Positions 1-64,000 of a DNA stretch of 64,000 nucleotides are shown piece by piece. Positions within the stretch are counted from its first letter, which is position 1, and the number at the start of each line of letters is the position of its first letter. The notes beneath the pieces are model-generated. The model was not told the origin of the DNA and did not search any database. It worked only from the letters and a program-made list of their open reading frames with translations. The DNA comes from Bacteroidota bacterium (lineage in GTDB: Bacteria > Bacteroidota > Bacteroidia > Chitinophagales > Chitinophagaceae), in the NCBI GenBank assembly GCA_013289175.1, contig JABDAN010000010.1:1-64000 (forward strand), read 5' to 3'. Made by a program: the position numbers and the translations under genes.

Positions 1-735
1 ATTCAACCCAATGGGTTACTGGACTGGGCTGGAAATTTCGCCCATATGCTGGGCTATAAGGATGAGACCTTTCATGAGCTTCTGAGATTGTATATGACCA
101 TCCATGCCGATCACGAAGGTGGGAATGTCAGCGCCCATACTACACACCTGGTAGGCTCCGCACTCAGCGACCCTTACCTTAGTTTTGCTGCGGGGATGAA
201 CGGACTGGCCGGACCCCTGCATGGACTGGCCAATCAGGAAGTCATCAAATGGATTCTCGAGATGCGGGAAGAATTGAAAACAGAACTTCCCAGCGGTCAA
301 CAGATTATAGACTACGTTAAAAAAACCTTGAGTGAAGGCAAGGTGGTGCCTGGATACGGGCATGCCGTGCTGCGAAAGACCGATCCCAGGTTTACAGCAC
401 AAATGGAATTTGGAAAAAAACACCTCCCCAATGATTCCCTGGTACAAACAGTCTGGAATATTTATGAGGCTGTGCCACCCGTCCTGCAGTCACTGGGAAA
501 GATTAAAAATCCCTGGCCGAATGTAGACGCCCACAGTGGGGCTCTGCTGGTACACTACGGGATGGTAGAATATGAATTTTACACCGTTTTATTTGGTGTC
601 AGTCGATCTCTGGGCGTACTGGCCAGTCTCTGCTGGGACCGGGCGCTGGGTTATTCCCTGGAAAGACCCAAATCCGTCACCACCGATTCAGTGAAACGAT
701 GGATTGACGGGAAAGAAGATATTTGGGGGGAATAG
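1..735 (+). CDS. gltA: Citrate synthase, C-terminal 244 residues (5' end outside window)
   Basis: Condenses oxaloacetate and acetyl-CoA into citrate in the TCA cycle. The reading frame is open from base 1, so the N-terminal part (about 200 residues) lies to the left. Visible signatures are the active-site histidine region [12 protein letters not shown], the GPLHGLAN motif and the [15 protein letters not shown] block that binds substrate and CoA. The motif style and expected length (about 440 residues) fit the eukaryote-type citrate synthase common in Bacteroidota, not the hexameric enterobacterial type. The next genes on the opposite strand are remnants, one of which is the N-terminus of another citrate synthase of the same type. 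Identification is secure; only the start is unseen. Confidence 0.95.
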
Positions 736-748
736 AAGGCTAGCCCTT

Positions 749-903
749 TTATAGAGCCTGTTGGATATCATCCAGGATATCTTCGGGATGTTCTAGTCCG
801 CATGAAATGCGTATGAGCCCGGGTGTTATATTGACCGCTCTTCGCTCCTCCTCTGTTAACTTCGCATGTGTTGTGCTTGCTGGATGAGAGGCAATGCTGC
901 GGG
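749..903 (-). pseudogene. C-terminal remnant of a MetY/MetB-family PLP enzyme
   Basis: Reading the minus strand up to the TAA at 749-751 gives about 50 residues containing SHPASTTHAKLTEEE and then a GLIRISCGLEHPEDILDDI tail. This is the standard C-terminus of the Cys/Met-metabolism PLP family, closest in style to O-acetylhomoserine sulfhydrylase (HPASTTH block). No start codon, PLP-lysine region or N-terminal domain is present. The upstream boundary falls at about 890-905, where the sequence changes into a citrate synthase N-terminus in another frame. The remnant differs from the intact metB gene at 55539, whose tail reads [10 protein letters not shown], so it is not a copy of that gene. I infer a decayed or recombined gene; an assembly chimera is also possible. 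Confidence 0.75.
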
Positions 904-1107
904 TATCGAATATCCCCGGAAACGAATGCCTTCCTGGGGATCAAGCAAAGAGGTTTCTGTCACAAGTCCCGTCATGCCTCGCATCCCACTGTAGATTTGG
1001 GAAAGTGTTACTTCTCCGATTTTCTTTGAACCGTGGGTTTTAAGAATGTCTTTTATTTCTGCACTGAGACGCTCAGCCTTTATATTGAATCTTTCTTTGA
1101 TGGGCAT
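898..1107 (-). pseudogene. N-terminal remnant of a second citrate synthase
   Basis: The minus-strand frame starts at ATG 1107 with MPIKERF and runs through GEVTLSQIYSGMRGM and LLDPQEGIRFRGYSIP, the hallmark N-terminal block of eukaryote-type citrate synthase. After about 69 homologous residues the similarity stops at 901-903. The frame then reads about 14 unrelated residues to a stop at 856-858, because it has run out of frame into the MetY-like remnant. It faces the C-terminal citrate synthase at 1-735 head to tail in inverted orientation, so it is not simply the same gene. Truncation to under a fifth of the protein means it cannot be active. Its ATG is intact, so a short peptide could still be made. 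Confidence 0.8.
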
Positions 1108-1213
1108 ACCCGGCGTTTAAAGGATGATTTGGTATAAGGTTAAAGTTAACTTATGAAAGTTGTTGGAGCAAATCATTGAATCCGATTATCGAAAATTAAC
1201 GGGCGGTTAATAC

Positions 1214-2305
1214 CTATTTGGGTGCTTTCCAATAAAGGTAAATGGCCACGAAACAGAAAATGAAATTGGGCATCCAGGCAGCCAGGAGGGGAGAAAAATT
1301 TCCCTTGGTGGCAAAGGTCACTGAAAACTTATCCATGATCACAAATAAAGCGGCCATAACCAGGCCCAACGCCAGGAGTAATCCGCTACCGCCCCGGACT
1401 TTTCTGGTCGAAATGATGGCACCGATCATCGTGAGGATAATAACCGAAAAAGGGGACGCATCCCGGTGATACCTTTCCTCTTTATATGTATTCAACCCTT
1501 CAGAACCCCTGATTTCTTCCAGCCCGATGAATTGTTTTAATTCCGGAGTGGTGTATTTGTTTTTCTGATATTCATCCCGCCTCAATTCCTCTGGTTTAAC
1601 ATTGAGGTTGATGTTCATGGAGGGAATCAACCGGGCCGTTTCTTTCAATCCGTTGTTGGTATGTTCGATCACCGTGTTGAGCTGCCAATTTTTTTTCGTG
1701 GTGTCCCAATGAATGGATTCAGCGCGCAGGTTATAATAAATTCTGTTGTTTTTTATTTTTGACAAGAAAAAAGAACCGGCTGTTTTTCTAGCCGTATCAT
1801 AATACCGCAAACCAACATAAGTTTCTGCATCTACTCTTAGATAATAGCTGTTGGAGCGAAACGGATCGGCATTATAGGAACTCCTGGAATCCACATAAGT
1901 CGTTTGAAAATTGGTGCGGATAACTTCAGCTTTTGGAATCCAGTACTGACTGGCATACCAGTACAATCCGGCCAGCAAGATCGCTCCCACCAAAAAGGGA
2001 CGGAGCATCCGGTTATAACGAACTCCGCCAGCCAGAATGGCAATGAATTCGGATTGTCCTGCCATTTTTGAGCCGAAATAAATACAGGCGATGAAGACAA
2101 AAAGGGGAAAGATCATGGACATGATAAAGGGAACAAATCCAATAAAATAATGGGTGACCAGTTCCCAAGTCGTTAACCCCGATTTTACAAAATCATCAGC
2201 CTTTTCACTGGTATCGATTACAACGGCAATCGTCGTAAACGTAAGCATGGTGAATACGAAGGTTGAAAGGAATTTCTTCAATATATACCAGTCCAGTTTC
2301 TTCAT
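1214..2305 (-). CDS. LptF/LptG family permease (lipopolysaccharide export)
   Basis: Inner-membrane permease of the YjgP/YjgQ family that, with LptB ATPase and LptC/LptA, extracts lipopolysaccharide from the inner membrane. The 363 residues show the family layout: membrane segments at about 10-30, 54-78 and 100-121, a periplasmic beta-jellyroll-like domain (about 125-280), then three C-terminal segments up to residue 360. The MSMIFPLFVFIACIYFG stretch in the second helix and the FIAILAGG segment after it are typical. The gene stands alone, divergent from the M1 peptidase at 2413; no lptB or partner permease is adjacent, which is common in Bacteroidota. I cannot tell LptF from LptG with certainty, so no symbol is given. 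Confidence 0.85.
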   Translation of the reverse strand: MKKLDWYILKKFLSTFVFTMLTFTTIAVVIDTSEKADDFVKSGLTTWELVTHYFIGFVPFIMSMIFPLFVFIACIYFGSKMAGQSEFIAILAGGVRYNRMLRPFLVGAILLAGLYWYASQYWIPKAEVIRTNFQTTYVDSRSSYNADPFRSNSYYLRVDAETYVGLRYYDTARKTAGSFFLSKIKNNRIYYNLRAESIHWDTTKKNWQLNTVIEHTNNGLKETARLIPSMNINLNVKPEELRRDEYQKNKYTTPELKQFIGLEEIRGSEGLNTYKEERYHRDASPFSVIILTMIGAIISTRKVRGGSGLLLALGLVMAALFVIMDKFSVTFATKGNFSPLLAAWMPNFIFCFVAIYLYWKAPK

Positions 2306-2383
2306 GGTATTAAAGGCTGCAAATTAGCCTTTCCGCCCAAACCACTTGTCATATTTTATCCATTTTAGTAGCACTTTACCAGT

Positions 2384-2391
2384 TATCTTCG
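2384..2391 (+). promoter_or_regulatory. Candidate -7 promoter element for the M1 peptidase
   Basis: TATCTTCG matches the Bacteroidota -7 consensus TAnnTTTG at 7 of 8 positions and lies 21 bases before the ATG at 2413. The -33 region is T-rich (around 2363-2366) but has no clear TTG, so this rests mainly on the -7 box. Confidence 0.35.
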
Positions 2392-2412
2392 CAGGCTTAA
2401 AATCTTTTTCTG

Positions 2413-4362
2413 ATGATTGCTAGAAGGTTACTGGCTTTAGTATGCGTTTGTTTGTTGTTAACGAGACCTGTTTATTCCCAGAAGGTGGGCAATTTTGACC
2501 CTCATGAAGCATTCTCTCCTCTTTTTTATCCCAGTTATGGCGATGAAGTCAGAACGGCTGCAGGAACTCCGGGCCCTAAGTACTGGCAAAACGAGGCGGA
2601 CTACAATATCAAAGCCACCCTGGATGATGTAAATCAATCCATTTCGGGTGAGGTTCAAATTTTTTATAAAAACAACAGCCCCGAGCCGCTTCCTTTTTTA
2701 TGGCTCCAGCTCGATCAAAATATTTACAAATTGGATTCCCGGGGCGATGCCATTACCCCGGTCGGTGGTGGTCGTTATGCCAACCACGGTTTCGAAGGGG
2801 GATATAATATAAAGTCGTTGACGGTCACCTATCAGGGCCGGGAGCAAAAAATCCACTATATCATCAACGATACCCGGATGCAGATCTTTCTTCCCGAAGC
2901 CCTGAAACCAAAGGGCGACTCCGTAAAAATAGCCATTGACTACGATTTTGGAATTCCTGAACACGGCACCGACCGGATGGGCCGGGTGGAAACAGAAAAC
3001 GGTTGGATCTATACCATTGCCCAGTGGTATCCCCGCATGTGTGTCTATGACAATGTGCTGGGATGGAATACACTTCCATATATCGGGGCGGGTGAATTTT
3101 ATCTGGACTATGGAAATTATGATTACACCATCACAACGGCAGCAGACCAGTTGGTCGTTGCTTCCGGAGAATTGATGAACCCAACGGAAGTGCTGACCCC
3201 CGAACAAATCAAACGCCTGAATGATGCACGCAAAAGTGACAAAACCGTCATGATCCGTACAGAAGAAGAAGTGATCAAAAAAACCGGCCGGCTGAAAAAA
3301 GACAAACTCGTTTGGCACTTCCGGTGCGATCATACGCGGGATGTGGCTTTCGGTGCATCCACTGGTTTTGTCTGGGATGCTGCCCGCATCAACCTGCCCG
3401 AAGGAAAAAAATCCCTGGCCATGTCCGTTTACCCCATTGAATCGGCCAAGGATTCGGGATGGAAAAGGTCGACGGAATTTACCAAAGGATGCATTGAAGG
3501 TTATTCCAACCGGTGGTATCCTTATCCCTACCCCAATGCCGTAAATGTGGCTGGTCTGGTGAGCGGGATGGAATATCCGGGAATTGTATTTTGTCATTTT
3601 ACGAGCACAAGAAAGGAACTGTGGGGCGTGACAAGTCATGAATTCGGACATACCTGGTTTCCCATGATTGTCGGCAGCAATGAAAGAAAATATCCTTGGA
3701 TGGATGAAGGATTTAATACGTTTATCAATACGGTAGCGGACCGCGATTTTAACCACGGAGAATTTTACAGTAAACCCAGATACAGAGAAAACTCCATCCG
3801 ATTTTTCCAGCCCAATTCTGAAGCCATCATGAATTTACCGGATGTCACCGATGCGCATTACTTAGGGGTGGCTGCCTACGGAAAACCGGGCATGGGTCTG
3901 GAATTGCTGCGATATCAAATTTTGGGAGAAGAACGATTTGATTCTGCCTTCTGCTATTATATCAGAAACTGGGCATTCAAACATCCGACGCCCTGGGATT
4001 TCTTTCATGCCATGGAAAATGGAAGTGGCGAAGACCTGAGTTGGTTTTGGAGAGGCTGGTTTCTGAACAACTGGAAAGTGGATCTGGCGGTAACCGATGT
4101 GGAATATATCGAATCCAATCCGGCCAACGGGGCCCAAATTACCATCCAAAACAGAGAACAACTTCCCATGCCGGTTACAGTCGAGGTAAAAGAAGTAGGT
4201 GGCAAAACCGGAAGGATGACGCTGCCTGTAGAAATTTGGTATAAAAGCGGACAATGGACCTTTAACTATCCTTCGACCCGGAAAATAGAAACCGTTACCA
4301 TCGATCCGGACAAGATGATCCCCGATGTTGACGAGGACAACAATGTCTGGAAAGGAAACTAG
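2413..4362 (+). CDS. Secreted M1-family zinc metallopeptidase
   Basis: Exported aminopeptidase-like protein of 649 residues. It begins with a signal peptide (about residues 1-22, ending VYSQ). The gluzincin zinc site is complete: HEFGH at residues 409-413 and the third ligand glutamate 432 in WMDEG, preceded by the substrate-binding GMEYP motif around 386-390. An N-terminal beta-sandwich domain precedes the catalytic domain, and the C-terminus is a beta-rich tail ending in an acidic DPDKMIPDVDEDNN stretch that may bind calcium. A paralogue with the same architecture lies at 9866-11737. The exact substrate cannot be read from sequence; periplasmic or surface peptide degradation is likely. Confidence 0.9.
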   Translation: MIARRLLALVCVCLLLTRPVYSQKVGNFDPHEAFSPLFYPSYGDEVRTAAGTPGPKYWQNEADYNIKATLDDVNQSISGEVQIFYKNNSPEPLPFLWLQLDQNIYKLDSRGDAITPVGGGRYANHGFEGGYNIKSLTVTYQGREQKIHYIINDTRMQIFLPEALKPKGDSVKIAIDYDFGIPEHGTDRMGRVETENGWIYTIAQWYPRMCVYDNVLGWNTLPYIGAGEFYLDYGNYDYTITTAADQLVVASGELMNPTEVLTPEQIKRLNDARKSDKTVMIRTEEEVIKKTGRLKKDKLVWHFRCDHTRDVAFGASTGFVWDAARINLPEGKKSLAMSVYPIESAKDSGWKRSTEFTKGCIEGYSNRWYPYPYPNAVNVAGLVSGMEYPGIVFCHFTSTRKELWGVTSHEFGHTWFPMIVGSNERKYPWMDEGFNTFINTVADRDFNHGEFYSKPRYRENSIRFFQPNSEAIMNLPDVTDAHYLGVAAYGKPGMGLELLRYQILGEERFDSAFCYYIRNWAFKHPTPWDFFHAMENGSGEDLSWFWRGWFLNNWKVDLAVTDVEYIESNPANGAQITIQNREQLPMPVTVEVKEVGGKTGRMTLPVEIWYKSGQWTFNYPSTRKIETVTIDPDKMIPDVDEDNNVWKGN

Positions 4363-4416
4363 CTGGAAGGTTTTTGGTTTTTGACCACAAACGGGTTGTG
4401 ATCATAGGAACGACAC

Positions 4417-4446
4417 TTGATTTTTTGGATATAAGAAATCAGTTTG
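4417..4446 (+). promoter_or_regulatory. Candidate promoter for the ABC permease gene
   Basis: TTG at 4417-4419, a 19-base spacer, then TCAGTTTG at 4439-4446 (7 of 8 to TAnnTTTG). Transcription would begin at about 4452, next to the ATG at 4455, which supports that start over an upstream ATG at 4374 and implies an almost leaderless message. Confidence 0.45.
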
Positions 4447-4454
4447 CATTCTAT

Positions 4455-5378
4455 ATGAGATATTATTTCCTGCTTCAGTTTAGGCGGTTAAAACGAGAAA
4501 TAAAAAGTTTCGGAATGTATCCCTATGCAGGAATCCTTTTATTTTTTTTATCCTTTATTCTGATATCCATATCCTTTTTCAAAAAATTACCCGCCCCTTC
4601 TTATATCTACAGTGCCCTGGCGTTGGGTGTAGTCTATTTACAGAGTAATGAATCGAGAAACCAATTTTTAAGATCCATCTTTTTCCGGAAGAAATTTCTG
4701 ATGGTGCGCTTGATCGAAAATATCCTCTGCGCCCTTCCATTTTCTATCTTTCTGGTGGTCAGAGCAGAATGGATCATGGCCTTAGTCCTTCTTTTTTCCA
4801 GCCTGCTGCTTTCCCGGTATAACAAAAGTGGATTTACCCTGACTTTTTATATCCCTTCCCCATTTTCCAAAAGGCCTTATGAATTCACCACGGGTTTCAG
4901 GAGCATGTACTGGCTTTTGGCGATCATTTACTGCATTGCTGGAATTTCGGTCTACTACCACAATCTGAATCTTGGATTCGTGACGCTGTTGTCTCTATAT
5001 TTTCTATGCATGAGTTTTTACGCGCACCTGGATCCCATATTTTATGTCTGGATTCACGCCAAGTCTCCTGAAAATTTCCTGAAAGAAAAAATAAAAACGG
5101 CGATATTCTATAGTTTGTTTCTGTCCCTGCCGGTCTTTTTGCTGCTCATCCTTTTTAATCCGGGGCAGTTTTATCAGGCATTGATCGTGCTCGGCGTGGG
5201 ATCCGGGTATATTATGCTCAGCGTTCTGGCTGTATATGTCAATTTTCCGGCGAGGATGACAATCTCCCATTATTTTATTTTTTACTTCGGAATTTTATTC
5301 CCGCCGGCACTACTTTTTGCAATTCCTTTCTTTTATATTCAGGCAACACAGCGCCTCAAAGCATATCTGCCATGTTAA
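4455..5378 (+). CDS. Polytopic membrane protein, probable ABC exporter permease
   Basis: A 307-residue integral membrane protein with about eight hydrophobic segments (including roughly 22-40, 45-62, 85-110, 148-200 and 225-300) and no soluble domain. The stop codon overlaps the start of the downstream ABC ATPase (ATGTTAA at 5372-5378), the usual arrangement for a translationally coupled transporter pair, so I infer that it is the permease subunit. The translated frame is also open upstream to an ATG at 4374, but the leading 27 residues look non-coding and a promoter match at 4417-4446 favours 4455. Sequence alone gives no substrate. It resembles the poorly characterised lineage-specific ABC-2-like permeases of Bacteroidota. 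Confidence 0.7.
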   Translation: MRYYFLLQFRRLKREIKSFGMYPYAGILLFFLSFILISISFFKKLPAPSYIYSALALGVVYLQSNESRNQFLRSIFFRKKFLMVRLIENILCALPFSIFLVVRAEWIMALVLLFSSLLLSRYNKSGFTLTFYIPSPFSKRPYEFTTGFRSMYWLLAIIYCIAGISVYYHNLNLGFVTLLSLYFLCMSFYAHLDPIFYVWIHAKSPENFLKEKIKTAIFYSLFLSLPVFLLLILFNPGQFYQALIVLGVGSGYIMLSVLAVYVNFPARMTISHYFIFYFGILFPPALLFAIPFFYIQATQRLKAYLPC

Positions 5379-6055
5379 AAATAAAATCTCTCTCCAAATC
5401 CTATGGGGACCATAAGATCCTTTCTGACATCAATTTGGAATTCCACCAAGGAGAGATCCACGGGATAGTCGGGGAGAATGGTGCTGGAAAAACAACGCTT
5501 TTCAAATGCGTGGCTGGTCTGGAATCCTTTGACGGTCAGGTCGAATATGACAAAGGGATATTAAAAAATGAAACCGGATACCTGCCTACCATTCCTTTTT
5601 ATTTTTCGAATATGACGGGATATGAATATTTACGGCTTTTGTGTAATGCCCGCGACATCGTTGTCAATAATCTGGATGAATTGAATCTTTTTGATTTACC
5701 CTTAAAACAATATGCAGAGACCTATTCTACTGGCATGCAGAAAAAATTGGCGATTACCGGGTTGTTGATTCAAAAGAACGAGGTTTTTATTTTGGATGAA
5801 CCCTTTAATGGGGTGGATATTTCGAGTAATATGATGATCCAGGACATGTTGCAGCAGCTCAAACAACTCCATAAAACCATTGTCCTGTCGTCTCATATAT
5901 TTTCTTCCTTGCAGGATTCATGCGACTACCTGCATCATCTAAGCGGAGGAAAAATTATTAATAGCCTTCCCAGGGGAAGATTCCAGGAAATCGAACTGGA
6001 GATGAAAAAGGCGGGGACCCACCATAAAATCATCGACTCCATCTACTTAGGCTGA
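5372..6055 (+). CDS. ABC transporter ATP-binding protein
   Basis: A 227-residue cytoplasmic ATPase. It has Walker A GENGAGKTT at residues 34-42, a variant signature YSTGMQKK near 118-125 in place of LSGGQ, Walker B VFILDEP at about 138-144, and a switch histidine in VLSSH. The shortened signature with TGM is frequent in ABC-2-type export ATPases (CcmA/NatA group). It overlaps the permease-like gene upstream by 7 bases, so both are almost certainly one transporter. The last 40 residues are a short tail without a recognisable regulatory domain. The substrate is unknown. Confidence 0.88.
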   Translation: MLKIKSLSKSYGDHKILSDINLEFHQGEIHGIVGENGAGKTTLFKCVAGLESFDGQVEYDKGILKNETGYLPTIPFYFSNMTGYEYLRLLCNARDIVVNNLDELNLFDLPLKQYAETYSTGMQKKLAITGLLIQKNEVFILDEPFNGVDISSNMMIQDMLQQLKQLHKTIVLSSHIFSSLQDSCDYLHHLSGGKIINSLPRGRFQEIELEMKKAGTHHKIIDSIYLG

Positions 6056-6109
6056 GAGGAATTTCTCCGGCACTAAAATTTCAAATTTTTTCTCTAAAAA
6101 AGCAGGCTT

Positions 6110-6129
6110 CATAAGGGTATACCCTTATG
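6110..6129. promoter_or_regulatory. Perfect 20-bp palindrome, possible operator
   Basis: CATAAGGGTATACCCTTATG reads the same on both strands. It lies between the ABC ATPase stop (6055) and the small membrane protein start (6185). No T-run follows, so it does not look like a terminator; a binding site for a dimeric regulator is the simplest idea. No regulator gene is adjacent. Confidence 0.35.
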
Positions 6130-6184
6130 CGTCCCCGCCTCTATTTGTCTGAATTGATTATATTCAACTTACAAACCCATCCAT

Positions 6185-6580
6185 ATGTTCCAACCCAAGA
6201 CAATCAGAATATTTTCAGTTGTTTCCATGATCCTTTCTGTACTCGGATTGATTTTGAGTCTGCTGTTCATCAAAGTGGCAGGTCTTGCTTTTGTAATGGG
6301 AATTATTTCCTGGGGACTGTTGTTTTGGGCAAGTATACTGGGATATAAGTTAAGCAACTACAAACTATATGAAGAGGAATATAAAAAAGTGGGTATTACG
6401 ATCTACCTGATTATTCTGGCATTTATACTTTTTATTTTCGTCGGACTGATTCTTGGATTTGTTCTCTCTGTCATCTTGTTGGGCAGGTTGTGGGGACTGA
6501 AACGCAACTATGATGAATGGGATCATTCCGACCAGATGATTCTGGTAGATGAACCCAAGGAACCTGAAAATCCTTTGTAA
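6185..6580 (+). CDS. Small integral membrane protein of unknown function
   Basis: A 131-residue protein with an N-terminal cytoplasmic stub, two closely spaced hydrophobic segments (about 9-30 and 34-52), a charged loop with several lysines and glutamates (about 53-66), and one or two further segments (about 68-98). The soluble C-terminal tail is acidic and rich in proline and glutamate (DEPKEPENP). It follows the ABC pair on the same strand, with a perfect palindrome in the 130-base gap. I do not recognise the family. Base composition and the ATG context look native, so it is likely a real gene. Confidence 0.6.
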   Translation: MFQPKTIRIFSVVSMILSVLGLILSLLFIKVAGLAFVMGIISWGLLFWASILGYKLSNYKLYEEEYKKVGITIYLIILAFILFIFVGLILGFVLSVILLGRLWGLKRNYDEWDHSDQMILVDEPKEPENPL

Positions 6581-6595
6581 ACGTTGGTTACAACC

Positions 6596-7735
6596 CTACA
6601 ACCGCTCCTTCAATAAGGCTGTCTGCTTTGATTTCCAGACAGAGAAATCTCCCGCCAAAATATGTTGCCGGGCCTGCGTTACCAACTGGAGATAAAATGC
6701 AAGATTGTGTACACTGGCAATGGTCAGCGCCGTCAACTCTTTACTTTTGACAAGATGCCTCAGATAGGCTTTGGAATAAATATTACTAAATATACATTCT
6801 GTGCCTTCATCGATCGGAGTGAAATCATGTTCCCATTTTTTGTTATCGATGTTGATCACACCCCGGGAGGTGAATAACATTCCGTTCCTTCCGTTTCGCG
6901 TGGGCATCACACAATCGAACATATCGATTCCCAGGCCGATACACTCCAGTAAATTCCAGGGTGTACCAACTCCCATGAGGTAACGGGGTTTGTGAGCCGG
7001 CAGGTGTTCACAGCAAAGGGCTGTCATGGCATACAATACATCTTCCGGTTCCCCGACGCTGAGGCCTCCAATGGCATTTCCCGGTGCATCTTTTTTGGCG
7101 ATGTAATCGCAGGATTGCCGGCGCAGGTCCGCAAAACTGCCTCCTTGCACGATGGGAAAAAGGCTCTGGGTATAACCATATTGGTCAGGCGTTTCTCCGA
7201 ATCTTTTGATACACCGATCCAACCAGCGATGAGTCAGGTGCATGGACTGCTCCGTATATGCATGACCGGTACCAAATGCAGGACATTCATCAAAAGCCAT
7301 GATGATATCGGCGCCGATGAGACGCTGGATATCCATCACTTTCTCTGGGCTGAACAGGTGGGAGGAACCGTCAATATGGGATTTAAACATCGCCCCCTCC
7401 TCTGAAATCTTTCGGGTGCCGGCCAGGGAAAATACCTGATACCCTCCACTGTCGGAAAGAATGGGCAGGTTCCAGCTCATAAATTGATGAAGGCCGCCGG
7501 CTTTTTCCAACACATCGATTCCCGGTCTGAGATAAAGATGATAGGTATTCCCCAAGATGATCCTAGCCTGGATATCCTTCACAAGTTGGTCGGCGGTAAC
7601 GGCCTTTACGCTCCCCACTGTTCCCACGGGCATAAATATCGGCGTGGGTATCTCTCCGTGATCGGTAAGAATCACCCCGGTTCTTGCAGAAGAATGCGGG
7701 TCTTTTCCCGTGATACTAAAGGAGAGTTGCGCCAT
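6596..7735 (-). CDS. tgt: Queuine tRNA-ribosyltransferase
   Basis: Exchanges guanine 34 of tRNAs with GUN anticodons for the queuosine precursor. The 379-residue protein has the TIM-barrel signatures of the family: LSDSGGYQVFSL with the general acid/base aspartate, GGLSVGEP, YLMGVGTPWN, and PTRNGRNGMLFTSRG with the nucleophile region. The start at 7735 (MAQLSF) is preferred to an ATG at 7768, whose extra 11 residues are not family-like. The C-terminal zinc site is degenerate: the usual CxCxxC before YxKAYLRHL is reduced to one cysteine (TECIFSNIYSKAYL), while the histidine in ASVHNLAFYL remains. Similar loss is known to me from other Chitinophagaceae sequences. It converges with the small membrane protein gene. 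Confidence 0.93.
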   Translation of the reverse strand: MAQLSFSITGKDPHSSARTGVILTDHGEIPTPIFMPVGTVGSVKAVTADQLVKDIQARIILGNTYHLYLRPGIDVLEKAGGLHQFMSWNLPILSDSGGYQVFSLAGTRKISEEGAMFKSHIDGSSHLFSPEKVMDIQRLIGADIIMAFDECPAFGTGHAYTEQSMHLTHRWLDRCIKRFGETPDQYGYTQSLFPIVQGGSFADLRRQSCDYIAKKDAPGNAIGGLSVGEPEDVLYAMTALCCEHLPAHKPRYLMGVGTPWNLLECIGLGIDMFDCVMPTRNGRNGMLFTSRGVINIDNKKWEHDFTPIDEGTECIFSNIYSKAYLRHLVKSKELTALTIASVHNLAFYLQLVTQARQHILAGDFSVWKSKQTALLKERL

Positions 7736-7926
7736 ATTGAAGACGCAAGTTAACGTGCAAATCTTCAAATCTAAAGCAGATGGATCCGTCGGCTTCTCGG
7801 GGACAGAAGGACCTGCTGGTACCCTCGTGGGTTTGTTCTACGCTGTCTCATGCGAGCATCTCACATTTAGCCGCTTAGCAAGTTTAAAATCCGTATTTTT
7901 ACGGGCCCTAATAACTGTAGTATTTG

Positions 7927-9069
7927 ATGTTTAAACTGCCCCCCTATCTGTCGTGGAGTGAGATCTGGTTTACCCTTTTCTGTTTGATATGTTTGATTCA
8001 ACTCTTTTATTATGGCTGGTTTTTCCAGCGCCTCGCTTTTTTCCGCAAACCTTCCAGAGATAAATCGCAACAGCATCCGGTCAGCGTTATCATTTGCGCT
8101 CGGGATGAGGCTGCCAATCTCGCAGCCAATCTGCCCGGAGCCCTGTCCCAAACCTATCCCAGCACCCATGAGGTAATCGTGGTAAACCACAACAGCCAGG
8201 ATGATACCCGCTATTTACTGGAGGAATTCAAGAAAACCTTTAGAGGCCTTCATATCGTCAATCTCGAATACGAGGCCAAAGGAATTCCGGGGAAAAAATA
8301 TCCGCTGAGCATGGGTATCCGGGAGGCGAAACACGAGGTGCTGGTCTTAACGGACAGCGATTGTATTCCGGCCAGCGAATTCTGGGTAGAAAAAATGCAA
8401 GATGGATACCTGGACGGTACCCAGATTGTACTCGGATACAGCCCCCACCAGAAAAAACCTGGGCTGCTCAATAAACTGATTCGTTTTGAAACCTTTCATG
8501 CTGCCCTGCAATATTTATCCTATGCACTGGCAGGACAACCCTATATGGGTGTGGGCAGAAATCTCTCTTACAAAAAAGAACTATTCCTGCGCAACAAAGG
8601 TTTTTCTTCCATCAATCATGTACCGGGCGGTGACGACGATTTGTTTATCAATAAGGTGGCCACTTCCGCCAATACGCGTATCGTAATCGATCCGGAATCT
8701 TTTACCATTTCGGAAGCAAAAAAAACCTTTCGCGAATGGGTACGCCAGAAAACAAGACACTATACCACCGGAAAATATTATAAGTTCAGACATAAGTTTT
8801 TGCTTACCCTCTATTCCCTGAGTCATATTTTATTTTATCCAGCCTTTATCCTCAGTTTGCTCCATCCTCATTTTATCGGATGGCAGTGGATTCTAGGTGT
8901 TTTCCTTCTGCGATTTTTAATCCAGGGACTGGTCTATTTCCGATGTATGCGAAAGTTGGGTGAGGCCGACCTGTTCCCATTCTGGTGGCTGCTGGATATC
9001 TGGATGATTGGATATTATTTCATCTTTGCCCCTTCACTATGGAAGAAGCCGCGCGCGGAATGGAGATAA
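7927..9069 (+). CDS. Family 2 glycosyltransferase, membrane anchored
   Basis: A 380-residue processive-type GT2 enzyme. One N-terminal membrane helix (about 14-31) precedes the catalytic domain, which has the nucleotide-sugar fold PVSVIICARDE (about 51-61), the DxD-like LTDSDC metal motif, and a GGDDDLFI motif in the acceptor/catalytic region. Two or three C-terminal helices (about 295-375) complete it. The ATG at 7927 is chosen over a TTG three bases earlier. The 3' end overlaps the start of rsmG by 10 bases, so the two are cotranscribed. The family builds extracellular or envelope polysaccharides or glycolipids; the donor and acceptor cannot be deduced. Confidence 0.88.
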   Translation: MFKLPPYLSWSEIWFTLFCLICLIQLFYYGWFFQRLAFFRKPSRDKSQQHPVSVIICARDEAANLAANLPGALSQTYPSTHEVIVVNHNSQDDTRYLLEEFKKTFRGLHIVNLEYEAKGIPGKKYPLSMGIREAKHEVLVLTDSDCIPASEFWVEKMQDGYLDGTQIVLGYSPHQKKPGLLNKLIRFETFHAALQYLSYALAGQPYMGVGRNLSYKKELFLRNKGFSSINHVPGGDDDLFINKVATSANTRIVIDPESFTISEAKKTFREWVRQKTRHYTTGKYYKFRHKFLLTLYSLSHILFYPAFILSLLHPHFIGWQWILGVFLLRFLIQGLVYFRCMRKLGEADLFPFWWLLDIWMIGYYFIFAPSLWKKPRAEWR

Positions 9070-9719
9070 TCTCCCGCTATTTTACGGAATTTACTCCCGA
9101 ACAGGTTCGCCAATTCCAGGCACTGGAGGCGGTATACCAGGAATGGAACGCGCAAATCAATGTGATTTCCCGCAAAGACATCGGGGCACTCTATGAAAAA
9201 CACGTGCTGCATTCTTTGAGTATAGCCGCTGTCTTTCGTTTCCTTCCATCGACTCATATTCTGGACATAGGGACCGGGGGTGGTTTCCCAGGTATTCCGC
9301 TGGCTATCTTGTTTCCCCAAACGCAGTTTCACCTGGTGGACAGCATCGCAAAAAAACTAAAAGTAGTGGAAGCGGTGGCCGGGGCGCTTTCCCTGACAAA
9401 CCTGAGTACGCAGCATATCCGGGCCGAAGATATAAAAGGCAGAAAATTTGATGTGGCCGTCTCCAGGGCGGTCGCTCCTTTAAAAGATCTTTGGCAATGG
9501 GCCCGGCCGCTGCTCAGACCTCAGAATATTGTACTGGACCCTTTGGATGAGCGGCTACTGGCAAGCGGACTGATTTGCCTCAAAGGCGGCGATCTGGCCA
9601 CCGAAATTTCAGTAAGTGGAACCCGCCCGCGCGTTCATGAAATCCATAGTTTTTTTCCGGAAGATTCTTTCCGGGAAAAATATATCCTGCAAGTGCCTTA
9701 TGAACGGGTGATCAAATAA
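9060..9719 (+). CDS. rsmG: 16S rRNA (guanine527-N7)-methyltransferase
   Basis: Methylates G527 of 16S rRNA with S-adenosylmethionine. The 219 residues contain the SAM-binding glycine loop ILDIGTGGGFPGIPLAI (about 67-83), the VDSIAKK segment and VSRAVAPL, all typical of RsmG/GidB. The ATG at 9060 gives MEIISRYF, the standard beginning in Bacteroidota; it overlaps the glycosyltransferase stop (ATGGAGATAA), indicating coupled translation. A longer frame from 9039 or 8985 would add residues with no family match. Confidence 0.95.
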   Translation: MEIISRYFTEFTPEQVRQFQALEAVYQEWNAQINVISRKDIGALYEKHVLHSLSIAAVFRFLPSTHILDIGTGGGFPGIPLAILFPQTQFHLVDSIAKKLKVVEAVAGALSLTNLSTQHIRAEDIKGRKFDVAVSRAVAPLKDLWQWARPLLRPQNIVLDPLDERLLASGLICLKGGDLATEISVSGTRPRVHEIHSFFPEDSFREKYILQVPYERVIK

Positions 9720-9865
9720 CAATTTTCAAAGGAAGGGCGCAATCCTGTGTTGGTTCCGTATAGGAATGGCCGGCTTTCTCCCAGCATTTACCGGCTATGG
9801 AGTCCATTATCAAATCAAAAAACCTGGGTCCGCGCGGATTGCCGTAAGATGCACTGCGATGGAGG

Positions 9866-11737
9866 TTACCATTTCAACTCGAGCCGGTTATTGTTTCGGT
9901 TCACATCTGCCATGCGGTGGGATGCATCGATTTCAATAATTTTTAGATCCGTCAGCCGGTGGTTTATTTCAAACTCATAATCCTTGCTGGTCCATTTCCA
10001 GGGTTCAAATACATTGCGGGGGATATTGGTATCCTCTGCAGGTTTTTCCCCAAACATGGAATACAGTGGTATATAAGCGGTTTCTTTTGTTCCATCTTTA
10101 AACTGCAGGGATACATCTATCGGCATGGGAACCTGACCCAGCATCCGAAGCCGGATTCTGGTCTTCCCATTTACTTCCCACAAACTGTCTATCCCGTAGT
10201 CGATTTTCTTGATGCTTTTGATCCAAAAATCGTTATACCAATTCAGCTGTATATGGCTAATTTTTTCCGCGACCCGGAAGAAATCATTCGGATTGGGATG
10301 TTTGAACCGCCATTCTTTGTAATATTCTAACAATATTTTGTCCAGATTCTGATCACCGACGATATAACCCAGTTGGACCATAAAAACGCAACCTTTATAA
10401 TAACTGGTCGCGGTATACCCGGTCCGGGTATTAAAATAATCGGCATAGGTTGTCATCGGCTCCTGATAATTACTTTTGGCTAATTTAAAATAAGCGTCAA
10501 ATTCCTTTTTGAACGATTGTTCCGATGAGCTGTCCTTGTTGAGGAAGCCCCAGTTTCGGGCGCCCGCATATTGAGTGAATCCTTCGTCCATCCAGGCGTT
10601 TTCCAATTCATTGGTCCCCATCATCCCCTGGTACCAGCTGTGCATAAATTCATGCATATACCCTGCGGGCTCTTTGAGTAAGGTAGCCATCGGATATTCC
10701 ATTCCTCCATCTCCTCCTTCGATAAAGGAATATTGTTTATATGGATAGGGACCATAGGTTTTTTCTATATAGGGAAGTGCCTGCTCCATCACTTCCAGGA
10801 TATGAAGCCAGTCTTTTTCGGTTGCAGAAGTAGGTTTGTAAAGCAGGTGCAGGGTAAGATCACTGCGTATCTTTTTAGTGACGTGTTTAAATCCCGGATC
10901 CGCTGCCCAGACGAAATCGTGCACATTGGGTGCCACAAAATGCCAATTCAGTTTGTTCCCCGTAGGACGAACCAGATTCACCTGCGTTGATTCGTAGCCA
11001 TAACCCACTTCCTGGGGATTTTGCAAATAACCGGAACCTCCAAGCATATAAGACTTATCAATATGAATGGTGACATCAAAATCTCCCCATACGCCATAAA
11101 ATTCGCCGTTTAAATAAGGGGTGGCATGCCATCCTTCGTAGTCGTATTCACAGATTTTGGGATACCACTGGCTCATGGAATAACGAACCCGGGTATCAGG
11201 ATTGTCCCTTCCGCTCCGCCGGATCTGCAAGGGAACCTGGGCTTCAAAATTCATGTCGAAATGAACCGTGGTATTGGGCGCAATGGGTTTGGTCAGGTTG
11301 ACTTCCAGGATGGTCTCCTTCATTTGAAAGGGCTGCGCTACGCCGTTCATTTTTAAAGAAATGATTTTTTGGTACCCGATCTCTTCGGGTGTCAAAAAGT
11401 GAATGCGGTCCTGGACCCGCATATCCCAATCGGGTTTTCCACTGATCGAATTTTCTCCCCAGGACTGACTCCGGTTATCCATCATGGAATTGGGTTGGAA
11501 GGCGTTCCAGTAGAGATGATAAAAAACCTTTCTCAATGTATCGGGTGAATTGTTGGTATAGGCCAGCTGTTGTTTACCAGTGAACCGGTTGGTTGCTACA
11601 TTCATGTCGATATCCATCACATATTTGACCCGCTGCTGCCAGTAATCCGGTTGCCCGAAAGCGATCAGGCCGGTCATTTGAAAAATGACTAAAAAAACAG
11701 ATGGGTATAACAAATTTTCAAAAATCTTCCGATGCAT
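9866..11737 (-). CDS. Secreted M1-family zinc metallopeptidase (second paralogue)
   Basis: A 623-residue exported gluzincin. An N-terminal signal segment (about 10-29, ending IAFGQ) is followed by a beta domain, then GGMEYP near 344-349, HEFMH at 362-366 and the third zinc ligand glutamate 385 in WMDEG. Ligand spacing is the same as in the paralogue at 2413. The C-terminus also ends in an acidic, asparagine-rich DVNRNNN segment, matching the DVDEDNN tail of the other protein. Identity between the two is otherwise moderate, so they are old duplicates. Likely an aminopeptidase acting in the periplasm or outside the cell; the substrate is unknown. It is the last gene before a 146-base gap facing rsmG. 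Confidence 0.9.
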   Translation of the reverse strand: MHRKIFENLLYPSVFLVIFQMTGLIAFGQPDYWQQRVKYVMDIDMNVATNRFTGKQQLAYTNNSPDTLRKVFYHLYWNAFQPNSMMDNRSQSWGENSISGKPDWDMRVQDRIHFLTPEEIGYQKIISLKMNGVAQPFQMKETILEVNLTKPIAPNTTVHFDMNFEAQVPLQIRRSGRDNPDTRVRYSMSQWYPKICEYDYEGWHATPYLNGEFYGVWGDFDVTIHIDKSYMLGGSGYLQNPQEVGYGYESTQVNLVRPTGNKLNWHFVAPNVHDFVWAADPGFKHVTKKIRSDLTLHLLYKPTSATEKDWLHILEVMEQALPYIEKTYGPYPYKQYSFIEGGDGGMEYPMATLLKEPAGYMHEFMHSWYQGMMGTNELENAWMDEGFTQYAGARNWGFLNKDSSSEQSFKKEFDAYFKLAKSNYQEPMTTYADYFNTRTGYTATSYYKGCVFMVQLGYIVGDQNLDKILLEYYKEWRFKHPNPNDFFRVAEKISHIQLNWYNDFWIKSIKKIDYGIDSLWEVNGKTRIRLRMLGQVPMPIDVSLQFKDGTKETAYIPLYSMFGEKPAEDTNIPRNVFEPWKWTSKDYEFEINHRLTDLKIIEIDASHRMADVNRNNNRLELKW

Positions 11738-11782
11738 GGTTTTAACTTATATGAATAAAAAATAAAGATCCGAAACGCCCCG

Positions 11783-12448
11783 TCAGCCAAGGCCTTCCAC
11801 GACAATAACGATTTCCCCTTTAACGCCTTTTTCCTTGAAATGCGCCAGGACTTCAGCCAACGTACCCCGAATGTTTTCCTCAAATATCTTGCTGAGTTCT
11901 CGGCTTACGGAGCAGTTCCTGCTGGCACCAAAATATAGTATGAATTCTTCCAGCGTTCTGACCAGCCTTATCGGAGATTCGTAAAAGACCAGGGTCCTGT
12001 CTTCCAAAGCCAGTTTTTTTAATAAGGTCTGGCGGCCCTTTTTCAAGGGAAGAAATCCTTCAAAACAAAAGCGGTTCATTGGCAGGCCACTATTAACCAG
12101 GGCCGGAACAAAGGCAGTAGCCCCAGGCAGGCACTCTACCCGAATATTCACCCCGATGCATTCGCGAACCAAAAGAAAGGCAGGATCTGAAACACCAGGT
12201 GTTCCCGCATCCGTGAGTAGTGCCATTACCCGCCCTTGCAACAACTGATCTACCAGATGTCTCAGGACCTTGTGTTCATTGTGTTGGTGATAGGGGGTGA
12301 GAGGTTTTACGATTTGGAAATGGTTCAGCAGTTTCATCGAATTGCGGGTATCTTCTGCCAAAATCAGGTCCGCCTTTCGAAGCACTTCCAATGCGCGCAA
12401 ACTAATGTCCTGAAGATTGCCGATGGGTGATGGTACCAGATAGAGCAT
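11783..12448 (-). CDS. rsmI: 16S rRNA (cytidine1402-2'-O)-methyltransferase
   Basis: Methylates the ribose of C1402 in the 16S rRNA decoding centre. The 221-residue protein starts MLYLVPSPIGNLQDIS and contains LILAEDTRNS, LLTDAGTPGVSDPAF and the LPGATAFVPALVNSGLP motif, diagnostic for the tetrapyrrole-methylase-like RsmI fold. The C-terminus is shorter than the E. coli enzyme, ending right after the KGEIVIVVEG strand, as in many Bacteroidota. It precedes the M1 peptidase on the same strand, 45 bases apart. Confidence 0.95.
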   Translation of the reverse strand: MLYLVPSPIGNLQDISLRALEVLRKADLILAEDTRNSMKLLNHFQIVKPLTPYHQHNEHKVLRHLVDQLLQGRVMALLTDAGTPGVSDPAFLLVRECIGVNIRVECLPGATAFVPALVNSGLPMNRFCFEGFLPLKKGRQTLLKKLALEDRTLVFYESPIRLVRTLEEFILYFGASRNCSVSRELSKIFEENIRGTLAEVLAHFKEKGVKGEIVIVVEGLG

Positions 12449-12564
12449 GAGAGAATTTGAAAATTCGCGGAAGCGAGTACGCGGGAATATTTACATTCGA
12501 TGAATCGCAAACATGATTAGGTTCAGGCTGGTTCAAAGCCACAGCGCCCGTACTGCCGAATTAT

Positions 12565-12810
12565 TTACAACACTGAGATTTCAAAATATTCCATGACCGG
12601 ATTTGCCAACAGTTTGTTGCTGGCGTCTGCTGCAATTTTTTTTGCTTCCTCAGAACTGGGGGCTTCCACCTGCAATTGGATGGTCTTCCCTATCCGTACA
12701 TCCTGTACTGTTTTTATACCAAGATTTTGCAATCCTCCCATGACCGCTTTGCCTTGCGGATCCAACAGTTCTTTGAGAGGCATCACTTTTACCTGTACCG
12801 TATAATTCAT
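12565..12810 (-). CDS. purS: Phosphoribosylformylglycinamidine synthase subunit PurS
   Basis: Small subunit that, with PurL and PurQ, forms the FGAM synthase of purine biosynthesis. The 81-residue protein starts MNYTVQVKVMPLKELLDPQG and carries the VRIGKTIQLQVEA strand and the ANPVMEYFEI end typical of PurS dimers. The start codon overlaps the pssA stop (TCAT at 12807-12810 on the plus strand, an ATGA overlap), so translation is coupled to pssA. A longer frame to 13032 is only the shadow of pssA. Neither purL nor purQ is adjacent. Confidence 0.92.
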   Translation of the reverse strand: MNYTVQVKVMPLKELLDPQGKAVMGGLQNLGIKTVQDVRIGKTIQLQVEAPSSEEAKKIAADASNKLLANPVMEYFEISVL

Positions 12811-13568
12811 GCAATCCTGTTTTTGAAAAGCAAAGATAGGACAATGTAAAAAAGGAATATAAGCGGTACGGCCAACCAATGCAAAAAGATCAAGGACACC
12901 ACCGATAAGATGATCAATACGATGCGCGGAATCATTTGCGGGTCCTTGCTGCCGCTCATTTTCATAGAAAGCATCGGTACCCGGCTGACCATTCCATAAG
13001 AAACCAAAAGAACAATCCCATAAAGCACCCATTTATTCATCAACCAATCCAAGACCTGGCTACCCTGTGTCCAGTATATCAAGGGAAAGGACGCAATGGT
13101 CAGTCCCACTGCCGGCACAGGAATGCCTTTAAAACTTTTGGATTGGGTGGTATCCAGATTAAAAACCGCCAACCGGTAAGCGGCCGCACAGGGCAGGATC
13201 AGGGATGGTAAAAGCCAGAGCATAGAGACATCCAAACCATTTATCTGTCGGATATAACTCAGTCTTAAGAACTGGTAAATGATCAGTCCGGGCGCCACGC
13301 CAAAACTAACGACATCCGCTAAGGAGTCCAGCTGTCCCCCCAGGGGGGATGACTGTTTCAACAGCCGGGCCAGGAACCCGTCCAGGAAATCAGCAACCGC
13401 AGCCAGGCCAATAAATAAAGGAGCCAGCCAGATCCTTTCAGGAATGTCCAGTATCTGAGAGCCGTCAGGATTGTTGACAATGACGATTCCATTTTGCAGA
13501 ATGCAAATAATGGCAATGCATCCAAAAAACAAGTTCAGCAGGGTAAGCAGGTTGGGAATAAACTTCAT
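12807..13568 (-). CDS. pssA: CDP-diacylglycerol-serine O-phosphatidyltransferase
   Basis: Makes phosphatidylserine, the precursor of phosphatidylethanolamine. The 253-residue membrane protein contains the CDP-alcohol phosphotransferase motif DFLDGFLARLL followed by GGQLDSLAD, which supplies the four metal-binding aspartates. About eight hydrophobic segments surround it. The ATG at 13568 (MKFIPNLLTLLNLFFG) is the family-like start; the frame is open to 13610, but the added residues are low-complexity AT-rich sequence. It overlaps purS by 4 bases. No phosphatidylserine decarboxylase gene is next to it. Confidence 0.95.
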   Translation of the reverse strand: MKFIPNLLTLLNLFFGCIAIICILQNGIVIVNNPDGSQILDIPERIWLAPLFIGLAAVADFLDGFLARLLKQSSPLGGQLDSLADVVSFGVAPGLIIYQFLRLSYIRQINGLDVSMLWLLPSLILPCAAAYRLAVFNLDTTQSKSFKGIPVPAVGLTIASFPLIYWTQGSQVLDWLMNKWVLYGIVLLVSYGMVSRVPMLSMKMSGSKDPQMIPRIVLIILSVVSLIFLHWLAVPLIFLFYIVLSLLFKNRIA

Positions 13569-13656
13569 TCGAGAATTTGGAAATTTAAATATTAAAGAAT
13601 TTGAAAACACTTCAAAAAAACTAACCTGTTCCGGATCTTTTGTTTTATTCGAAGCC

Positions 13657-14955
13657 TTAAGATTTAAGCTTTTTCATAGACGCTTCTATTTCTTCTACTG
13701 TAATGGGGATATGTTTCATCAGATCTTTATTGCCCGTTTTGGTGAGCCAGACATTATTTTCTATGCGTATACCCATTTTTTCCTCCTGAATATAGATGCC
13801 CGGTTCTACGGTGAGCACCATACCCGCCCGCAACGGTTCTGCACGGGGACCCAGGTCATGGACATCCAAGCCCAGGTGATGGGAAATACCGTGGTACATG
13901 TATTTCCAGTAAGCTGGATTTTCAGGTGTGGAATTTTTCACATCCGACTTGGTGAGCAATCCAATTTTCTGAAACACCAAGTCGGCTTCTTTGCCCACTT
14001 TCACGTGATAGTCATTGATGGTAATCCCCGGTTTTAGCAGGCTCTTGGCATACTGATGCAGGTGCAGACAGGCATTGTATACCTGCTTTTGTCTTCGCGT
14101 ATATTTTCCGTTGACCGGAATGGTACGGGTCAAATCCGCATTGTATCCACCATATTCTGCGCCAAAATCCATCAGGATCAGGTCGCCGTCCTTGCATTCC
14201 TGATTATTGGAAACATAGTGAAGGGTACAGGCATTTTCTCCCGAAGCCAGGATACTGCCGTATGCTGGACCGGTAGCTCTTTGCGAAAGAAATGAATGCT
14301 GAATTTCCGCTTCCACTTCATATTCAAATATGCCGGGTCGAAGAAATTTCATGACCCGCATAAAACTGCGGGCCGTAATGTCGATGGCTACCTGAATGAC
14401 TTCCACCTCCTCTAGTGATTTCACCGCACGCAAGGCCTTTAAAATAACTGCTGCCCGCAGGTATTGGTGCAAGGGATATCTTTTTTTTGTTTCTTCTATA
14501 AAACGGTATTCCCGAGTTTGAAGAAGACTGGCTTTCCGGTCGTTCTCATTGGAATCCAAATAAATATTTTTTGCCAGATGAATCCAGGTCTGCAATAGCG
14601 CGTCGTGGGCATCTAACCAGACCACGGTGCCAATGCCTGATATGGTTTTGCCTTCTTCGGCTCGCAATCTTTTGCCATCCCATTTTTCTTTCATCTCGTT
14701 GGGCCGCACCAGAATCAATACTTCGCGATATTTGGGGTCCGGATGGTCTGGAAACAGAACCAACATCGTATCCTCCTGGACAATTCCGGTCAGCCAGTAC
14801 AGATCGCTGTTCTGCCTATAGGGATAGAGCGCATCGCCATTGGACGGCATTTCATCGTTGCCTACAAAGATGGCAATCGAAGCGGGTTGCATTTCCGCAG
14901 CGAACCGCTGGCGGTTTCCAATAAAAATAGTGGGCTTTAATGGTAAGTATTTCAT
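13657..14955 (-). CDS. pepP: Xaa-Pro aminopeptidase (M24B, aminopeptidase P)
   Basis: Removes N-terminal residues that precede proline. The 432 residues contain an N-terminal creatinase-like domain (about 1-175) and a pita-bread catalytic domain. The five metal ligands are visible: two aspartates in LMDFGAEYGGYNADLTRT, histidine in HGISHHLGLDVHD, and two glutamates in LTVEPGIY and GIRIENNV. Length and motif order match bacterial PepP. The protein lacks a signal peptide, so it is cytoplasmic. It lies upstream of pssA on the same strand with an 88-base gap. Confidence 0.93.
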   Translation of the reverse strand: MKYLPLKPTIFIGNRQRFAAEMQPASIAIFVGNDEMPSNGDALYPYRQNSDLYWLTGIVQEDTMLVLFPDHPDPKYREVLILVRPNEMKEKWDGKRLRAEEGKTISGIGTVVWLDAHDALLQTWIHLAKNIYLDSNENDRKASLLQTREYRFIEETKKRYPLHQYLRAAVILKALRAVKSLEEVEVIQVAIDITARSFMRVMKFLRPGIFEYEVEAEIQHSFLSQRATGPAYGSILASGENACTLHYVSNNQECKDGDLILMDFGAEYGGYNADLTRTIPVNGKYTRRQKQVYNACLHLHQYAKSLLKPGITINDYHVKVGKEADLVFQKIGLLTKSDVKNSTPENPAYWKYMYHGISHHLGLDVHDLGPRAEPLRAGMVLTVEPGIYIQEEKMGIRIENNVWLTKTGNKDLMKHIPITVEEIEASMKKLKS

Positions 14956-14988
14956 GGTTAAAGTAGGCTGGGCAGGCTAAACCAGCGG

Positions 14989-15002
14989 TTTTAGGCCTAA
15001 AA
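14989..15002. repeat. 14-bp perfect palindrome upstream of pepP
   Basis: TTTTAGGCCTAAAA lies 34-47 bases upstream of the pepP start, flanked by CGG on one side and TCCG on the other. It may be a regulator site or chance. Confidence 0.25.
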
Positions 15003-15074
15003 TCCGACTGCCTGGCACCAATTCAAAAAAAACTTAACGAAAACTTGTTTTTTTATAAATATTTTCGTCATCTT

Positions 15075-15148
15075 GGCAGCTGATTGCTAATCAACTAACG
15101 ACCTCTAACATCGTTTGCTATAAAGCTCCTGGTAAAAGGAGCTTTTTT
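15075..15148 (+). ncRNA. Candidate small RNA with three hairpins
   Basis: No protein frame fits this 207-base gap between two minus-strand genes. On the plus strand three hairpins follow each other: TGATT/AATCA (15081-15085 with 15089-15093), AACGA/TCGTT (15097-15101 with 15111-15115), and a strong terminator at 15123-15144 with a T-run. A CTTG at 15044-15047 and a weak -7 match around 15068-15075 could start transcription near 15080. A terminator with no plus-strand gene upstream suggests an independent short transcript. This is inference from structure only; I do not recognise a family. Confidence 0.25.
15123..15148 (+). terminator. Intrinsic terminator
   Basis: AAGCTCCT (15123-15130) pairs with AGGAGCTT (15137-15144) over a six-base loop, followed by T residues to 15148. 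It is effective for plus-strand transcription; on the minus strand the T-run is only three bases, so it would terminate the deoxynucleoside kinase transcript poorly. Confidence 0.7.
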
Positions 15149-15162
15149 ATTTTCCTGCCCTC

Positions 15163-15798
15163 TTAAAACAGTCCATACAGTTGGGCATCAATCCGGGTTA
15201 TGATATCTCCGAGGTGCTCTTCATTTTCCGGAAATTTATTTTTATCCACATCCACTACCAGCAAGCCCCCCTCTTTATACCCATCAATCCATTTATTGTA
15301 AAGGTCGTTGAGCCGTTTTAGATAGTCCAACCGGATATTTTCTTCATATTCCCGTCCACGTTTCTGAATTTGCCCCACCAGCGTTGGAACCGAAGCCTGC
15401 AAATAAATGAGAAGATCCGGCGGCTGTACCATGCGTTTCAAGGTCTGAAAAAATTGAAAGTAATTGTTAAAATCCCGTTTGCTCATCAGGCCCATATCAT
15501 GGAGGTTTGGCGCAAAAATGTGGGCATCTTCATAAATCGTGCGGTCCTGGATCACGGTTTCCGTTCCACTATAAATTTCAAGCAATTGATTAAGCCGGCC
15601 GTTAAGGAAAAATACCTGCAGATTAAAACTCCACCGGGGCATATCGTCGTAAAAATCGTTGAGATAAGGATTGTGATCGACGTCTTCAAATTGTGGGATC
15701 CACTTATAATGCTTGCTCAGTAACTCGGTGAGCGTTGTTTTACCGGCACCGATATTACCAGCTACGGCAATATGCTTGGGTTTCTTCGTTTTTGCCAT
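15163..15798 (-). CDS. Deoxynucleoside kinase
   Basis: Phosphorylates deoxynucleosides for nucleotide salvage. The 211-residue protein has the P-loop GNIGAGKT at residues 14-21 and the DRTIYEDAHIFA motif (the DRS/ERS region of the deoxyadenosine/deoxyguanosine kinase family). It also has the arginine-rich lid RGREYEENI, and LDYLKRLNDLYNKW, typical of bacterial dAK/dGK. Substrate preference (dA, dG or dC) cannot be assigned from sequence alone. A -7-like TATATTTC lies about 30 bases upstream. It stands between pepP and trpS, all on the minus strand. Confidence 0.9.
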   Translation of the reverse strand: MAKTKKPKHIAVAGNIGAGKTTLTELLSKHYKWIPQFEDVDHNPYLNDFYDDMPRWSFNLQVFFLNGRLNQLLEIYSGTETVIQDRTIYEDAHIFAPNLHDMGLMSKRDFNNYFQFFQTLKRMVQPPDLLIYLQASVPTLVGQIQKRGREYEENIRLDYLKRLNDLYNKWIDGYKEGGLLVVDVDKNKFPENEEHLGDIITRIDAQLYGLF

Positions 15799-15852
15799 TC
15801 CTAAATGTAAATTCTTATGACCGAAATATAAAAAGAATCGATGAGGTCGGGT

Positions 15853-16851
15853 TTATTTAAAACCCAGGGCTTTTCGAACTTCCGAAAGCGTTGCGGATGC
15901 ACTTTTTCTGGCTTTCTCAGCGCCTTTCGCCAGAATCTCATCGATTTGTGCCGGATCATTTTGCAATGCGGCCGCTTTTTCCCGTATGGGTTTGATGAAC
16001 CGGATCAGGTCGATGGCCAATTGCTTTTTCATATCTCCGTACCGGATCCGGCAATGATTAAAATCATCTTCATATTTTGCCAGAACTTCCGCACTGCTTA
16101 CCAGAGAAAGCAGGGTGAAAAGTCCTTCAATATAGTCAGGCTTTTTGCTATTGGGGGATTGCGGACCCTGATCGGTTTTTGCCCTCATGATTTTTTTGGT
16201 GATCAGATCATCCTCATCTTTCAAATAGATGGTATTCATCTGCTGTTCACTCTTGCTCATTTTGCCGGTTCCGTCAAGACTGAGTATTTTAATGAGCCCA
16301 TCGCTGTAACTGAAGGCTTTGGGAACCGGGAATACGGTTCCGTAGCGATGATTGAATCGCTCCGCGAAATTGCGGGTCATTTCAATGTGTTGTTCCTGGT
16401 CTTTTCCGACCGGCACAAAATGAGAACGGTGGACCAGAATATCCGCTGCTTGCAATACCGGATAAGTCAGCAATCCTGCATTGATATTTTCCGGTTGCTT
16501 CCTGGCTTTTTCTTTAAAGGTTACTGTTTTTTCCAATTCACCTTTATATGCAAGCATATTCAGGTATAAATACAATTCGGGAATTTCGAGTATATCACTC
16601 TGGGCATAAATCGTGCATACATCCGGGTCAAGCCCACCGGCAATCAGCTCCGAAACCAGACTGATGGTATTCGATCTCAATTCACGGGTATCGGCATGGG
16701 TAGTAAGGCTGTGCCAGTCGGCTATGAAAAAGTAGCATTCATATTCATATTGCATCCTTGCCCAGTTCTGTAGTGCCCCAAAATAGTTCCCCAGGTGAAG
16801 AAACCCGGTGGGCCGGATACCGCTTAAAACAATTTCTTTATTTTTCTCCAT
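15853..16851 (-). CDS. trpS: Tryptophanyl-tRNA synthetase
   Basis: Charges tRNA-Trp. The 332-residue class I synthetase starts MEKNKEIVLSGIRPTG and has the HIGH-like HLGNYFGAL, the GKDQEQHIEMTR loop, and the signature KMSKS in GTGKMSKSEQQ. The ATG at 16851 is the family start. A frame open to 17049 runs antisense through gatC and its leader and is not real. A TATCTTCG element at 16861-16868 on the minus strand could drive it with a very short leader. It is divergent from gatC, 73 bases apart. Confidence 0.95.
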   Translation of the reverse strand: MEKNKEIVLSGIRPTGFLHLGNYFGALQNWARMQYEYECYFFIADWHSLTTHADTRELRSNTISLVSELIAGGLDPDVCTIYAQSDILEIPELYLYLNMLAYKGELEKTVTFKEKARKQPENINAGLLTYPVLQAADILVHRSHFVPVGKDQEQHIEMTRNFAERFNHRYGTVFPVPKAFSYSDGLIKILSLDGTGKMSKSEQQMNTIYLKDEDDLITKKIMRAKTDQGPQSPNSKKPDYIEGLFTLLSLVSSAEVLAKYEDDFNHCRIRYGDMKKQLAIDLIRFIKPIREKAAALQNDPAQIDEILAKGAEKARKSASATLSEVRKALGFK

Positions 16852-16860
16852 AGAGGAAGG

Positions 16861-16909
16861 CGAAGATAATGAAGAGGCACTCAAAATCTCCCTGAAACCG
16901 TTATTTTTG
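16861..16909. promoter_or_regulatory. Divergent promoter region between trpS and gatC
   Basis: On the minus strand TATCTTCG (16861-16868) fits the -7 box for trpS, 10 bases before its ATG. On the plus strand TATTTTTG (16902-16909) is an exact TAnnTTTG match 16 bases before the gatC ATG. Neither has a clear -33 TTG at ideal spacing, so both rest on the -7 boxes. Confidence 0.35.
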
Positions 16910-16924
16910 TCTGAATCCCTTAGC

Positions 16925-17239
16925 ATGGAAGTGAATGATGCGCTGATAGAGAATTTATGCAAACTGGCCTGCCTGGAATTTGATCCAGCCGGAAAGCAGG
17001 AAATTAAAAAAGATCTGCAGAAAATGATCGGTTTTGTAGAAAAGCTCAATGAACTCGATCTTCGGGAGACGGAACCTCTTTTTTATATGGGGGAGGAATC
17101 CAATGTCTTGCGGGACGACGAGCCGGAACCAGCTATGAATCGGGAAAAGGCTTTGAAGAATGCTCCTGTAGCTGACGACCAGTATTTTAAAGTACCACAG
17201 GTGGTAAAAAATCCAGCTTCGGCTTCGGGAGGCAAATGA
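16925..17239 (+). CDS. gatC: Asp/Glu-tRNA amidotransferase subunit C
   Basis: Small subunit of the GatCAB complex that turns Glu-tRNA-Gln or Asp-tRNA-Asn into the amidated form. The 104-residue protein begins [19 protein letters not shown] and includes [17 protein letters not shown], the helical region that holds GatA and GatB together, then [22 protein letters not shown], the standard C-terminal belt. The ATG at 16925 is family-like; an upstream ATG at 16808 lies inside trpS. It is followed after 10 bases by an ABC ATPase, so the two may be cotranscribed. gatA and gatB are not in the window. Confidence 0.93.
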
Positions 17240-17249
17240 AATTTTTTAT

Positions 17250-17972
17250 ATGGCATCTTCTTCTATCATTCATCTGGAAAGAATTGTAAAAAGTTATTTC
17301 ATGGGCAAGCAGGCTGTTCCCGTATTGAAAGGAATCAGCCTGGATATTTTCAAGAATGAATATGTAGCCCTGATGGGACCTTCGGGCTCCGGGAAAAGTA
17401 CCCTGATGAATATCTTGGGTTGCCTGGATTCGCCCACCGAAGGGAAATATATTCTGAATGGCCAGGATGTAAGCGAGATGCCCGATGACGACCTGGCAGA
17501 AGTAAGAAATAAGGAAATTGGTTTTGTGTTTCAACAGTTTAATTTGTTACCTCGTCTCACCGCTGCAGAAAATGTAGCCCTTCCCCTGGTATACGCAGGG
17601 GTCAGTAAAAAAACCAGGACGGAGATGGCCATGGCGGTTTTGGATAAGGTTAGCCTGACGGACCGAAGCCACCATAAACCCAATGAATTGTCCGGAGGGC
17701 AGTGTCAGCGGGTAGCCATTGCCCGGGCACTGGTCAATAATCCATCCATCATTTTAGCTGATGAGCCCACTGGAAATCTGGACACCAAAACTTCCATAGA
17801 AATTATGGAAATTTTCAACAAAATTCAGGCTGCGGGAAATACGGTTGTGCTCGTAACGCACGAAGAAGACATTTCTAATTATGCCCATCGGGTAGTCAGG
17901 CTAAGAGACGGTGTCATCGAAACCGACAAGCGCAAAGAGGGTTTTTACAACGCCGCGGCTGTTCCTGCCTAG
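17250..17972 (+). CDS. ABC transporter ATP-binding protein (MacB/LolD type)
   Basis: A 240-residue ATPase of the MacB/LolD/FtsE group. It has Walker [10 protein letters not shown] at 43-51, the Q-loop [14 protein letters not shown], signature [15 protein letters not shown], Walker [12 protein letters not shown], and switch VLVTHEED. This group powers mechanotransmission with FtsX-like permeases rather than classical transport. No permease is adjacent; a MacB-type permease at 36010 is a candidate partner but that is guesswork. It follows gatC by 10 bases and precedes the adenosyltransferase by 20. Confidence 0.88.
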
Positions 17973-17992
17973 GATAAAAGCCCTGAGAAATT

Positions 17993-18556
17993 ATGTCTAA
18001 AAAGATTTACACTAAAACCGGGGATGGTGGTAAGACAAGCCTGATCGGTGGAACAAAAGTTCCAAAAAGCCATTCCAGAATCGAAGCTTACGGCACGGTA
18101 GACGAGCTGAATGCGTTTATTGGATTGCTGACTGACCAGATAACGGATATCCATAGCCGTGAAATGTTGCGCGAAATTCAGGACCGGTTGTTTACGATCG
18201 GATCGTCCATGGCCTGTGATCCAAACAAAGATATTTCTATGAAAATACCGGACCTGAAGGAAACCGATATTCTTTTGCTGGAAAAAGAAATGGATACCAT
18301 GAACGAGGTGCTGCCGGAAATGAAGTCTTTTATCCTGCCCGGCGGCCATGTCACCGTTTCCACCGCTCATATTTGCCGAACCGTTTGCAGACGTGCCGAA
18401 CGACTGGCCGTGGCACTCGACGATAAAAATCCGCCCGCTCAACCCTTAGTCCTCCAGTACCTCAACAGGTTGAGTGACTATTTGTTCGTACTGGCCCGCT
18501 GGCTTGCCCATCTACTTGGCGCTGAAGAGATTGCCTGGAAGCCAAGAGGAATTTGA
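17993..18556 (+). CDS. Cob(I)alamin adenosyltransferase, PduO type
   Basis: Transfers the adenosyl group of ATP to cobalamin to make adenosylcobalamin. The 187-residue protein has the family's N-terminal TKTGDGGKTSLIGG motif for ATP, the GTVDELNAFIGL helix, the RTVCRRAER motif and YLNRLSDYLFVLAR, all required for activity. An adenosylcobalamin enzyme must therefore exist elsewhere (for example methylmalonyl-CoA mutase), but no cobalamin gene is nearby. It is the third gene of the gatC-ABC ATPase run and converges with lolD. Confidence 0.92.
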   Translation: MSKKIYTKTGDGGKTSLIGGTKVPKSHSRIEAYGTVDELNAFIGLLTDQITDIHSREMLREIQDRLFTIGSSMACDPNKDISMKIPDLKETDILLLEKEMDTMNEVLPEMKSFILPGGHVTVSTAHICRTVCRRAERLAVALDDKNPPAQPLVLQYLNRLSDYLFVLARWLAHLLGAEEIAWKPRGI

Positions 18557-18581
18557 ACCAACAGGACCTTTTAATGGGTAA

Positions 18582-19265
18582 TCAGATTACCCTCCCATCT
18601 TTCATCCGCACGACGCGGTCACTCATTTCTGCCAGCGCTTCATTGTGGGTAACGATCAGAAAAGTCTGATTGAATTTTTTTCTAAGTTCGAAAAACAACT
18701 GATGCAGCTCCTTGGCATTGGCGGAATCCAGGTTTCCGGTGGGTTCGTCGGCAAAAATGATATCCGGGCTGTTGATCAATGCCCGGCAAACGGCTATCCT
18801 TTGTTGCTCACCCCCCGATAAAGCACCCGGTTTGTTGTCCATCCGGTGACCGACGCCCAGGCTCTCAACCAGCTGCCGGGCCCGGGATTCTACTTCGGAC
18901 TTGTTTTGGCCCGATATCCAACCCGGTATACAAACGTTCTCCAGGGCGGTAAATTCTGGCAATAAGTGGTGAAACTGAAAAACAAAGCCGATATGCCGGT
19001 TTCGGAATGCCGCCAGGGATTTCCCCTTCAAACTGTGCAATTCGTTGTCTTTAAGGCGGATTTCTCCTTCCGCTGCCTCATCCAGGGTACCCAGAATGTG
19101 TAATAAAGTGCTTTTGCCGGACCCGGAAGGCCCCACCATACTGACAATCTCACCGGCATGGATATCCAGATCCACCCCCTGCAAGACATGCAGCGATCCG
19201 TAATGTTTGTGAATATTCCTGGCTGTAAGAATGGGATTTCCGGCCGAAGTTGGGATCATTCGCAA
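18582..19265 (-). CDS. lolD: Lipoprotein-releasing ABC ATPase LolD
   Basis: ATPase of the LolCDE-type machine that releases lipoproteins from the inner membrane. The 227 residues show Walker [10 protein letters not shown] (about 44-52), Q-loop FVFQFHHLLPEFTALENV (a strong LolD marker: FQFHHLLPEF), signature LSGGEQQRIAVCRAL, Walker [14 protein letters not shown] and switch LIVTHNE. The start may be 19265 or 19259 (MIPTSAG). LolC/E permeases are encoded elsewhere. It converges with the adenosyltransferase and is divergent from the DUF2795 gene. Confidence 0.88.
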   Translation of the reverse strand: MRMIPTSAGNPILTARNIHKHYGSLHVLQGVDLDIHAGEIVSMVGPSGSGKSTLLHILGTLDEAAEGEIRLKDNELHSLKGKSLAAFRNRHIGFVFQFHHLLPEFTALENVCIPGWISGQNKSEVESRARQLVESLGVGHRMDNKPGALSGGEQQRIAVCRALINSPDIIFADEPTGNLDSANAKELHQLFFELRKKFNQTFLIVTHNEALAEMSDRVVRMKDGRVI

Positions 19266-19315
19266 ATATAACGGCTTGTTCCCAGCGGTTCAGCCTATTG
19301 GGCCTATAAATGGTA

Positions 19316-19346
19316 TTTGGTTGTTTCATTATAAAAATTACTTTTG
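19316..19346 (+). promoter_or_regulatory. Bacteroidota-type promoter for the DUF2795 gene
   Basis: TTTG at 19316-19319, a 19-base spacer, then TACTTTTG at 19339-19346, an exact match to TTTG-N19-TAnnTTTG. Transcription would start near 19352 and give a leader of about 88 bases before the ATG at 19440. Confidence 0.6.
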
Positions 19347-19439
19347 CGAAAAATTAAAGGCAGCCCTACCCTTTCCGTTCCGGGTATTACCTATCAATCT
19401 GACCTTATTAAAAAACGATAGAATTAAACTAGGATACCG

Positions 19440-19661
19440 ATGTTTTGGACACTTGAACTAGCCAGCTACCTGGAAGATGCTCCCTGGCCCGCCACAAAAG
19501 ACGAACTGATCGATTACGCCATTCGTTCCGGCGCGCCGATTGAAGTGGTGGAAAATTTGCAGGAACTGGAAGATGAAGGAGAAATTTATGAAGGCATCGA
19601 TGATATCTGGCCGGATTATCCCTCTCAGGAAGATTTCTTTTTCAACGAAGACGAATATTGA
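19440..19661 (+). CDS. DUF2795 small acidic protein
   Basis: A 73-residue acidic protein with MFWTLELASYLEDAPWPATK at its start. The PWPATKDELIDYAIRSGAP segment and the following helix (VVENLQELED) match the DUF2795 helical domain found widely in Bacteroidota and Actinobacteria. The tail is strongly acidic with several aromatic residues (DYPSQEDFFFNEDEY). No function is established for the family. An exact promoter match lies upstream and a strong bidirectional terminator downstream, so it forms a one-gene unit. Confidence 0.85.
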   Translation: MFWTLELASYLEDAPWPATKDELIDYAIRSGAPIEVVENLQELEDEGEIYEGIDDIWPDYPSQEDFFFNEDEY

Positions 19662-19685
19662 GTACATAACTTCCCTTCAATATGG

Positions 19686-19720
19686 AAAAAGTCCTTTCGT
19701 TTCTTCGAAAGGACTTTTTT
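19686..19720. terminator. Bidirectional intrinsic terminator
   Basis: AAAGTCCTTTCG (19688-19699) pairs with CGAAAGGACTTT (19706-19717) over a six-base loop. A-rich bases before and T-rich bases after the stem give a T-run on both strands, so it can end both the DUF2795 gene and fabI, which converge here. Confidence 0.85.
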
Positions 19721-19766
19721 TATCAGGGTCATGGTATCGTTTGTTTTTAGATGCTTAACCAAATGC

Positions 19767-20594
19767 TCACGCTTCCAAATGATTTTTTTCAATTTCTGCT
19801 ACCACCGCTTCCGTCACGCCTGTAAACGAGAACCCTCCATCATGAAAAAGATTCTGCATGGTGACCATCCGCGTTAGATCGCTGAATAAAACAGCCAGGT
19901 AGGCGGCACAGTCGTCAGCGCTGGCATTGCCCAGCGGACTCATCTTTTCCGCATATTCCTGAAATCCATCGAAACCTTTGACACCACTGCCCGCAGTCGT
20001 TTTGGTCGGAGACTGGGAAACGGTATTGATACGAACCTTTTTCTTTATTCCATAATAATATCCGAAACTGCGGGCTATGCTTTCCAACAAGGCCTTGGCA
20101 TCTGCCATTTCATTGTAATCGGGAAAAACTCTTTGTGCGGCAATATAGGTAAGGGCGACTACGCTACCCCAGTAGTTGATGGCATCCAACTTATAGGCTG
20201 TTTGTAAAACCCGGTGAAAGGACATGGCAGAAATATCCAGGGTCTTTTGATTAAACCCATAATCCAACTCGGTATATGCTTTCCCTTTTCTCATATTGAC
20301 GCTCATGCCTACGGAGTGCAAAACGAAGTCGATCTTGCTCCCGAAATGGGCCACGGAATCTTCAAATAGCTTTTTCAGGTCCTCGGATTTGGTTACATCC
20401 GCCCCGATTACCGGTGCCTTTACGAGCGTAGCCAGCTTATTGATCTCACCCATCCGCAGCGCTACCGGTGCATTGGTCAGAACCAGTTCAGCGCCTTCCT
20501 CATAACAACGCAGGGCTGTCCTCCAGGCAAGTGACTTTTCATCTAGTGCGCCAAATATGATTCCCTTTTTTCCCTTAAGCAATTGATAAGCCAT
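19767..20594 (-). CDS. fabI: Enoyl-[acyl-carrier-protein] reductase (NADH)
   Basis: Last reduction of each fatty acid elongation cycle. The 275-residue short-chain dehydrogenase starts MAYQLLKGKKGIIFGALDEKS. It has the divergent FabI catalytic pair in YNEMADAK (Tyr-x6-Lys), with an upstream VVALTYIAAQRVFPDY segment that matches the family's LSYLGAERxxPNY block. The cofactor/substrate loop SPTKTTAGSGVKGF replaces the more common IKTLAASGI. Motif substitutions are lineage-typical. It faces the alpha-2-macroglobulin gene head to head with a 109-base gap, and ends at the bidirectional terminator. Confidence 0.93.
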   Translation of the reverse strand: MAYQLLKGKKGIIFGALDEKSLAWRTALRCYEEGAELVLTNAPVALRMGEINKLATLVKAPVIGADVTKSEDLKKLFEDSVAHFGSKIDFVLHSVGMSVNMRKGKAYTELDYGFNQKTLDISAMSFHRVLQTAYKLDAINYWGSVVALTYIAAQRVFPDYNEMADAKALLESIARSFGYYYGIKKKVRINTVSQSPTKTTAGSGVKGFDGFQEYAEKMSPLGNASADDCAAYLAVLFSDLTRMVTMQNLFHDGGFSFTGVTEAVVAEIEKNHLEA

Positions 20595-20703
20595 GAGTCG
20601 AATGATTTATGGGCGTAAAAATAAGGAGATATTTTCATCGGGCACCAGAAGAGTACTATGGCTTTTTGTATATTAACGCCTACAAATCAACCAACCTCTT
20701 TCC

Positions 20704-23700
20704 ATGCGATTGAAAACCCAAATTCTGACACTTGTTGTTTTTTCCATTTTGTTATTTTCCTGCAATAGAAACCTGGTCAAACTGGATTTTACCAATGCCA
20801 AAGATGAAGTAGCCCCGCTGACCAACCTGGTTTTCCGATTCGACAAAACACTCATGGCCGATTCCTTGATTAACCGATGGGATTCCACTAAATATATTTC
20901 CTTTGAACCAGCCATCGCTGGTAAATTTCGATGGGAACATGGCGACGAGTTGGTTTTTTCCCCCTCCCAACCCATGCTTCCGGCTACCCAATACCGGGCA
21001 ACGCTTAACAGCGACATTCTTCAATACACTTCATACAACCATTTTAAAGATGCAAACGACATCCATTTTCATACGCCCTTACTTAAGCTAGAAAATACCA
21101 TCAGCAGCTGGAATCAGGACGAGAATACCAAAAACTATTGGCCTCAACTCGATTTGATGTTTAACTATCCTGTCGATCCATCCGGGTTGAAGGAAAAATT
21201 GAAAATGACCATTGACGACAAACCGGTAGAGTATACTCTTCAAACCCTTTCTGCCTCTTCAACCATTTCTGTCAGACTCGCCAACGTTGCCACGGCCGAC
21301 AAGGACTATGAAGTCAAGCTGCAGTTGGACAAAGGACTGATTCCGGTCGGAGGAAGCAATGGGACCCCGGAGCAGATAGAGGCCAGCGCCATGATTCCCT
21401 CTCCCTTTATTTTACGCATCAACGAAATAGTGGCTGACCCCGAGGGTACAGGTGGGACGATCCGGGTTTCAACCAGCCAGCAAATCAACAGCAGTGATTT
21501 GGCATCCTTCATTCAACTGGAGCCGGCTGTAAAATTCAATACCGAACTGACTGATAATGGTTTTACGATCCACAGCGATGGATTCGATGTAGATAAAACT
21601 TATTTGCTTACTATAAAAAAAGGCTTGCGCGGGAAAATCGGTGGCACCCTGAGCGAGGACTATATCAATAATCTTGCATTCGGAGCGCTGGAGCCGGCCA
21701 TTAGTTTTCAGAACAGCAAAGGGATGTATTTGTCGGGTCAGGGAGAGAAAAATATAGAAGTTCGCATCACCAATGTGGAAAAAGTAAAATTGGTTATTTC
21801 CAAGATATATGAAAACAACCTGCTGGCCGCACAGAAAAACGGCTACTATCCCCAGGAAAAAGAGGGCATCAATAACTATTACGAGGACAACGCTTCATCA
21901 ACTTCCGGAGATGTGATTTATGAACAGGAAGTTGAAACCAGGCTACTTCCAAAATATGGCGGCAGCCGGCTTTTGCACTTGGACATCGAGGATAAGTTAC
22001 CAGAATTCAAAGGGATCTATCATGTCATGATTCATTCAACCAAAGACTATTGGGTACGTGACAGTCGTTTTCTTTCTCTGTCTGATATCGGACTTATTGC
22101 CAAGGAAGGGGCAGACCATCTGGTAGTATTTGCCAACTCAATTCAGACCGCAAAGCCACTCAAAGGCGTCAACCTAATTGCATACGGTGCCAACAATCAA
22201 ATCCTCGGTATGGGTACCAGTGACGAACAGGGTACTGCAACCATATCCTATCAGCGGAGGGAATTTTCCGGTTTCAAACCGGCCATGATCATTGCAAAAA
22301 CAGCCGATGATTTCAATTACCTGAACTTCAGCTCATCGCGTATCAACACTTCGCGCTTTGATGTCGGAGGCAAGACCCTGAATGCAACAGGTCTGGATGC
22401 GTTTATCTATCCAGAAAGGGATATATACCGGCCCGGGGAGAAAATAAACTATTCTGCCATCGTCCGCGACTATGCCTGGAAATCACCAGGAGAGATTCCT
22501 GTAAAATTGAAATTTCTTTTCCCCAATGGAAAAGAAGTAAAAACTTTCCGCAAGACCCTCAATGAGCAGGGTTCTCTGGAAGGAAACATTGATTTGCCCA
22601 TTACTTCGATCACCGGAACCTATTCCCTGGAACTGTATTCTTCCAATGATATATTACTCACGACGCAGCCTTTTCACGTCGAAGAATTTGTACCGGACAG
22701 GATAAAGGTCACGGCTACCCTCAATGCGGCGTTTTATGAACCGGGCGCAACCGCCCAATTGAAAATATCAGCCGTTAATTTTTTTGGGCCACCTGCTGCT
22801 GACAGAAACTATGAATGCGAGATTCAGCTGAAGCAAAAAACTTTCAATCCAAAAAAATACAACAATTACGATTTCAGCCTGACCAATCAAAAGACTTTTA
22901 CCGATAAAGTTACCCGGGAAGGCAAAACCAATGCTTCGGGCGAAGCCAGCGAAAGTTTTACTATAGAAGATATGTACCGAAATATTGGAATGCTCCAGGC
23001 AGACTTCTACAGTACCGTTTTTGATGAAACCGGCAGGCCGGTGAGTCGGTTGACAAGTGCCAACATTTACACACAGTCTGTATACTTTGGTATCGCCGAG
23101 GACGGCAACTGGTTTTACCCCCTCAATCAGCCGGTAGGATTTCATTTGATAGCCTTGAGCAAAGACCAGGCGGTGCTTTCCGCTTCCGCCGAAGTTTCCG
23201 TTATCAAACACGAATACCGGACCATTATCAGCAAAAGCGGAGATTATTTCCGGTACGAGTCTCAAAAGGAAGATAAGCTGATCAGTTCAACGACGGTGAA
23301 GGTAACGGGCGACCAGACATTATTTTCTTATGTTCCGCGCACTTCCGGAGACTATGAATTGCGTGTTGCTATACCTGGCTCGGATACTTATGTAAGTAAA
23401 TCATTTTACAGCTATGGGTCCTGGGGGTCTGATAATTCGTCATTCGAAGTCAACAACGAAGGCCAGGTGGATATCCAGCTGGATAAGTCTTCTTACTACA
23501 ATGGAGAATCGGTCCGTGCATTGTTTAAAGCTCCTTTTGATGGACGCATGTTGGTTACTTTGGAAACAAATAAGCTGATCAGCTATCAATGGGTGGATGT
23601 TGAAAAGCGAACTGCGAGCGTAGAGCTGAAGCTGACGAGCGAAGCGGTCCCCAATGCTTATATAACGGCGACCCTAATCAAGCCACATGGAATGTCAGAT

Positions 23701-26082
23701 ATCCCCTTAACGGTGGCCCACGGTTTTGAAAATCTGACGGTGGAAGACAGGGGTCGAAAAATTCCGGTAGAAATTCTTGCCCGTACAACCGTCCGGTCGC
23801 GGACGCAACAGGAAATTAAAATAAAGGCAGCTCCCAATAGCCTAGTCACCCTTGCAGCGGTGGATAACGGCGTTTTGCAGGTTACTGATTTTAAGACACC
23901 GGATCCCTATAATTATTTTTATGACCGTCGGGCATTGGGTGTTACGGACTATGATCTGTATCCGCTCTTGCTTCCGGAATTGAAGGCTCGTTTAAGCAGT
24001 ACAGGAGGAGATGGCGAAACCGACATGACCAAACGGACCAATCCCATGCCTGCCAAAAGGATTAAAATTCTCTCTTACTGGAGTGGTATTCAAAAGACCG
24101 ACGGGAATGGAGAAGCGACCTTTCAACTGTCCATCCCTCAGTTTTCGGGGGAAGTCAGGCTGATGGCCGTTTCCTATCGAGGCGAACAGTTTGGTTCAGC
24201 CGAATCAAAGATGACGGTTGCCGATCCACTCGTGTTGAGTACAGCACTGCCCCGGTTTCTGAGTCCATCGGATTCAATCCGTATGCCCGTTACCATCACC
24301 AACACCACATCGGCGACCGCCAATGGTTCAGCCATACTGCAAAGCAGCGGAGGCATCCTGGTTGGAGGAAACAAAACCCTTGCCTTCACCATTGCACCCC
24401 ATGGAGAAAAGCGTCTGTATTTTACGGTTTTGGCAGCACCAGTTATAGGAACGGGAAAAATTATGGTGGAGGTGAACGGACCGGGCGGAAAGTTCAGCGA
24501 TACAACCGAAATCGGTATCCGTCCCGCAGCCTCATTGCAAAAGAGTACCGGCAACGGCGCCTTGACCGCACCTGCTGCGCAGACCATTACATTTGACAAC
24601 GCCGACTATATTCCCTCCAGCATCAGCCGACAATTATTCCTTACTCGATTTCCGGGAGCCGGGCTGGGCAAATACCTGGGCGATCTTTTGGAATATCCTT
24701 ATGGATGCACTGAACAAACTGTTTCAGCAGCTTTCCCACAATTGTATTTCGGAGAGTTGTCGGAAGCACTGCATATGGTGAACGGAAACAAAACCACCGC
24801 CAATTACAATGTCCAGGAGGCCATACGGAAAATTAAGATGCGGCAACTGTACAACGGAGCCATCACACTCTGGGATGATGAAAAAACGGCCAACTGGTGG
24901 GCCAGCATCTATGCGGCGCATTTTTTACTCGAGGCAGATAAAGCGGGTTTTGACGTGGACAAAGGACTATTGGAAACCTTGCTGGCTTACATCAATTCGA
25001 GCCTGAAAGAAAGAAAAACCATCAACTATTATTATAACCGGGACCAGGTCAAAAAAATTGTTCCCAAAGAAGTGATTTACGGATTGTATGTCCTGGCCCT
25101 TTCTTCCAAACCCAATACAGCCCTGATGAATTATTATAAAGCAAATCCCTCCTTGCTGAGTCTGGACTGTAAATACTTGCTGGCTGCTGCCTATGCACTG
25201 TCCGGAGATAAGAATAGTTTCCGGCAATTTCTCCCGACACATTTCACGGGAGAAATCGCGAATACGGAAACGGGTGGAAGTTTTTCTTCCGACATCCGGG
25301 ATGAGGCAATGTCCCTGGATGTTTTGCTGGATGCTGATCCTGCAAACCCGCAAGTTTCAGAAATGGCCAAACACGTTTCCGATAAACTAAAAGAACGTAC
25401 CTGGTACAACACACAGGAACTTGTATTTGGATTTTTGTCGCTGGGTAAGATTGCTAAAAGGGAAGGAGTGTCTACGGCGACCGCATCCGTTCTAGTAAAT
25501 GGTAAAAAGATTGCGGATTTTAATGGAACGGACCTGAAATTAAAAGCCGACCAATTAAGTGAAGGCCGGACGGAAATTGTATCGGGGGGAAAAGGAAATC
25601 TATATTATTACTGGGAGGAAGAAGGAATCTCAGCCGGAGGCACGATGAAAGAATCCGACAACTACCTAAAAGTGCGCAAACATTTTTTTGATCGTTACGG
25701 AAATCCCATTGTCGGGAATACTTTCAAACAAAATGAACTGGTGATCGTAGAGATCAGTCTGGAAAAATCCTTTAGCAACGACATTGAGAACGTCGTGATC
25801 ACGGATCTTTTACCGGCTGGTTTTGAAATTGAAAACCCACGGACCAAAGATATTCCGGGTATGGACTGGATAAAGGAGGCCGCCACCCCTACGGCGCTCG
25901 ACGTTCGGGACGACCGGATAAATCTGTTCGTGGATGCCGATGCACTTCGACAGAATTATTATTATGCTGTTCGAGCGGTCTCACCGGGTGTATTTAAAAT
26001 GGGACCCGTGAGCGCCGATGCGATGTACAACGGGGAATATCATTCCTACAATGGTGGGGGAACGATTAAAATTGTGGAATAA
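20704..26082 (+). CDS. Bacterial alpha-2-macroglobulin, thioester type, lipoprotein
   Basis: A 1792-residue periplasmic or surface-anchored protease trap. It starts with a lipoprotein signal (LLFSC, cysteine 20). The N-terminal half contains repeated beta-sandwich (MG) domains, including the DIYRPGEKINYSAIVRD segment typical of the MG2/MG3 region. Residues around 1100-1160 hold a bait-like region and the following RLMAVSYRGEQFG block matches the A2M family. The complement-like thioester domain has CTEQ at 1335-1338 in YPYGCTEQT, with an alpha-barrel after it (TANWWASIYAAHFLLEADKAG). It ends in a receptor-binding-like MG10 domain. In proteobacteria the gene is often beside pbpC; here it stands alone, just upstream of the cytochrome/DUF1501 operon. 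Confidence 0.93.
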   Translation: MRLKTQILTLVVFSILLFSCNRNLVKLDFTNAKDEVAPLTNLVFRFDKTLMADSLINRWDSTKYISFEPAIAGKFRWEHGDELVFSPSQPMLPATQYRATLNSDILQYTSYNHFKDANDIHFHTPLLKLENTISSWNQDENTKNYWPQLDLMFNYPVDPSGLKEKLKMTIDDKPVEYTLQTLSASSTISVRLANVATADKDYEVKLQLDKGLIPVGGSNGTPEQIEASAMIPSPFILRINEIVADPEGTGGTIRVSTSQQINSSDLASFIQLEPAVKFNTELTDNGFTIHSDGFDVDKTYLLTIKKGLRGKIGGTLSEDYINNLAFGALEPAISFQNSKGMYLSGQGEKNIEVRITNVEKVKLVISKIYENNLLAAQKNGYYPQEKEGINNYYEDNASSTSGDVIYEQEVETRLLPKYGGSRLLHLDIEDKLPEFKGIYHVMIHSTKDYWVRDSRFLSLSDIGLIAKEGADHLVVFANSIQTAKPLKGVNLIAYGANNQILGMGTSDEQGTATISYQRREFSGFKPAMIIAKTADDFNYLNFSSSRINTSRFDVGGKTLNATGLDAFIYPERDIYRPGEKINYSAIVRDYAWKSPGEIPVKLKFLFPNGKEVKTFRKTLNEQGSLEGNIDLPITSITGTYSLELYSSNDILLTTQPFHVEEFVPDRIKVTATLNAAFYEPGATAQLKISAVNFFGPPAADRNYECEIQLKQKTFNPKKYNNYDFSLTNQKTFTDKVTREGKTNASGEASESFTIEDMYRNIGMLQADFYSTVFDETGRPVSRLTSANIYTQSVYFGIAEDGNWFYPLNQPVGFHLIALSKDQAVLSASAEVSVIKHEYRTIISKSGDYFRYESQKEDKLISSTTVKVTGDQTLFSYVPRTSGDYELRVAIPGSDTYVSKSFYSYGSWGSDNSSFEVNNEGQVDIQLDKSSYYNGESVRALFKAPFDGRMLVTLETNKLISYQWVDVEKRTASVELKLTSEAVPNAYITATLIKPHGMSDIPLTVAHGFENLTVEDRGRKIPVEILARTTVRSRTQQEIKIKAAPNSLVTLAAVDNGVLQVTDFKTPDPYNYFYDRRALGVTDYDLYPLLLPELKARLSSTGGDGETDMTKRTNPMPAKRIKILSYWSGIQKTDGNGEATFQLSIPQFSGEVRLMAVSYRGEQFGSAESKMTVADPLVLSTALPRFLSPSDSIRMPVTITNTTSATANGSAILQSSGGILVGGNKTLAFTIAPHGEKRLYFTVLAAPVIGTGKIMVEVNGPGGKFSDTTEIGIRPAASLQKSTGNGALTAPAAQTITFDNADYIPSSISRQLFLTRFPGAGLGKYLGDLLEYPYGCTEQTVSAAFPQLYFGELSEALHMVNGNKTTANYNVQEAIRKIKMRQLYNGAITLWDDEKTANWWASIYAAHFLLEADKAGFDVDKGLLETLLAYINSSLKERKTINYYYNRDQVKKIVPKEVIYGLYVLALSSKPNTALMNYYKANPSLLSLDCKYLLAAAYALSGDKNSFRQFLPTHFTGEIANTETGGSFSSDIRDEAMSLDVLLDADPANPQVSEMAKHVSDKLKERTWYNTQELVFGFLSLGKIAKREGVSTATASVLVNGKKIADFNGTDLKLKADQLSEGRTEIVSGGKGNLYYYWEEEGISAGGTMKESDNYLKVRKHFFDRYGNPIVGNTFKQNELVIVEISLEKSFSNDIENVVITDLLPAGFEIENPRTKDIPGMDWIKEAATPTALDVRDDRINLFVDADALRQNYYYAVRAVSPGVFKMGPVSADAMYNGEYHSYNGGGTIKIVE

Positions 26083-26158
26083 AAATAATTCAAGGCAATT
26101 CTTAAGACCAAAACCTTACTGAAAAAAATGTAACTTCAGAGCATATACGGTTGCTTGA

Positions 26159-28930
26159 ATGTTACCTTTTCTATTACATAAGAAATGGTGGGTGCTTGCC
26201 CTTCTCATGGGGATGGCCGTGCTTTTTTTTATATTCAGTGCTCGCAATCAACCGGTTGATTTTAATGCCGAGGTCAAGCCCATCTTCAATAAAAAATGTA
26301 TTACCTGTCACGGGGGTGTACGGCGCAAATCCGGATTTAGCCTGCTTTTTCGTGCCGAAGCGCTGGGACAAACCGAATCCGGAAAACCGGCCATCGTACC
26401 GGGTCATCCCGAAAAAAGTGAGATGATGCGCAGGATCGGTCTTCAGGACCCGGAGGAAAGAATGCCCTATAAACACGAACCGCTTACTAAAGAAGAAATA
26501 TCCATTCTGAAACGTTGGATCAAAGAAGGCGCTAAATGGGGTGATCACTGGGCCTACCTTCCTGTCAAACCAACCGAACCACCCAAACCCAAACCCATTT
26601 TTTTTGGACTGATCACTCCTAAAAAACCAGCCTGGATTAAAAATGATGTCGATTACTTCATCTGGGACAAACTACAGCAGGAAAAAATCCAGCCATCTGA
26701 ACCGGCCGATAAGGCGACCTTGCTGCGTAGGGTAAGTCTGGATATTACGGGTATGCCGCCGGAAGAAAATATCGCAAACGCTTTTCTGACCGATGGCTCC
26801 GACCAGGCCTATGAAAAATTGGTGGATGCGCTGCTCTCGTCTCCGCATTATGGAGAACGGTGGGCAGCTATGTGGATGGATATTGCGCGATATGCCGATA
26901 CAAAAGGGTATGAAAGAGATGGGGATCGAAGTATCTGGAGATACCGGGACTGGCTCATTCAGGCCTTTAATGAAGACCGCGGTTATGACCGGTTCTTAAT
27001 AGACCAGCTGGCTGGTGATCTTTTACCAGATCCATCGGATGATCAATTCATCGCAACCGCTTTTCATCGAAACACCATGACCAACGATGAAGGAGGTACG
27101 GAAAACGAAGAATTCCGGACAGCTGCGGTGCTGGATAGAGTGAACGCGACCTGGGAGGGTCTGATGGGCACCACTTTTTCCTGTGTTCAATGCCATAGTC
27201 ATCCCTACGATCCGTTTACTCACGATGAGTACTACAAATTCATGGCCTTTTTTAATGATACCCGGGATGAGGATTCTTATGCGGATTATCCGCTGCTGCG
27301 CCATTACAGCACACAGGATAGTTTGAGTCTGAATCATGTGGTGAGCTGGATAGGCAAGCATGGATCAAAGGATCAGGCCAAAGAGGTAGCCCTGTTTTTA
27401 AAAACCTGGCAGCCCGCCATCAATTCCCTGGATGCGGATCAATTCCGAAACAGCGAACTGGCCGATACCAAATGGCTTATTTTCCGCAACCATGCCGTAG
27501 CGCGGTTAAAACATGTGGACCTCGACCAGAAAAACCGTTTGATCTTTCGCTATGCAGGATTTGTAAAAGGTGGTGACTGGATCATTCACCTGGATAAACC
27601 CGACGGATTGATTTTAAATAGGATTCGACTTGATACAACCAAAGACTATAACTGGGTGATCCGGCAAACGGACATCCAACCGGCTGTAGGGATCCATGAT
27701 CTGTATTTTACCTATGAAAATCCGCACCTGAAAAAACCGGATGAAAGCGGTTGCCAGTTCGACTGGTTTTATTTTACCCGTTCCCTGGAGGGGAAAAGGG
27801 AGCCTGGTTATGATTCTATTCAAAAGACCTATTGGCGTTTGCTCACTGCTGAAGTGCCAACAACGCCCATTATGATGGACAATCCTGCTGATATGCACCG
27901 CAGTTCCCATGTGTTTGAGCGGGGCAACTGGCTAGTTCAGGGAAAAGAAGTTAAACCCGATGTACCCCACTCGCTGTTGCCCTTACCACCAAAGGCGCCG
28001 AGAAATCGTCTGGGATTGGCCCTTTGGATGACCAGCAAACAAAATCCATTGATCGCCCGCACCCTGGTCAATCGCCTTTGGGAACAGTTGTTCGGTTCGG
28101 GATTGGTAGAAACCCTGGAAGATTTTGGCACCCAAGGCGCTGCTCCGACACATCCCGAATTGCTGGACTGGCTGGCTTGGCAATTCATGAACGAGGATCA
28201 ATGGAGCATCAAAAAACTTCTCAAGGAAATGTTGATGTCAGCCACCTATAGGCAGGATTCCAAAGTTCGCGCTGATTTATTGGAAAAGGATCCCTTCAAC
28301 AAATCATATGCACGGGGTCCCCGGGTGAGGTTATCGGCCGAACAAATTCGTGACCAGTCGCTTATGGTCAGCGGCCTGCTGAGTGAAAGAATGTATGGCC
28401 CCAGTGTGATGCCTTATCAGCCAAAGGGCATTTGGTTATCGCCCTGGAATGGCGAGGATTGGAAAATGAGTGCTCAGGAAAATCAATACCGACGGGCCGT
28501 ATATACCTACTGGAAAAGAACTGCACCTTATCCCTCCATGATAACTTTTGATGGCGTGGCAAGAGAGGTATGCACGGCCCGACGAATCAGAACCAATACG
28601 CCTTTGCAGGCACTGGTCACATTAAATGATTCTACTTACCTGAATGCGGCTAGAGGTTTCGCTTTCGATATGCAAAAAGCTGCCCCGAACGACCTGGCCA
28701 AACAAATCAGCAACGGATATAAAAAGATGATGTATAAAACAATTTCTCCGGAAAAATTGCTCATACTGGAGAAATTGTACAAAGAAGCATACGACCGTTT
28801 TGAAAAAGAAAAGGATAAGACCTGTGAGATCATTGGTGAAATGAATCAATACAACAATCCGGGAACGGCTGCGCTGGTGGTGGTGGCCAATGCGATGTTG
28901 AATCTGGATGAGTGGATCACAAAAAATTAA
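26159..28930 (+). CDS. Planctomycete-type cytochrome c / DUF1549 / DUF1553 protein
   Basis: A 923-residue exported protein. An N-terminal membrane anchor (about 9-28) is followed by a PSCyt1 heme domain with CITCH at residues 47-51. The next part is DUF1549 (PSCyt2, about 150-360; GERWAAMWMDIARYADTKGY) with a second CVQCH at 342-346. A central insert contains GIHDLYFTYENP and CQFDWFYF, which resembles a CBM6 carbohydrate-binding module. The last part is DUF1553 (PSD1, about 635-900; NRLWEQLFGSGLVETLEDFG). The architecture is abundant in Planctomycetes and Verrucomicrobia and occurs in Bacteroidota; its reaction is not established. It is the first gene of a four-gene operon. A -7-like TACGGTTG at 26146 lies just upstream. 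Confidence 0.9.
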   Translation: MLPFLLHKKWWVLALLMGMAVLFFIFSARNQPVDFNAEVKPIFNKKCITCHGGVRRKSGFSLLFRAEALGQTESGKPAIVPGHPEKSEMMRRIGLQDPEERMPYKHEPLTKEEISILKRWIKEGAKWGDHWAYLPVKPTEPPKPKPIFFGLITPKKPAWIKNDVDYFIWDKLQQEKIQPSEPADKATLLRRVSLDITGMPPEENIANAFLTDGSDQAYEKLVDALLSSPHYGERWAAMWMDIARYADTKGYERDGDRSIWRYRDWLIQAFNEDRGYDRFLIDQLAGDLLPDPSDDQFIATAFHRNTMTNDEGGTENEEFRTAAVLDRVNATWEGLMGTTFSCVQCHSHPYDPFTHDEYYKFMAFFNDTRDEDSYADYPLLRHYSTQDSLSLNHVVSWIGKHGSKDQAKEVALFLKTWQPAINSLDADQFRNSELADTKWLIFRNHAVARLKHVDLDQKNRLIFRYAGFVKGGDWIIHLDKPDGLILNRIRLDTTKDYNWVIRQTDIQPAVGIHDLYFTYENPHLKKPDESGCQFDWFYFTRSLEGKREPGYDSIQKTYWRLLTAEVPTTPIMMDNPADMHRSSHVFERGNWLVQGKEVKPDVPHSLLPLPPKAPRNRLGLALWMTSKQNPLIARTLVNRLWEQLFGSGLVETLEDFGTQGAAPTHPELLDWLAWQFMNEDQWSIKKLLKEMLMSATYRQDSKVRADLLEKDPFNKSYARGPRVRLSAEQIRDQSLMVSGLLSERMYGPSVMPYQPKGIWLSPWNGEDWKMSAQENQYRRAVYTYWKRTAPYPSMITFDGVAREVCTARRIRTNTPLQALVTLNDSTYLNAARGFAFDMQKAAPNDLAKQISNGYKKMMYKTISPEKLLILEKLYKEAYDRFEKEKDKTCEIIGEMNQYNNPGTAALVVVANAMLNLDEWITKN

Positions 28931-28947
28931 AGAAACAAACAAGCCGT

Positions 28948-30453
28948 ATGACACAAAAAGAATTGCGGAATCAACAATTGCTTCAGGAGGCAAACGAAAG
29001 AACGGCTCAATTCTTTACCAGAAGGCATTTTTTAAAAGAAAGTGCGATGGGTTTTGGCGCATTGGCCCTCGGCTCTCTGATAGGCGGATGTGGATTTGAT
29101 ACTGCCGGAAGCGTTTCGACCTTTGACCCAGCCCATCCGCTGGCTCCCAAACTGCCGATGTTCCCGGGAAAAGCAAAGTCGGTCATTTATCTCCATATGG
29201 CCGGAGCGCCCTCTCAATTGGAGCTATTCGACTTTAAACCGGATCTGATGAAACTAAATGGCCAGGATTGTCCACAATCCTTGCTGGAAGGAAAACGATT
29301 CGCTTTTATCCGAGGCGTTCCCAAGATGCTGGGACCGCAGGCCAGTTTCAAACAATATGGCCAGTCCCGGGCATGGATATCCGAACTTCTTCCACATTTT
29401 TCAACGATCGTAGATGAGGTAAGTTTTTTAAAAGCCGTGACCACTGATCAGTTCAATCACGCCCCGGCACAATTGCTGATGCACAGCGGCAGCCCGCGAT
29501 TGGGAAGGCCCAGCCTGGGTTCCTGGGTTACGTATGGGTTGGGTTCGGAAAATCAAAACCTGCCGGGATTTGTTGTACTGACTTCCGGCGGTAAATTTCC
29601 GGACGCCGGTAAAAGCGTATGGGGAAGTGGATTTCTGCCTTCCGTATACCAGGGTGTTCAATGTCGCAGTGAAGGCGATCCGGTATTATTTATCAAAGAT
29701 CCTCAGGGCATGGATCGCGATCTGAGAAAGGCATCCATTGATGCGATCAATGCGGTGAATGAGCAGGAATACAGCGAATACCATGATCCAGAAATTTTAT
29801 CCCGAATATCCCAATATGAAATGGCCTACCGGATGCAGATTTCAGTACCCGGCGTGATGAACATAAATGATGAGCCGGATTATATTCATGAAATGTATGG
29901 TACTGAACCAAACAAGGCCTCTCTGGCCAACAATATTCTGCTCGCACGAAAATTGGTCGAAAAGGGCGTACGCTTTGTGCAGTTATTCGACTGGGGATGG
30001 GATAGTCATGGCAGCGATGCAAACCTGGCCATTGATATTGGATTTATTAATAAATGCAGACAGGTCGACAAACCGATGACCGCCCTCATCCTGGATTTGA
30101 AGCAAAGAGGACTGCTCGAGGACACGCTCGTTGTATGGGGTGGAGAATTTGGACGCACCCCGATGCAGGAGAATCGGGAAGGCAAACAGAATCCTTTTAA
30201 AGGAAGGGATCATCATGTGGATGCCTTTACAATCTGGATGGCAGGCGGTGGCATTAAAAAAGGTTTTTGCCATGGCGAAACAGATGAAATCGGTTATAGC
30301 GCCATCAGCGGGAAGGTAACACCCTACGATATTCAAGCGACGATCCTCAATCAACTGGGATTTGACCACGAAAAATTTACTTATCAATTTCAAGGCCGAC
30401 CTTACAGGCTGACGGACGTTCACGGCAAATTGATTGATGAAATCATTGCATGA
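28948..30453 (+). CDS. DUF1501 (sulfatase-like) Tat-exported protein
   Basis: A 501-residue protein of the DUF1501 family, which shares the alkaline phosphatase/sulfatase fold. The N-terminus has a twin-arginine motif TRRHFLKESAMG (arginines 25-26) and a hydrophobic stretch ending in LIGGC, so Tat export with possible lipidation is likely. Characteristic blocks include YLHMAGAPSQLELFDFKP, FDWGWDSHG, LVVWGGEFGRTP and GRDHH, the last supplying likely metal ligands. The ATG at 28948 is preferred to a GTG at 28912 that would overlap the upstream gene and place the Tat motif farther in. DUF1501 genes almost always follow DUF1549/DUF1553 genes, as here (17-base gap). The substrate is unknown. Confidence 0.9.
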   Translation: MTQKELRNQQLLQEANERTAQFFTRRHFLKESAMGFGALALGSLIGGCGFDTAGSVSTFDPAHPLAPKLPMFPGKAKSVIYLHMAGAPSQLELFDFKPDLMKLNGQDCPQSLLEGKRFAFIRGVPKMLGPQASFKQYGQSRAWISELLPHFSTIVDEVSFLKAVTTDQFNHAPAQLLMHSGSPRLGRPSLGSWVTYGLGSENQNLPGFVVLTSGGKFPDAGKSVWGSGFLPSVYQGVQCRSEGDPVLFIKDPQGMDRDLRKASIDAINAVNEQEYSEYHDPEILSRISQYEMAYRMQISVPGVMNINDEPDYIHEMYGTEPNKASLANNILLARKLVEKGVRFVQLFDWGWDSHGSDANLAIDIGFINKCRQVDKPMTALILDLKQRGLLEDTLVVWGGEFGRTPMQENREGKQNPFKGRDHHVDAFTIWMAGGGIKKGFCHGETDEIGYSAISGKVTPYDIQATILNQLGFDHEKFTYQFQGRPYRLTDVHGKLIDEIIA

Positions 30454-30488
30454 GAAAACTTCCAGGAATATATTATTAAAACAATCGC

Positions 30489-31418
30489 TTGAACCGAAGA
30501 AATTTTTTAGAAGTAGGCAGTTCGGCCAGTACCCTATTTATGCTTGCTGCCCTTGATGCCTATTCTTTCACCAAACCATCCTCATCGATCATGAACGGCA
30601 ATTTCGAATTAAAAATCTTGGCCACCAATTGGGGATTCCCCGGTAGCCTCGACGCCTATTGTGCCAAAGTTAAACAGACCGGTTACGACGGTATAGAGAT
30701 TTGGTGGCCAATGGAAAAAAAATCTCAGGATGAATTGTTTGGATTATTAAAAAAATACCAACTGGAAGTAGGTTTCCTCTGTGCGGGTTCCGACGGTAAC
30801 TATCAGAAACATTTTGACCAATTTACCCAGATGATTGATGAAGCCGCCTACCAGACAATTCAGCGTCCATTGTATATCAATTGCCATTCGGGTCGCGACT
30901 ATTTCAGTTTTGAGCAGAATAAGACCTTTATAGATCATACGCGGGAGCTGACTAAAAAAACTGGTTTGATCATTTGTCATGAGACCCATCGATCAAGAAT
31001 ACTTTATTCTGCTCCCGTGGCCCGTTCATATTTTGAAAAAATACCGGATCTGCGAATAACGCTCGATATTTCGCACTGGTGCAACGTGCACGAGTCCCTG
31101 CTGAAGGATCAGCAAGAGACGGTAGATATTGCACTACAAAGAGTTGATCATATACACGCCCGGATAGGGCATCCGGAAGGTCCACAGGTGAATGATCCCC
31201 GTGCGCCTGAGTGGGAAGAGGCGGTAAAATCACATTTGGATTGGTGGGATAAGGTCGTTGATCAAAAAAAGAAAACCGGCCAGCGGTTGACCATCCTGAC
31301 TGAATTTGGTCCACCGTATTATATGCCTGCACTTCCTTATACCCAACAACCCGTAGCAGATCAGTGGGCAATCAATGAGTATATGATGAATCTATTGCGT
31401 AAGCGTTATTTGTCTTAA
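30489..31418 (+). CDS. Tat-signal sugar phosphate isomerase/epimerase-like TIM barrel
   Basis: A 309-residue protein of the xylose isomerase-like TIM-barrel superfamily (AP endonuclease 2 fold). A TTG start gives MNRRNFLEVGSSASTLFMLA, a twin-arginine signal, so the enzyme would act outside the cytoplasm. The barrel begins at about residue 35 (ILATNWGFPGSLDAYCAKVK). Metal ligands typical of the family are plausible in GYDGIEIWWP, ICHETHRSR, LDISHWCNVHE, DHIHARIGHPEGPQ and LTEFGPP. The gene is 35 bases after DUF1501 and 10 before the next gene. The likely role is carbohydrate isomerisation or epimerisation within the operon's pathway; the substrate is unknown. Confidence 0.82.
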   Translation: MNRRNFLEVGSSASTLFMLAALDAYSFTKPSSSIMNGNFELKILATNWGFPGSLDAYCAKVKQTGYDGIEIWWPMEKKSQDELFGLLKKYQLEVGFLCAGSDGNYQKHFDQFTQMIDEAAYQTIQRPLYINCHSGRDYFSFEQNKTFIDHTRELTKKTGLIICHETHRSRILYSAPVARSYFEKIPDLRITLDISHWCNVHESLLKDQQETVDIALQRVDHIHARIGHPEGPQVNDPRAPEWEEAVKSHLDWWDKVVDQKKKTGQRLTILTEFGPPYYMPALPYTQQPVADQWAINEYMMNLLRKRYLS

Positions 31419-31428
31419 AAATCAGCCG

Positions 31429-32847
31429 GTGGTTTTATCCATTACAGAATTCATAGGACACCTGCATCCGGTACTGGTTCACCTTCCCATTGGGATTTTG
31501 CTTTTGGCCTGTCTTTTCCTTTTGTTATCCCAAAAACAAAAGTTTGCCTACCTGCGACCTGTTATTTCCATGATATTGCTGCTGGGTTTCCTTTGCGCTA
31601 TTGCTACCTGTGTGACAGGCTACTTGCTTTCCCTCGCAGGAGAATATGAGGAAGGCCTTGTATCCTTGCATCAATGGTCAGGTATCAGCGTGGCGTTTTT
31701 TTCCGGCTTAACTTACCTATTGCATAGAAAAAACCGGCTGGTCAAATGGCAAATGACCGTTGCTGTCCTACTGGCCATATTGATTCTGACGACAGGACAT
31801 CTGGGTGGGTCCCTGACACACGGGTCAGATTATCTATCCAAACCCCTGCATTTCCATGAAGACACAACAGGCACGGCCAAGATACGAAAACCCATCGCCG
31901 ATATACAACAAGCATGGGTATACGCAGATGTGGTAGCACCCATTTTGGAGAAAAAATGTTATAGTTGCCACAGCGCCACGAAACAAAAGGGAAAACTGCG
32001 TCTGGATCAGGCGGACCTGATTATCAAAGGGGGGAAAGATGGTGAAGTCATTGTTCCTGGTAAGTCAACTGAAAGTATACTCATTAAAAGGATTTTATCA
32101 TCCAGGGAAGAAGAGCACCATATGCCGCCAAAAGAAAAACCACAACTCAGTGAGCAAGAAACTGTGCTATTGCAATGGTGGATAGACCAGGGAGCCGATT
32201 TTCTTAAAAAAGTGAAAGATATACCGCAAACCGAAAAAGTAAAATCGTTGCTGACGGATTTACAAAAAGCGCCTGTAGAGAAAAAAAGTTCTCCGATGCT
32301 TCCCTTACAACCGGTCGAGGAAGCCAATCCCACAGCCATTCAGTTACTAAAAGATAAGGGAATCGTCGTCATACCGGTTGCACAAAACAGCCATTTTCTT
32401 GCAGCCAATTTTGTTGCCGCCACTGATTTTCATGATGCAGACATTCGTCTACTGCTACCGATAAAAAATCAGTTGGTCTGGCTAAAAATAGGTTCTACAC
32501 CCATAACGGATTCAGCCATGATCGCCCTATCCCAATGTACCCAACTTACAGAATTACAATTGGACCATACCTTCATTACCGATAAGGGATTGGCACTTCT
32601 AAAATCGCTGGAAAACCTCCAGTCACTCAACCTGGTGGGTACAAAAATTACTTCTGCGGGCGTTTTGAGTCTCACCTCCCTGAAAAACCTCCGGAATTTA
32701 TATTTATTTCAAACCCAGATCGATAAAAAAGACTGGAACAGTCTCTTAAAAGCCTTCCCCAAAGCCACGCTGGACTCGGGAGGGTATTCCATTCCCTATA
32801 TTAAAACGGATACCCAGGTTGTGAAAGCACCCAAAACCGTCTATTAA
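31429..32847 (+). CDS. DUF2231 membrane domain - cytochrome c - leucine-rich repeat protein
   Basis: A 472-residue fusion. A GTG start gives MVLSITEFIGHLHPVLVHLP, the start of a DUF2231-like four-helix membrane domain (about 10-130; HLHPVLVHLPIG is diagnostic). A PSCyt1-type heme domain follows with CYSCH at 177-181 and the standard KGKLRLDQADLIIKGG and EEHHMPPKEKPQLSEQE blocks. The C-terminal third (about 330-450) has three or four leucine-rich repeats of the bacterial type (LTELQLDHTFITDKGLALL). The membrane domain could pass electrons to or from the operon's soluble hemes; the repeats suggest protein binding. Last gene of the operon, converging with aspS. Confidence 0.85.
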   Translation: MVLSITEFIGHLHPVLVHLPIGILLLACLFLLLSQKQKFAYLRPVISMILLLGFLCAIATCVTGYLLSLAGEYEEGLVSLHQWSGISVAFFSGLTYLLHRKNRLVKWQMTVAVLLAILILTTGHLGGSLTHGSDYLSKPLHFHEDTTGTAKIRKPIADIQQAWVYADVVAPILEKKCYSCHSATKQKGKLRLDQADLIIKGGKDGEVIVPGKSTESILIKRILSSREEEHHMPPKEKPQLSEQETVLLQWWIDQGADFLKKVKDIPQTEKVKSLLTDLQKAPVEKKSSPMLPLQPVEEANPTAIQLLKDKGIVVIPVAQNSHFLAANFVAATDFHDADIRLLLPIKNQLVWLKIGSTPITDSAMIALSQCTQLTELQLDHTFITDKGLALLKSLENLQSLNLVGTKITSAGVLSLTSLKNLRNLYLFQTQIDKKDWNSLLKAFPKATLDSGGYSIPYIKTDTQVVKAPKTVY

Positions 32848-32864
32848 TCCCAACGGGAGTTTGC

Positions 32865-34694
32865 CTATTTCTCTGTGCGAATTTCGATGAATAGTTCCCT
32901 GAGCTGCTTTTCATCGATGGTAGAAGGAGCATCCAGCATGACATCCCGTCCGCTGTTATTTTTAGGGAATGCAATAAAATCCCGAATGCTTTCGCTACCG
33001 CCCAGAATGGCGCAAAGGCGGTCGAATCCAAAAGCAATGCCGCCATGGGGTGGTGCACCGTATTCAAAAGCTCCCAGGAGGAATCCGAATTTGTGGTTGG
33101 CTTCCTCACGGGTCATGCCCAGGGCATCAAACATTTTTTCCTGCAATTCCCGTTGATATATCCGAATCGATCCGCCGCCAATTTCATTTCCATTCAATAC
33201 CATATCATAGGCATTGGCCTTGATATTGGCATAGGGATGTTCAAGATATAATTCAGGATTTGAAATGACCGGATCATGGTTGATCATTGTGCTGATCTGA
33301 TCTGGCTTGGGTGCTGTAAATGGATGGTGACGGGCAACCCAACGGTTGTCTTCCTCGCTGTATTCAAACAAAGGGAAATCCAATACCCACAATAGTGTAT
33401 ACTCATCCTTCTTGCGAAGACCCAATCTTTCGCCCAGTTCCAACCTGAGGTCGCTGATAGCTTTTCTGGTTTTCTCTTCCCTTCCCGCCAAAATTAGTAT
33501 GACATCTCCTTTCTGCGATTGACAATAACTGGCAATCGAGAGTAATTTTTCTTCAGAATAAAATTTATCAACACTGCTCTTGATGGTTCCATCTTCATTA
33601 TACCTTATGTAGACAAGGCCTTGCATGCCAATTTGCGGGCGTTTAACCCAGTCCGTTAGTTCGTCAAACTGTTTTCTGGTCCAGGTAGCACCACCAGGAA
33701 CGGAAATAGCCAGCACGGTTTCGGCATTGTCAAATACTGGAAATCCCGCATTGGCAATTATCCAGCCTCCTGCTTCTACTGCTCCCTTTCGTTTGATGGG
33801 AGATTTTAAATTGGCAATCTTCATGTCAAACCGGATATCGGGTTTATCATTTCCATAAACCCACATCGCGTCTTCCCAGGTCATCCTTTCAATTTCTCCC
33901 TTGTATTCTATTCCTTTGACCTCTTTAAAAATATATTTAATCAACCCCTCAAACATCTCCAGGATGTCGTTTTGTTCTATAAAACTCATTTCACAGTCTA
34001 TCTGGGTAAATTCCGGCTGCCGATCTGCCCGCAGGTCCTCATCCCTGAAACACTTGACAACCTGGTAGTACCGGTCGTATCCGCTGACCATCAGCAACTG
34101 CTTAAAAGTCTGCGGACTTTGCGGAAGTGCATAGAATTGTCCCGCATTCATACGGGAAGGAACCACAAAATCACGGGCACCTTCCGGTGTGGACTTAATC
34201 AAAAAAGGTGTTTCAATGTCGATGAAATGCTTCTGGTGTAAGTAGTTCCGGGCGGCCCTGTTTACGGCATATCGCAATTCAATATTCTTTTTTACTACCT
34301 GACGCCTTAGATCCAGGTAGCGGAACTTCATACGAAGATCGTCTCCACCGTCTGTATCGTCCTGGATGGTAAATGGCGGCGTGACGGATTTGTTGAGGAT
34401 TACAATTTTTCCCACTTTGATCTCAATTTCCCCCGTTGGGATTTGGAGGTTCTTGCTGGACCTTTCTGAAACAATACCAGTAGCCTGGATCACGTATTCA
34501 CGACCCAGTGGACTGCCAGCTAGACTGGAATGCTGGGTTTCATCCAACAGCAACTGAGTGATGCCATAGCGATCCCGAAGGTCAACAAAAGTGATACTCC
34601 CGAACTTCCTCAGGGTTTGAACCCAGCCGGCCAGGGTTACTTCCTGGTTTAGGTTGGCCAGTCCTAACTCGCCACAGGTATGCGTCCTGAACAT
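32865..34694 (-). CDS. aspS: Aspartyl-tRNA synthetase
   Basis: Charges tRNA-Asp. The 609-residue class II synthetase has an N-terminal OB-fold anticodon domain ([19 protein letters not shown] to about 110), motif 2 ([19 protein letters not shown]), the bacterial insertion (GAD) domain (about 290-410) and motif 3 ([16 protein letters not shown]). The length and the insertion domain identify the bacterial type. A promoter match TTTG-N17-TACCTTTG lies upstream at 34715-34743. In genomes with GatCAB (gatC is at 16925) AspRS may be non-discriminating, but that cannot be decided here. Confidence 0.96.
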
Positions 34695-34714
34695 ATTCTT
34701 CCTAGATTAGCCGG

Positions 34715-34743
34715 CAAAGGTAGGGCGTGCCGCCTAGACCAAA
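34715..34743 (-). promoter_or_regulatory. Promoter for aspS
   Basis: On the minus strand TTTG (34743-34740), a 17-base spacer, then TACCTTTG (34722-34715), an exact -7 box. Transcription would begin near 34709, leaving a leader of about 15 bases. Confidence 0.5.
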
Positions 34744-34954
34744 AACCTTTAAAAAAAATAAAAACCCCTAGGAGGTTCTTTCATTTGTTAAAAATAGTTT
34801 TTACCTTGTATCCATCCGTACAATTCACCTCCTCTGATTAAACCTATCCTGGTTATTCTATTCTTACCTTAAAGCAACTTTTATCCAACCCTTGTAAGGC
34901 CATCTGTTTTTTGATCGGACCAACCTGAAGCAATCAAAACGAAAAACGGACCTT

Positions 34955-35803
34955 ATGGAATTCATCATTATCGTTGCACTGGTTACGGCCGTCCTCCTGC
35001 TGCACCGCCCCCTATCGGCTTTATTCAATAAGCTTTATATCAGTCGCCAGCAACACAAGTTCATTGAATGTGAAACCTTCTACCACAGCGTGGTTTCCAA
35101 ATATATCCGCTATTACAACCGGCTCCCCTTGGAAGACCAACGCAAGTTTTTATTCAGGACTTTTCTGTTCCGCAAAACCCGTCGTTTTCACTATCTCGAA
35201 GTAAAAGAGAGTGCCGAAATGCCCATCTTGATCAGTGCCGTGGCGATCCAGCTGACGTTCGGACTGGATAAATTCATGCTCAATTATTTCAATGATATTT
35301 TTGTATTGAAAGATGATTATCATTATGGATTCTATTCACGCCCATTCATGGGACATGTGGACCAGAGTGGCATCTATCTCTCCTGGGATAATTTCATCAA
35401 AGGCATTACCGGCCAAACGCCCAATTGCAATGTCGGACTTCATGAAATGGGCCATGCCCTGGCCTATGTGACTTTTATTACCGAAACCGAAGAAGACAAA
35501 CACTTCAAAAAAGAATTTAAGAATTTCTCCAAAGTAGCCCGACCCATTTTTGCAACCATGCAGGAGGGAAAACGCAACTTGCTTGGCGAATATGCCGCCG
35601 TAAACTATCACGAGTTCTGGGCCGTTTCGGTCGAGACTTTTTTTGAAAACCCCGTCTGCCTTAAACACGAATTACCGGAACTTTATCAGGCCATGGTAAG
35701 CCTGCTCCGCCAGGATCCACTTCAAATGCGCAGCGGGAGCGGCAAAACCACTTTTATTTTCAAATCTCCCAGACAGGAAGAAGGTTTTAAACTAAATGCC
35801 TAG
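34955..35803 (+). CDS. MtfA-like zinc peptidase, membrane anchored
   Basis: A 282-residue protein of the M90/MtfA family. An N-terminal helix (about 2-18) anchors it. The zinc motif HEMGH lies at residues 163-167 in NVGLHEMGHALAY, and a downstream glutamate in YHEFWAVSVETFFENP supplies the third ligand and the family signature. In E. coli MtfA binds the Mlc repressor and has aminopeptidase activity; no Mlc homologue is visible here, so only a peptidase role is claimed. It is preceded by a 260-base gap with no clear gene, and the stop is followed in frame by a signal-peptide-like stretch (see findings). Confidence 0.85.
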   Translation: MEFIIIVALVTAVLLLHRPLSALFNKLYISRQQHKFIECETFYHSVVSKYIRYYNRLPLEDQRKFLFRTFLFRKTRRFHYLEVKESAEMPILISAVAIQLTFGLDKFMLNYFNDIFVLKDDYHYGFYSRPFMGHVDQSGIYLSWDNFIKGITGQTPNCNVGLHEMGHALAYVTFITETEEDKHFKKEFKNFSKVARPIFATMQEGKRNLLGEYAAVNYHEFWAVSVETFFENPVCLKHELPELYQAMVSLLRQDPLQMRSGSGKTTFIFKSPRQEEGFKLNA

Positions 35804-36009
35804 GCCATTACCGGCATTTTTGCAGTGTTATACCTTCAGCCCGTCTTCGGTCAATCCCTGTACGATACCGAACGATTTTTGGGCTTCTACAGCTGTATTT
35901 TTTTGATTTACAATTAGTTACCAAAGCGGCATTGACTTGGATGGGTACAGTCTGACTTTCGGGTACCCTCAGGCATAAAAGCGCAGGCAGTTTTCTAAAA
36001 AAATCTCCC

Positions 36010-38370
36010 ATGTTCATCAACTATCTAAAAATCGCCTTCAGAAATCTCCGCAGACACAAAGCTTTTTCCATCATTAATATTGCGGGCCTCGGTATAGGAA
36101 TGACCTGCAGCATTTTTATCATGCTCTGGGTAAGGGATGAATTGAGTTATGATAATTTTCACCCCAAAGGCGATCAGATCTTTCGATTGACCTGCAATGC
36201 AGGAGATTTTAAAGCGGCTGTAACCCCCTCGGGCATGGCAGCTGGCCTCGAGTCGGAGATGCCGGTTATCAAGGCTGCTGTGAGAATCTCCAAAAATACC
36301 GGTGTCTTGCTGGAAGTCGACAACCATAAATTCCAGGAGAAAAGACTGATGTACGCCGATTCTAATTTTCTGGACGTATTCAATTTCCCCTTGATTAAAG
36401 GAAATTCCAAAACAGCCCTGCAGCAACCGGATGGGATTTTAATAACGGAGGCCATGGCAATGAAATATTTCGGAAATAAAGATCCACTGGGCAAAGTCAT
36501 CCGGATGAACAACAGCGACAACTATAAGGTAACCGGTGTCCTTGCCAATATACCTTCCAATTCACATTTACAATTTGATTTCATCATTTCTATGATCGCC
36601 ATAGAAAGTTCGAATTTGGCCAATCGCCCCTGGGATAGTTTCAACTATTATACCTACTTGATGCTGGATAAAAATGCCAATACCTCACCTTCTGGATTGG
36701 CCATCCTGAACGCCGAAATAGATAAAATTTATAAAAAACATATTCCCGAGATTAAAATCGATTTCCATTTACAACCCATCAAGAGTATTCACCTCAGTCC
36801 GGGTCTTCAAATTGATCAGCCCGGGTTGGGAAACCGACAATATGTAAACATTTTTTTTCTTGTTGCCATATTTATCCTGATCGTAGCCTGTATCAATTTT
36901 ATGAACCTGGCCACTGCACGTTCTGCCAGAAGGGCAAAGGAAGTGGGTTTGCGCAAAGTGGTGGGAGCTGAGCGTTACCAGATCATTGGCCAGTTTCTGG
37001 GTGAATCCATTTTTATCTCGGTCCTTTCGTTCCTCATGGCGATCTTACTGGTCTGGGCCCTGCTACCCGCATTTAACAAGATGGCCGATAAATCCTTCAG
37101 CCTCCACCATGTCAACCCCGTTTTGTTGACCACTCTGTTGGGGCTTGCCCTGGTGACGGGATTGGTTTCCGGTATTTATCCAGCCATTTACCTTTCTGGA
37201 TTTAAGCCCGCAAAAGTCCTGAAGGGGAAATTAAAATCGATGGGTGGAAACCTGGTCTTCCGAAATACGCTGGTTGTCGTGCAGTTTGTTGTCTCCATCG
37301 TGTTGCTGGTGGGAACCGCCGTTGTATACCGGCAACTGAATTTTATAAAAAATATGAACCTGGGATATGAACAAAAGAACCTGATTTATGTCCGGATGAC
37401 AGGCGAGCTATGGAATAAAATCAGTGCCATCAAGACTGAATTAAAACAACATCCGCAAACCAGCGACTATTCCATGGTTTCTGATCTGCCCACCACCCTG
37501 GTTACCGGAACCATCAACATAGACTGGGAAGGAAAAGACCCCAAGTCACAGATCGTATTTCCTTCCATGGATGTAGATGAAAATTTTTTCAATGTATTTC
37601 AAATGAAGATGCTCAGTGGACGGGGGTTTTCACCAGCTTTCAAGGCAGACAGTTCGAATTATGTGGTGAATGAAACTTCAGCCAAGATCATGGGAATGAG
37701 CGTGAAAAATATTGTGGGTAAACCCTTGAGTTTTGGGAAAACAAAAGGAACCATTATTGGGGTCGTAAAAAACTTTAATTTCAAATCCATCCATCAATCG
37801 ATAGAGCCGCTGATTATCCGCTTGAACAAATACGGCGGATATATTTTTGTAAGATGCAAGGTGGCCAATACCGAAGAAACGATCAAGCAATTGCAAAAGG
37901 TTTGCGAAGACCTGAACCCGGGTTATCCTTTTGAATATGCTTTCCTGGATGAGGATCTCTCCAATCTTTATAAAGGTGAACAAAGAATCGGCAGCTTGTT
38001 CAACGTTTTTGCTATTCTGGCCATTTTTATTTCCTGCCTGGGATTATATGGATTGTCTGCCTTCATCGCAGAACAGCGAACCAAAGAAATCGGCGTACGT
38101 AAAGTACTGGGCGCTTCCGTCGTTCATATCGTTTACCTGCTCTCCTCCAACTTCACCCGGGTGATCCTGATTGCGATCGTCATCGCTGTGCCCCTGTCCT
38201 GGTATATGATCCACCAATGGCTGCAGGGCTTCGCCTATCATATAGATATTGGATGGGGTATTTTTGCGGTCGGAGCTTTTACAGCACTTTTTATCGCGTG
38301 GTGTACAGTAAGTTTTGAATCGTTTAAATCGGCCGTTTCCAATCCGGTAAAAAGTCTTCGGTCAGAATAA
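36010..38370 (+). CDS. MacB/FtsX-type ABC transporter permease
   Basis: A 786-residue permease with two MacB-like halves. The first helix (about 21-42, IINIAGLGIGMTCSIFIML) and periplasmic domain (about 45-275) are followed by three helices (about 282-300, 335-360, 378-400) with LATARSARRAKEVGLRKVVG between them. Then comes a second set: helix about 425-445, another periplasmic domain, and three helices near 670-780 with SAFIAEQRTKEIGVRKVLGA. The repeated RxKEVGxRKVxGA motif is the FtsX coupling region. Members in Bacteroidota occur in antimicrobial peptide or efflux systems. No ATPase is adjacent; the MacB-type ATPase at 17250 is a conceivable partner. Confidence 0.9.
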   Translation: MFINYLKIAFRNLRRHKAFSIINIAGLGIGMTCSIFIMLWVRDELSYDNFHPKGDQIFRLTCNAGDFKAAVTPSGMAAGLESEMPVIKAAVRISKNTGVLLEVDNHKFQEKRLMYADSNFLDVFNFPLIKGNSKTALQQPDGILITEAMAMKYFGNKDPLGKVIRMNNSDNYKVTGVLANIPSNSHLQFDFIISMIAIESSNLANRPWDSFNYYTYLMLDKNANTSPSGLAILNAEIDKIYKKHIPEIKIDFHLQPIKSIHLSPGLQIDQPGLGNRQYVNIFFLVAIFILIVACINFMNLATARSARRAKEVGLRKVVGAERYQIIGQFLGESIFISVLSFLMAILLVWALLPAFNKMADKSFSLHHVNPVLLTTLLGLALVTGLVSGIYPAIYLSGFKPAKVLKGKLKSMGGNLVFRNTLVVVQFVVSIVLLVGTAVVYRQLNFIKNMNLGYEQKNLIYVRMTGELWNKISAIKTELKQHPQTSDYSMVSDLPTTLVTGTINIDWEGKDPKSQIVFPSMDVDENFFNVFQMKMLSGRGFSPAFKADSSNYVVNETSAKIMGMSVKNIVGKPLSFGKTKGTIIGVVKNFNFKSIHQSIEPLIIRLNKYGGYIFVRCKVANTEETIKQLQKVCEDLNPGYPFEYAFLDEDLSNLYKGEQRIGSLFNVFAILAIFISCLGLYGLSAFIAEQRTKEIGVRKVLGASVVHIVYLLSSNFTRVILIAIVIAVPLSWYMIHQWLQGFAYHIDIGWGIFAVGAFTALFIAWCTVSFESFKSAVSNPVKSLRSE

Positions 38371-38483
38371 AAACCGGCGTATCAGAGGATTTCATTCATA
38401 TTCAAAGGGGGGATCCCGCTTAGCTAAGGGTTTAATATGGACCTTTCATTTGTGTTACCGACCGATATCCTGTTCCCAGCCCT

Positions 38484-39548
38484 TTACCGCCCTCGGCTGA
38501 GAATCTTTTCAAAACGGCCAACATCGGCCAGCGGGTGGATGCTGCCGATTCCCTTAATTTTTTCAACCAGTTGTCTGGCAAAATAGGGCGCGAGTGAGCA
38601 TCCCTTGGTACCCATGCCATTGAGGATGCCTATCTGGGAATGAGCAGGATGAAATCCAACAAAAGGCCTTCGCTCTAAAGTAGCGGGACGGATGGATGCA
38701 AAATGTTCCAGGATCAGATAGGGCATTTTCAAAAAATGCTTTAACCAGTTTTCTGCATTTTTCCTAAAATGGTCAGAAGGCTGGTCGTCGCTGAATTCCC
38801 ATTCATAGGAAGATCCAAGCCAGAATATATTTTCCCGGTAAGGAACCAGGCTCATTCCTTTTTTAAAAACCAACTTGGAGGGCAGTCCTTTAATTTCCAC
38901 GAGCATCCCTTCTCCCTTATTGAGGGCAAAAGGCAAGTTTTCGAAATCCGGGTTCGTAGCAGCGGTTTTCCCATCACAAAAAACAATATATCGGTACCGC
39001 TCACCCGCATATTCAACATCATTTTCCTGGATAAGCAGTTTGCTTCGGTCAAAACTTTCTTCCCTGAGCAGGTCTTGTTTTTTTAGGCGCTCGCGCCAGG
39101 CTTTCAACAATTGTTCTACCATGACCAGATAACAAGGACGAATAGCGCCCCATCCCAGATCATAGTGAAACCATTCGCTGTATTTATCTCGTTCATCACC
39201 GGATTGCAGGAAACCCGGGTCTTCATCCCATCTTTTTTGAAATGCCTGGAGCATTTGTACACTGGGAAAAAAATCAATCACCGCAGTCTCTTCTATGAAT
39301 ATTTCTTCCAAGCATTTCCCAATATCTTGGTAAGATTGAACGGCAAAGGGCATAAATTCCTCAATCAACCAGGTCTTGACAAGTCTTCTGCCGGTTACTG
39401 GATTGATTAAACCTGCTGCCCGCATCGACGCACTATTGGGATCTAGTCGGTCCAGTACGGTAAAAGATAAACCCAACTGGTCTAACCACCAGCTTAGCCA
39501 GGTTCCAGCGAGGCCTTGCCCCACCACAATCACGTCCTTTCCTTTCAT
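38484..39548 (-). CDS. FAD-dependent oxidoreductase (DAO family)
   Basis: A 354-residue flavoprotein of the D-amino acid oxidase/glycine oxidase superfamily. The start MKGKDVIVVGQGLAGTWLSW carries the GxGxxG dinucleotide motif at residues 10-15. The SASMRAAGLINPVTGRRLVKTW block following the FAD fold is typical of a Bacteroidota subfamily near MnmC C-terminal domains and ThiO. The C-terminus has RPATLERRPFVGFHP and GMGTKGCSLAPYFA, the FAD-ribityl region. An upstream ATG at 39590 is less likely because its added residues are not family-like. The substrate cannot be assigned; a role in tRNA wobble uridine modification (MnmC2-like) is possible. Confidence 0.8.
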   Translation of the reverse strand: MKGKDVIVVGQGLAGTWLSWWLDQLGLSFTVLDRLDPNSASMRAAGLINPVTGRRLVKTWLIEEFMPFAVQSYQDIGKCLEEIFIEETAVIDFFPSVQMLQAFQKRWDEDPGFLQSGDERDKYSEWFHYDLGWGAIRPCYLVMVEQLLKAWRERLKKQDLLREESFDRSKLLIQENDVEYAGERYRYIVFCDGKTAATNPDFENLPFALNKGEGMLVEIKGLPSKLVFKKGMSLVPYRENIFWLGSSYEWEFSDDQPSDHFRKNAENWLKHFLKMPYLILEHFASIRPATLERRPFVGFHPAHSQIGILNGMGTKGCSLAPYFARQLVEKIKGIGSIHPLADVGRFEKILSRGR

Positions 39549-39745
39549 GTTCTTTTTTACCTTTTGTATTGGGCAACCCGGGGCCGCCATCTTCTCATTG
39601 ACATAGCTGTCAGGACGACAAGTTAAACAATTGATGTACTTGCCTTACTCAGCGCAAGCATTTATTCAATGAAAAAATGATTTATGAAAACTAAAATTCC
39701 CGACCCTTTTGGTTGCATCAGACACGGATGGTTTCAGAGAAAGAG

Positions 39746-39777
39746 AAAAAAAATCCCCCGAACAACGCCGGGGGATT
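39746..39777 (-). terminator. Intrinsic terminator of the sucD operon
   Basis: On the minus strand AATCCCCCG (39777-39769) pairs with CGGGGGATT (39760-39752) over an eight-base loop, followed by eight T residues. It lies 20 bases past the sucD stop and would end the long minus-strand run from deoC to sucD. Confidence 0.92.
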
Positions 39778-39797
39778 GCTATATCAAATCGATGGAT

Positions 39798-40685
39798 CTA
39801 TTTAGCTTTTGCTTTGCCCTGAAGCGTACGGGCCATGGTAGCTCCAATGTCGGCTGGGGATTGCACTACTTCAATACCACATTCGGCCATTATTTTCATT
39901 TTTGCTGCAGCGGTATCATCGGCTCCCCCGATGATCGCACCTGCGTGGCCCATGCGTCTGCCGGGAGGAGCGGTTTGTCCGGCGATGAAACCCACGACGG
40001 GTTTTCGGAAATTGTCCTTAATCCACCTGGCCGCTTCGGCTTCCATGCTTCCACCAATTTCCCCTATCATCACGATGCCTTCTGTTTCCGGATCGTTCAT
40101 CAGGAGTTCCACGGCTTCTTTGGTTGGAGTACCAATAATCGGATCCCCACCGATCCCTATGGCCGTAGATACACCCAGTCCTGCCTTGGCCACCTGATCA
40201 GCTGCTTCATAAGTAAGTGTACCGGATTTGGAAACAATGCCAATCTTCCCTTTTTTAAATACGAAGCCGGGCATGATGCCAACCTTGCATTCGCCGGAAG
40301 TAATAACACCCGGACAGTTCGGTCCAATTAGCCGGGTTCGGGTGCCCGTCAAATAGTGTTTTGCCTTAACCATATCCTGTACCGGAATGCCCTCGGTAAT
40401 GCATACCACCAGGGCAACACCTGCTTCAGCTGCTTCCATGATCGCATCGGCTGCAAAGGCCGGCGGAACAAATATGATGGAAACATCCGCTCCGGTGTTT
40501 TTAACAGCATCGGCCACCGTATTGAATACCGGACGGTCCAGGTGGCTGGTTCCCCCTTTGCCTGGCGTCACCCCTCCCACTACCTTTGTTCCGTATTCAA
40601 TCATCTGCGAAGCATGAAAACTGCCTTCGGTGCCGGTAAATCCCTGTACAATGATTTTTGAATTTTTATTGACTAATACTGCCAT
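39798..40685 (-). CDS. sucD: Succinate-CoA ligase, alpha subunit
   Basis: TCA-cycle enzyme subunit that interconverts succinyl-CoA and succinate with phosphohistidine catalysis. The 295 residues have the CoA-binding Rossmann domain ([19 protein letters not shown]), the IGPNCPGVI and [13 protein letters not shown] blocks, and the active-site histidine in [13 protein letters not shown]. Length is normal. The beta subunit (sucC) is not adjacent, as in many Bacteroidota. It is the last gene of a tight minus-strand run and is followed by a strong terminator. Confidence 0.96.
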
Positions 40686-40723
40686 TGTTCTTTTTTAGTT
40701 GGTTTGTCGCCTGTCAAAATTAG

Positions 40724-41533
40724 TTATTTCAGCAATTCATCCATGTTCCGGTCATTATCGATCTTTCCCCGCATTTCGAGCATACGCATATCCTTGGCAT
40801 CCTGCAGGAATTCAGAAGCGAAGATGAAATCATTGAGCTTCTTATTCTTACTGAAAATAATTTCCTTATTGGATCCCTCCCACTCTTTGAGGCCCTGATA
40901 CATATAAATGATATGATCTCCTGTTTCCATGACCGAATTCATATCATGGGTGTTTACAACGGTAGTAATATTATATTCCAGGGTGATTTCCTTAATGAGC
41001 TTGTCGATCAGGATGGAAGTGAGCGGATCCAGACCTGAATTGGGTTCATCGCAGAAAAGATATTTTGGATTCAGCACGATGGCCCGTCCAATACCCACCC
41101 TTTTTTTCATCCCTCCGGAAATTTCCGCCGGAAATTTTTTATTGACATCCTTCATATTCACCCGCTCCAACACTTCATTGACGCGTTTGAGTTTGGTTGC
41201 AAAACTATCGTTGGTAAACATATCCAGGGGAAACATAATGTTTTGTTCCACAGTCATAGAATCAAAAAGTGCTGAGCCCTGGAAAAGCATTCCAATCTGC
41301 CGACGCAGGATCTTTCTTTCTTCTTCATTCATGGCGGTAAAATTCTGACCGCTGTAGCTGATTTCACCGGAATCGGGTTCAAAAAGACCTACCAGGCATT
41401 TCATCAAAACGGTTTTTCCGCTACCGCTGGAACCAATGATGAGGTTGCATTTACCGTTTTCAAAAACGGCGCTGACACCATTGATGACGGGTTTACCTCC
41501 AAATCCTTTTTTCAAATCTTTTACTTCAATCAT
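40724..41533 (-). CDS. mlaF: MlaF-type phospholipid transport ATPase
   Basis: ATPase of the Mla (MCE) system that moves phospholipids between inner and outer membranes. The 269 residues have Walker A GSSGSGKT at 34-41, Q-loop MLFQGSALFDSMTVEQN, signature ISGGMKKRVGIGRAI (the GGMKKR form is characteristic of MlaF/Ttg2A), Walker B YLFCDEPNSGLDP and switch VVNTHDM. It follows mlaE by 8 bases. The MCE-domain subunit (MlaD) is not next to it; in Bacteroidota it is often elsewhere. Confidence 0.93.
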   Translation of the reverse strand: MIEVKDLKKGFGGKPVINGVSAVFENGKCNLIIGSSGSGKTVLMKCLVGLFEPDSGEISYSGQNFTAMNEEERKILRRQIGMLFQGSALFDSMTVEQNIMFPLDMFTNDSFATKLKRVNEVLERVNMKDVNKKFPAEISGGMKKRVGIGRAIVLNPKYLFCDEPNSGLDPLTSILIDKLIKEITLEYNITTVVNTHDMNSVMETGDHIIYMYQGLKEWEGSNKEIIFSKNKKLNDFIFASEFLQDAKDMRMLEMRGKIDNDRNMDELLK

Positions 41534-41541
41534 ATCTGCGA

Positions 41542-42279
41542 TTATAAAAGAATAGCCGACAAAACATAATCAGCTAGCAAAATCAGTACACAGCTTACAA
41601 CCACGGATTTTGTACTGGCCCTTCCGATTTCAAGGGCACCTCCGTTTACATAATAACCATAAAACGAAGAGATGCTTGAAATGATGAACGCAAAGGTGTA
41701 GGATTTGGCCAATGCAAAGAAAACATTATACGGTTTAAAATATTGAAACAATCCCTTGTCAAATTGTGAAGCCGATACGATACCTGTCGCTACTGCTGCC
41801 AGTTTCCCTCCCACTATACCCAAAACGGCAGAAATAATCACCAGCATAGGAATGGTAAGCAGGGCCGCCAGTATTTTCGGAAGAACCAGATAGGTTCTGG
41901 TATTGATGCCCATGATTTCAAGTGCATCGATTTGTTCGCTGACCCGCATGTTTCCCAATTCGCCCGCGATTTTACTGCCCACAACGCCGGCCAGTACAAT
42001 ACAAACCAAGGTGGGTGAAAATTCAAGGATCACCGTATCGCGGACGATTTGCGCAATCGTTGAAAGCGGAATCAGCGGACTTACAAGCTGGTAGGCAGTT
42101 TGAAGGGCCGAAACTGCCCCCATGAAAACGGATATGATGACAACAATTCCGAGCGAGCGGATACCGATTTCTACACACTGATGCATGAATTCTTTCCAGT
42201 ACATTTTCATGTTCTCGGGCTTCGAAAACATGCCGGTAATCATCAATAAAAATCGCCCCAGTTCAGTAAAAATATTCAT
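41542..42279 (-). CDS. mlaE: MlaE-type phospholipid transport permease
   Basis: Membrane subunit of the Mla phospholipid transporter. The 245-residue protein has five to six hydrophobic segments and the family block VLAGVVGSKIAGELGNMRVSEQIDALEIMG (given here as positions 96-125), which contains the ExGxMRVxEQIDAL coupling motif. Length and order are normal. It is followed directly by mlaF, and the start lies 25 bases after the malic enzyme stop, so all belong to one transcript. Confidence 0.94.
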   Translation of the reverse strand: MNIFTELGRFLLMITGMFSKPENMKMYWKEFMHQCVEIGIRSLGIVVIISVFMGAVSALQTAYQLVSPLIPLSTIAQIVRDTVILEFSPTLVCIVLAGVVGSKIAGELGNMRVSEQIDALEIMGINTRTYLVLPKILAALLTIPMLVIISAVLGIVGGKLAAVATGIVSASQFDKGLFQYFKPYNVFFALAKSYTFAFIISSISSFYGYYVNGGALEIGRASTKSVVVSCVLILLADYVLSAILL

Positions 42280-42304
42280 GGTAATTGCTGCGATGAAAGT
42301 ACGG

Positions 42305-44635
42305 TTATTTTTTTGTTCTCTTCCACCAGGGAGAACGACTCATGGCTTCTTCCGGTGTTTGCCGGCATTTGGTCTGGGCATCAATCACCGCCACCAGCGC
42401 CATATTATAAATATTTCTCACAGAACTACCTAACTGGAGCACGTGCACTGGTTTTTTCATACCGAGCAGTATGGGGCCGATCGCATCGGCCGCTCCCAGT
42501 TCTTTTAATATATTATAAGCAATATTTCCCGCCGCCAGATTGGGAAAGATCAGGGTATTTACTTCCTGATCAACCAGACTGCTGAATGGATAATTCTCCC
42601 GCAGGATCTCATTATTCAATGCAATGCTGGCCTGCATTTCTCCATCCACAATCAAATCAGGTTCCTTCATTTTTACAATCTCAGTCGCTTTGGCCACCAG
42701 CCTGGCTTCCGGCGAATTGCTGGTGCCGAAATTGGAATAACTCAACATCGCTATACGTGGTACCAAGTTGAAATGTCTTACTTCCTTGGCAGCCAGTAAA
42801 GTAATATCGGCCAGCTCTTCGGCTGTCGGATTGAAATTTACGGTTGTATCTGCCAGAAACAACGGACCTTTTTTCGTAAGCATCAGATACATTCCGGCAA
42901 TTTTGTTCACTCCCTCTTCCGTACCAATGATCTCGATGGCCGGACGAATGGTATCGGGATAATTTTTCGTGAGTCCTGAAATCATCGCATCGGCTTCGCC
43001 CGTTTCGACCATCATGCAACCGAAATAATTTCTGTCACGCATGATTTTTTGCGATTCGTATTTATTGAATCCCCTTCTTTGACGTTTTTGAAAAAATATT
43101 TCAGTATATCTCTTTCTACGTTCATCATTTTCTTCACTGCGCGGATCGACGATCGGAAATTCTTCTATATCAATTTTATTGGCTTTGGCCGTTGCCTGAA
43201 TTCTTTCTTTGTTTCCCAAAAGAATAGGGAATGCGACTCCTTCGTCAAAAAGGATCTGTGCAACTTTTAGAATTTTAATATTGTCCGCTTCGGCAAAGAC
43301 CAGTCGCCGGGGATCGTTGCGGGCCTTGCTGCCCAATACCCGCATGAGTTGATTATCAAGTCCGAGGCGTTTATTGAGTTCAATGGCATAAGATTCCCAA
43401 TTCTCAATTTTGATCTGCGCCACATTGCTTTCGATGGCTGCCTTGGCCACGGCCGGAGCAATGGTGGAAAGCAGTCTGGGATCCAGGGGTTTGGGGATGA
43501 TATACCGTGGACCGAAACTGATATTCTTTTCGTTATAAGCCATATTGACAATATCGGGAACCGGTGATTTGGCCAGTTCCGCCAATGCCCTTACGGCTGC
43601 CAGCTTCATCGCTTCATTGATCTGGGTGGCCCGAACGTCGAGCGCACCCCGGAAAATAAATGGGAAGCCCAGTACATTGTTTACCTGGTTGGGGTAGTCA
43701 CTGCGACCAGTGGCCATGATGAGATCTTCGCGAACGGCGATGGCGGATTCATAGGAAATTTCCGGGTCCGGATTGGCCATGGCAAAAACGATTGGCTTTT
43801 TGGCCATGCTTTTTATCATTTCCGGTTGAATCACATTGCCAACGCTCAGTCCCACAAAAACATCAGCGTCCGTCATGGCTTTTTCCAGGGTCATATCTGC
43901 TTTGGCAATGGCAAACAGGGACCTGTCCTCTTCCAGGTCTGTTCGTCCCTTGTGCAACACGCCGTCTTTATCAAAGACTATAAAATTTTCCGGCTTTGCA
44001 CCCAGCGCCACATACAGTTTGATGCAGGCCATGGCAGCGGCACCGGCTCCGCTGATAACAAATCTAACTTTGTCGATTTTTTTTCGCTGAAGTTCCAGCG
44101 CATTGATCAACGCGGCGCTGCTGATGATGGCCGTGCCATGCTGGTCATCATGCATCACCGGAATTTTCAGCTCAGCACGGAGTTGGCGCTCGATGTAAAA
44201 ACATTCAGGTGCCTTGATATCTTCCAGATTGATGCCTCCAAAAGTGGGTTCCAGGGACTTAACGATTTGAACAAATTTATCTGGATCGGTTTCTTTGATC
44301 TCAATATCAAATACATCGATATCGGCAAACACCTTAAATAAAACCGCTTTTCCTTCCATAACGGGTTTGGAGGCTTCGGGTCCGATATTTCCAAGGCCCA
44401 GTACAGCCGTACCATTGGTGATGACGGCGACCAGGTTTCCTTTTGCGGTATATTTATACACCTCCTCTTTGTTCAGGGCAATTTCTTTGCAGGGTTCGGC
44501 AACGCCTGGTGAATAGGCCAGCGAGAGATCCCGCTGGGTTTTGGCCTCTTTGGTCGGAATTACTTCAATTTTCCCGGGTTTGCCTTTTGAATGATATTCA
44601 AGTGCTTCTTCCCTTCTGAGTTGTTTTTTTTGCAT
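42305..44635 (-). CDS. maeB: NADP-dependent malic enzyme with phosphotransacetylase-like domain
   Basis: Decarboxylates malate to pyruvate. The 776-residue fusion has an N-terminal malic enzyme (about 1-420: [12 protein letters not shown], tyrosine and lysine in the catalytic core, [40 protein letters not shown] for NADP) and a C-terminal PTA-like domain (about 430-770: [33 protein letters not shown]). In known MaeB proteins the PTA part is regulatory, not catalytic. The start at 44635 ([15 protein letters not shown]) matches the family; an ATG at 44665 overlaps the upstream gene. It precedes mlaE by 25 bases. Confidence 0.94.
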
Positions 44636-44642
44636 AAAAAAA

Positions 44643-45842
44643 TTATTGGGGCTGGTTGTCGTCATAGTTGATACTGGCTCCGAGCCAGGCCATCATTCCC
44701 ATCCCTTTTTCTATGGCGGATTCATCTATATTAAATGTAGGCGTATGCACCCCGGATGTGATTCCTTTTGCTTCGTTCATCACGCCGATCCGGTAAAAAC
44801 ATCCAGGAATTTCCTGGGTATAATAGCCAAAATCTTCCGAACCCATGCGAACCTCCGTTTGCTCTACATTTTCCGGGCCCGCAAATTCTTGGGCCTTCTC
44901 ACGCGCCAGGAGATATAACTTTTCATCATTGTTTACGACCGGGTATCCCACATCCACCAGTACTTCGATTTCAGCACCCATGGCTTGCGCAATGCCTTTG
45001 CAAATCTGATGGATCAGTTTGTGTGCCTGGAACCGCCAGGTTTCATCGATGGCGCGGAAAGTGCCCATGAGTTTTACCTCCGAAGGGATTACATTGGTTG
45101 TATATCCCCCCTGAAAGGAACCGATCGTAAGAACCGAAGGGGTAAACGGGTTTTTGTTTCTGCTGATAACTTGTTGTAGAGCCACTACTATATGGGAAGC
45201 TACCAGGATGGTATCCACACTCAGCTGAGGAGTGGCGGCGTGGCCTCCCTTCCCTTTCACGGTGATGTATATTTCATCGGCGCTGGCCATAGAGGGCCCT
45301 CCACGAAAACTAAATTTGCCGATTTCCAATCCCGGGTGCACATGCAGTCCGAATATAGCCTGGGGTGTTGGATGATGAAGTACCCCTTCTTTGATCAGCA
45401 AACTGGCACCTCCCGGATTTTTTTCTTCTCCGGGTTGGAAAATGAGTTTTATGGTGCCTTCCCACTCCGATTTCAATTCGTTTAAAATCCTGGATGCCCC
45501 CAACAATATACTGGTATGGGCGTCATGACCGCAAGCATGCATGATGCCCTCATTTTTTGATTTGTAGGGAACGGCGTTTTCTTCCCGGATCGGGAGTGCG
45601 TCCATGTCCGCACGCAACGCAATCACCCTTTTCTCAGGATTTTTACCTTGGATCAACCCTACGACCCCTGTGGTCGCCTTTACTTCAAAAGGAATACCCA
45701 GTTCTTTTAATCGGTCCTTTACAAAGACCGATGTCTGGAATTCCTTATAGCTCAGTTCAGGATTTGCATGCAGGTGTCGCCGGATTTCTATGGTCTCCGG
45801 TGCATATTTTTTTGCCAGTTGACGGATTTTTTCTTTCAGCAT
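44643..45842 (-). CDS. M20-family amidohydrolase
   Basis: A 399-residue metal-dependent amidohydrolase of the M20D (HipO/AmaA/ILR1) group that removes acyl groups from amino acids or peptides. The metal site appears as HACGHDAHTSILLGA and FQPGEEKNPGGAS, with a dimerisation domain (about 185-300; GKGGHAATPQLSVDTI), and the final ligand region in VRMGSEDFGYY and SGVHTPTFNIDE. No signal peptide is seen, so it is cytoplasmic. Substrate specificity (N-acetyl or hippurate-like) cannot be assigned. It is 7 bases upstream of maeB. Confidence 0.9.
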   Translation of the reverse strand: MLKEKIRQLAKKYAPETIEIRRHLHANPELSYKEFQTSVFVKDRLKELGIPFEVKATTGVVGLIQGKNPEKRVIALRADMDALPIREENAVPYKSKNEGIMHACGHDAHTSILLGASRILNELKSEWEGTIKLIFQPGEEKNPGGASLLIKEGVLHHPTPQAIFGLHVHPGLEIGKFSFRGGPSMASADEIYITVKGKGGHAATPQLSVDTILVASHIVVALQQVISRNKNPFTPSVLTIGSFQGGYTTNVIPSEVKLMGTFRAIDETWRFQAHKLIHQICKGIAQAMGAEIEVLVDVGYPVVNNDEKLYLLAREKAQEFAGPENVEQTEVRMGSEDFGYYTQEIPGCFYRIGVMNEAKGITSGVHTPTFNIDESAIEKGMGMMAWLGASINYDDNQPQ

Positions 45843-45852
45843 ATTCGCAGCG

Positions 45853-46257
45853 TTAGTCGGGCTTTATTTCTATGATATCGTGCACCAGGTAAACACCGGA
45901 TGGAAAATCCTGCGTCAGCTTTTGAAGGTAAGGTTCGGCTTCCTCGGGTGTCTTAAAGTTACCCACTTTCAATTTGTAGTTGGGGGGCTGATATATAAGG
46001 TAGGGTTTTAATTCAGGATAGACCTTGTAGATTTTTGTTTTAATAGCAAATACCTGATTGCGGTCGTTCGAATTGGCCACCTGAATACGGTATCCCGGTA
46101 CATTGCGGCGACTGTCCCGGGTGGTAAGTTCATTGATTTGAATTTGTTTTCGTACCAGAGAATCTACCCGCGGATCCGCCTGCACCATGGAAAGAGTGTC
46201 CTGCGCATACAGGGCGCCGTTATATAAGCAGACCAGTATGAGTATTGTTTTCATCAT
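45853..46257 (-). CDS. Secreted SPOR-domain protein
   Basis: A 134-residue exported protein. A signal peptide (about 1-18, ending ALYAQD) precedes a short spacer and a SPOR-like domain (about 55-130: YRIQVANSNDRNQVFAIKTK, YKLKVGNFKTPEEAEPYLQK), which binds denuded peptidoglycan glycan strands in other proteins. The start at 46257 gives a normal signal sequence; the frame is open to 46278, inside deoC. It sits between deoC and the amidohydrolase, with no division gene nearby. Confidence 0.8.
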   Translation of the reverse strand: MMKTILILVCLYNGALYAQDTLSMVQADPRVDSLVRKQIQINELTTRDSRRNVPGYRIQVANSNDRNQVFAIKTKIYKVYPELKPYLIYQPPNYKLKVGNFKTPEEAEPYLQKLTQDFPSGVYLVHDIIEIKPD

Positions 46258-46270
46258 ATTTTTTATTGAC

Positions 46271-46936
46271 CTATGCATTTTTTTCTTCTTCTAAGATTTG
46301 GAGACTCGAACTGCAGCCCAACCGGTCGGCGCCGGCTACCAGGAGTTCCCTAGCAAAACTATAGTGACGTACGCCGCCCGATGCCTTTATTTTTACTTCC
46401 GGCGGGAGTTTATTTCTCATCTCCCGGACATCAGAAACGGAAGCACCTTTTTCAGAATAACCGGTGGAGGTTTTCATGTAGTCGATCCCCATCCTGCCAT
46501 AGAGCTCGCAACACAAGGACAACTCATTTCCTGTTAGCATGCCACTCTCCACTATTACTTTAATGATTTTCCCTTCTTCATGAATGAGGTTCACCAATGG
46601 CTGCATTTCCTTTTCAAGATAGGACCAGTCTGCGTTTTTAAGCGCAATTAAATTAATTACAACATCCAGTTCATCGGCTTGATCCAGAATGGCCTGGCGG
46701 GTTTCTTCCATTTTGGCGGCCAGACAGGAATAACCCATGGGAAATCCGATAACGGTGGCGGTTTTAACCGAGCTTCCACTTACAGCCCGCACGGCTTCTT
46801 TCACCACAAAAGGCGGCACACATACCGCCGCAAATCCATTTTCGATCGCTTCCCTACACAATTTTTGGATGTCGGCCGACTGGATAACAGGTTTGAGCAA
46901 GGTATGGTCGATATATGAAGCAATCTGATCTGCCAT
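46271..46936 (-). CDS. deoC: Deoxyribose-phosphate aldolase
   Basis: Cleaves 2-deoxyribose 5-phosphate to acetaldehyde and glyceraldehyde 3-phosphate in nucleoside salvage. The 221-residue class I aldolase has the aspartate in DELDVVINLIALK, the Schiff-base lysine in YMKTSTGYSEKGAS, and the second lysine in KIKASGGVR. The ATG at 46936 (MADQIASYIDHTLLKP) is family-like; the frame is open to 46951. It is the first gene of the minus-strand run that ends at the sucD terminator. Confidence 0.95.
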   Translation of the reverse strand: MADQIASYIDHTLLKPVIQSADIQKLCREAIENGFAAVCVPPFVVKEAVRAVSGSSVKTATVIGFPMGYSCLAAKMEETRQAILDQADELDVVINLIALKNADWSYLEKEMQPLVNLIHEEGKIIKVIVESGMLTGNELSLCCELYGRMGIDYMKTSTGYSEKGASVSDVREMRNKLPPEVKIKASGGVRHYSFARELLVAGADRLGCSSSLQILEEEKNA

Positions 46937-47042
46937 TGGGATAAAAGGCAAATTTAACCATTTTGAGCTGAACCCTTTTATACAGGTCTTGGGACAAGAA
47001 GGTCTATCGGTCTGGGAAGAACGAAAAAAAAGATCTGCGGCG

Positions 47043-48437
47043 CTAGGCGTTCATTTTGATGGCCTTCCGCTTTAAATACCGAAATAAAAAAATCGCTCCC
47101 AGCAGAAAAAGACCGAACACAAGCAGGTCGACTCCAACCATGGACGATTTTTTTTCTTCGCTTTGGCGAAGGCGTTTTTCTGCATCTCTGATGTAGAAAG
47201 CCAATCCAGGATAATGGGGGTTTATGTCATTGACCTCCCTGAATTTCTTCAGCGCGTTCTTAAAAAATTTACTGTCATAATATACCACGCCTTCGCCGAA
47301 AGCCGAAGAAGCTTCACCAGGAGCGGCGGTTACACCGGCACTATCCAGGTACTCCTGAAGGATGGAAACCGGAATGGCAAAATTGAGTCCGGCTGCCAGG
47401 CCTCCGCTGTTTTCGATGCTGCCGAAAGTCGTAAGACCTACCACTTCACCTTTTTCATTGCAGACCGGTCCACCACTGCTGCCCCGGTTGATGTTGGCAT
47501 CCATTTGAATCAGGGGCCAGCCGGCAACAGATTTTTTTATCGCACTGACGATTCCGGTGGTGAGTGTTGGTTCGATGGCCGATTCCGTAGCGATGTACGT
47601 ATTGTTGGTCACCGGGCCCGGGAATCCATAAACAAACAACTGTTCTCCGACCCGGGGAAGATCATCCTGGGCGATTTTTAAAGTGGGCAGTGTGCTATCA
47701 CCTTCCATTTTGAGAATCGCAATATCCTTACCCGGCATGGGCTGACCTTTGATGATTACCTGGGCAGATTTTTTTGCTGAACTCGTATAACCCGAATCCG
47801 AATCCACACTGTATTCAATAAAAATATCCTTCTTCAGGTCATAGATGGCCAGAGAGAAAAGTCGCGCATAGACGGAAGCATAGGTATTATACAGTATGGA
47901 TTTTTGCTGTTCGGAAAAACGGGTTGCCCAGGCATTTTCCAACGCCAAAATGTTTGCTTCGGTGATTTGCTGGAAGGCGGAGAGAAAAAACTGTCTCCGG
48001 ATAAAGGCATTGTCCCGGTCGATCAGGTGACAATTGGTGGCAACATATCCATCTTCGGTTATGAGAAATCCGGTGCCGCTGGAGGTAATTTCCTGGGGCT
48101 CCTTGATATATTCCATGGAGGCTTTAAAAAACCGGTTGGGATGGGTATTGATCTCCTTTAATACGATGTCGAGCTTTTGTTCCGGGGTATAGATGATACC
48201 ACCGGTATCGGCCTTCTGAACCGAATCAACCAGGTGGTTAAAATGCCGGGAATCCAGTTGAATCTTGTTGACATAGACATCCGCTGAAAATACCGTCCTG
48301 ACCATTACGACCCCCGGTCGGTTGATCCCGTAATTCTGCACAGCGGTTAACTGCTGGGCAAGGCAGGACCCGTGGCCGATAGCCAGCAGGAAGCCGGCGA
48401 TGATGATGGTTTGAAAAAGAGCATTTCGGCTTTTCAT
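47043..48437 (-). CDS. HtrA-like serine protease with C-terminal membrane anchor
   Basis: A 464-residue trypsin-fold protease exported by a signal peptide (about 1-27, ending SCLAQQ). The catalytic triad is His137 (VATNCHLID), Asp238 (GKDIAILKM) and Ser321 (NRGSSGGPV). About 100 residues separate histidine and aspartate, compared with about 30 in DegP, because of a helical insertion (about 145-215). No PDZ domain follows; instead a short helical region and a C-terminal transmembrane helix (about 438-455) with a basic tail. The anchored, PDZ-less layout sets it apart from DegP/DegS. It is divergent from rarA. Confidence 0.85.
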   Translation of the reverse strand: MKSRNALFQTIIIAGFLLAIGHGSCLAQQLTAVQNYGINRPGVVMVRTVFSADVYVNKIQLDSRHFNHLVDSVQKADTGGIIYTPEQKLDIVLKEINTHPNRFFKASMEYIKEPQEITSSGTGFLITEDGYVATNCHLIDRDNAFIRRQFFLSAFQQITEANILALENAWATRFSEQQKSILYNTYASVYARLFSLAIYDLKKDIFIEYSVDSDSGYTSSAKKSAQVIIKGQPMPGKDIAILKMEGDSTLPTLKIAQDDLPRVGEQLFVYGFPGPVTNNTYIATESAIEPTLTTGIVSAIKKSVAGWPLIQMDANINRGSSGGPVCNEKGEVVGLTTFGSIENSGGLAAGLNFAIPVSILQEYLDSAGVTAAPGEASSAFGEGVVYYDSKFFKNALKKFREVNDINPHYPGLAFYIRDAEKRLRQSEEKKSSMVGVDLLVFGLFLLGAIFLFRYLKRKAIKMNA

Positions 48438-48507
48438 AGTAAGGTCTTCCACTTATATAAAACCTTAAAAAGGCTAACTTGTTGTTGATTAAAGGTAAAC
48501 TTTTTCT

Positions 48508-49773
48508 ATGTCTTCTATTCCGGCTCCCCTGGCAGAACGTCTTCGTCCTGAATCACTTGACGACCTGGTGGGTCAAAAACACCTCACTGGTCCGGGTAGC
48601 ATCCTGCGGACGGCCCTGGAACAGGGTAAAATGCCCTCGATGATACTCTGGGGACCCCCGGGAACCGGAAAGACCACCATGGCCAATATTATCGCCCATA
48701 CCCTTCATTCACCCTTTTATACCCTGAGCGCCATTTCTTCCGGAGTCAAGGAACTGCGGGAAGTGATCGAAAAGGCCCAACACCAACAAAAAGTGATTTT
48801 GTTCATCGACGAAATTCATCGCTTTAACAAGGGTCAGCAGGACGCCCTGCTCGGGGCCGTAGAAAAAGGGATCATTACCTTGATTGGCGCCACTACAGAA
48901 AATCCCTCTTTTGAGGTCAACAGCGCCTTGCTCAGCCGCTGTCAGGTCTATGTCCTCAGACCCCTGGGGAAGGAGGAATTGGTGGGACTGCTGCATATGG
49001 CCCTCAACCAGGATCCGGTATTACAAAAAAGGAAGATTGAACTCCAGGAGACCGAAGCCCTGATCAATATCTCGGGTGGGGACGCCCGTAAATTGCTCAA
49101 TCTGCTCGAACTGGTAACCGATGCCCAGCGGGATCCTTTGATCATCACCGACCAACTGGTCATGGATACGGCCCAACAGCGCATCGCGCTCTACGATAAA
49201 AAAGGGGAACAGCACTACGATATCATTTCTGCCTTTATTAAATCCATGCGGGGGAGTGATCCCAATGCGGCGGTTTACTGGCTGGCGCGCATGATCGAAG
49301 GCGGAGAGGATGTAAAATTCATTGCCCGGCGAATGCTGATCCTGGCCAGTGAAGACATTGGAAATGCCAATCCCAATGCGCTCCTGCTGGCCAACGCCAC
49401 TTTTGATGCCGTGAGCAAGATTGGATATCCTGAATCCAGGATCATACTTTCCCAATGCGCCATTTATCTAGCCAGTTCGGCCAAAAGCAATGCTTCCTAT
49501 ATGGCCATTGGCGAAGCCCTGGCGACCGTAAAACAAACGGGAGACCTGCCCGTACCACTGCATATCCGAAATGCACCGACCCGCCTGATGAAAAACATGG
49601 ATTATGGAAAAGGCTACGAATACAGCCATTCCTATGATAAGAACTTCTCCCCACAGGAATATCTGCCGGAAGAAATCAAAGGAAAAACTTTTTTTGAGCC
49701 GGGTAAAAATGCCCGGGAGGAAGAACTCCGAACACATTTGAAAAACCTCTGGAAAAATAAATATGGTTACTGA
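48508..49773 (+). CDS. rarA: Replication-associated recombination ATPase RarA/MgsA
   Basis: AAA+ ATPase acting at stalled replication forks. The 421-residue protein has Walker A WGPPGTGKTT (about 48-57), Walker B LFIDEIHRFNKGQQDALL, sensor 1 LIGATTENPSFEVNSALLSR, and the MgsA C-terminal helical tetramerisation domain (about 235-400; SDPNAAVYWLARMIEGGED). Length is as in E. coli. A 298-base gap follows before the acetyltransferase gene. Confidence 0.95.
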   Translation: MSSIPAPLAERLRPESLDDLVGQKHLTGPGSILRTALEQGKMPSMILWGPPGTGKTTMANIIAHTLHSPFYTLSAISSGVKELREVIEKAQHQQKVILFIDEIHRFNKGQQDALLGAVEKGIITLIGATTENPSFEVNSALLSRCQVYVLRPLGKEELVGLLHMALNQDPVLQKRKIELQETEALINISGGDARKLLNLLELVTDAQRDPLIITDQLVMDTAQQRIALYDKKGEQHYDIISAFIKSMRGSDPNAAVYWLARMIEGGEDVKFIARRMLILASEDIGNANPNALLLANATFDAVSKIGYPESRIILSQCAIYLASSAKSNASYMAIGEALATVKQTGDLPVPLHIRNAPTRLMKNMDYGKGYEYSHSYDKNFSPQEYLPEEIKGKTFFEPGKNAREEELRTHLKNLWKNKYGY

Positions 49774-49978
49774 TTCTTTTCGACCTGGAAAAAAGCTGCG
49801 TCCCAGACTCGAAGAGTTTTCTAAAGCCCATCACCACAAAAGAACTGGCATCATTTCCGGCGCCGTCCTTATAATCTGATTGCTCCCGTCCCCCCAGAGA
49901 AATCCGGGATCAAAAACGAAATGGAATTGTTTTAATCCGGACGGTTTCAAACCACATCTTCCAAAGATTTAAATCATA
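49774..49978. other. Intergenic stretch without a supportable gene
   Basis: Between rarA and the acetyltransferase there is no frame with a good start. Minus-strand frames near 49780-49905 are open for about 40 codons without a start and without a recognisable family. They may be remnants of a decayed gene. The right part of the gap holds the elaA promoter. Confidence 0.4.
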
Positions 49979-50010
49979 TTGCTGCAATTATTTCAAAAAT
50001 TATAATTTCG
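49979..50010 (+). promoter_or_regulatory. Candidate promoter for elaA
   Basis: TTG at 49979-49981, a 21-base spacer, then TAATTTCG at 50003-50010 (7 of 8 to TAnnTTTG). A transcript would begin near 50016 with a leader of about 55 bases. Confidence 0.4.
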
Positions 50011-50071
50011 GCTAAAAGAAAAATATCATCCTTTTTTCCCCCGCATCACAAATTCATTTTACCGCCGAGAT

Positions 50072-50518
50072 ATGACCTGGATTCTGAAGCCATTTGACGA
50101 ACTCTCTCCTCTTGAATTGTACCAAATCTTACAGTTACGCAACGAAGTATTTATAGTAGAGCAAAACTGTCCATACCAGGATCTTGACAACAAAGATCTA
50201 AAGGCCTGGCACCTGATGGGGATGCGTAAAGATACGCTTCTCGCATACTCACGGCTACTAGCACCCGGAATATCCTATAGTGAATCTTCTATCGGACGGG
50301 TCGTAAGTTCCCCGTCAACACGTAAAACAGGCATGGGAAAAAAACTGATGGAAGAAAGCATCACTCAAATTCAAAATCTCTTTCAAACAGACACCATACG
50401 CATTGGCGCTCAAATGTATCTGAAAAAATTCTACGAATCTTTTGGATTTTTTCAGCAGGGTGAATCTTATCTAGAAGATAATATCCCACACATTATAATG
50501 CTGAGAAAACCAAAATGA
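50072..50518 (+). CDS. elaA: ElaA-family GNAT acetyltransferase
   Basis: A 148-residue GNAT-fold acetyltransferase. It begins MTWILKPFDELSPLELYQIL and contains LRNEVFIVEQNCPYQDLDNKD, the conserved ElaA N-terminal block, SIGRVVSSPSTRKTGMGKKL with the acetyl-CoA loop, and FYESFGFFQQGE. The acceptor is not known. It is the first plus-strand gene in a group with a barrel protein and a small secreted protein, but 150 bases separate it from the next, so it is probably monocistronic. Confidence 0.88.
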   Translation: MTWILKPFDELSPLELYQILQLRNEVFIVEQNCPYQDLDNKDLKAWHLMGMRKDTLLAYSRLLAPGISYSESSIGRVVSSPSTRKTGMGKKLMEESITQIQNLFQTDTIRIGAQMYLKKFYESFGFFQQGESYLEDNIPHIIMLRKPK

Positions 50519-50667
50519 CACTGTTTTCCAGTAATTGGAATTTGTCTCAATAATATAGTTTATCCTGATTACACCATATAAAGAATAATTCCCGTTCTTA
50601 TATGGTTACTGGTTTTTATTTCATTAAAAATCAAAATCCAAACCGACGAAAACTAAATCGATATTCC

Positions 50668-51633
50668 ATGAAAAAAGGTCTACACTCCATATGGAAGTGT
50701 TTGTGTTCGCTAACCATTGCACTTGCACTTTGTAACTCTTCTTATAGTCAGCTTTCTGCTGGCAATTATTTCGAAGCAGGTTTTACAGTGGGTCCTATGA
50801 TATTCATGGGAGACCTGGGAGGTCATCAAGGCGTGGGAACAACTTTTCTCAAAGATTATAATATGCCAACCACCAAACTTACATTTGGCGTGTTCATGGC
50901 TGCTCATCCCTCTGAACTACTGGGTATACGACTTTCAGCCAACTTCGGAAGTATCGAAGGAGATGATAACCTGGTTGTAGCCCATGGAGGGGATGAGGTT
51001 TCAAGATTGAACAGGAACCTGGATTTTAAATCCACCATTACCGAAGCAAACTTACTTTTTGAACTATACCCTACGGTTTTATTTGAAGATCGTCCTACTG
51101 AACAAACCGGAAGGCTGAGACCTTACGGTGTGATCGGTGTCGGCGTATTTCATTTCAATCCAATGGGCCAATACGTGGATCCCAATACTTCCCAGACTAC
51201 CTGGGTTTATTTGCAACCCCTGCATACAGAAGGAGAAGGTTTTGTTCCAGGTGTAAACAATTACGCACTCACCCAGATAAATATCCCCATGGGATTTGGT
51301 GTAAAATATTATGTCAGCGAAAAAGTAAACCTGGGAATGGAATTTCTTTACAGAAAAACTTTTACAGACTATATCGATGACGTGAGTACAAATTATGTCG
51401 ATCCAGCCGTATTGCAGGCCAACCTGCCCAATGGAACTTCCCAGATCGCTATTGCGATGGCCAATAAAAGCCCCCTTCAGGGCATCCCGGGCAGCGCTTA
51501 CAATCCGGGTGACAAAAGAGGAGATCCGACGCAGGACGACGCCTATTTTACTTTGAGTCTGAAGGTTGGTATCCGCTTGGGAAGTGATCATTCTTACGAC
51601 AATTCGACCAGATGCCCGTTACTGAGGTTCTAA
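50668..51633 (+). CDS. PorG/DUF6089-like outer-membrane barrel
   Basis: A 321-residue outer-membrane protein. A signal peptide (about 1-27, ending SSYSQ) precedes a beta-barrel with alternating hydrophobic strands. The start of the mature protein (YFEAGFTVGPMIFMGDLGG) and the GVKYYVSEKVNLGMEFLYRK segment match the DUF6089/PorG family, which includes a type IX secretion accessory subunit in Porphyromonas. No other secretion gene is adjacent, so a role in type IX secretion is inference from family only. The ATG at 50668 is the signal-peptide start; a frame from 50602 adds 22 residues before it. It is followed by a small secreted protein after 36 bases. Confidence 0.8.
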   Translation: MKKGLHSIWKCLCSLTIALALCNSSYSQLSAGNYFEAGFTVGPMIFMGDLGGHQGVGTTFLKDYNMPTTKLTFGVFMAAHPSELLGIRLSANFGSIEGDDNLVVAHGGDEVSRLNRNLDFKSTITEANLLFELYPTVLFEDRPTEQTGRLRPYGVIGVGVFHFNPMGQYVDPNTSQTTWVYLQPLHTEGEGFVPGVNNYALTQINIPMGFGVKYYVSEKVNLGMEFLYRKTFTDYIDDVSTNYVDPAVLQANLPNGTSQIAIAMANKSPLQGIPGSAYNPGDKRGDPTQDDAYFTLSLKVGIRLGSDHSYDNSTRCPLLRF

Positions 51634-51669
51634 AATATTTTTGTTGATCCGTACCCTTTTTTTTACTCT

Positions 51670-52062
51670 ATGAAAAAAACTATACACACAACGCTAACCG
51701 GCAAAATCAGGGGATTTTTTTTACCCCTGGCACTGTTGACAATCAGTCTTGCTTCTTACGCAGGCAGACCATATCCCGTTCCAAACAACGCGATTATGAT
51801 CACCAAAAACCTGAACAACAAGAAGCATAAGGTGAGATTGTTTACTGCCTCAGATTACAAGACACTTTTGTTCACCGTAGATGGTGTGGATGGAAAAAAG
51901 TATACTCTTTTTGTTTTTGATCTCGACGGCAAGCTGGTCATTCAGTCGGCCATTCAAAACCGTGAGACCGGCATTCTTCCTGAAATCTCTGCAGGAGCCT
52001 ACCTCTATGAAGTGTTGGTAGATGATACCCGGGTAGAAACCGGTGAATTAAAAATTAAATAA
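51670..52062 (+). CDS. Small secreted protein of unknown function
   Basis: A 130-residue exported protein. A signal peptide runs to about residue 31 (ISLASYAGRP). The rest is a small beta-rich domain with VRLFTASDYKTLLFTVDG, YTLFVFDLDGKLVIQ and a C-terminal ISAGAYLYEVLVDD strand. It resembles Ig-like C-terminal domains of secreted Bacteroidota proteins, but I cannot assign a family. It follows the barrel gene by 36 bases and may be cotranscribed. A strong hairpin ends the unit 170 bases downstream. Confidence 0.6.
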   Translation: MKKTIHTTLTGKIRGFFLPLALLTISLASYAGRPYPVPNNAIMITKNLNNKKHKVRLFTASDYKTLLFTVDGVDGKKYTLFVFDLDGKLVIQSAIQNRETGILPEISAGAYLYEVLVDDTRVETGELKIK

Positions 52063-52231
52063 CCCTTAACGCAACCCAATAAGCAGCGGGAGAGCTGATT
52101 AGTAAAATCCTTTTATCCGAAGGTTAAGTAAGACCTGATCCGTTCCCTATTATTTTGTACCCAAACGGTTTTATTAATTGACTCCCGCTTCCCTTATTGG
52201 AATTATATATTTTGGTTCCCCCAATATCCTT

Positions 52232-52269
52232 AGCAGCCGGCGATGAGTAATTGCCGGCTGCTTGTTTTT
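52232..52269 (+). terminator. Intrinsic terminator with long preceding 3' region
   Basis: AGCAGCCGGC (52232-52241) pairs perfectly with GCCGGCTGCT (52253-52262), followed by TGTTTTTA. The orientation fits plus-strand transcription from the barrel/small protein unit. About 170 bases separate the stop codon from the stem. Confidence 0.8.
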
Positions 52270-52285
52270 AATGTCGATACTGCTA

Positions 52286-55141
52286 TCACTTGAATTCTTC
52301 GGCGAGAAATTTAGCCGTAAAACTTCGTTTGACGCCCAGCATTTTCTCCGGGGGACCTTCAAACAATACCTCTCCTCCGCCATCACCGCCTTCCGGACCG
52401 AGATCAATAAGATGATCGGCTACCTTGATCACATCCATATTGTGTTCTATTACCAGGACCGTATTACCCCGGTCGACCAGTTTGTTCAAAACATCCAGCA
52501 AGTGACTGATATCCTCGAAATGAAGCCCGGTTGTCGGTTCATCCAGGATATAAAAAGTCTTTCCGGTTTCGCGTTTGGATAGTTCGGTCCCGAGTTTAAC
52601 CCGTTGCGCCTCACCACCGCTGAGGGTTACTGCTGATTGTCCCAGGGTGATATACCCGAGGCCGACTTCCTGCAACACTTTTATTTTCCTGTACAGATAG
52701 GGAACATTCAGAAAAAATTCAACTGCCTCGTCGACCGTCATATCCAGTACATCACTGATGGATTTGCCTTTATAACGGATCTCCAGGGTTTCACGATTGT
52801 ATCTTTTGCCATTGCATTTCTCACAATGCACATATACATCGGGAAGGAAATTCATTTCTATCACCCGCATACCGCCGCCTTCACATACTTCACAACGGCC
52901 GCTTTTGACATTGAATGAAAATCTCCCGGCTGTATAACCGCGGATCTTGGCTTCCGGAATGGATGCAAACAGGGTCCGTATGTCCGTAAAGAATCCGCAA
53001 TAGGTAGCCGGATTGCTGCGCGGCGTCCGGCCGATGGGAGACTGATCGATTTCAATTACCTTATCGATATTTTCAAGTCCCTTGATATTTTTATATTCCA
53101 GCGGTACACCCTTGGATCCATAGGCATGATGGCTTAAAATGGGATAGAGTGTTTCGTTGATCAGGGTTGATTTTCCACTGCCGCTGACACCAGTCACGAC
53201 AATAAATTTTCCGAGCGGAAACTGCACGTCGACATTTTTTAGATTATTTCCCCTGGCTCCCCTGATCTCCAGTGTTTTTCCATTTCCGACCCGTCTTTCT
53301 GCGGGCAGCTCAATACGCCGGTGTCCATTGAGGTAATCGGCCGTAATGGTATTGAGTCGAAGCATCTGGGAGGGTTTGCCCTCCGCCACGATCCTTCCTC
53401 CATGAAATCCTGCCTTCGGACCTATATCCACCAGGTAGTCTGCGGCCATCATGATGTCCTTATCGTGCTCGACGACCAAAATACTGTTGCCGATATCCCT
53501 TAAGTTTTGGAGCGCCAGGATGAGGCGCTGATTGTCTCTCTGGTGCAGTCCGATACTGGGTTCATCCAGGACATAAGTAATCCCCTGCAGCTGGGATCCT
53601 ATCTGGGTTGCCAGCCGGATTCTCTGCGATTCGCCACCACTCAGGGTTCGGGTAGGACGGTTCAGGGTAAGGTAGGTTAACCCCACATCCAGCAGAAATT
53701 GCAGGCGTTCACGGATTTCTTTCAGGACATCTTTGGCGATCAAATTCTGTTTGCTGTCCAGTCTTTTTTCAATGTTCGAAAACCAGCCGGCCAGTTTATC
53801 CAGGTTCAGGTTGCTCAGATCGGCAATATTTTTTCCATCTATCCTAAACCAGAGACTTTCTTTGCGTAGACGGGCGCCCCCGCAAGCATCACAGGTCTTC
53901 AGTTCCATGTATTTTTCCACCCAGTCATGCAAGGAATCGGTGCTGGCCGCACTGAACCAGCGTTTCAGCATTGGAATGAGCCCTTCGTATTCTGCGTTGG
54001 CCGTTGCAGTTTCGGTGTCGTCGATTTCCAGGCTTGTTTCCGAAGCGCTCCCCGCCGTTCCGTATAATATCAGGTTGAGTGCTTTGGCCGGCATTTCCCC
54101 GATGGGGGTATCCAGACTGAATTTATTTTTCCGTGCCAGCTTCTGGACGGCAGTGAAGGTATAGGCATCCCGTTCGCTGCCCAACGGTGCAATCCCCCCC
54201 TCGTTGACGGATTTGGACTTATCCGGCATGATGGCATCCAGGCTGATTCGGTATACAGCCCCCATGCCCTTGCATACGGGGCAGGCACCATAGGGAGAAT
54301 TAAAAGAAAAACTATTCGGTGACGGTTCTTCATAACTGATGCCCGTTTCATCGCACATCAGTTGTTTGCTGTACTGGACTACTTTATTGCCTTCGTGGAT
54401 AAGCAAAAACATCAATCCCTTGCCCATTTGTAATGCAGACTGAATACTCTGGCTAATCCGTGTTTTCAGGTCGTCTGTTACGGCAAGCCGGTCTATCACC
54501 ACTTCAATATCATGGATTTTATAGCGGTCTACCTGCATCTTGGCTACCAAATCCTTCACTTCCCCATCCACACGCACTTTTACAAATCCTTTTTTTCTGA
54601 TGTCTTCAAACAGTTCCCGGTAATGTCCTTTTCTACCGCGAACCACCGGAGAGAGGATGGAAATTTTTTTGCCACTGAATTTCTGAAAAATATTTGCTAC
54701 GATCTCTTCTTCGCTGAATTTGACCATGCGTCTTCCGGTATTGTATGAAAACGCCTGGCCAATCCTTGCAAATAAAAGCCGGAGAAAATCGTATACTTCC
54801 GTAACGGTTCCTACCGTGCTTCTCGGATTGCGGTTGGTGGTTTTCTGTTCGATGGAGATTACCGGACTCAGGCCGATTATCTTGTCGACGTCCGGGCGTT
54901 CCATATCCCCTATAAACTGCCGGGCATAGGCGCCAAAAGATTCCATATACCGTCGCTGGCCTTCGGCATAGATCGTATCAAAAGCCAGCGAAGACTTTCC
55001 GCTGCCGCTGATGCCGGTAAAGACCACTAATTTGTTTTTGGGAATGGAAATATCAATATTCTTCAGATTGTGCACCCGGGCTCCGAAAACTTCAATCATT
55101 TCTTCCGCTATCCGAGGAATCGGATTTTTCTCTTCAATCAT
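52286..55141 (-). CDS. uvrA: Excinuclease ABC subunit A
   Basis: Damage-recognition subunit of nucleotide excision repair. The 951-residue protein has two ABC modules: Walker A GISGSGKSS at about 43-51 and GVSGSGKST near 650. Two signatures, TLSGGESQRIRLATQ and TLSGGEAQRVKLGTE, and zinc-binding cysteines in CDACGGARL and CEVCEGGGM/CEKCNGKRYN are all present. Length is normal for Bacteroidota. It is divergent from the SAM riboswitch and metB. Confidence 0.97.
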   Translation of the reverse strand: MIEEKNPIPRIAEEMIEVFGARVHNLKNIDISIPKNKLVVFTGISGSGKSSLAFDTIYAEGQRRYMESFGAYARQFIGDMERPDVDKIIGLSPVISIEQKTTNRNPRSTVGTVTEVYDFLRLLFARIGQAFSYNTGRRMVKFSEEEIVANIFQKFSGKKISILSPVVRGRKGHYRELFEDIRKKGFVKVRVDGEVKDLVAKMQVDRYKIHDIEVVIDRLAVTDDLKTRISQSIQSALQMGKGLMFLLIHEGNKVVQYSKQLMCDETGISYEEPSPNSFSFNSPYGACPVCKGMGAVYRISLDAIMPDKSKSVNEGGIAPLGSERDAYTFTAVQKLARKNKFSLDTPIGEMPAKALNLILYGTAGSASETSLEIDDTETATANAEYEGLIPMLKRWFSAASTDSLHDWVEKYMELKTCDACGGARLRKESLWFRIDGKNIADLSNLNLDKLAGWFSNIEKRLDSKQNLIAKDVLKEIRERLQFLLDVGLTYLTLNRPTRTLSGGESQRIRLATQIGSQLQGITYVLDEPSIGLHQRDNQRLILALQNLRDIGNSILVVEHDKDIMMAADYLVDIGPKAGFHGGRIVAEGKPSQMLRLNTITADYLNGHRRIELPAERRVGNGKTLEIRGARGNNLKNVDVQFPLGKFIVVTGVSGSGKSTLINETLYPILSHHAYGSKGVPLEYKNIKGLENIDKVIEIDQSPIGRTPRSNPATYCGFFTDIRTLFASIPEAKIRGYTAGRFSFNVKSGRCEVCEGGGMRVIEMNFLPDVYVHCEKCNGKRYNRETLEIRYKGKSISDVLDMTVDEAVEFFLNVPYLYRKIKVLQEVGLGYITLGQSAVTLSGGEAQRVKLGTELSKRETGKTFYILDEPTTGLHFEDISHLLDVLNKLVDRGNTVLVIEHNMDVIKVADHLIDLGPEGGDGGGEVLFEGPPEKMLGVKRSFTAKFLAEEFK

Positions 55142-55225
55142 AAATAAAATGGAATCGATAAAGGTAATAACAAAGTACAGGGGTGGTTGTTCCCAAAAAT
55201 AATTTTTAAATCTGGCCGATCGCCC

Positions 55226-55233
55226 TATCTTTG
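55226..55233 (+). promoter_or_regulatory. -7 promoter element for the metB leader
   Basis: TATCTTTG is an exact TAnnTTTG match, 18 bases before the first stem of the riboswitch. The -33 region is only T-rich (around 55203-55208). Confidence 0.5.
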
Positions 55234-55250
55234 GGTCAGTTCTTTATTTG

Positions 55251-55368
55251 CTTATCAAGAAAGGCTGAGGGTAATGGCCCTGTGAAGCCTTGACAACCTG
55301 TCCCGCTGAAAGGGGGACAAGGTGCCAATTCCATCCGTTTTGAATTTATTCAAAACGGTACAGATAAG
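55251..55368 (+). promoter_or_regulatory. SAM-I (S-box) riboswitch
   Basis: The fold is complete. P1 is CTTATC (55251-55256) with GATAAG (55363-55368). P2 is GGCT (55263-55266) with AGCC (55286-55289), plus an inner AGGG (55268-55271)/CCCT (55278-55281). P3 is CCTGTCCC (from 55297) with GGGACAAGG. P4 is CCGTTTTGAA (55335-55344) with TTCAAAACGG (55349-55358). The conserved GGTGCCAATTCC block lies between P3 and P4. The usual GGCAACC reads GACAACC here. The element precedes metB-hom and is followed by a terminator, so high S-adenosylmethionine should stop transcription of the methionine genes. Confidence 0.95.
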
Positions 55369-55402
55369 TCAGATCCAAGCTTAAAAATATTCAACATATT
55401 TA

Positions 55403-55432
55403 AAGCTCTTCTGACCGGGAAGAGCTTTTTTT
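55403..55432 (+). terminator. Riboswitch-controlled intrinsic terminator
   Basis: AAGCTCTT (55403-55410) pairs with AAGAGCTT (55420-55427) and runs into seven T residues ending at 55432. It lies 35 bases after the riboswitch and 106 before the metB ATG, as expected for an off-switch expression platform. I could not identify a clear antiterminator. Confidence 0.9.
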
Positions 55433-55538
55433 ATTACAGGCATTCAGCGCCCGTAAAGGAAGTTCCACTGTCAATTCTTGAAAGCATATTTTATTCACCC
55501 AAAAAAACCTTTTTAAAAAAGGAATGGAGGATTATTTT

Positions 55539-56723
55539 ATGCAGGAGACCACATCATTTATTCACAGCATTCCCGTGGATCCACTCACGGGAGCGATTTC
55601 AGTGCCCATTTACCAGACCTCCACTTTTGTACAGGAAGCACCCGGCGTCCACAAGGGCTATGACTATGCCAGAAGCAACAATCCCACGCGTTCGGTATTG
55701 GAAAATCTGATCGCTGGGCTTGAAAAAGGAGCCCGGGGTCTGGCTTTCGCCAGCGGTCTTGCCGCCATCGACGCCATTTTAAAACTGCTCCAGTCAGGCG
55801 ATGAAATCATCGCTGTGGACGATATCTATGGCGGCGCATTCCGGTTGTTTGAGCAGGTCTATAAAAAATTCGGTATCCAGGTAACCTACGTGGATGCCGC
55901 CGATCCGGAAAATATCTTGGCTGCACTCAATCAGAATACCAAACTGATCTGGATAGAAACCCCCAGTAACCCCACGTTAAAAATTGCGGACATTGCTACG
56001 ATTGCATCCATCGCAAAAGCCGGAAAATGTCTGCTTTGTGTGGACAATACCTTTGCCTCGCCGGCCCTGCAAAAACCCATCCTGCTTGGAGCTGATATCG
56101 TGGTGCATTCGGCTACCAAATACTTGGGGGGACACAGTGATCTGATTGCTGGCCTGGTGGTAACGGCTACCGAAGAACTCGGCGAGAAGATCCGCTTTTA
56201 CCAAAATGCCGCCGGAGCCATTCTGGGACCCTTTGATTCCTGGCTGGTAATCCGGGGGATGGAGACCCTGTCCCTGCGTATGAAGCAGCACTGCGCGAGT
56301 GCCCAGGAAATCGCCGAATTCCTGCTAGAGCGGCCAGAAGTGGATCAGGTCTTTTATCCCGGTTTACCCGGTCATCCCCATCATAACATAGCAAAAAAAC
56401 AATCCCGGGGATATGGGGGCATCGTATCTTTTTCACTCAAAGAGGATAGCCTGGAGGCCGCCCGCCGTTTTGTGAGCTCCACCCGTTTATTCAAACTTGC
56501 CGAGAGCCTGGGTGGGATCAAGAGTCTCATCAGTCATTCGGCAGAAATGACCCATAAGACGATTCCTCCTGAAATCCGCCGGGCTGCGGGTGTCAAAGAC
56601 AGCCTCATCCGGCTTTCCGTAGGCCTGGAAGAAGCAGAAGATTTAATAGCGGATCTTCGCAACACATTTGACCATACAATTGTTAGGTCAACCAAATATT
56701 TGCATCATTTAGAAAATTGTTGA
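55539..56723 (+). CDS. metB: Cystathionine gamma-synthase/lyase-type PLP enzyme
   Basis: Joins an activated homoserine with cysteine in methionine synthesis (or acts as the related lyase). The 394-residue protein starts [18 protein letters not shown] and has [10 protein letters not shown], the PLP-lysine in [16 protein letters not shown] (about residue 194), and the [14 protein letters not shown]-terminal block. An ATG at 55524 would add five residues, but GGAGG at 55526-55530 is ideally placed for 55539, one of the few Shine-Dalgarno sites here. Control by the SAM riboswitch supports a biosynthetic role. The homoserine dehydrogenase gene follows after 7 bases. Synthase versus lyase cannot be decided from sequence. 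Confidence 0.88.
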
Positions 56724-56730
56724 ATAGAAT

Positions 56731-57987
56731 ATGGACGCACATAAACAACTCAAGATTGGACTATTCGGATTTGGTGTCGTGGGTGAAGGACTGTACCGGA
56801 TTTTGCAACAGACCCCTTCCCTGAAAGCCCATATTGTAAAAGTTTGTATCAAACATCCGGGGAAAAAAAGAAATGCGCCGGAAGATTTATTTACCACCAA
56901 CCGGGATGAACTGCTAAACAATCCGGACATCAATGTAATTGTGGAAGTAATCAATGAGACCGAGCCGGCCTTTCAGATCGTTTCTACCGCATTGAAAAAC
57001 GGAAAGGATGTGGTGAGTGCCAGTAAAAAAATGTTGGCCGAACACCTGGCAGCGTTGCTGGAACTGCAGAAAACGACCGATCGCTCTCTTTTATATGAAG
57101 CAGCCGCCTGTGCTTCCATTCCCGTGATCCGCAATTTGGAAGAGTACTACGACAATGACCTGCTGCATTCCCTTCGGGCGATTGTAAACGGGTCCACGAA
57201 TTTTATTCTTACCAAGATGTTTGAAGAAAAATTAGATTTCAAAGCAGCCCTCATGCTTGCTCAACAGTTGGGATTTGCCGAAAGTGATCCCTCCTTGGAT
57301 GTGGAAGGCATTGACGCGGTAAATAAATGGGCACTCCTGCTGGCACATGCCTATGGCATTGTAGCCAATCCCCATGACATTGTATTTACCGGTATCCAGC
57401 ATATACAGGCGGGCGATGCCACGGTGGCCGCGGAAAAACACTATGAAATCAAACTGGTGGGCCAGGCCAAAAAATTACTGAATGGTAAAGTAGCGGCCTT
57501 TGTGCTTCCCCAGTTTGTTAAAACAGACGATCACCTGAGTTTTGTAAAAAATGAATACAACGGCGTGGTGATTGAAAGCGGATTTGCCGATAAACAATTT
57601 TTTTACGGAAAAGGCGCCGGCAGTTTTCCCACCGCTTCGGCGATACTGAGTGATTTGTCGGCCTTGCGTTACCAATACCGGTATGAGTATAAAAAACTCT
57701 ACCACCATGCTCCCCTAGAACTCACCGACGAATTTTATATTAAAGCCTATATCAGTTTCGACGACTGGTTTTTTATTCCCAAAGATAAGTTTGAATGGAT
57801 CGAAGAATGGCATGCCGAAAGCGATCGAAAATACCTGATCGGCGTCTTGTCATTTAAGGAACTACAAAACTCAAACTGGTGGCGTGAAAACAAGACCTCT
57901 CTGATTCTGACACCTGAACCTATTATAGAAGACGTTGAAATCCGGAAACTGAAAAAGAAAAGTCTGGAACTGGCCGGTATAGCCTAA
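56731..57987 (+). CDS. hom: Homoserine dehydrogenase
   Basis: Reduces aspartate semialdehyde to homoserine, the branch point to methionine and threonine. The 418 residues include the NAD(P) motif GLFGFGVVGEG (about 10-20), the lysine-containing VVSASKKMLAEH, the catalytic block YEAAACASIPVIRNLEEYY with RAIVNGSTNFIL, and GFAESDPSLDVEGIDAVNKW. There is no aspartokinase fusion and no classical C-terminal ACT domain; the tail (about 330-418) is a lineage-specific extension. Cotranscription with metB under the SAM riboswitch means homoserine for methionine is controlled together with its use. Confidence 0.93.
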   Translation: MDAHKQLKIGLFGFGVVGEGLYRILQQTPSLKAHIVKVCIKHPGKKRNAPEDLFTTNRDELLNNPDINVIVEVINETEPAFQIVSTALKNGKDVVSASKKMLAEHLAALLELQKTTDRSLLYEAAACASIPVIRNLEEYYDNDLLHSLRAIVNGSTNFILTKMFEEKLDFKAALMLAQQLGFAESDPSLDVEGIDAVNKWALLLAHAYGIVANPHDIVFTGIQHIQAGDATVAAEKHYEIKLVGQAKKLLNGKVAAFVLPQFVKTDDHLSFVKNEYNGVVIESGFADKQFFYGKGAGSFPTASAILSDLSALRYQYRYEYKKLYHHAPLELTDEFYIKAYISFDDWFFIPKDKFEWIEEWHAESDRKYLIGVLSFKELQNSNWWRENKTSLILTPEPIIEDVEIRKLKKKSLELAGIA

Positions 57988-57990
57988 TTG

Positions 57991-58758
57991 TTAATTTCTA
58001 TGTGGTTTCAACTCAAACAGGATCCCGATTCTGAAAATCAAGGCACCTGTGTGATTAACGCCGTTTGAATTGTTTTTTTGAAGATCGGTGAATCCGTAGT
58101 TTCCACCGCCTTCCAAGAACAGCGACGTGGAACTCATTTGGTATAATAACCCCAGGTTGCCTTCTACCCCGAAATTAAAAGGGTGAATCTGATTTTTGAT
58201 ATTGCCGGTGCTGTCAAAATCGACGACCTCGGGTCCTACGGGCCGGGTTTCTCCTTTGTCGTAGTATACCTGGCTTGATCCTGCTGCCGAACCAGTCGCG
58301 GTTACCAGGTAGGCGCCGAAGAGGCCGCCATCCACGTATAATTTCCATCGATTCGATTTGCTCAGATTCACGGAATATTTTAGTAAAACCGGCAACATCA
58401 GGTATTGAAGCCTGACTGTGGAGGAAAAACTGGCATATAAAAATTGAGTGCCGGGAGAGAAATATTGGGCCAATTCAGGAATGGCCGGGATGGTCTGAAC
58501 ACCGGATTTTTGTCCTCCTTCGGTCGACCATTCTAGTCCGGTTTCTATCGAAAACTTTTCAGATAGTTTGTAACAGGATACCAGTGCGAAATCCGGTCCT
58601 GAAATCGTCGAATATCCGCTGCTTACCTCCGAACCCCCCGAGGAAGAAAGGTTGGGTAAACTCAAACCGCCTTTTATACCCCATTGCCAGTTTTGGCCGA
58701 GGCTGCGAGACGGGTAAAAAGCCACTAAAAGAACAAACAAGGCTGCAAATAATTTCAC
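57991..58758 (-). CDS. Outer-membrane beta-barrel protein (PorT-like)
   Basis: A 255-residue outer-membrane protein. A GTG start at 58758 gives a clean signal peptide (VKLFAALFVLLVAFYPSRSLGQ); the frame continues to an ATG at 58815, but that stretch is recQ read in another frame. The mature part has the WGIKGGLSLPNLSSSGG opening and regular amphipathic strands to the IGILFELKP end, as in the PorT/OmpX-like porin family of Bacteroidota. The GTG overlaps the recQ stop (GTGA), suggesting translational coupling. The function is unknown. Confidence 0.75.
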   Translation of the reverse strand: MKLFAALFVLLVAFYPSRSLGQNWQWGIKGGLSLPNLSSSGGSEVSSGYSTISGPDFALVSCYKLSEKFSIETGLEWSTEGGQKSGVQTIPAIPELAQYFSPGTQFLYASFSSTVRLQYLMLPVLLKYSVNLSKSNRWKLYVDGGLFGAYLVTATGSAAGSSQVYYDKGETRPVGPEVVDFDSTGNIKNQIHPFNFGVEGNLGLLYQMSSTSLFLEGGGNYGFTDLQKNNSNGVNHTGALIFRIGILFELKPHRN

Positions 58759-60491
58759 GGGCGGTGGTTGGTTTGGGTTAACGTTTCTTTCTGCTTCTTT
58801 ACACAGTTGTCGCAAATACCGCAGTCTGTTGCGTTAGGTTCGCCAAAATAAGACAAGATCGCGACACTGCGACAGCCTGTTGTCCGGACAAAGGCCATCA
58901 TCCCTTCCACCCTTTTTAAAAATTGTTCTTTTCTGAGTCGGTAAGCCTGCTCGTTAATCCGGATATCGGATGATTTACAACGCGGCCGATTAAAATAAAT
59001 CTCCGGCGTTTCTTTCTGTGGATTGTATTTGGCGATCTGAAACCGGTGTAACTCAATGAGTCCTTTCAAGACATCCTCCGCTGAAATTTTTAACTGGAAT
59101 GCCAGTGCTTTTTCATGGATCGCAACCGGATGGTCACAGATGCCCGAATAGGTCCGAAGCAGGGTTTTTATCAAGGGATCCAAAGAAGGTTGCTCCTTTT
59201 CAAACTGGTTCAACTGATCGCGGTCAGCCAAAATATGAACAGTCGACGGAAAAAAGATGGGATCGTTCAACGTAATATAATCTTCCTGTTGCAACTCTTG
59301 CAAAGCAGCCTGGGCCATTTTAGACTGAAAAGAAAATTTCTTTAAAAAATCCTGCACATCAAAACCATAAGCTACCTCGTGGGTTCCCAACGGAACTTGC
59401 AGATAGTTGGATAAACCCTGATAAATCTTACGGATGTAATCCACCGAAGGGAACTGACTTTTATGAAGGACCTCTAAATCTTCCAGCATTTTTTCATGAT
59501 ACAATAAAACTGCATAGGATTTTTTTCCATCCCGACCCGCCCGACCCGCTTGCTGATAATAGTTTTCCAGATTGTCCGGTACGTCAGCATGAATGACCAG
59601 TCGCACATCGGGCTTGTCGATGCCCATGCCAAAGGCATGCGTGCATACCATAACCCGGAGGGAGTTTTTCATCCAAGCTTTCTGTTTTTCGCTGCGATCG
59701 TCACTGGTAAGTCCTGCATGATAGAAGTCGGCGCTCACCTCATGTTTATTCAGCTGGTCACTGACCTCCTCGGTCCTTTTGCGGGTGCGGCAATAAATAA
59801 TGGAACAACCGGGAAGCCGCTGGAGGATTTCCAACATTTTATTTTGGACCGTGTTGGTTTGGTGGACACTCAAGGAGAGATTGGGTCGCAAAAATGATTG
59901 GATATAAATCCTGGGGCGAACCATTTTTAATTTTTGACAGATATCTTCCTGGATCCGGGGTGTAGCGGTGGCGGTCAGGGCCAGTACAGGCACACCCGGC
60001 AATTCTTCTCTGATATCGGCAATCCTTAAATAGGGTGGTCTGAAATCATAACCCCAGTGAGAAATACAATGGGCTTCATCCACCGCAATCAAACTCACAC
60101 GCAGGGCTGGTAAATATTCCTTGAACAAATCCGTTTCCAACCTTTCCGGCGAGACATATAAGAACCGGCAGTTGCTGGAGGCAGCCAGATGAAAAGTAGC
60201 CATCACCTCTTTTCGGCTCATCCCTGCATAGATCGCAAAGGCGGTAATACCTTTTTTGCGCAGGTTCTGCACCTGATCTTTCATCAGCGCAACCAAAGGG
60301 CTGACGACCAGACAGAGCCCTTCTTTCATCAAAGTGGGAACCTGAAAACAGATGGATTTTCCACCACCCGTTGGCAGCAGGGCCAGGGTATCATGCCCTT
60401 CCCAAACAGCCTGCACAATTTCTTCCTGCAGGTCCCGGAAAGAATCGTAGTTCCAATATTGCTTTAAAACTTCAGCAGCGCTGCGGTTCAT
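58755..60491 (-). CDS. recQ: ATP-dependent DNA helicase RecQ
   Basis: A 578-residue 3'-5' helicase of superfamily 2. Motifs in order: LLPTGGGKSICFQVP (Walker A lysine 45), VVSPLVALMKDQV, DEAHCISHWGYDFRPPY, LALTATATP, QQAGRAGRDG. The RQC zinc site appears as YFGEPNATDCGICDNC. No HRDC domain follows, so it is the short form. RecQ takes part in recombination and replication restart. It overlaps the barrel gene downstream by 4 bases and starts 20 bases from the copper ATPase stop, all on the minus strand. Confidence 0.94.
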   Translation of the reverse strand: MNRSAAEVLKQYWNYDSFRDLQEEIVQAVWEGHDTLALLPTGGGKSICFQVPTLMKEGLCLVVSPLVALMKDQVQNLRKKGITAFAIYAGMSRKEVMATFHLAASSNCRFLYVSPERLETDLFKEYLPALRVSLIAVDEAHCISHWGYDFRPPYLRIADIREELPGVPVLALTATATPRIQEDICQKLKMVRPRIYIQSFLRPNLSLSVHQTNTVQNKMLEILQRLPGCSIIYCRTRKRTEEVSDQLNKHEVSADFYHAGLTSDDRSEKQKAWMKNSLRVMVCTHAFGMGIDKPDVRLVIHADVPDNLENYYQQAGRAGRDGKKSYAVLLYHEKMLEDLEVLHKSQFPSVDYIRKIYQGLSNYLQVPLGTHEVAYGFDVQDFLKKFSFQSKMAQAALQELQQEDYITLNDPIFFPSTVHILADRDQLNQFEKEQPSLDPLIKTLLRTYSGICDHPVAIHEKALAFQLKISAEDVLKGLIELHRFQIAKYNPQKETPEIYFNRPRCKSSDIRINEQAYRLRKEQFLKRVEGMMAFVRTTGCRSVAILSYFGEPNATDCGICDNCVKKQKETLTQTNHRP

Positions 60492-60511
60492 TTGTCTGAA
60501 TCTCCTCCAAT

Positions 60512-62620
60512 TTACAGTAGCTTTTTTACAAATAACCGCGAAGAATTGATCAACAGCACCAAATCACTGAGCGCCATGGCACCGGCCGCTACACCCGGGG
60601 TAAGCAATCCAAAACCGGCAATGGGTATGGCCAGCACATTGTAAAAAAATGCCCAGAATAAATTCTGCCGGATGGTGCCAAAAGTGTGCAAGCCGAGTTG
60701 CATGGCTAGGGGCAGTTTTTTTATTCCGCTGTTCATCAACACCACATCCGCTGATTGCAAAGCCAGCTGAGAGGCATCGCTCATGGAGATGCCAAGACTT
60801 GCTTTGGCAAGGGCCGGCGCATCATTGATACCGTCTCCTACCATGGCAGTCGGTGTTATTTTATTTAGCCGCTCGACCTGTTGTAACTTTTGCAAGGGAG
60901 ACTGTTCAGCGAGGACCTCATCGATTCCAAGGGTATTGGCAATGTTAAGACATTTTTGAAGTCGGTCGCCGCTGAGCAGAATGGTTTTTATATTTCTTTT
61001 TTTAAAATAATGGATGACCTCCTGGGCTTCGGTTCTCAGTTCATCTTGCAAATCCACCCACCCCACTAGCCGGTTATTTTTTACCAGATAGATGGAATGT
61101 TCCTCCGACTGGTTTTCTATACGGGTAAAAGCTGCAGATCCTGCTTTGTACTGGTCGCCGGTCAAACTGACTGACTGCATACCCATCCCCTTTATCTCTT
61201 CTACTTTTTTCCATCGCGTTTCGGTCGGGGTTTTCCAGTGACGGGTGATGGATTGGGCAATGGGATGATTGGAATATTTTTCCAGAGAATACAGGATTTT
61301 TTGGAATTCTTTTTCATCCATCTCTTCACCCTTGATTTCATAGGCTTTAATATCGAATGCACCAGTAGTCAGGGTTCCCGTTTTATCGAAAACAACCTGC
61401 CGGATTTGTTTAAAGAGCTCCAGGCTGTCGGCCTTTCTAAAGAGGATACCGTTTTTGGCAGCGCGACCCAATCCGACCGCAATGGCCGCCGGTGTGGCCA
61501 GGCCCATGGCGCAGGGGCAGGCGATGACCAGTACCGCAATACTTCTCATGACCGAGGAACCGAAATCATGCAGTATCCAATAATTGAGCAGAAAACACAG
61601 CAGTGCGATCAGGACAACAATGGGAACAAAAACTGCGCTGATTCTGTCGGCCAGCAACTGGATGGATGGTTTATCATTTTGTGCCCGCTTGACCAGATCG
61701 ATCATACTAGACAATACCGAATCCCGGGCTGCGGCCGTCACCTGTGCTTTTATACTGCCGTCCATCAGCAGAGAACCACCAATCAGCAGGTCCTTGGGTT
61801 TTTTGTTTACCGGCATACTCTCCCCGGTAATAATGGCTTCGTCCACCTGGCCCTCACCCCAGAGAATTTTTGCGTCCGCCGGAACCTGTTCTCCCGTTCT
61901 GATCAAGACCAGGTCACCGGATTTAAGCTGAAGGCTGTCTACCGGAAAGAGGATCTCCTGGTGCTGGTCATCAAAGGCGATCATTTGGGCGGTAACTTTT
62001 TGAGACTTGACCAACCGGGTCAAAGCCCGCTGGGTGGTCTGCAGAGAACGTTCTTCTACATAATTTCCAAAAAATACCAACGTGATGATGGCAGCGGCCG
62101 TTTCATAAAAAATATAAGATTCACCCAGGCCCTGCAGCGTGCCGCTCAGACTGTACACAAATGCAGCCGTTGCACCCAGGGTGATCAACACATTCATATT
62201 GGAGGATCCCTGGCGCAGGCTGTTGATCGCACTTCTTCCAAAATAATACATGCCGGTGATATAAACCGGTAGACAAATGACCAACTGGACCCAGGCATTG
62301 TGTATCCAGTTGAGGTAGGGTCCCTCGCCCAGCATATGAAGCTGGAGGATCAAAGTCAGCGGCAAGCAGATCGCCAAATAGCGGACAAACTTATTGGTAT
62401 GCTTTTTTGTGGAGGATTCATCGGCAACCCGGTAACCGAGGCTTTCAATGCCTTTCTTCAGTTCCTGCTCGGGTACACCGGGAAGATTTAGGAATTGTGC
62501 TTCTCCTGCCGTCAGGCTTACGCGCACTTCCTTCATGCCCTTTTTTTCCAGAAATCCATTGATCGTTTGCGCACAGGCGCTGCAACTCATTCCTTCTACC
62601 TTCCAGTTAACTGTTTCCAT
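60512..62620 (-). CDS. copA: Copper-translocating P1B-type ATPase
   Basis: A 702-residue heavy-metal pump with one N-terminal HMA domain (GMSCSACAQT, cysteines 13 and 16). Eight membrane helices follow, including the ACPCAMGLATP metal site (Cys368-Pro-Cys370). The phosphorylated Asp412 is in DKTGTLTTG, the actuator motif is ITGESMPV, and the hinge is MVGDGINDAPALAKA. CPC with one HMA fits Cu+ transport, either export or delivery for oxidase assembly. No CopZ chaperone, copper regulator or oxidase gene is beside it, so which role applies is open. It is divergent from tsaE. Confidence 0.93.
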   Translation of the reverse strand: METVNWKVEGMSCSACAQTINGFLEKKGMKEVRVSLTAGEAQFLNLPGVPEQELKKGIESLGYRVADESSTKKHTNKFVRYLAICLPLTLILQLHMLGEGPYLNWIHNAWVQLVICLPVYITGMYYFGRSAINSLRQGSSNMNVLITLGATAAFVYSLSGTLQGLGESYIFYETAAAIITLVFFGNYVEERSLQTTQRALTRLVKSQKVTAQMIAFDDQHQEILFPVDSLQLKSGDLVLIRTGEQVPADAKILWGEGQVDEAIITGESMPVNKKPKDLLIGGSLLMDGSIKAQVTAAARDSVLSSMIDLVKRAQNDKPSIQLLADRISAVFVPIVVLIALLCFLLNYWILHDFGSSVMRSIAVLVIACPCAMGLATPAAIAVGLGRAAKNGILFRKADSLELFKQIRQVVFDKTGTLTTGAFDIKAYEIKGEEMDEKEFQKILYSLEKYSNHPIAQSITRHWKTPTETRWKKVEEIKGMGMQSVSLTGDQYKAGSAAFTRIENQSEEHSIYLVKNNRLVGWVDLQDELRTEAQEVIHYFKKRNIKTILLSGDRLQKCLNIANTLGIDEVLAEQSPLQKLQQVERLNKITPTAMVGDGINDAPALAKASLGISMSDASQLALQSADVVLMNSGIKKLPLAMQLGLHTFGTIRQNLFWAFFYNVLAIPIAGFGLLTPGVAAGAMALSDLVLLINSSRLFVKKLL

Positions 62621-62672
62621 GCTTATTTCTTAGGGGCCGGCAAATTTACCCAAATCTGCCGGTCCGATCGTC

Positions 62673-62703
62673 TTTACAAAGAACAGACAGGGAGTTATCT
62701 TTG
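62673..62703 (+). promoter_or_regulatory. Promoter for tsaE, near-leaderless
   Basis: TTTA at 62673-62676, a 19-base spacer, then TATCTTTG at 62696-62703, an exact -7 box. The start point would fall at about 62708-62711, on or next to the tsaE ATG at 62708. Confidence 0.5.
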
Positions 62704-62707
62704 TTGG

Positions 62708-63142
62708 ATGGAACGGATTTTTACCCTGACCGAACTGGATGAAGTGGCCCGGGTTTTCTGGGAATCCTTTCCGGATAAAAAAATATACGCTTTCCAGGGA
62801 AAAATGGGCGCAGGAAAAACGAGTTTGATCCGGGCGCTCTGTGCGGCCAAAAAAGTCCGGGAGCCCGTGGGTAGTCCGACTTTTTCCATCATCAACGAAT
62901 ACAGTTACCCCGGGGGAGGAACGATCTTTCATATGGACCTTTACCGCCTCAAAGATGAGGAGGAAGCCCTGCGCGCGGGAATAGAAGATTGCCTGTATTC
63001 CGGTGAAATCTGCCTGGTAGAATGGCCTGACCGGGCTCCGGGTATCTTTCCTGATACGACCTTGGTCATTTCCCTGGAATCCCTGGACGAAAACACCCGG
63101 AAATTACAGGCGCCTTCAGTTCTTCAGAAAAATTCAGGATAA
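62708..63142 (+). CDS. tsaE: tRNA threonylcarbamoyladenosine biosynthesis ATPase TsaE
   Basis: ATPase that, with TsaB and TsaD, makes t6A37 in tRNAs reading ANN codons. The 144-residue protein has Walker A GKMGAGKTSLIRAL, the switch block VGSPTFSIINEY, FHMDLYRLKDEEEA and the Walker B-like LVEWPDRA. All family blocks are present. The ATG at 62708 is the only in-frame start before the P-loop; a promoter match suggests little or no leader. An open frame from 62495 reads antisense through copA and is not used. Confidence 0.94.
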   Translation: MERIFTLTELDEVARVFWESFPDKKIYAFQGKMGAGKTSLIRALCAAKKVREPVGSPTFSIINEYSYPGGGTIFHMDLYRLKDEEEALRAGIEDCLYSGEICLVEWPDRAPGIFPDTTLVISLESLDENTRKLQAPSVLQKNSG

Positions 63143-63199
63143 AATTGTAATTTCCCTTCCCGCGTCTACCACCTGAGCCGTAGTCAAAGTCCTTACAAC

Positions 63200-64000
63200 A
63201 TGTCGCAACACAGCAAGCCCTATATCAGCACTTCCTTTAGCTACGAAACCCTGGAAGAAACCCTGGATGTAAAGCCCAAATCCAGCATGTTGCTGATCGG
63301 CGTTCCCAAGGAAACCGCCTTTCAGGAGAACCGGATTGGTCTTACCCCGGAGGCTGTCGGTGTGCTGGTCAGCAATGGCCATGATGTCATGATCGAGCAC
63401 AATGCGGGGGAAGCCGCCCATTATGGCGACAAAGATTACAGTGAAGCCGGCGCCCGGATCGTCTACGAAAAGGCGGAAGTCTATAAATGCCCGACCCTGA
63501 TCAAATCAGCCCCCGTGGTGGAGGAAGACCTGCCCCTTTTGCAGATGAATCAGACCATCATCTCTCCCATTCATTTATCGGCCCTGAAGTCGGAGCTGTT
63601 GCAAAAAATGATGGAAAAGCGCATAACCGGCATTTCATTTGAAAATCTGAAAGACGAAAGCGGCAGTTATCCCATCGTGCGCAGCATGAGTGAAATTGCT
63701 GGTGGCGCCGTCATGCTCGTGGCCGCGCAATACCTCAGTTCCTCCAATCATGGAAAGGGGGTCTTATTGGGTGGAATTTCCGGCATTCCCCCCACCAAGG
63801 TTATTATCCTCGGTGCGGGAATTGTAGGAGAATATGCTGCCCGGGCAGCGCTGGCGTTGGGTGCTTCGGTAAAAGTATTTGACAACAGCGTTTCCAGGCT
63901 CAAGAGACTGCAGAACAATATTGGCTTTCGCATATACACCTCCGTTATAGAACCCCGCATTCTTTCCAAACAATTAAAAAGTTGTGAAGTAGCCGTGGGA
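63200..64000 (+). CDS. ald: Alanine dehydrogenase, N-terminal 267 residues (3' end outside window)
   Basis: Interconverts alanine and pyruvate plus ammonia with NAD. The first 30 residues (MSQHSKPYISTSFSYETLEE) form the N-terminal extension typical of Bacteroidota alanine dehydrogenases. The AlaDh/PNT N-terminal domain follows with GVPKETAFQENRIGLTP and ISPIHLSALKS, then the Rossmann domain with VIILGAGIVGEYAARAALALG. It resembles NAD(P) transhydrogenase alpha subunits, which share the fold, but the extension favours alanine dehydrogenase. The frame is open to the window end. Confidence 0.85.
   Translation, partial: MSQHSKPYISTSFSYETLEETLDVKPKSSMLLIGVPKETAFQENRIGLTPEAVGVLVSNGHDVMIEHNAGEAAHYGDKDYSEAGARIVYEKAEVYKCPTLIKSAPVVEEDLPLLQMNQTIISPIHLSALKSELLQKMMEKRITGISFENLKDESGSYPIVRSMSEIAGGAVMLVAAQYLSSSNHGKGVLLGGISGIPPTKVIILGAGIVGEYAARAALALGASVKVFDNSVSRLKRLQNNIGFRIYTSVIEPRILSKQLKSCEVAVG

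Follow-up and report, generated by a model that had tools for sequence, protein, structure and literature searches.

The outermost part of contig C10 (~1-908) is very probably an artefact of sequencing or assembly: an inverted chimera built from one otherwise ordinary locus. The window, the whole stretch of DNA analysed here, covers bases 1-64000 of this 64,123-base contig, which belongs to a draft assembly (G000) of 130 contigs that is 80% complete. A preliminary description had reported two truncated genes in it, the head of a citrate synthase (CS) and a MetY-like tail, joined out of frame. This fused-gene feature is most likely an artefact of an ordinary locus and not a real feature.

Gene pieces at the contig end

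Window base 1 is base 1 of the contig, so the gene pieces sit at the contig end. The outermost piece (1-735, plus strand) is cut by the contig start and encodes the C-terminal 244 residues of CS (residues 197-440 in the numbering of the close relative G017, with which it shares 91% identity). This CS body matches PF00285 (142-357, E 1.2e-64) and scores 386 bits with NF007128, above the cut-off of 344, and 370 bits with TIGR01793, below the cut-off of 619.75. The N-terminal 69 residues of the same gene are found at 901-1107 on the minus strand, in native orientation behind an ORF (1214-2305, minus strand) that we take to be an LptG/YjgP-YjgQ-type permease gene, the same-strand neighbour upstream of CS in relatives. 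In a profile search, the ORF containing the CS head (856-1107) matched TIGR01793 at positions 4-80 (E 1.4e-21) and NF007128 at positions 2-72; Pfam alone gave no match for this ORF at E up to 1. The head aligns with residues 1-71 of the 440-residue G017 CS at 86% identity and with the four closest relatives at 87-88%. These alignments show head and body to be pieces of a single gene that complement each other without overlap, lie on opposite strands and leave 127 residues missing between them. The intact G017 CS scores above both the NF007128 and the TIGR01793 cut-offs, and no full-length CS match above either curated cut-off was obtained in the window, where the gene is split in two. Searching plasmids with the CS body returned 178 records, every one below 60% identity.

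The CS body ends 13 bases from the stop codon (TAA) of a convergent gene piece at 749-907 on the minus strand. It holds the C-terminal 52 residues of a probable O-succinylhomoserine sulfhydrylase-type PLP enzyme, 49 of which match PF01053 positions 332-380 (E 1.3e-14), and it shares 87% identity with residues 333-386 of its G017 counterpart. The earlier assignment to the sulfhydrylase PLP family stands, but 'MetY-like' calls for correction: the tail alone cannot separate MetY from MetZ (56.9 bits with TIGR01326, 56.7 bits with TIGR01325), and the best models for the full-length G017 gene are MetZ-type (PRK08133, 493 bits, cut-off 522; TIGR01325, 475 bits, cut-off 510; both below cut-off), with a lower score for the MetY-type TIGR01326 (374 bits). 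There is no full-length O-succinylhomoserine sulfhydrylase match above cut-off, given that the window has the last 52 residues only, with ~330 residues missing from the tip, and that the intact G017 relative also falls below.

The two minus-strand fragments meet at an inversion junction at 900-908, where alignments to the native locus end (907/908) and start (900/902) on opposite strands. The codon registers are one base apart, with CS codon 69 at 903-901 and sulfhydrylase codons at 904-902 and 901-899. Bases 908-900 fit either parent at the codon level, and the crossover can therefore be placed no finer than 900-908. The reading frame that crosses the join is out of register, meets a stop after 83 codons and so gives no fusion protein. 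Hence the preliminary description was right about a CS N-terminus of ~69 residues on the minus strand (1107-901; supported by TIGR01793, NF007128 and the G017 CS), a sulfhydrylase-type C-terminus of ~50 residues running to a TAA at 749 (907-749, 52 residues; PF01053 and the G017 gene) and a frame change between them. Two points escaped it: the plus strand at 1-735 encodes the C-terminal 244 residues of the same CS, and the window begins at a contig end. A repeat search of window 1-2400 found no long repeat at the junction. The G+C content is 0.501 for the CS body and 0.487 for the sulfhydrylase tail, both in the flipped tip, 0.440 for the CS head, 0.433 for the LptG gene and 0.461 for the whole window.

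Native locus and extent of the flip

Two sets of loci were compared with the window. The relative loci are the best 30 from a 58-genome search, of which one is the window's own, leaving 29; the named loci are the best 80 of 567 obtained by scanning a genome collection and overlap with the relative loci. CS head and body share a strand in 29/29 relative loci and in 79 of the best 80 of 567 named loci, the 80th of which begins inside CS. An LptG-like gene is located upstream of CS on the same strand in 27 of the relative loci and 68 of these best 80 named loci; for the remaining named loci it was not found in 11, some where the contig ends, and is on the opposite strand in one. The latter is Flavisolibacter ginsengisoli (L114, 4144-5226).

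The sulfhydrylase tail converges on the CS 3' end in 15/29 relative loci (1.5 kb flanks) and in 11 of the best 80 of 567 named loci (flanks of up to 6 kb), and a non-convergent orientation was seen in none of these 15 and 11 loci. All four closest relatives (G017, G019, G005 and G007) have the convergent sulfhydrylase, with 5-620 bases between the genes compared with 13 in the window. Their native order is LptG, then CS on the same strand, then the sulfhydrylase facing CS. Both CS and the sulfhydrylase are full-length in G017, G007 and G005, and the G019 sulfhydrylase is interrupted by unknown bases.

Against G007 contig C35, all 18 listed alignment blocks (at least 120 bases, E 1e-10) from 902 to 63999 share one orientation, and 16 of them are in order; the two out-of-order blocks are 128 and 197 bases long, at 36841 and 38008. 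Only 1-735 and 765-907 align in reverse orientation, and some stretches of the window are without any aligned block. The picture is the same against G017 contig C2, with one orientation for the 12/12 blocks from 902 on (11 in order, one short block out of order) and reverse orientation for 1-734 and 750-908. The sole strand switch seen is at 900-908, and the flipped part runs to the contig end. Based on a 381-base gap taken from relatives and on the window's own pieces, the joined segments are natively ~1.3 kb apart. The contig ends 381 bases before the second breakpoint, and the contig end can therefore not separate a fold-back from a true inversion.

Further inside the window, 26159-32847 carries four plus-strand ORFs, two with CxxCH motifs, that are absent at the corresponding place in G007 and G017. 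We assume that the CxxCH motifs are of the haem type and that one ORF of the block is DUF1501-like and one sugar-isomerase-like. The flanks of the block are ~30 bases apart in G007 C35, and the block looks like a lineage-specific insertion. A 1,792-residue ORF at 20704-26082 has a middle part (~21705-25588) without a G007 C35 counterpart, the ORF ends being ~30 bases apart there. For G017 C2 there is no aligned block for window 20668-32892, and ~1.9 kb separates the block that ends at 20667 from the one that begins at 32893.

Origin of the join

For an in-vitro inverted chimera, a DNA strand would leave CS at about codon 69 and continue on the opposite strand from about sulfhydrylase codon 333, ~1.3 kb away. 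The tip would then read CS head, sulfhydrylase tail and CS body backwards, to the contig end. Template switching would have produced such a join, with whole-genome amplification or library PCR as the most plausible step, and low coverage at the contig end would have let it enter the assembly. Among several in-vitro routes, multiple displacement amplification (MDA) would be the likeliest. The CS middle (127 residues) and the ~330 absent sulfhydrylase residues, N-terminus included, were not found in the G000 assembly, as one would expect had the true continuation been lost where the contig breaks off. The preliminary description had advised looking for complete copies of both genes elsewhere in the genome. 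A search with the G017 CS and a Pfam family search of the assembly gave no second CS copy or CS fragment in G000, and an assembly search for the sulfhydrylase gave only distant paralogues at 35-45% identity; a second copy of either gene was thus rejected as the source of the fragments.

Some results weigh against this reading. We surveyed 42 tips of contigs C1-C21 against 2.0 Mb of G017. Any alignment was obtained for 30 tips and 13 were judgeable by a criterion set post hoc (on a single G017 contig, at least 500 bases aligned within the outer 2 kb and 1,500 within 8 kb). The window tip alone of these 13 switched strand, with 0/12 among the other judgeable tips. No further flipped contig ends were found, which weakens the specific MDA reading. 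There were also no duplicated or inverted contig ends at 95% identity or more among the C1-C21 tips and the window. Judged by the relatives' codons, the microhomology at the junction is 0 to 9 bases long; position 907 of the window disagrees with the CS codons of all four relatives, and position 904 with those of three of the four. In a simulation of random inverted joins within the G017 locus, 0.06% shared at least 7 bases. Microhomology was dropped as an argument for a chimera, given that the relatives' codons leave its length at 0 to 9 and that the native breakpoint bases of G000 are lacking.

It is unlikely that the organism or a sub-population carries a real ~1.3 kb inversion that has its breakpoints within CS and the sulfhydrylase and disrupts both genes. 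The sequence of one of its junctions would look identical, the two sides share their closest relatives, and the lack of inverted tips at the 12 other judgeable tips is in its favour. However, the single CS copy found in G000 would be lost to it, and a CS match is present in 54 of the 58 genomes and in all 38 that are at least 90% complete and no more than 5% contaminated. Searches of the assembly did not recover the CS middle or the sulfhydrylase N-terminus, the two sequences expected on either side of the reciprocal junction. The inversion is absent from the 29 relative loci and from the best 80 of 567 named loci, and its position, right at the end of a contig, would be a coincidence. That it is a sub-population inversion, maintained as an on-off variant that switches off CS and the sulfhydrylase together in some cells of a Chitinophagaceae-like bacterium, is highly improbable.

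We also consider it very doubtful that two different organisms were joined by a binning or assembly error across species or strains. The G+C content of the tip is somewhat higher (0.501, 0.487) than that of the CS head and LptG (0.440, 0.433), and a mix of two close strains would give an identical picture. However, the same relatives are closest on both sides (against G017, 91% for the CS body, 88% for the CS head and 90% for the sulfhydrylase tail), and the two sides make complementary, non-overlapping parts of one CS gene. Of the two origins proposed in the preliminary description, a chimeric assembly is favoured, and a deletion or recombination that fused CS and the sulfhydrylase into one locus can practically be dismissed: although the fragments abut on the minus strand within ~9 bases, one native locus supplied both, as CS head and 3' neighbour, the CS body lies 13 bases away from the sulfhydrylase stop on the plus strand and forms with it the native convergent pair in inverted form, a deletion by itself cannot change strands, and the joined frame is out of register with its stop after 83 codons.

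Implications and comparison with known systems

Caution is warranted, given that an inverted chimera at a contig tip can mimic a gene fusion or the loss of a core TCA-cycle gene. A look at the strand of each gene piece, and at whether the window reaches a contig end, settles the geometry quickly. On present evidence, G000 should not be scored as being without citrate synthase.

The native Chitinophagaceae-type locus, with LptG, a CS of the NF007128/TIGR01793 type and a convergent sulfhydrylase, matches all window pieces at 1-2305. Compared with this locus, the window is without 127 CS and ~330 sulfhydrylase residues, and its tip is flipped. The closest named relative among the matches listed is JABDDT010000002.1, from the MAG 'BWMinHeated_Nextera45'. 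Judging by its name, this MAG probably belongs to the Harvard Forest MDA study, which we take to be that of Alteio et al. 2020. The available part of that paper (PMC7065516) describes Harvard Forest soil mini-metagenomes made by MDA and Nextera XT.

MDA chimeras themselves are described in the accessible portion of Lasken and Stockwell 2007 (PMC1855051), where 406 of 475 (85%) are inverted, an inversion with an intervening deletion is the dominant form, and the number of chimeras declines with distance under 10 kb. The inverted chimeras are explained there by a displaced 3' end that re-primes on a nearby strand. MDA-type inverted chimeras are characterised by short complementarity at the junction, 2-21 nt in more than 70% of cases; for the window, the relatives' codons allow 0 to 9 bases. 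The tip resembles the MDA inverted chimeras as described in that portion of PMC1855051: two segments are joined inverted relative to the genome (1-908 alone is flipped against G007 and G017, with the native order inferred from relatives), the second, inverted segment comes from less than 10 kb away (~1.3 kb), the intervening sequence is lost and the junction is sharp.
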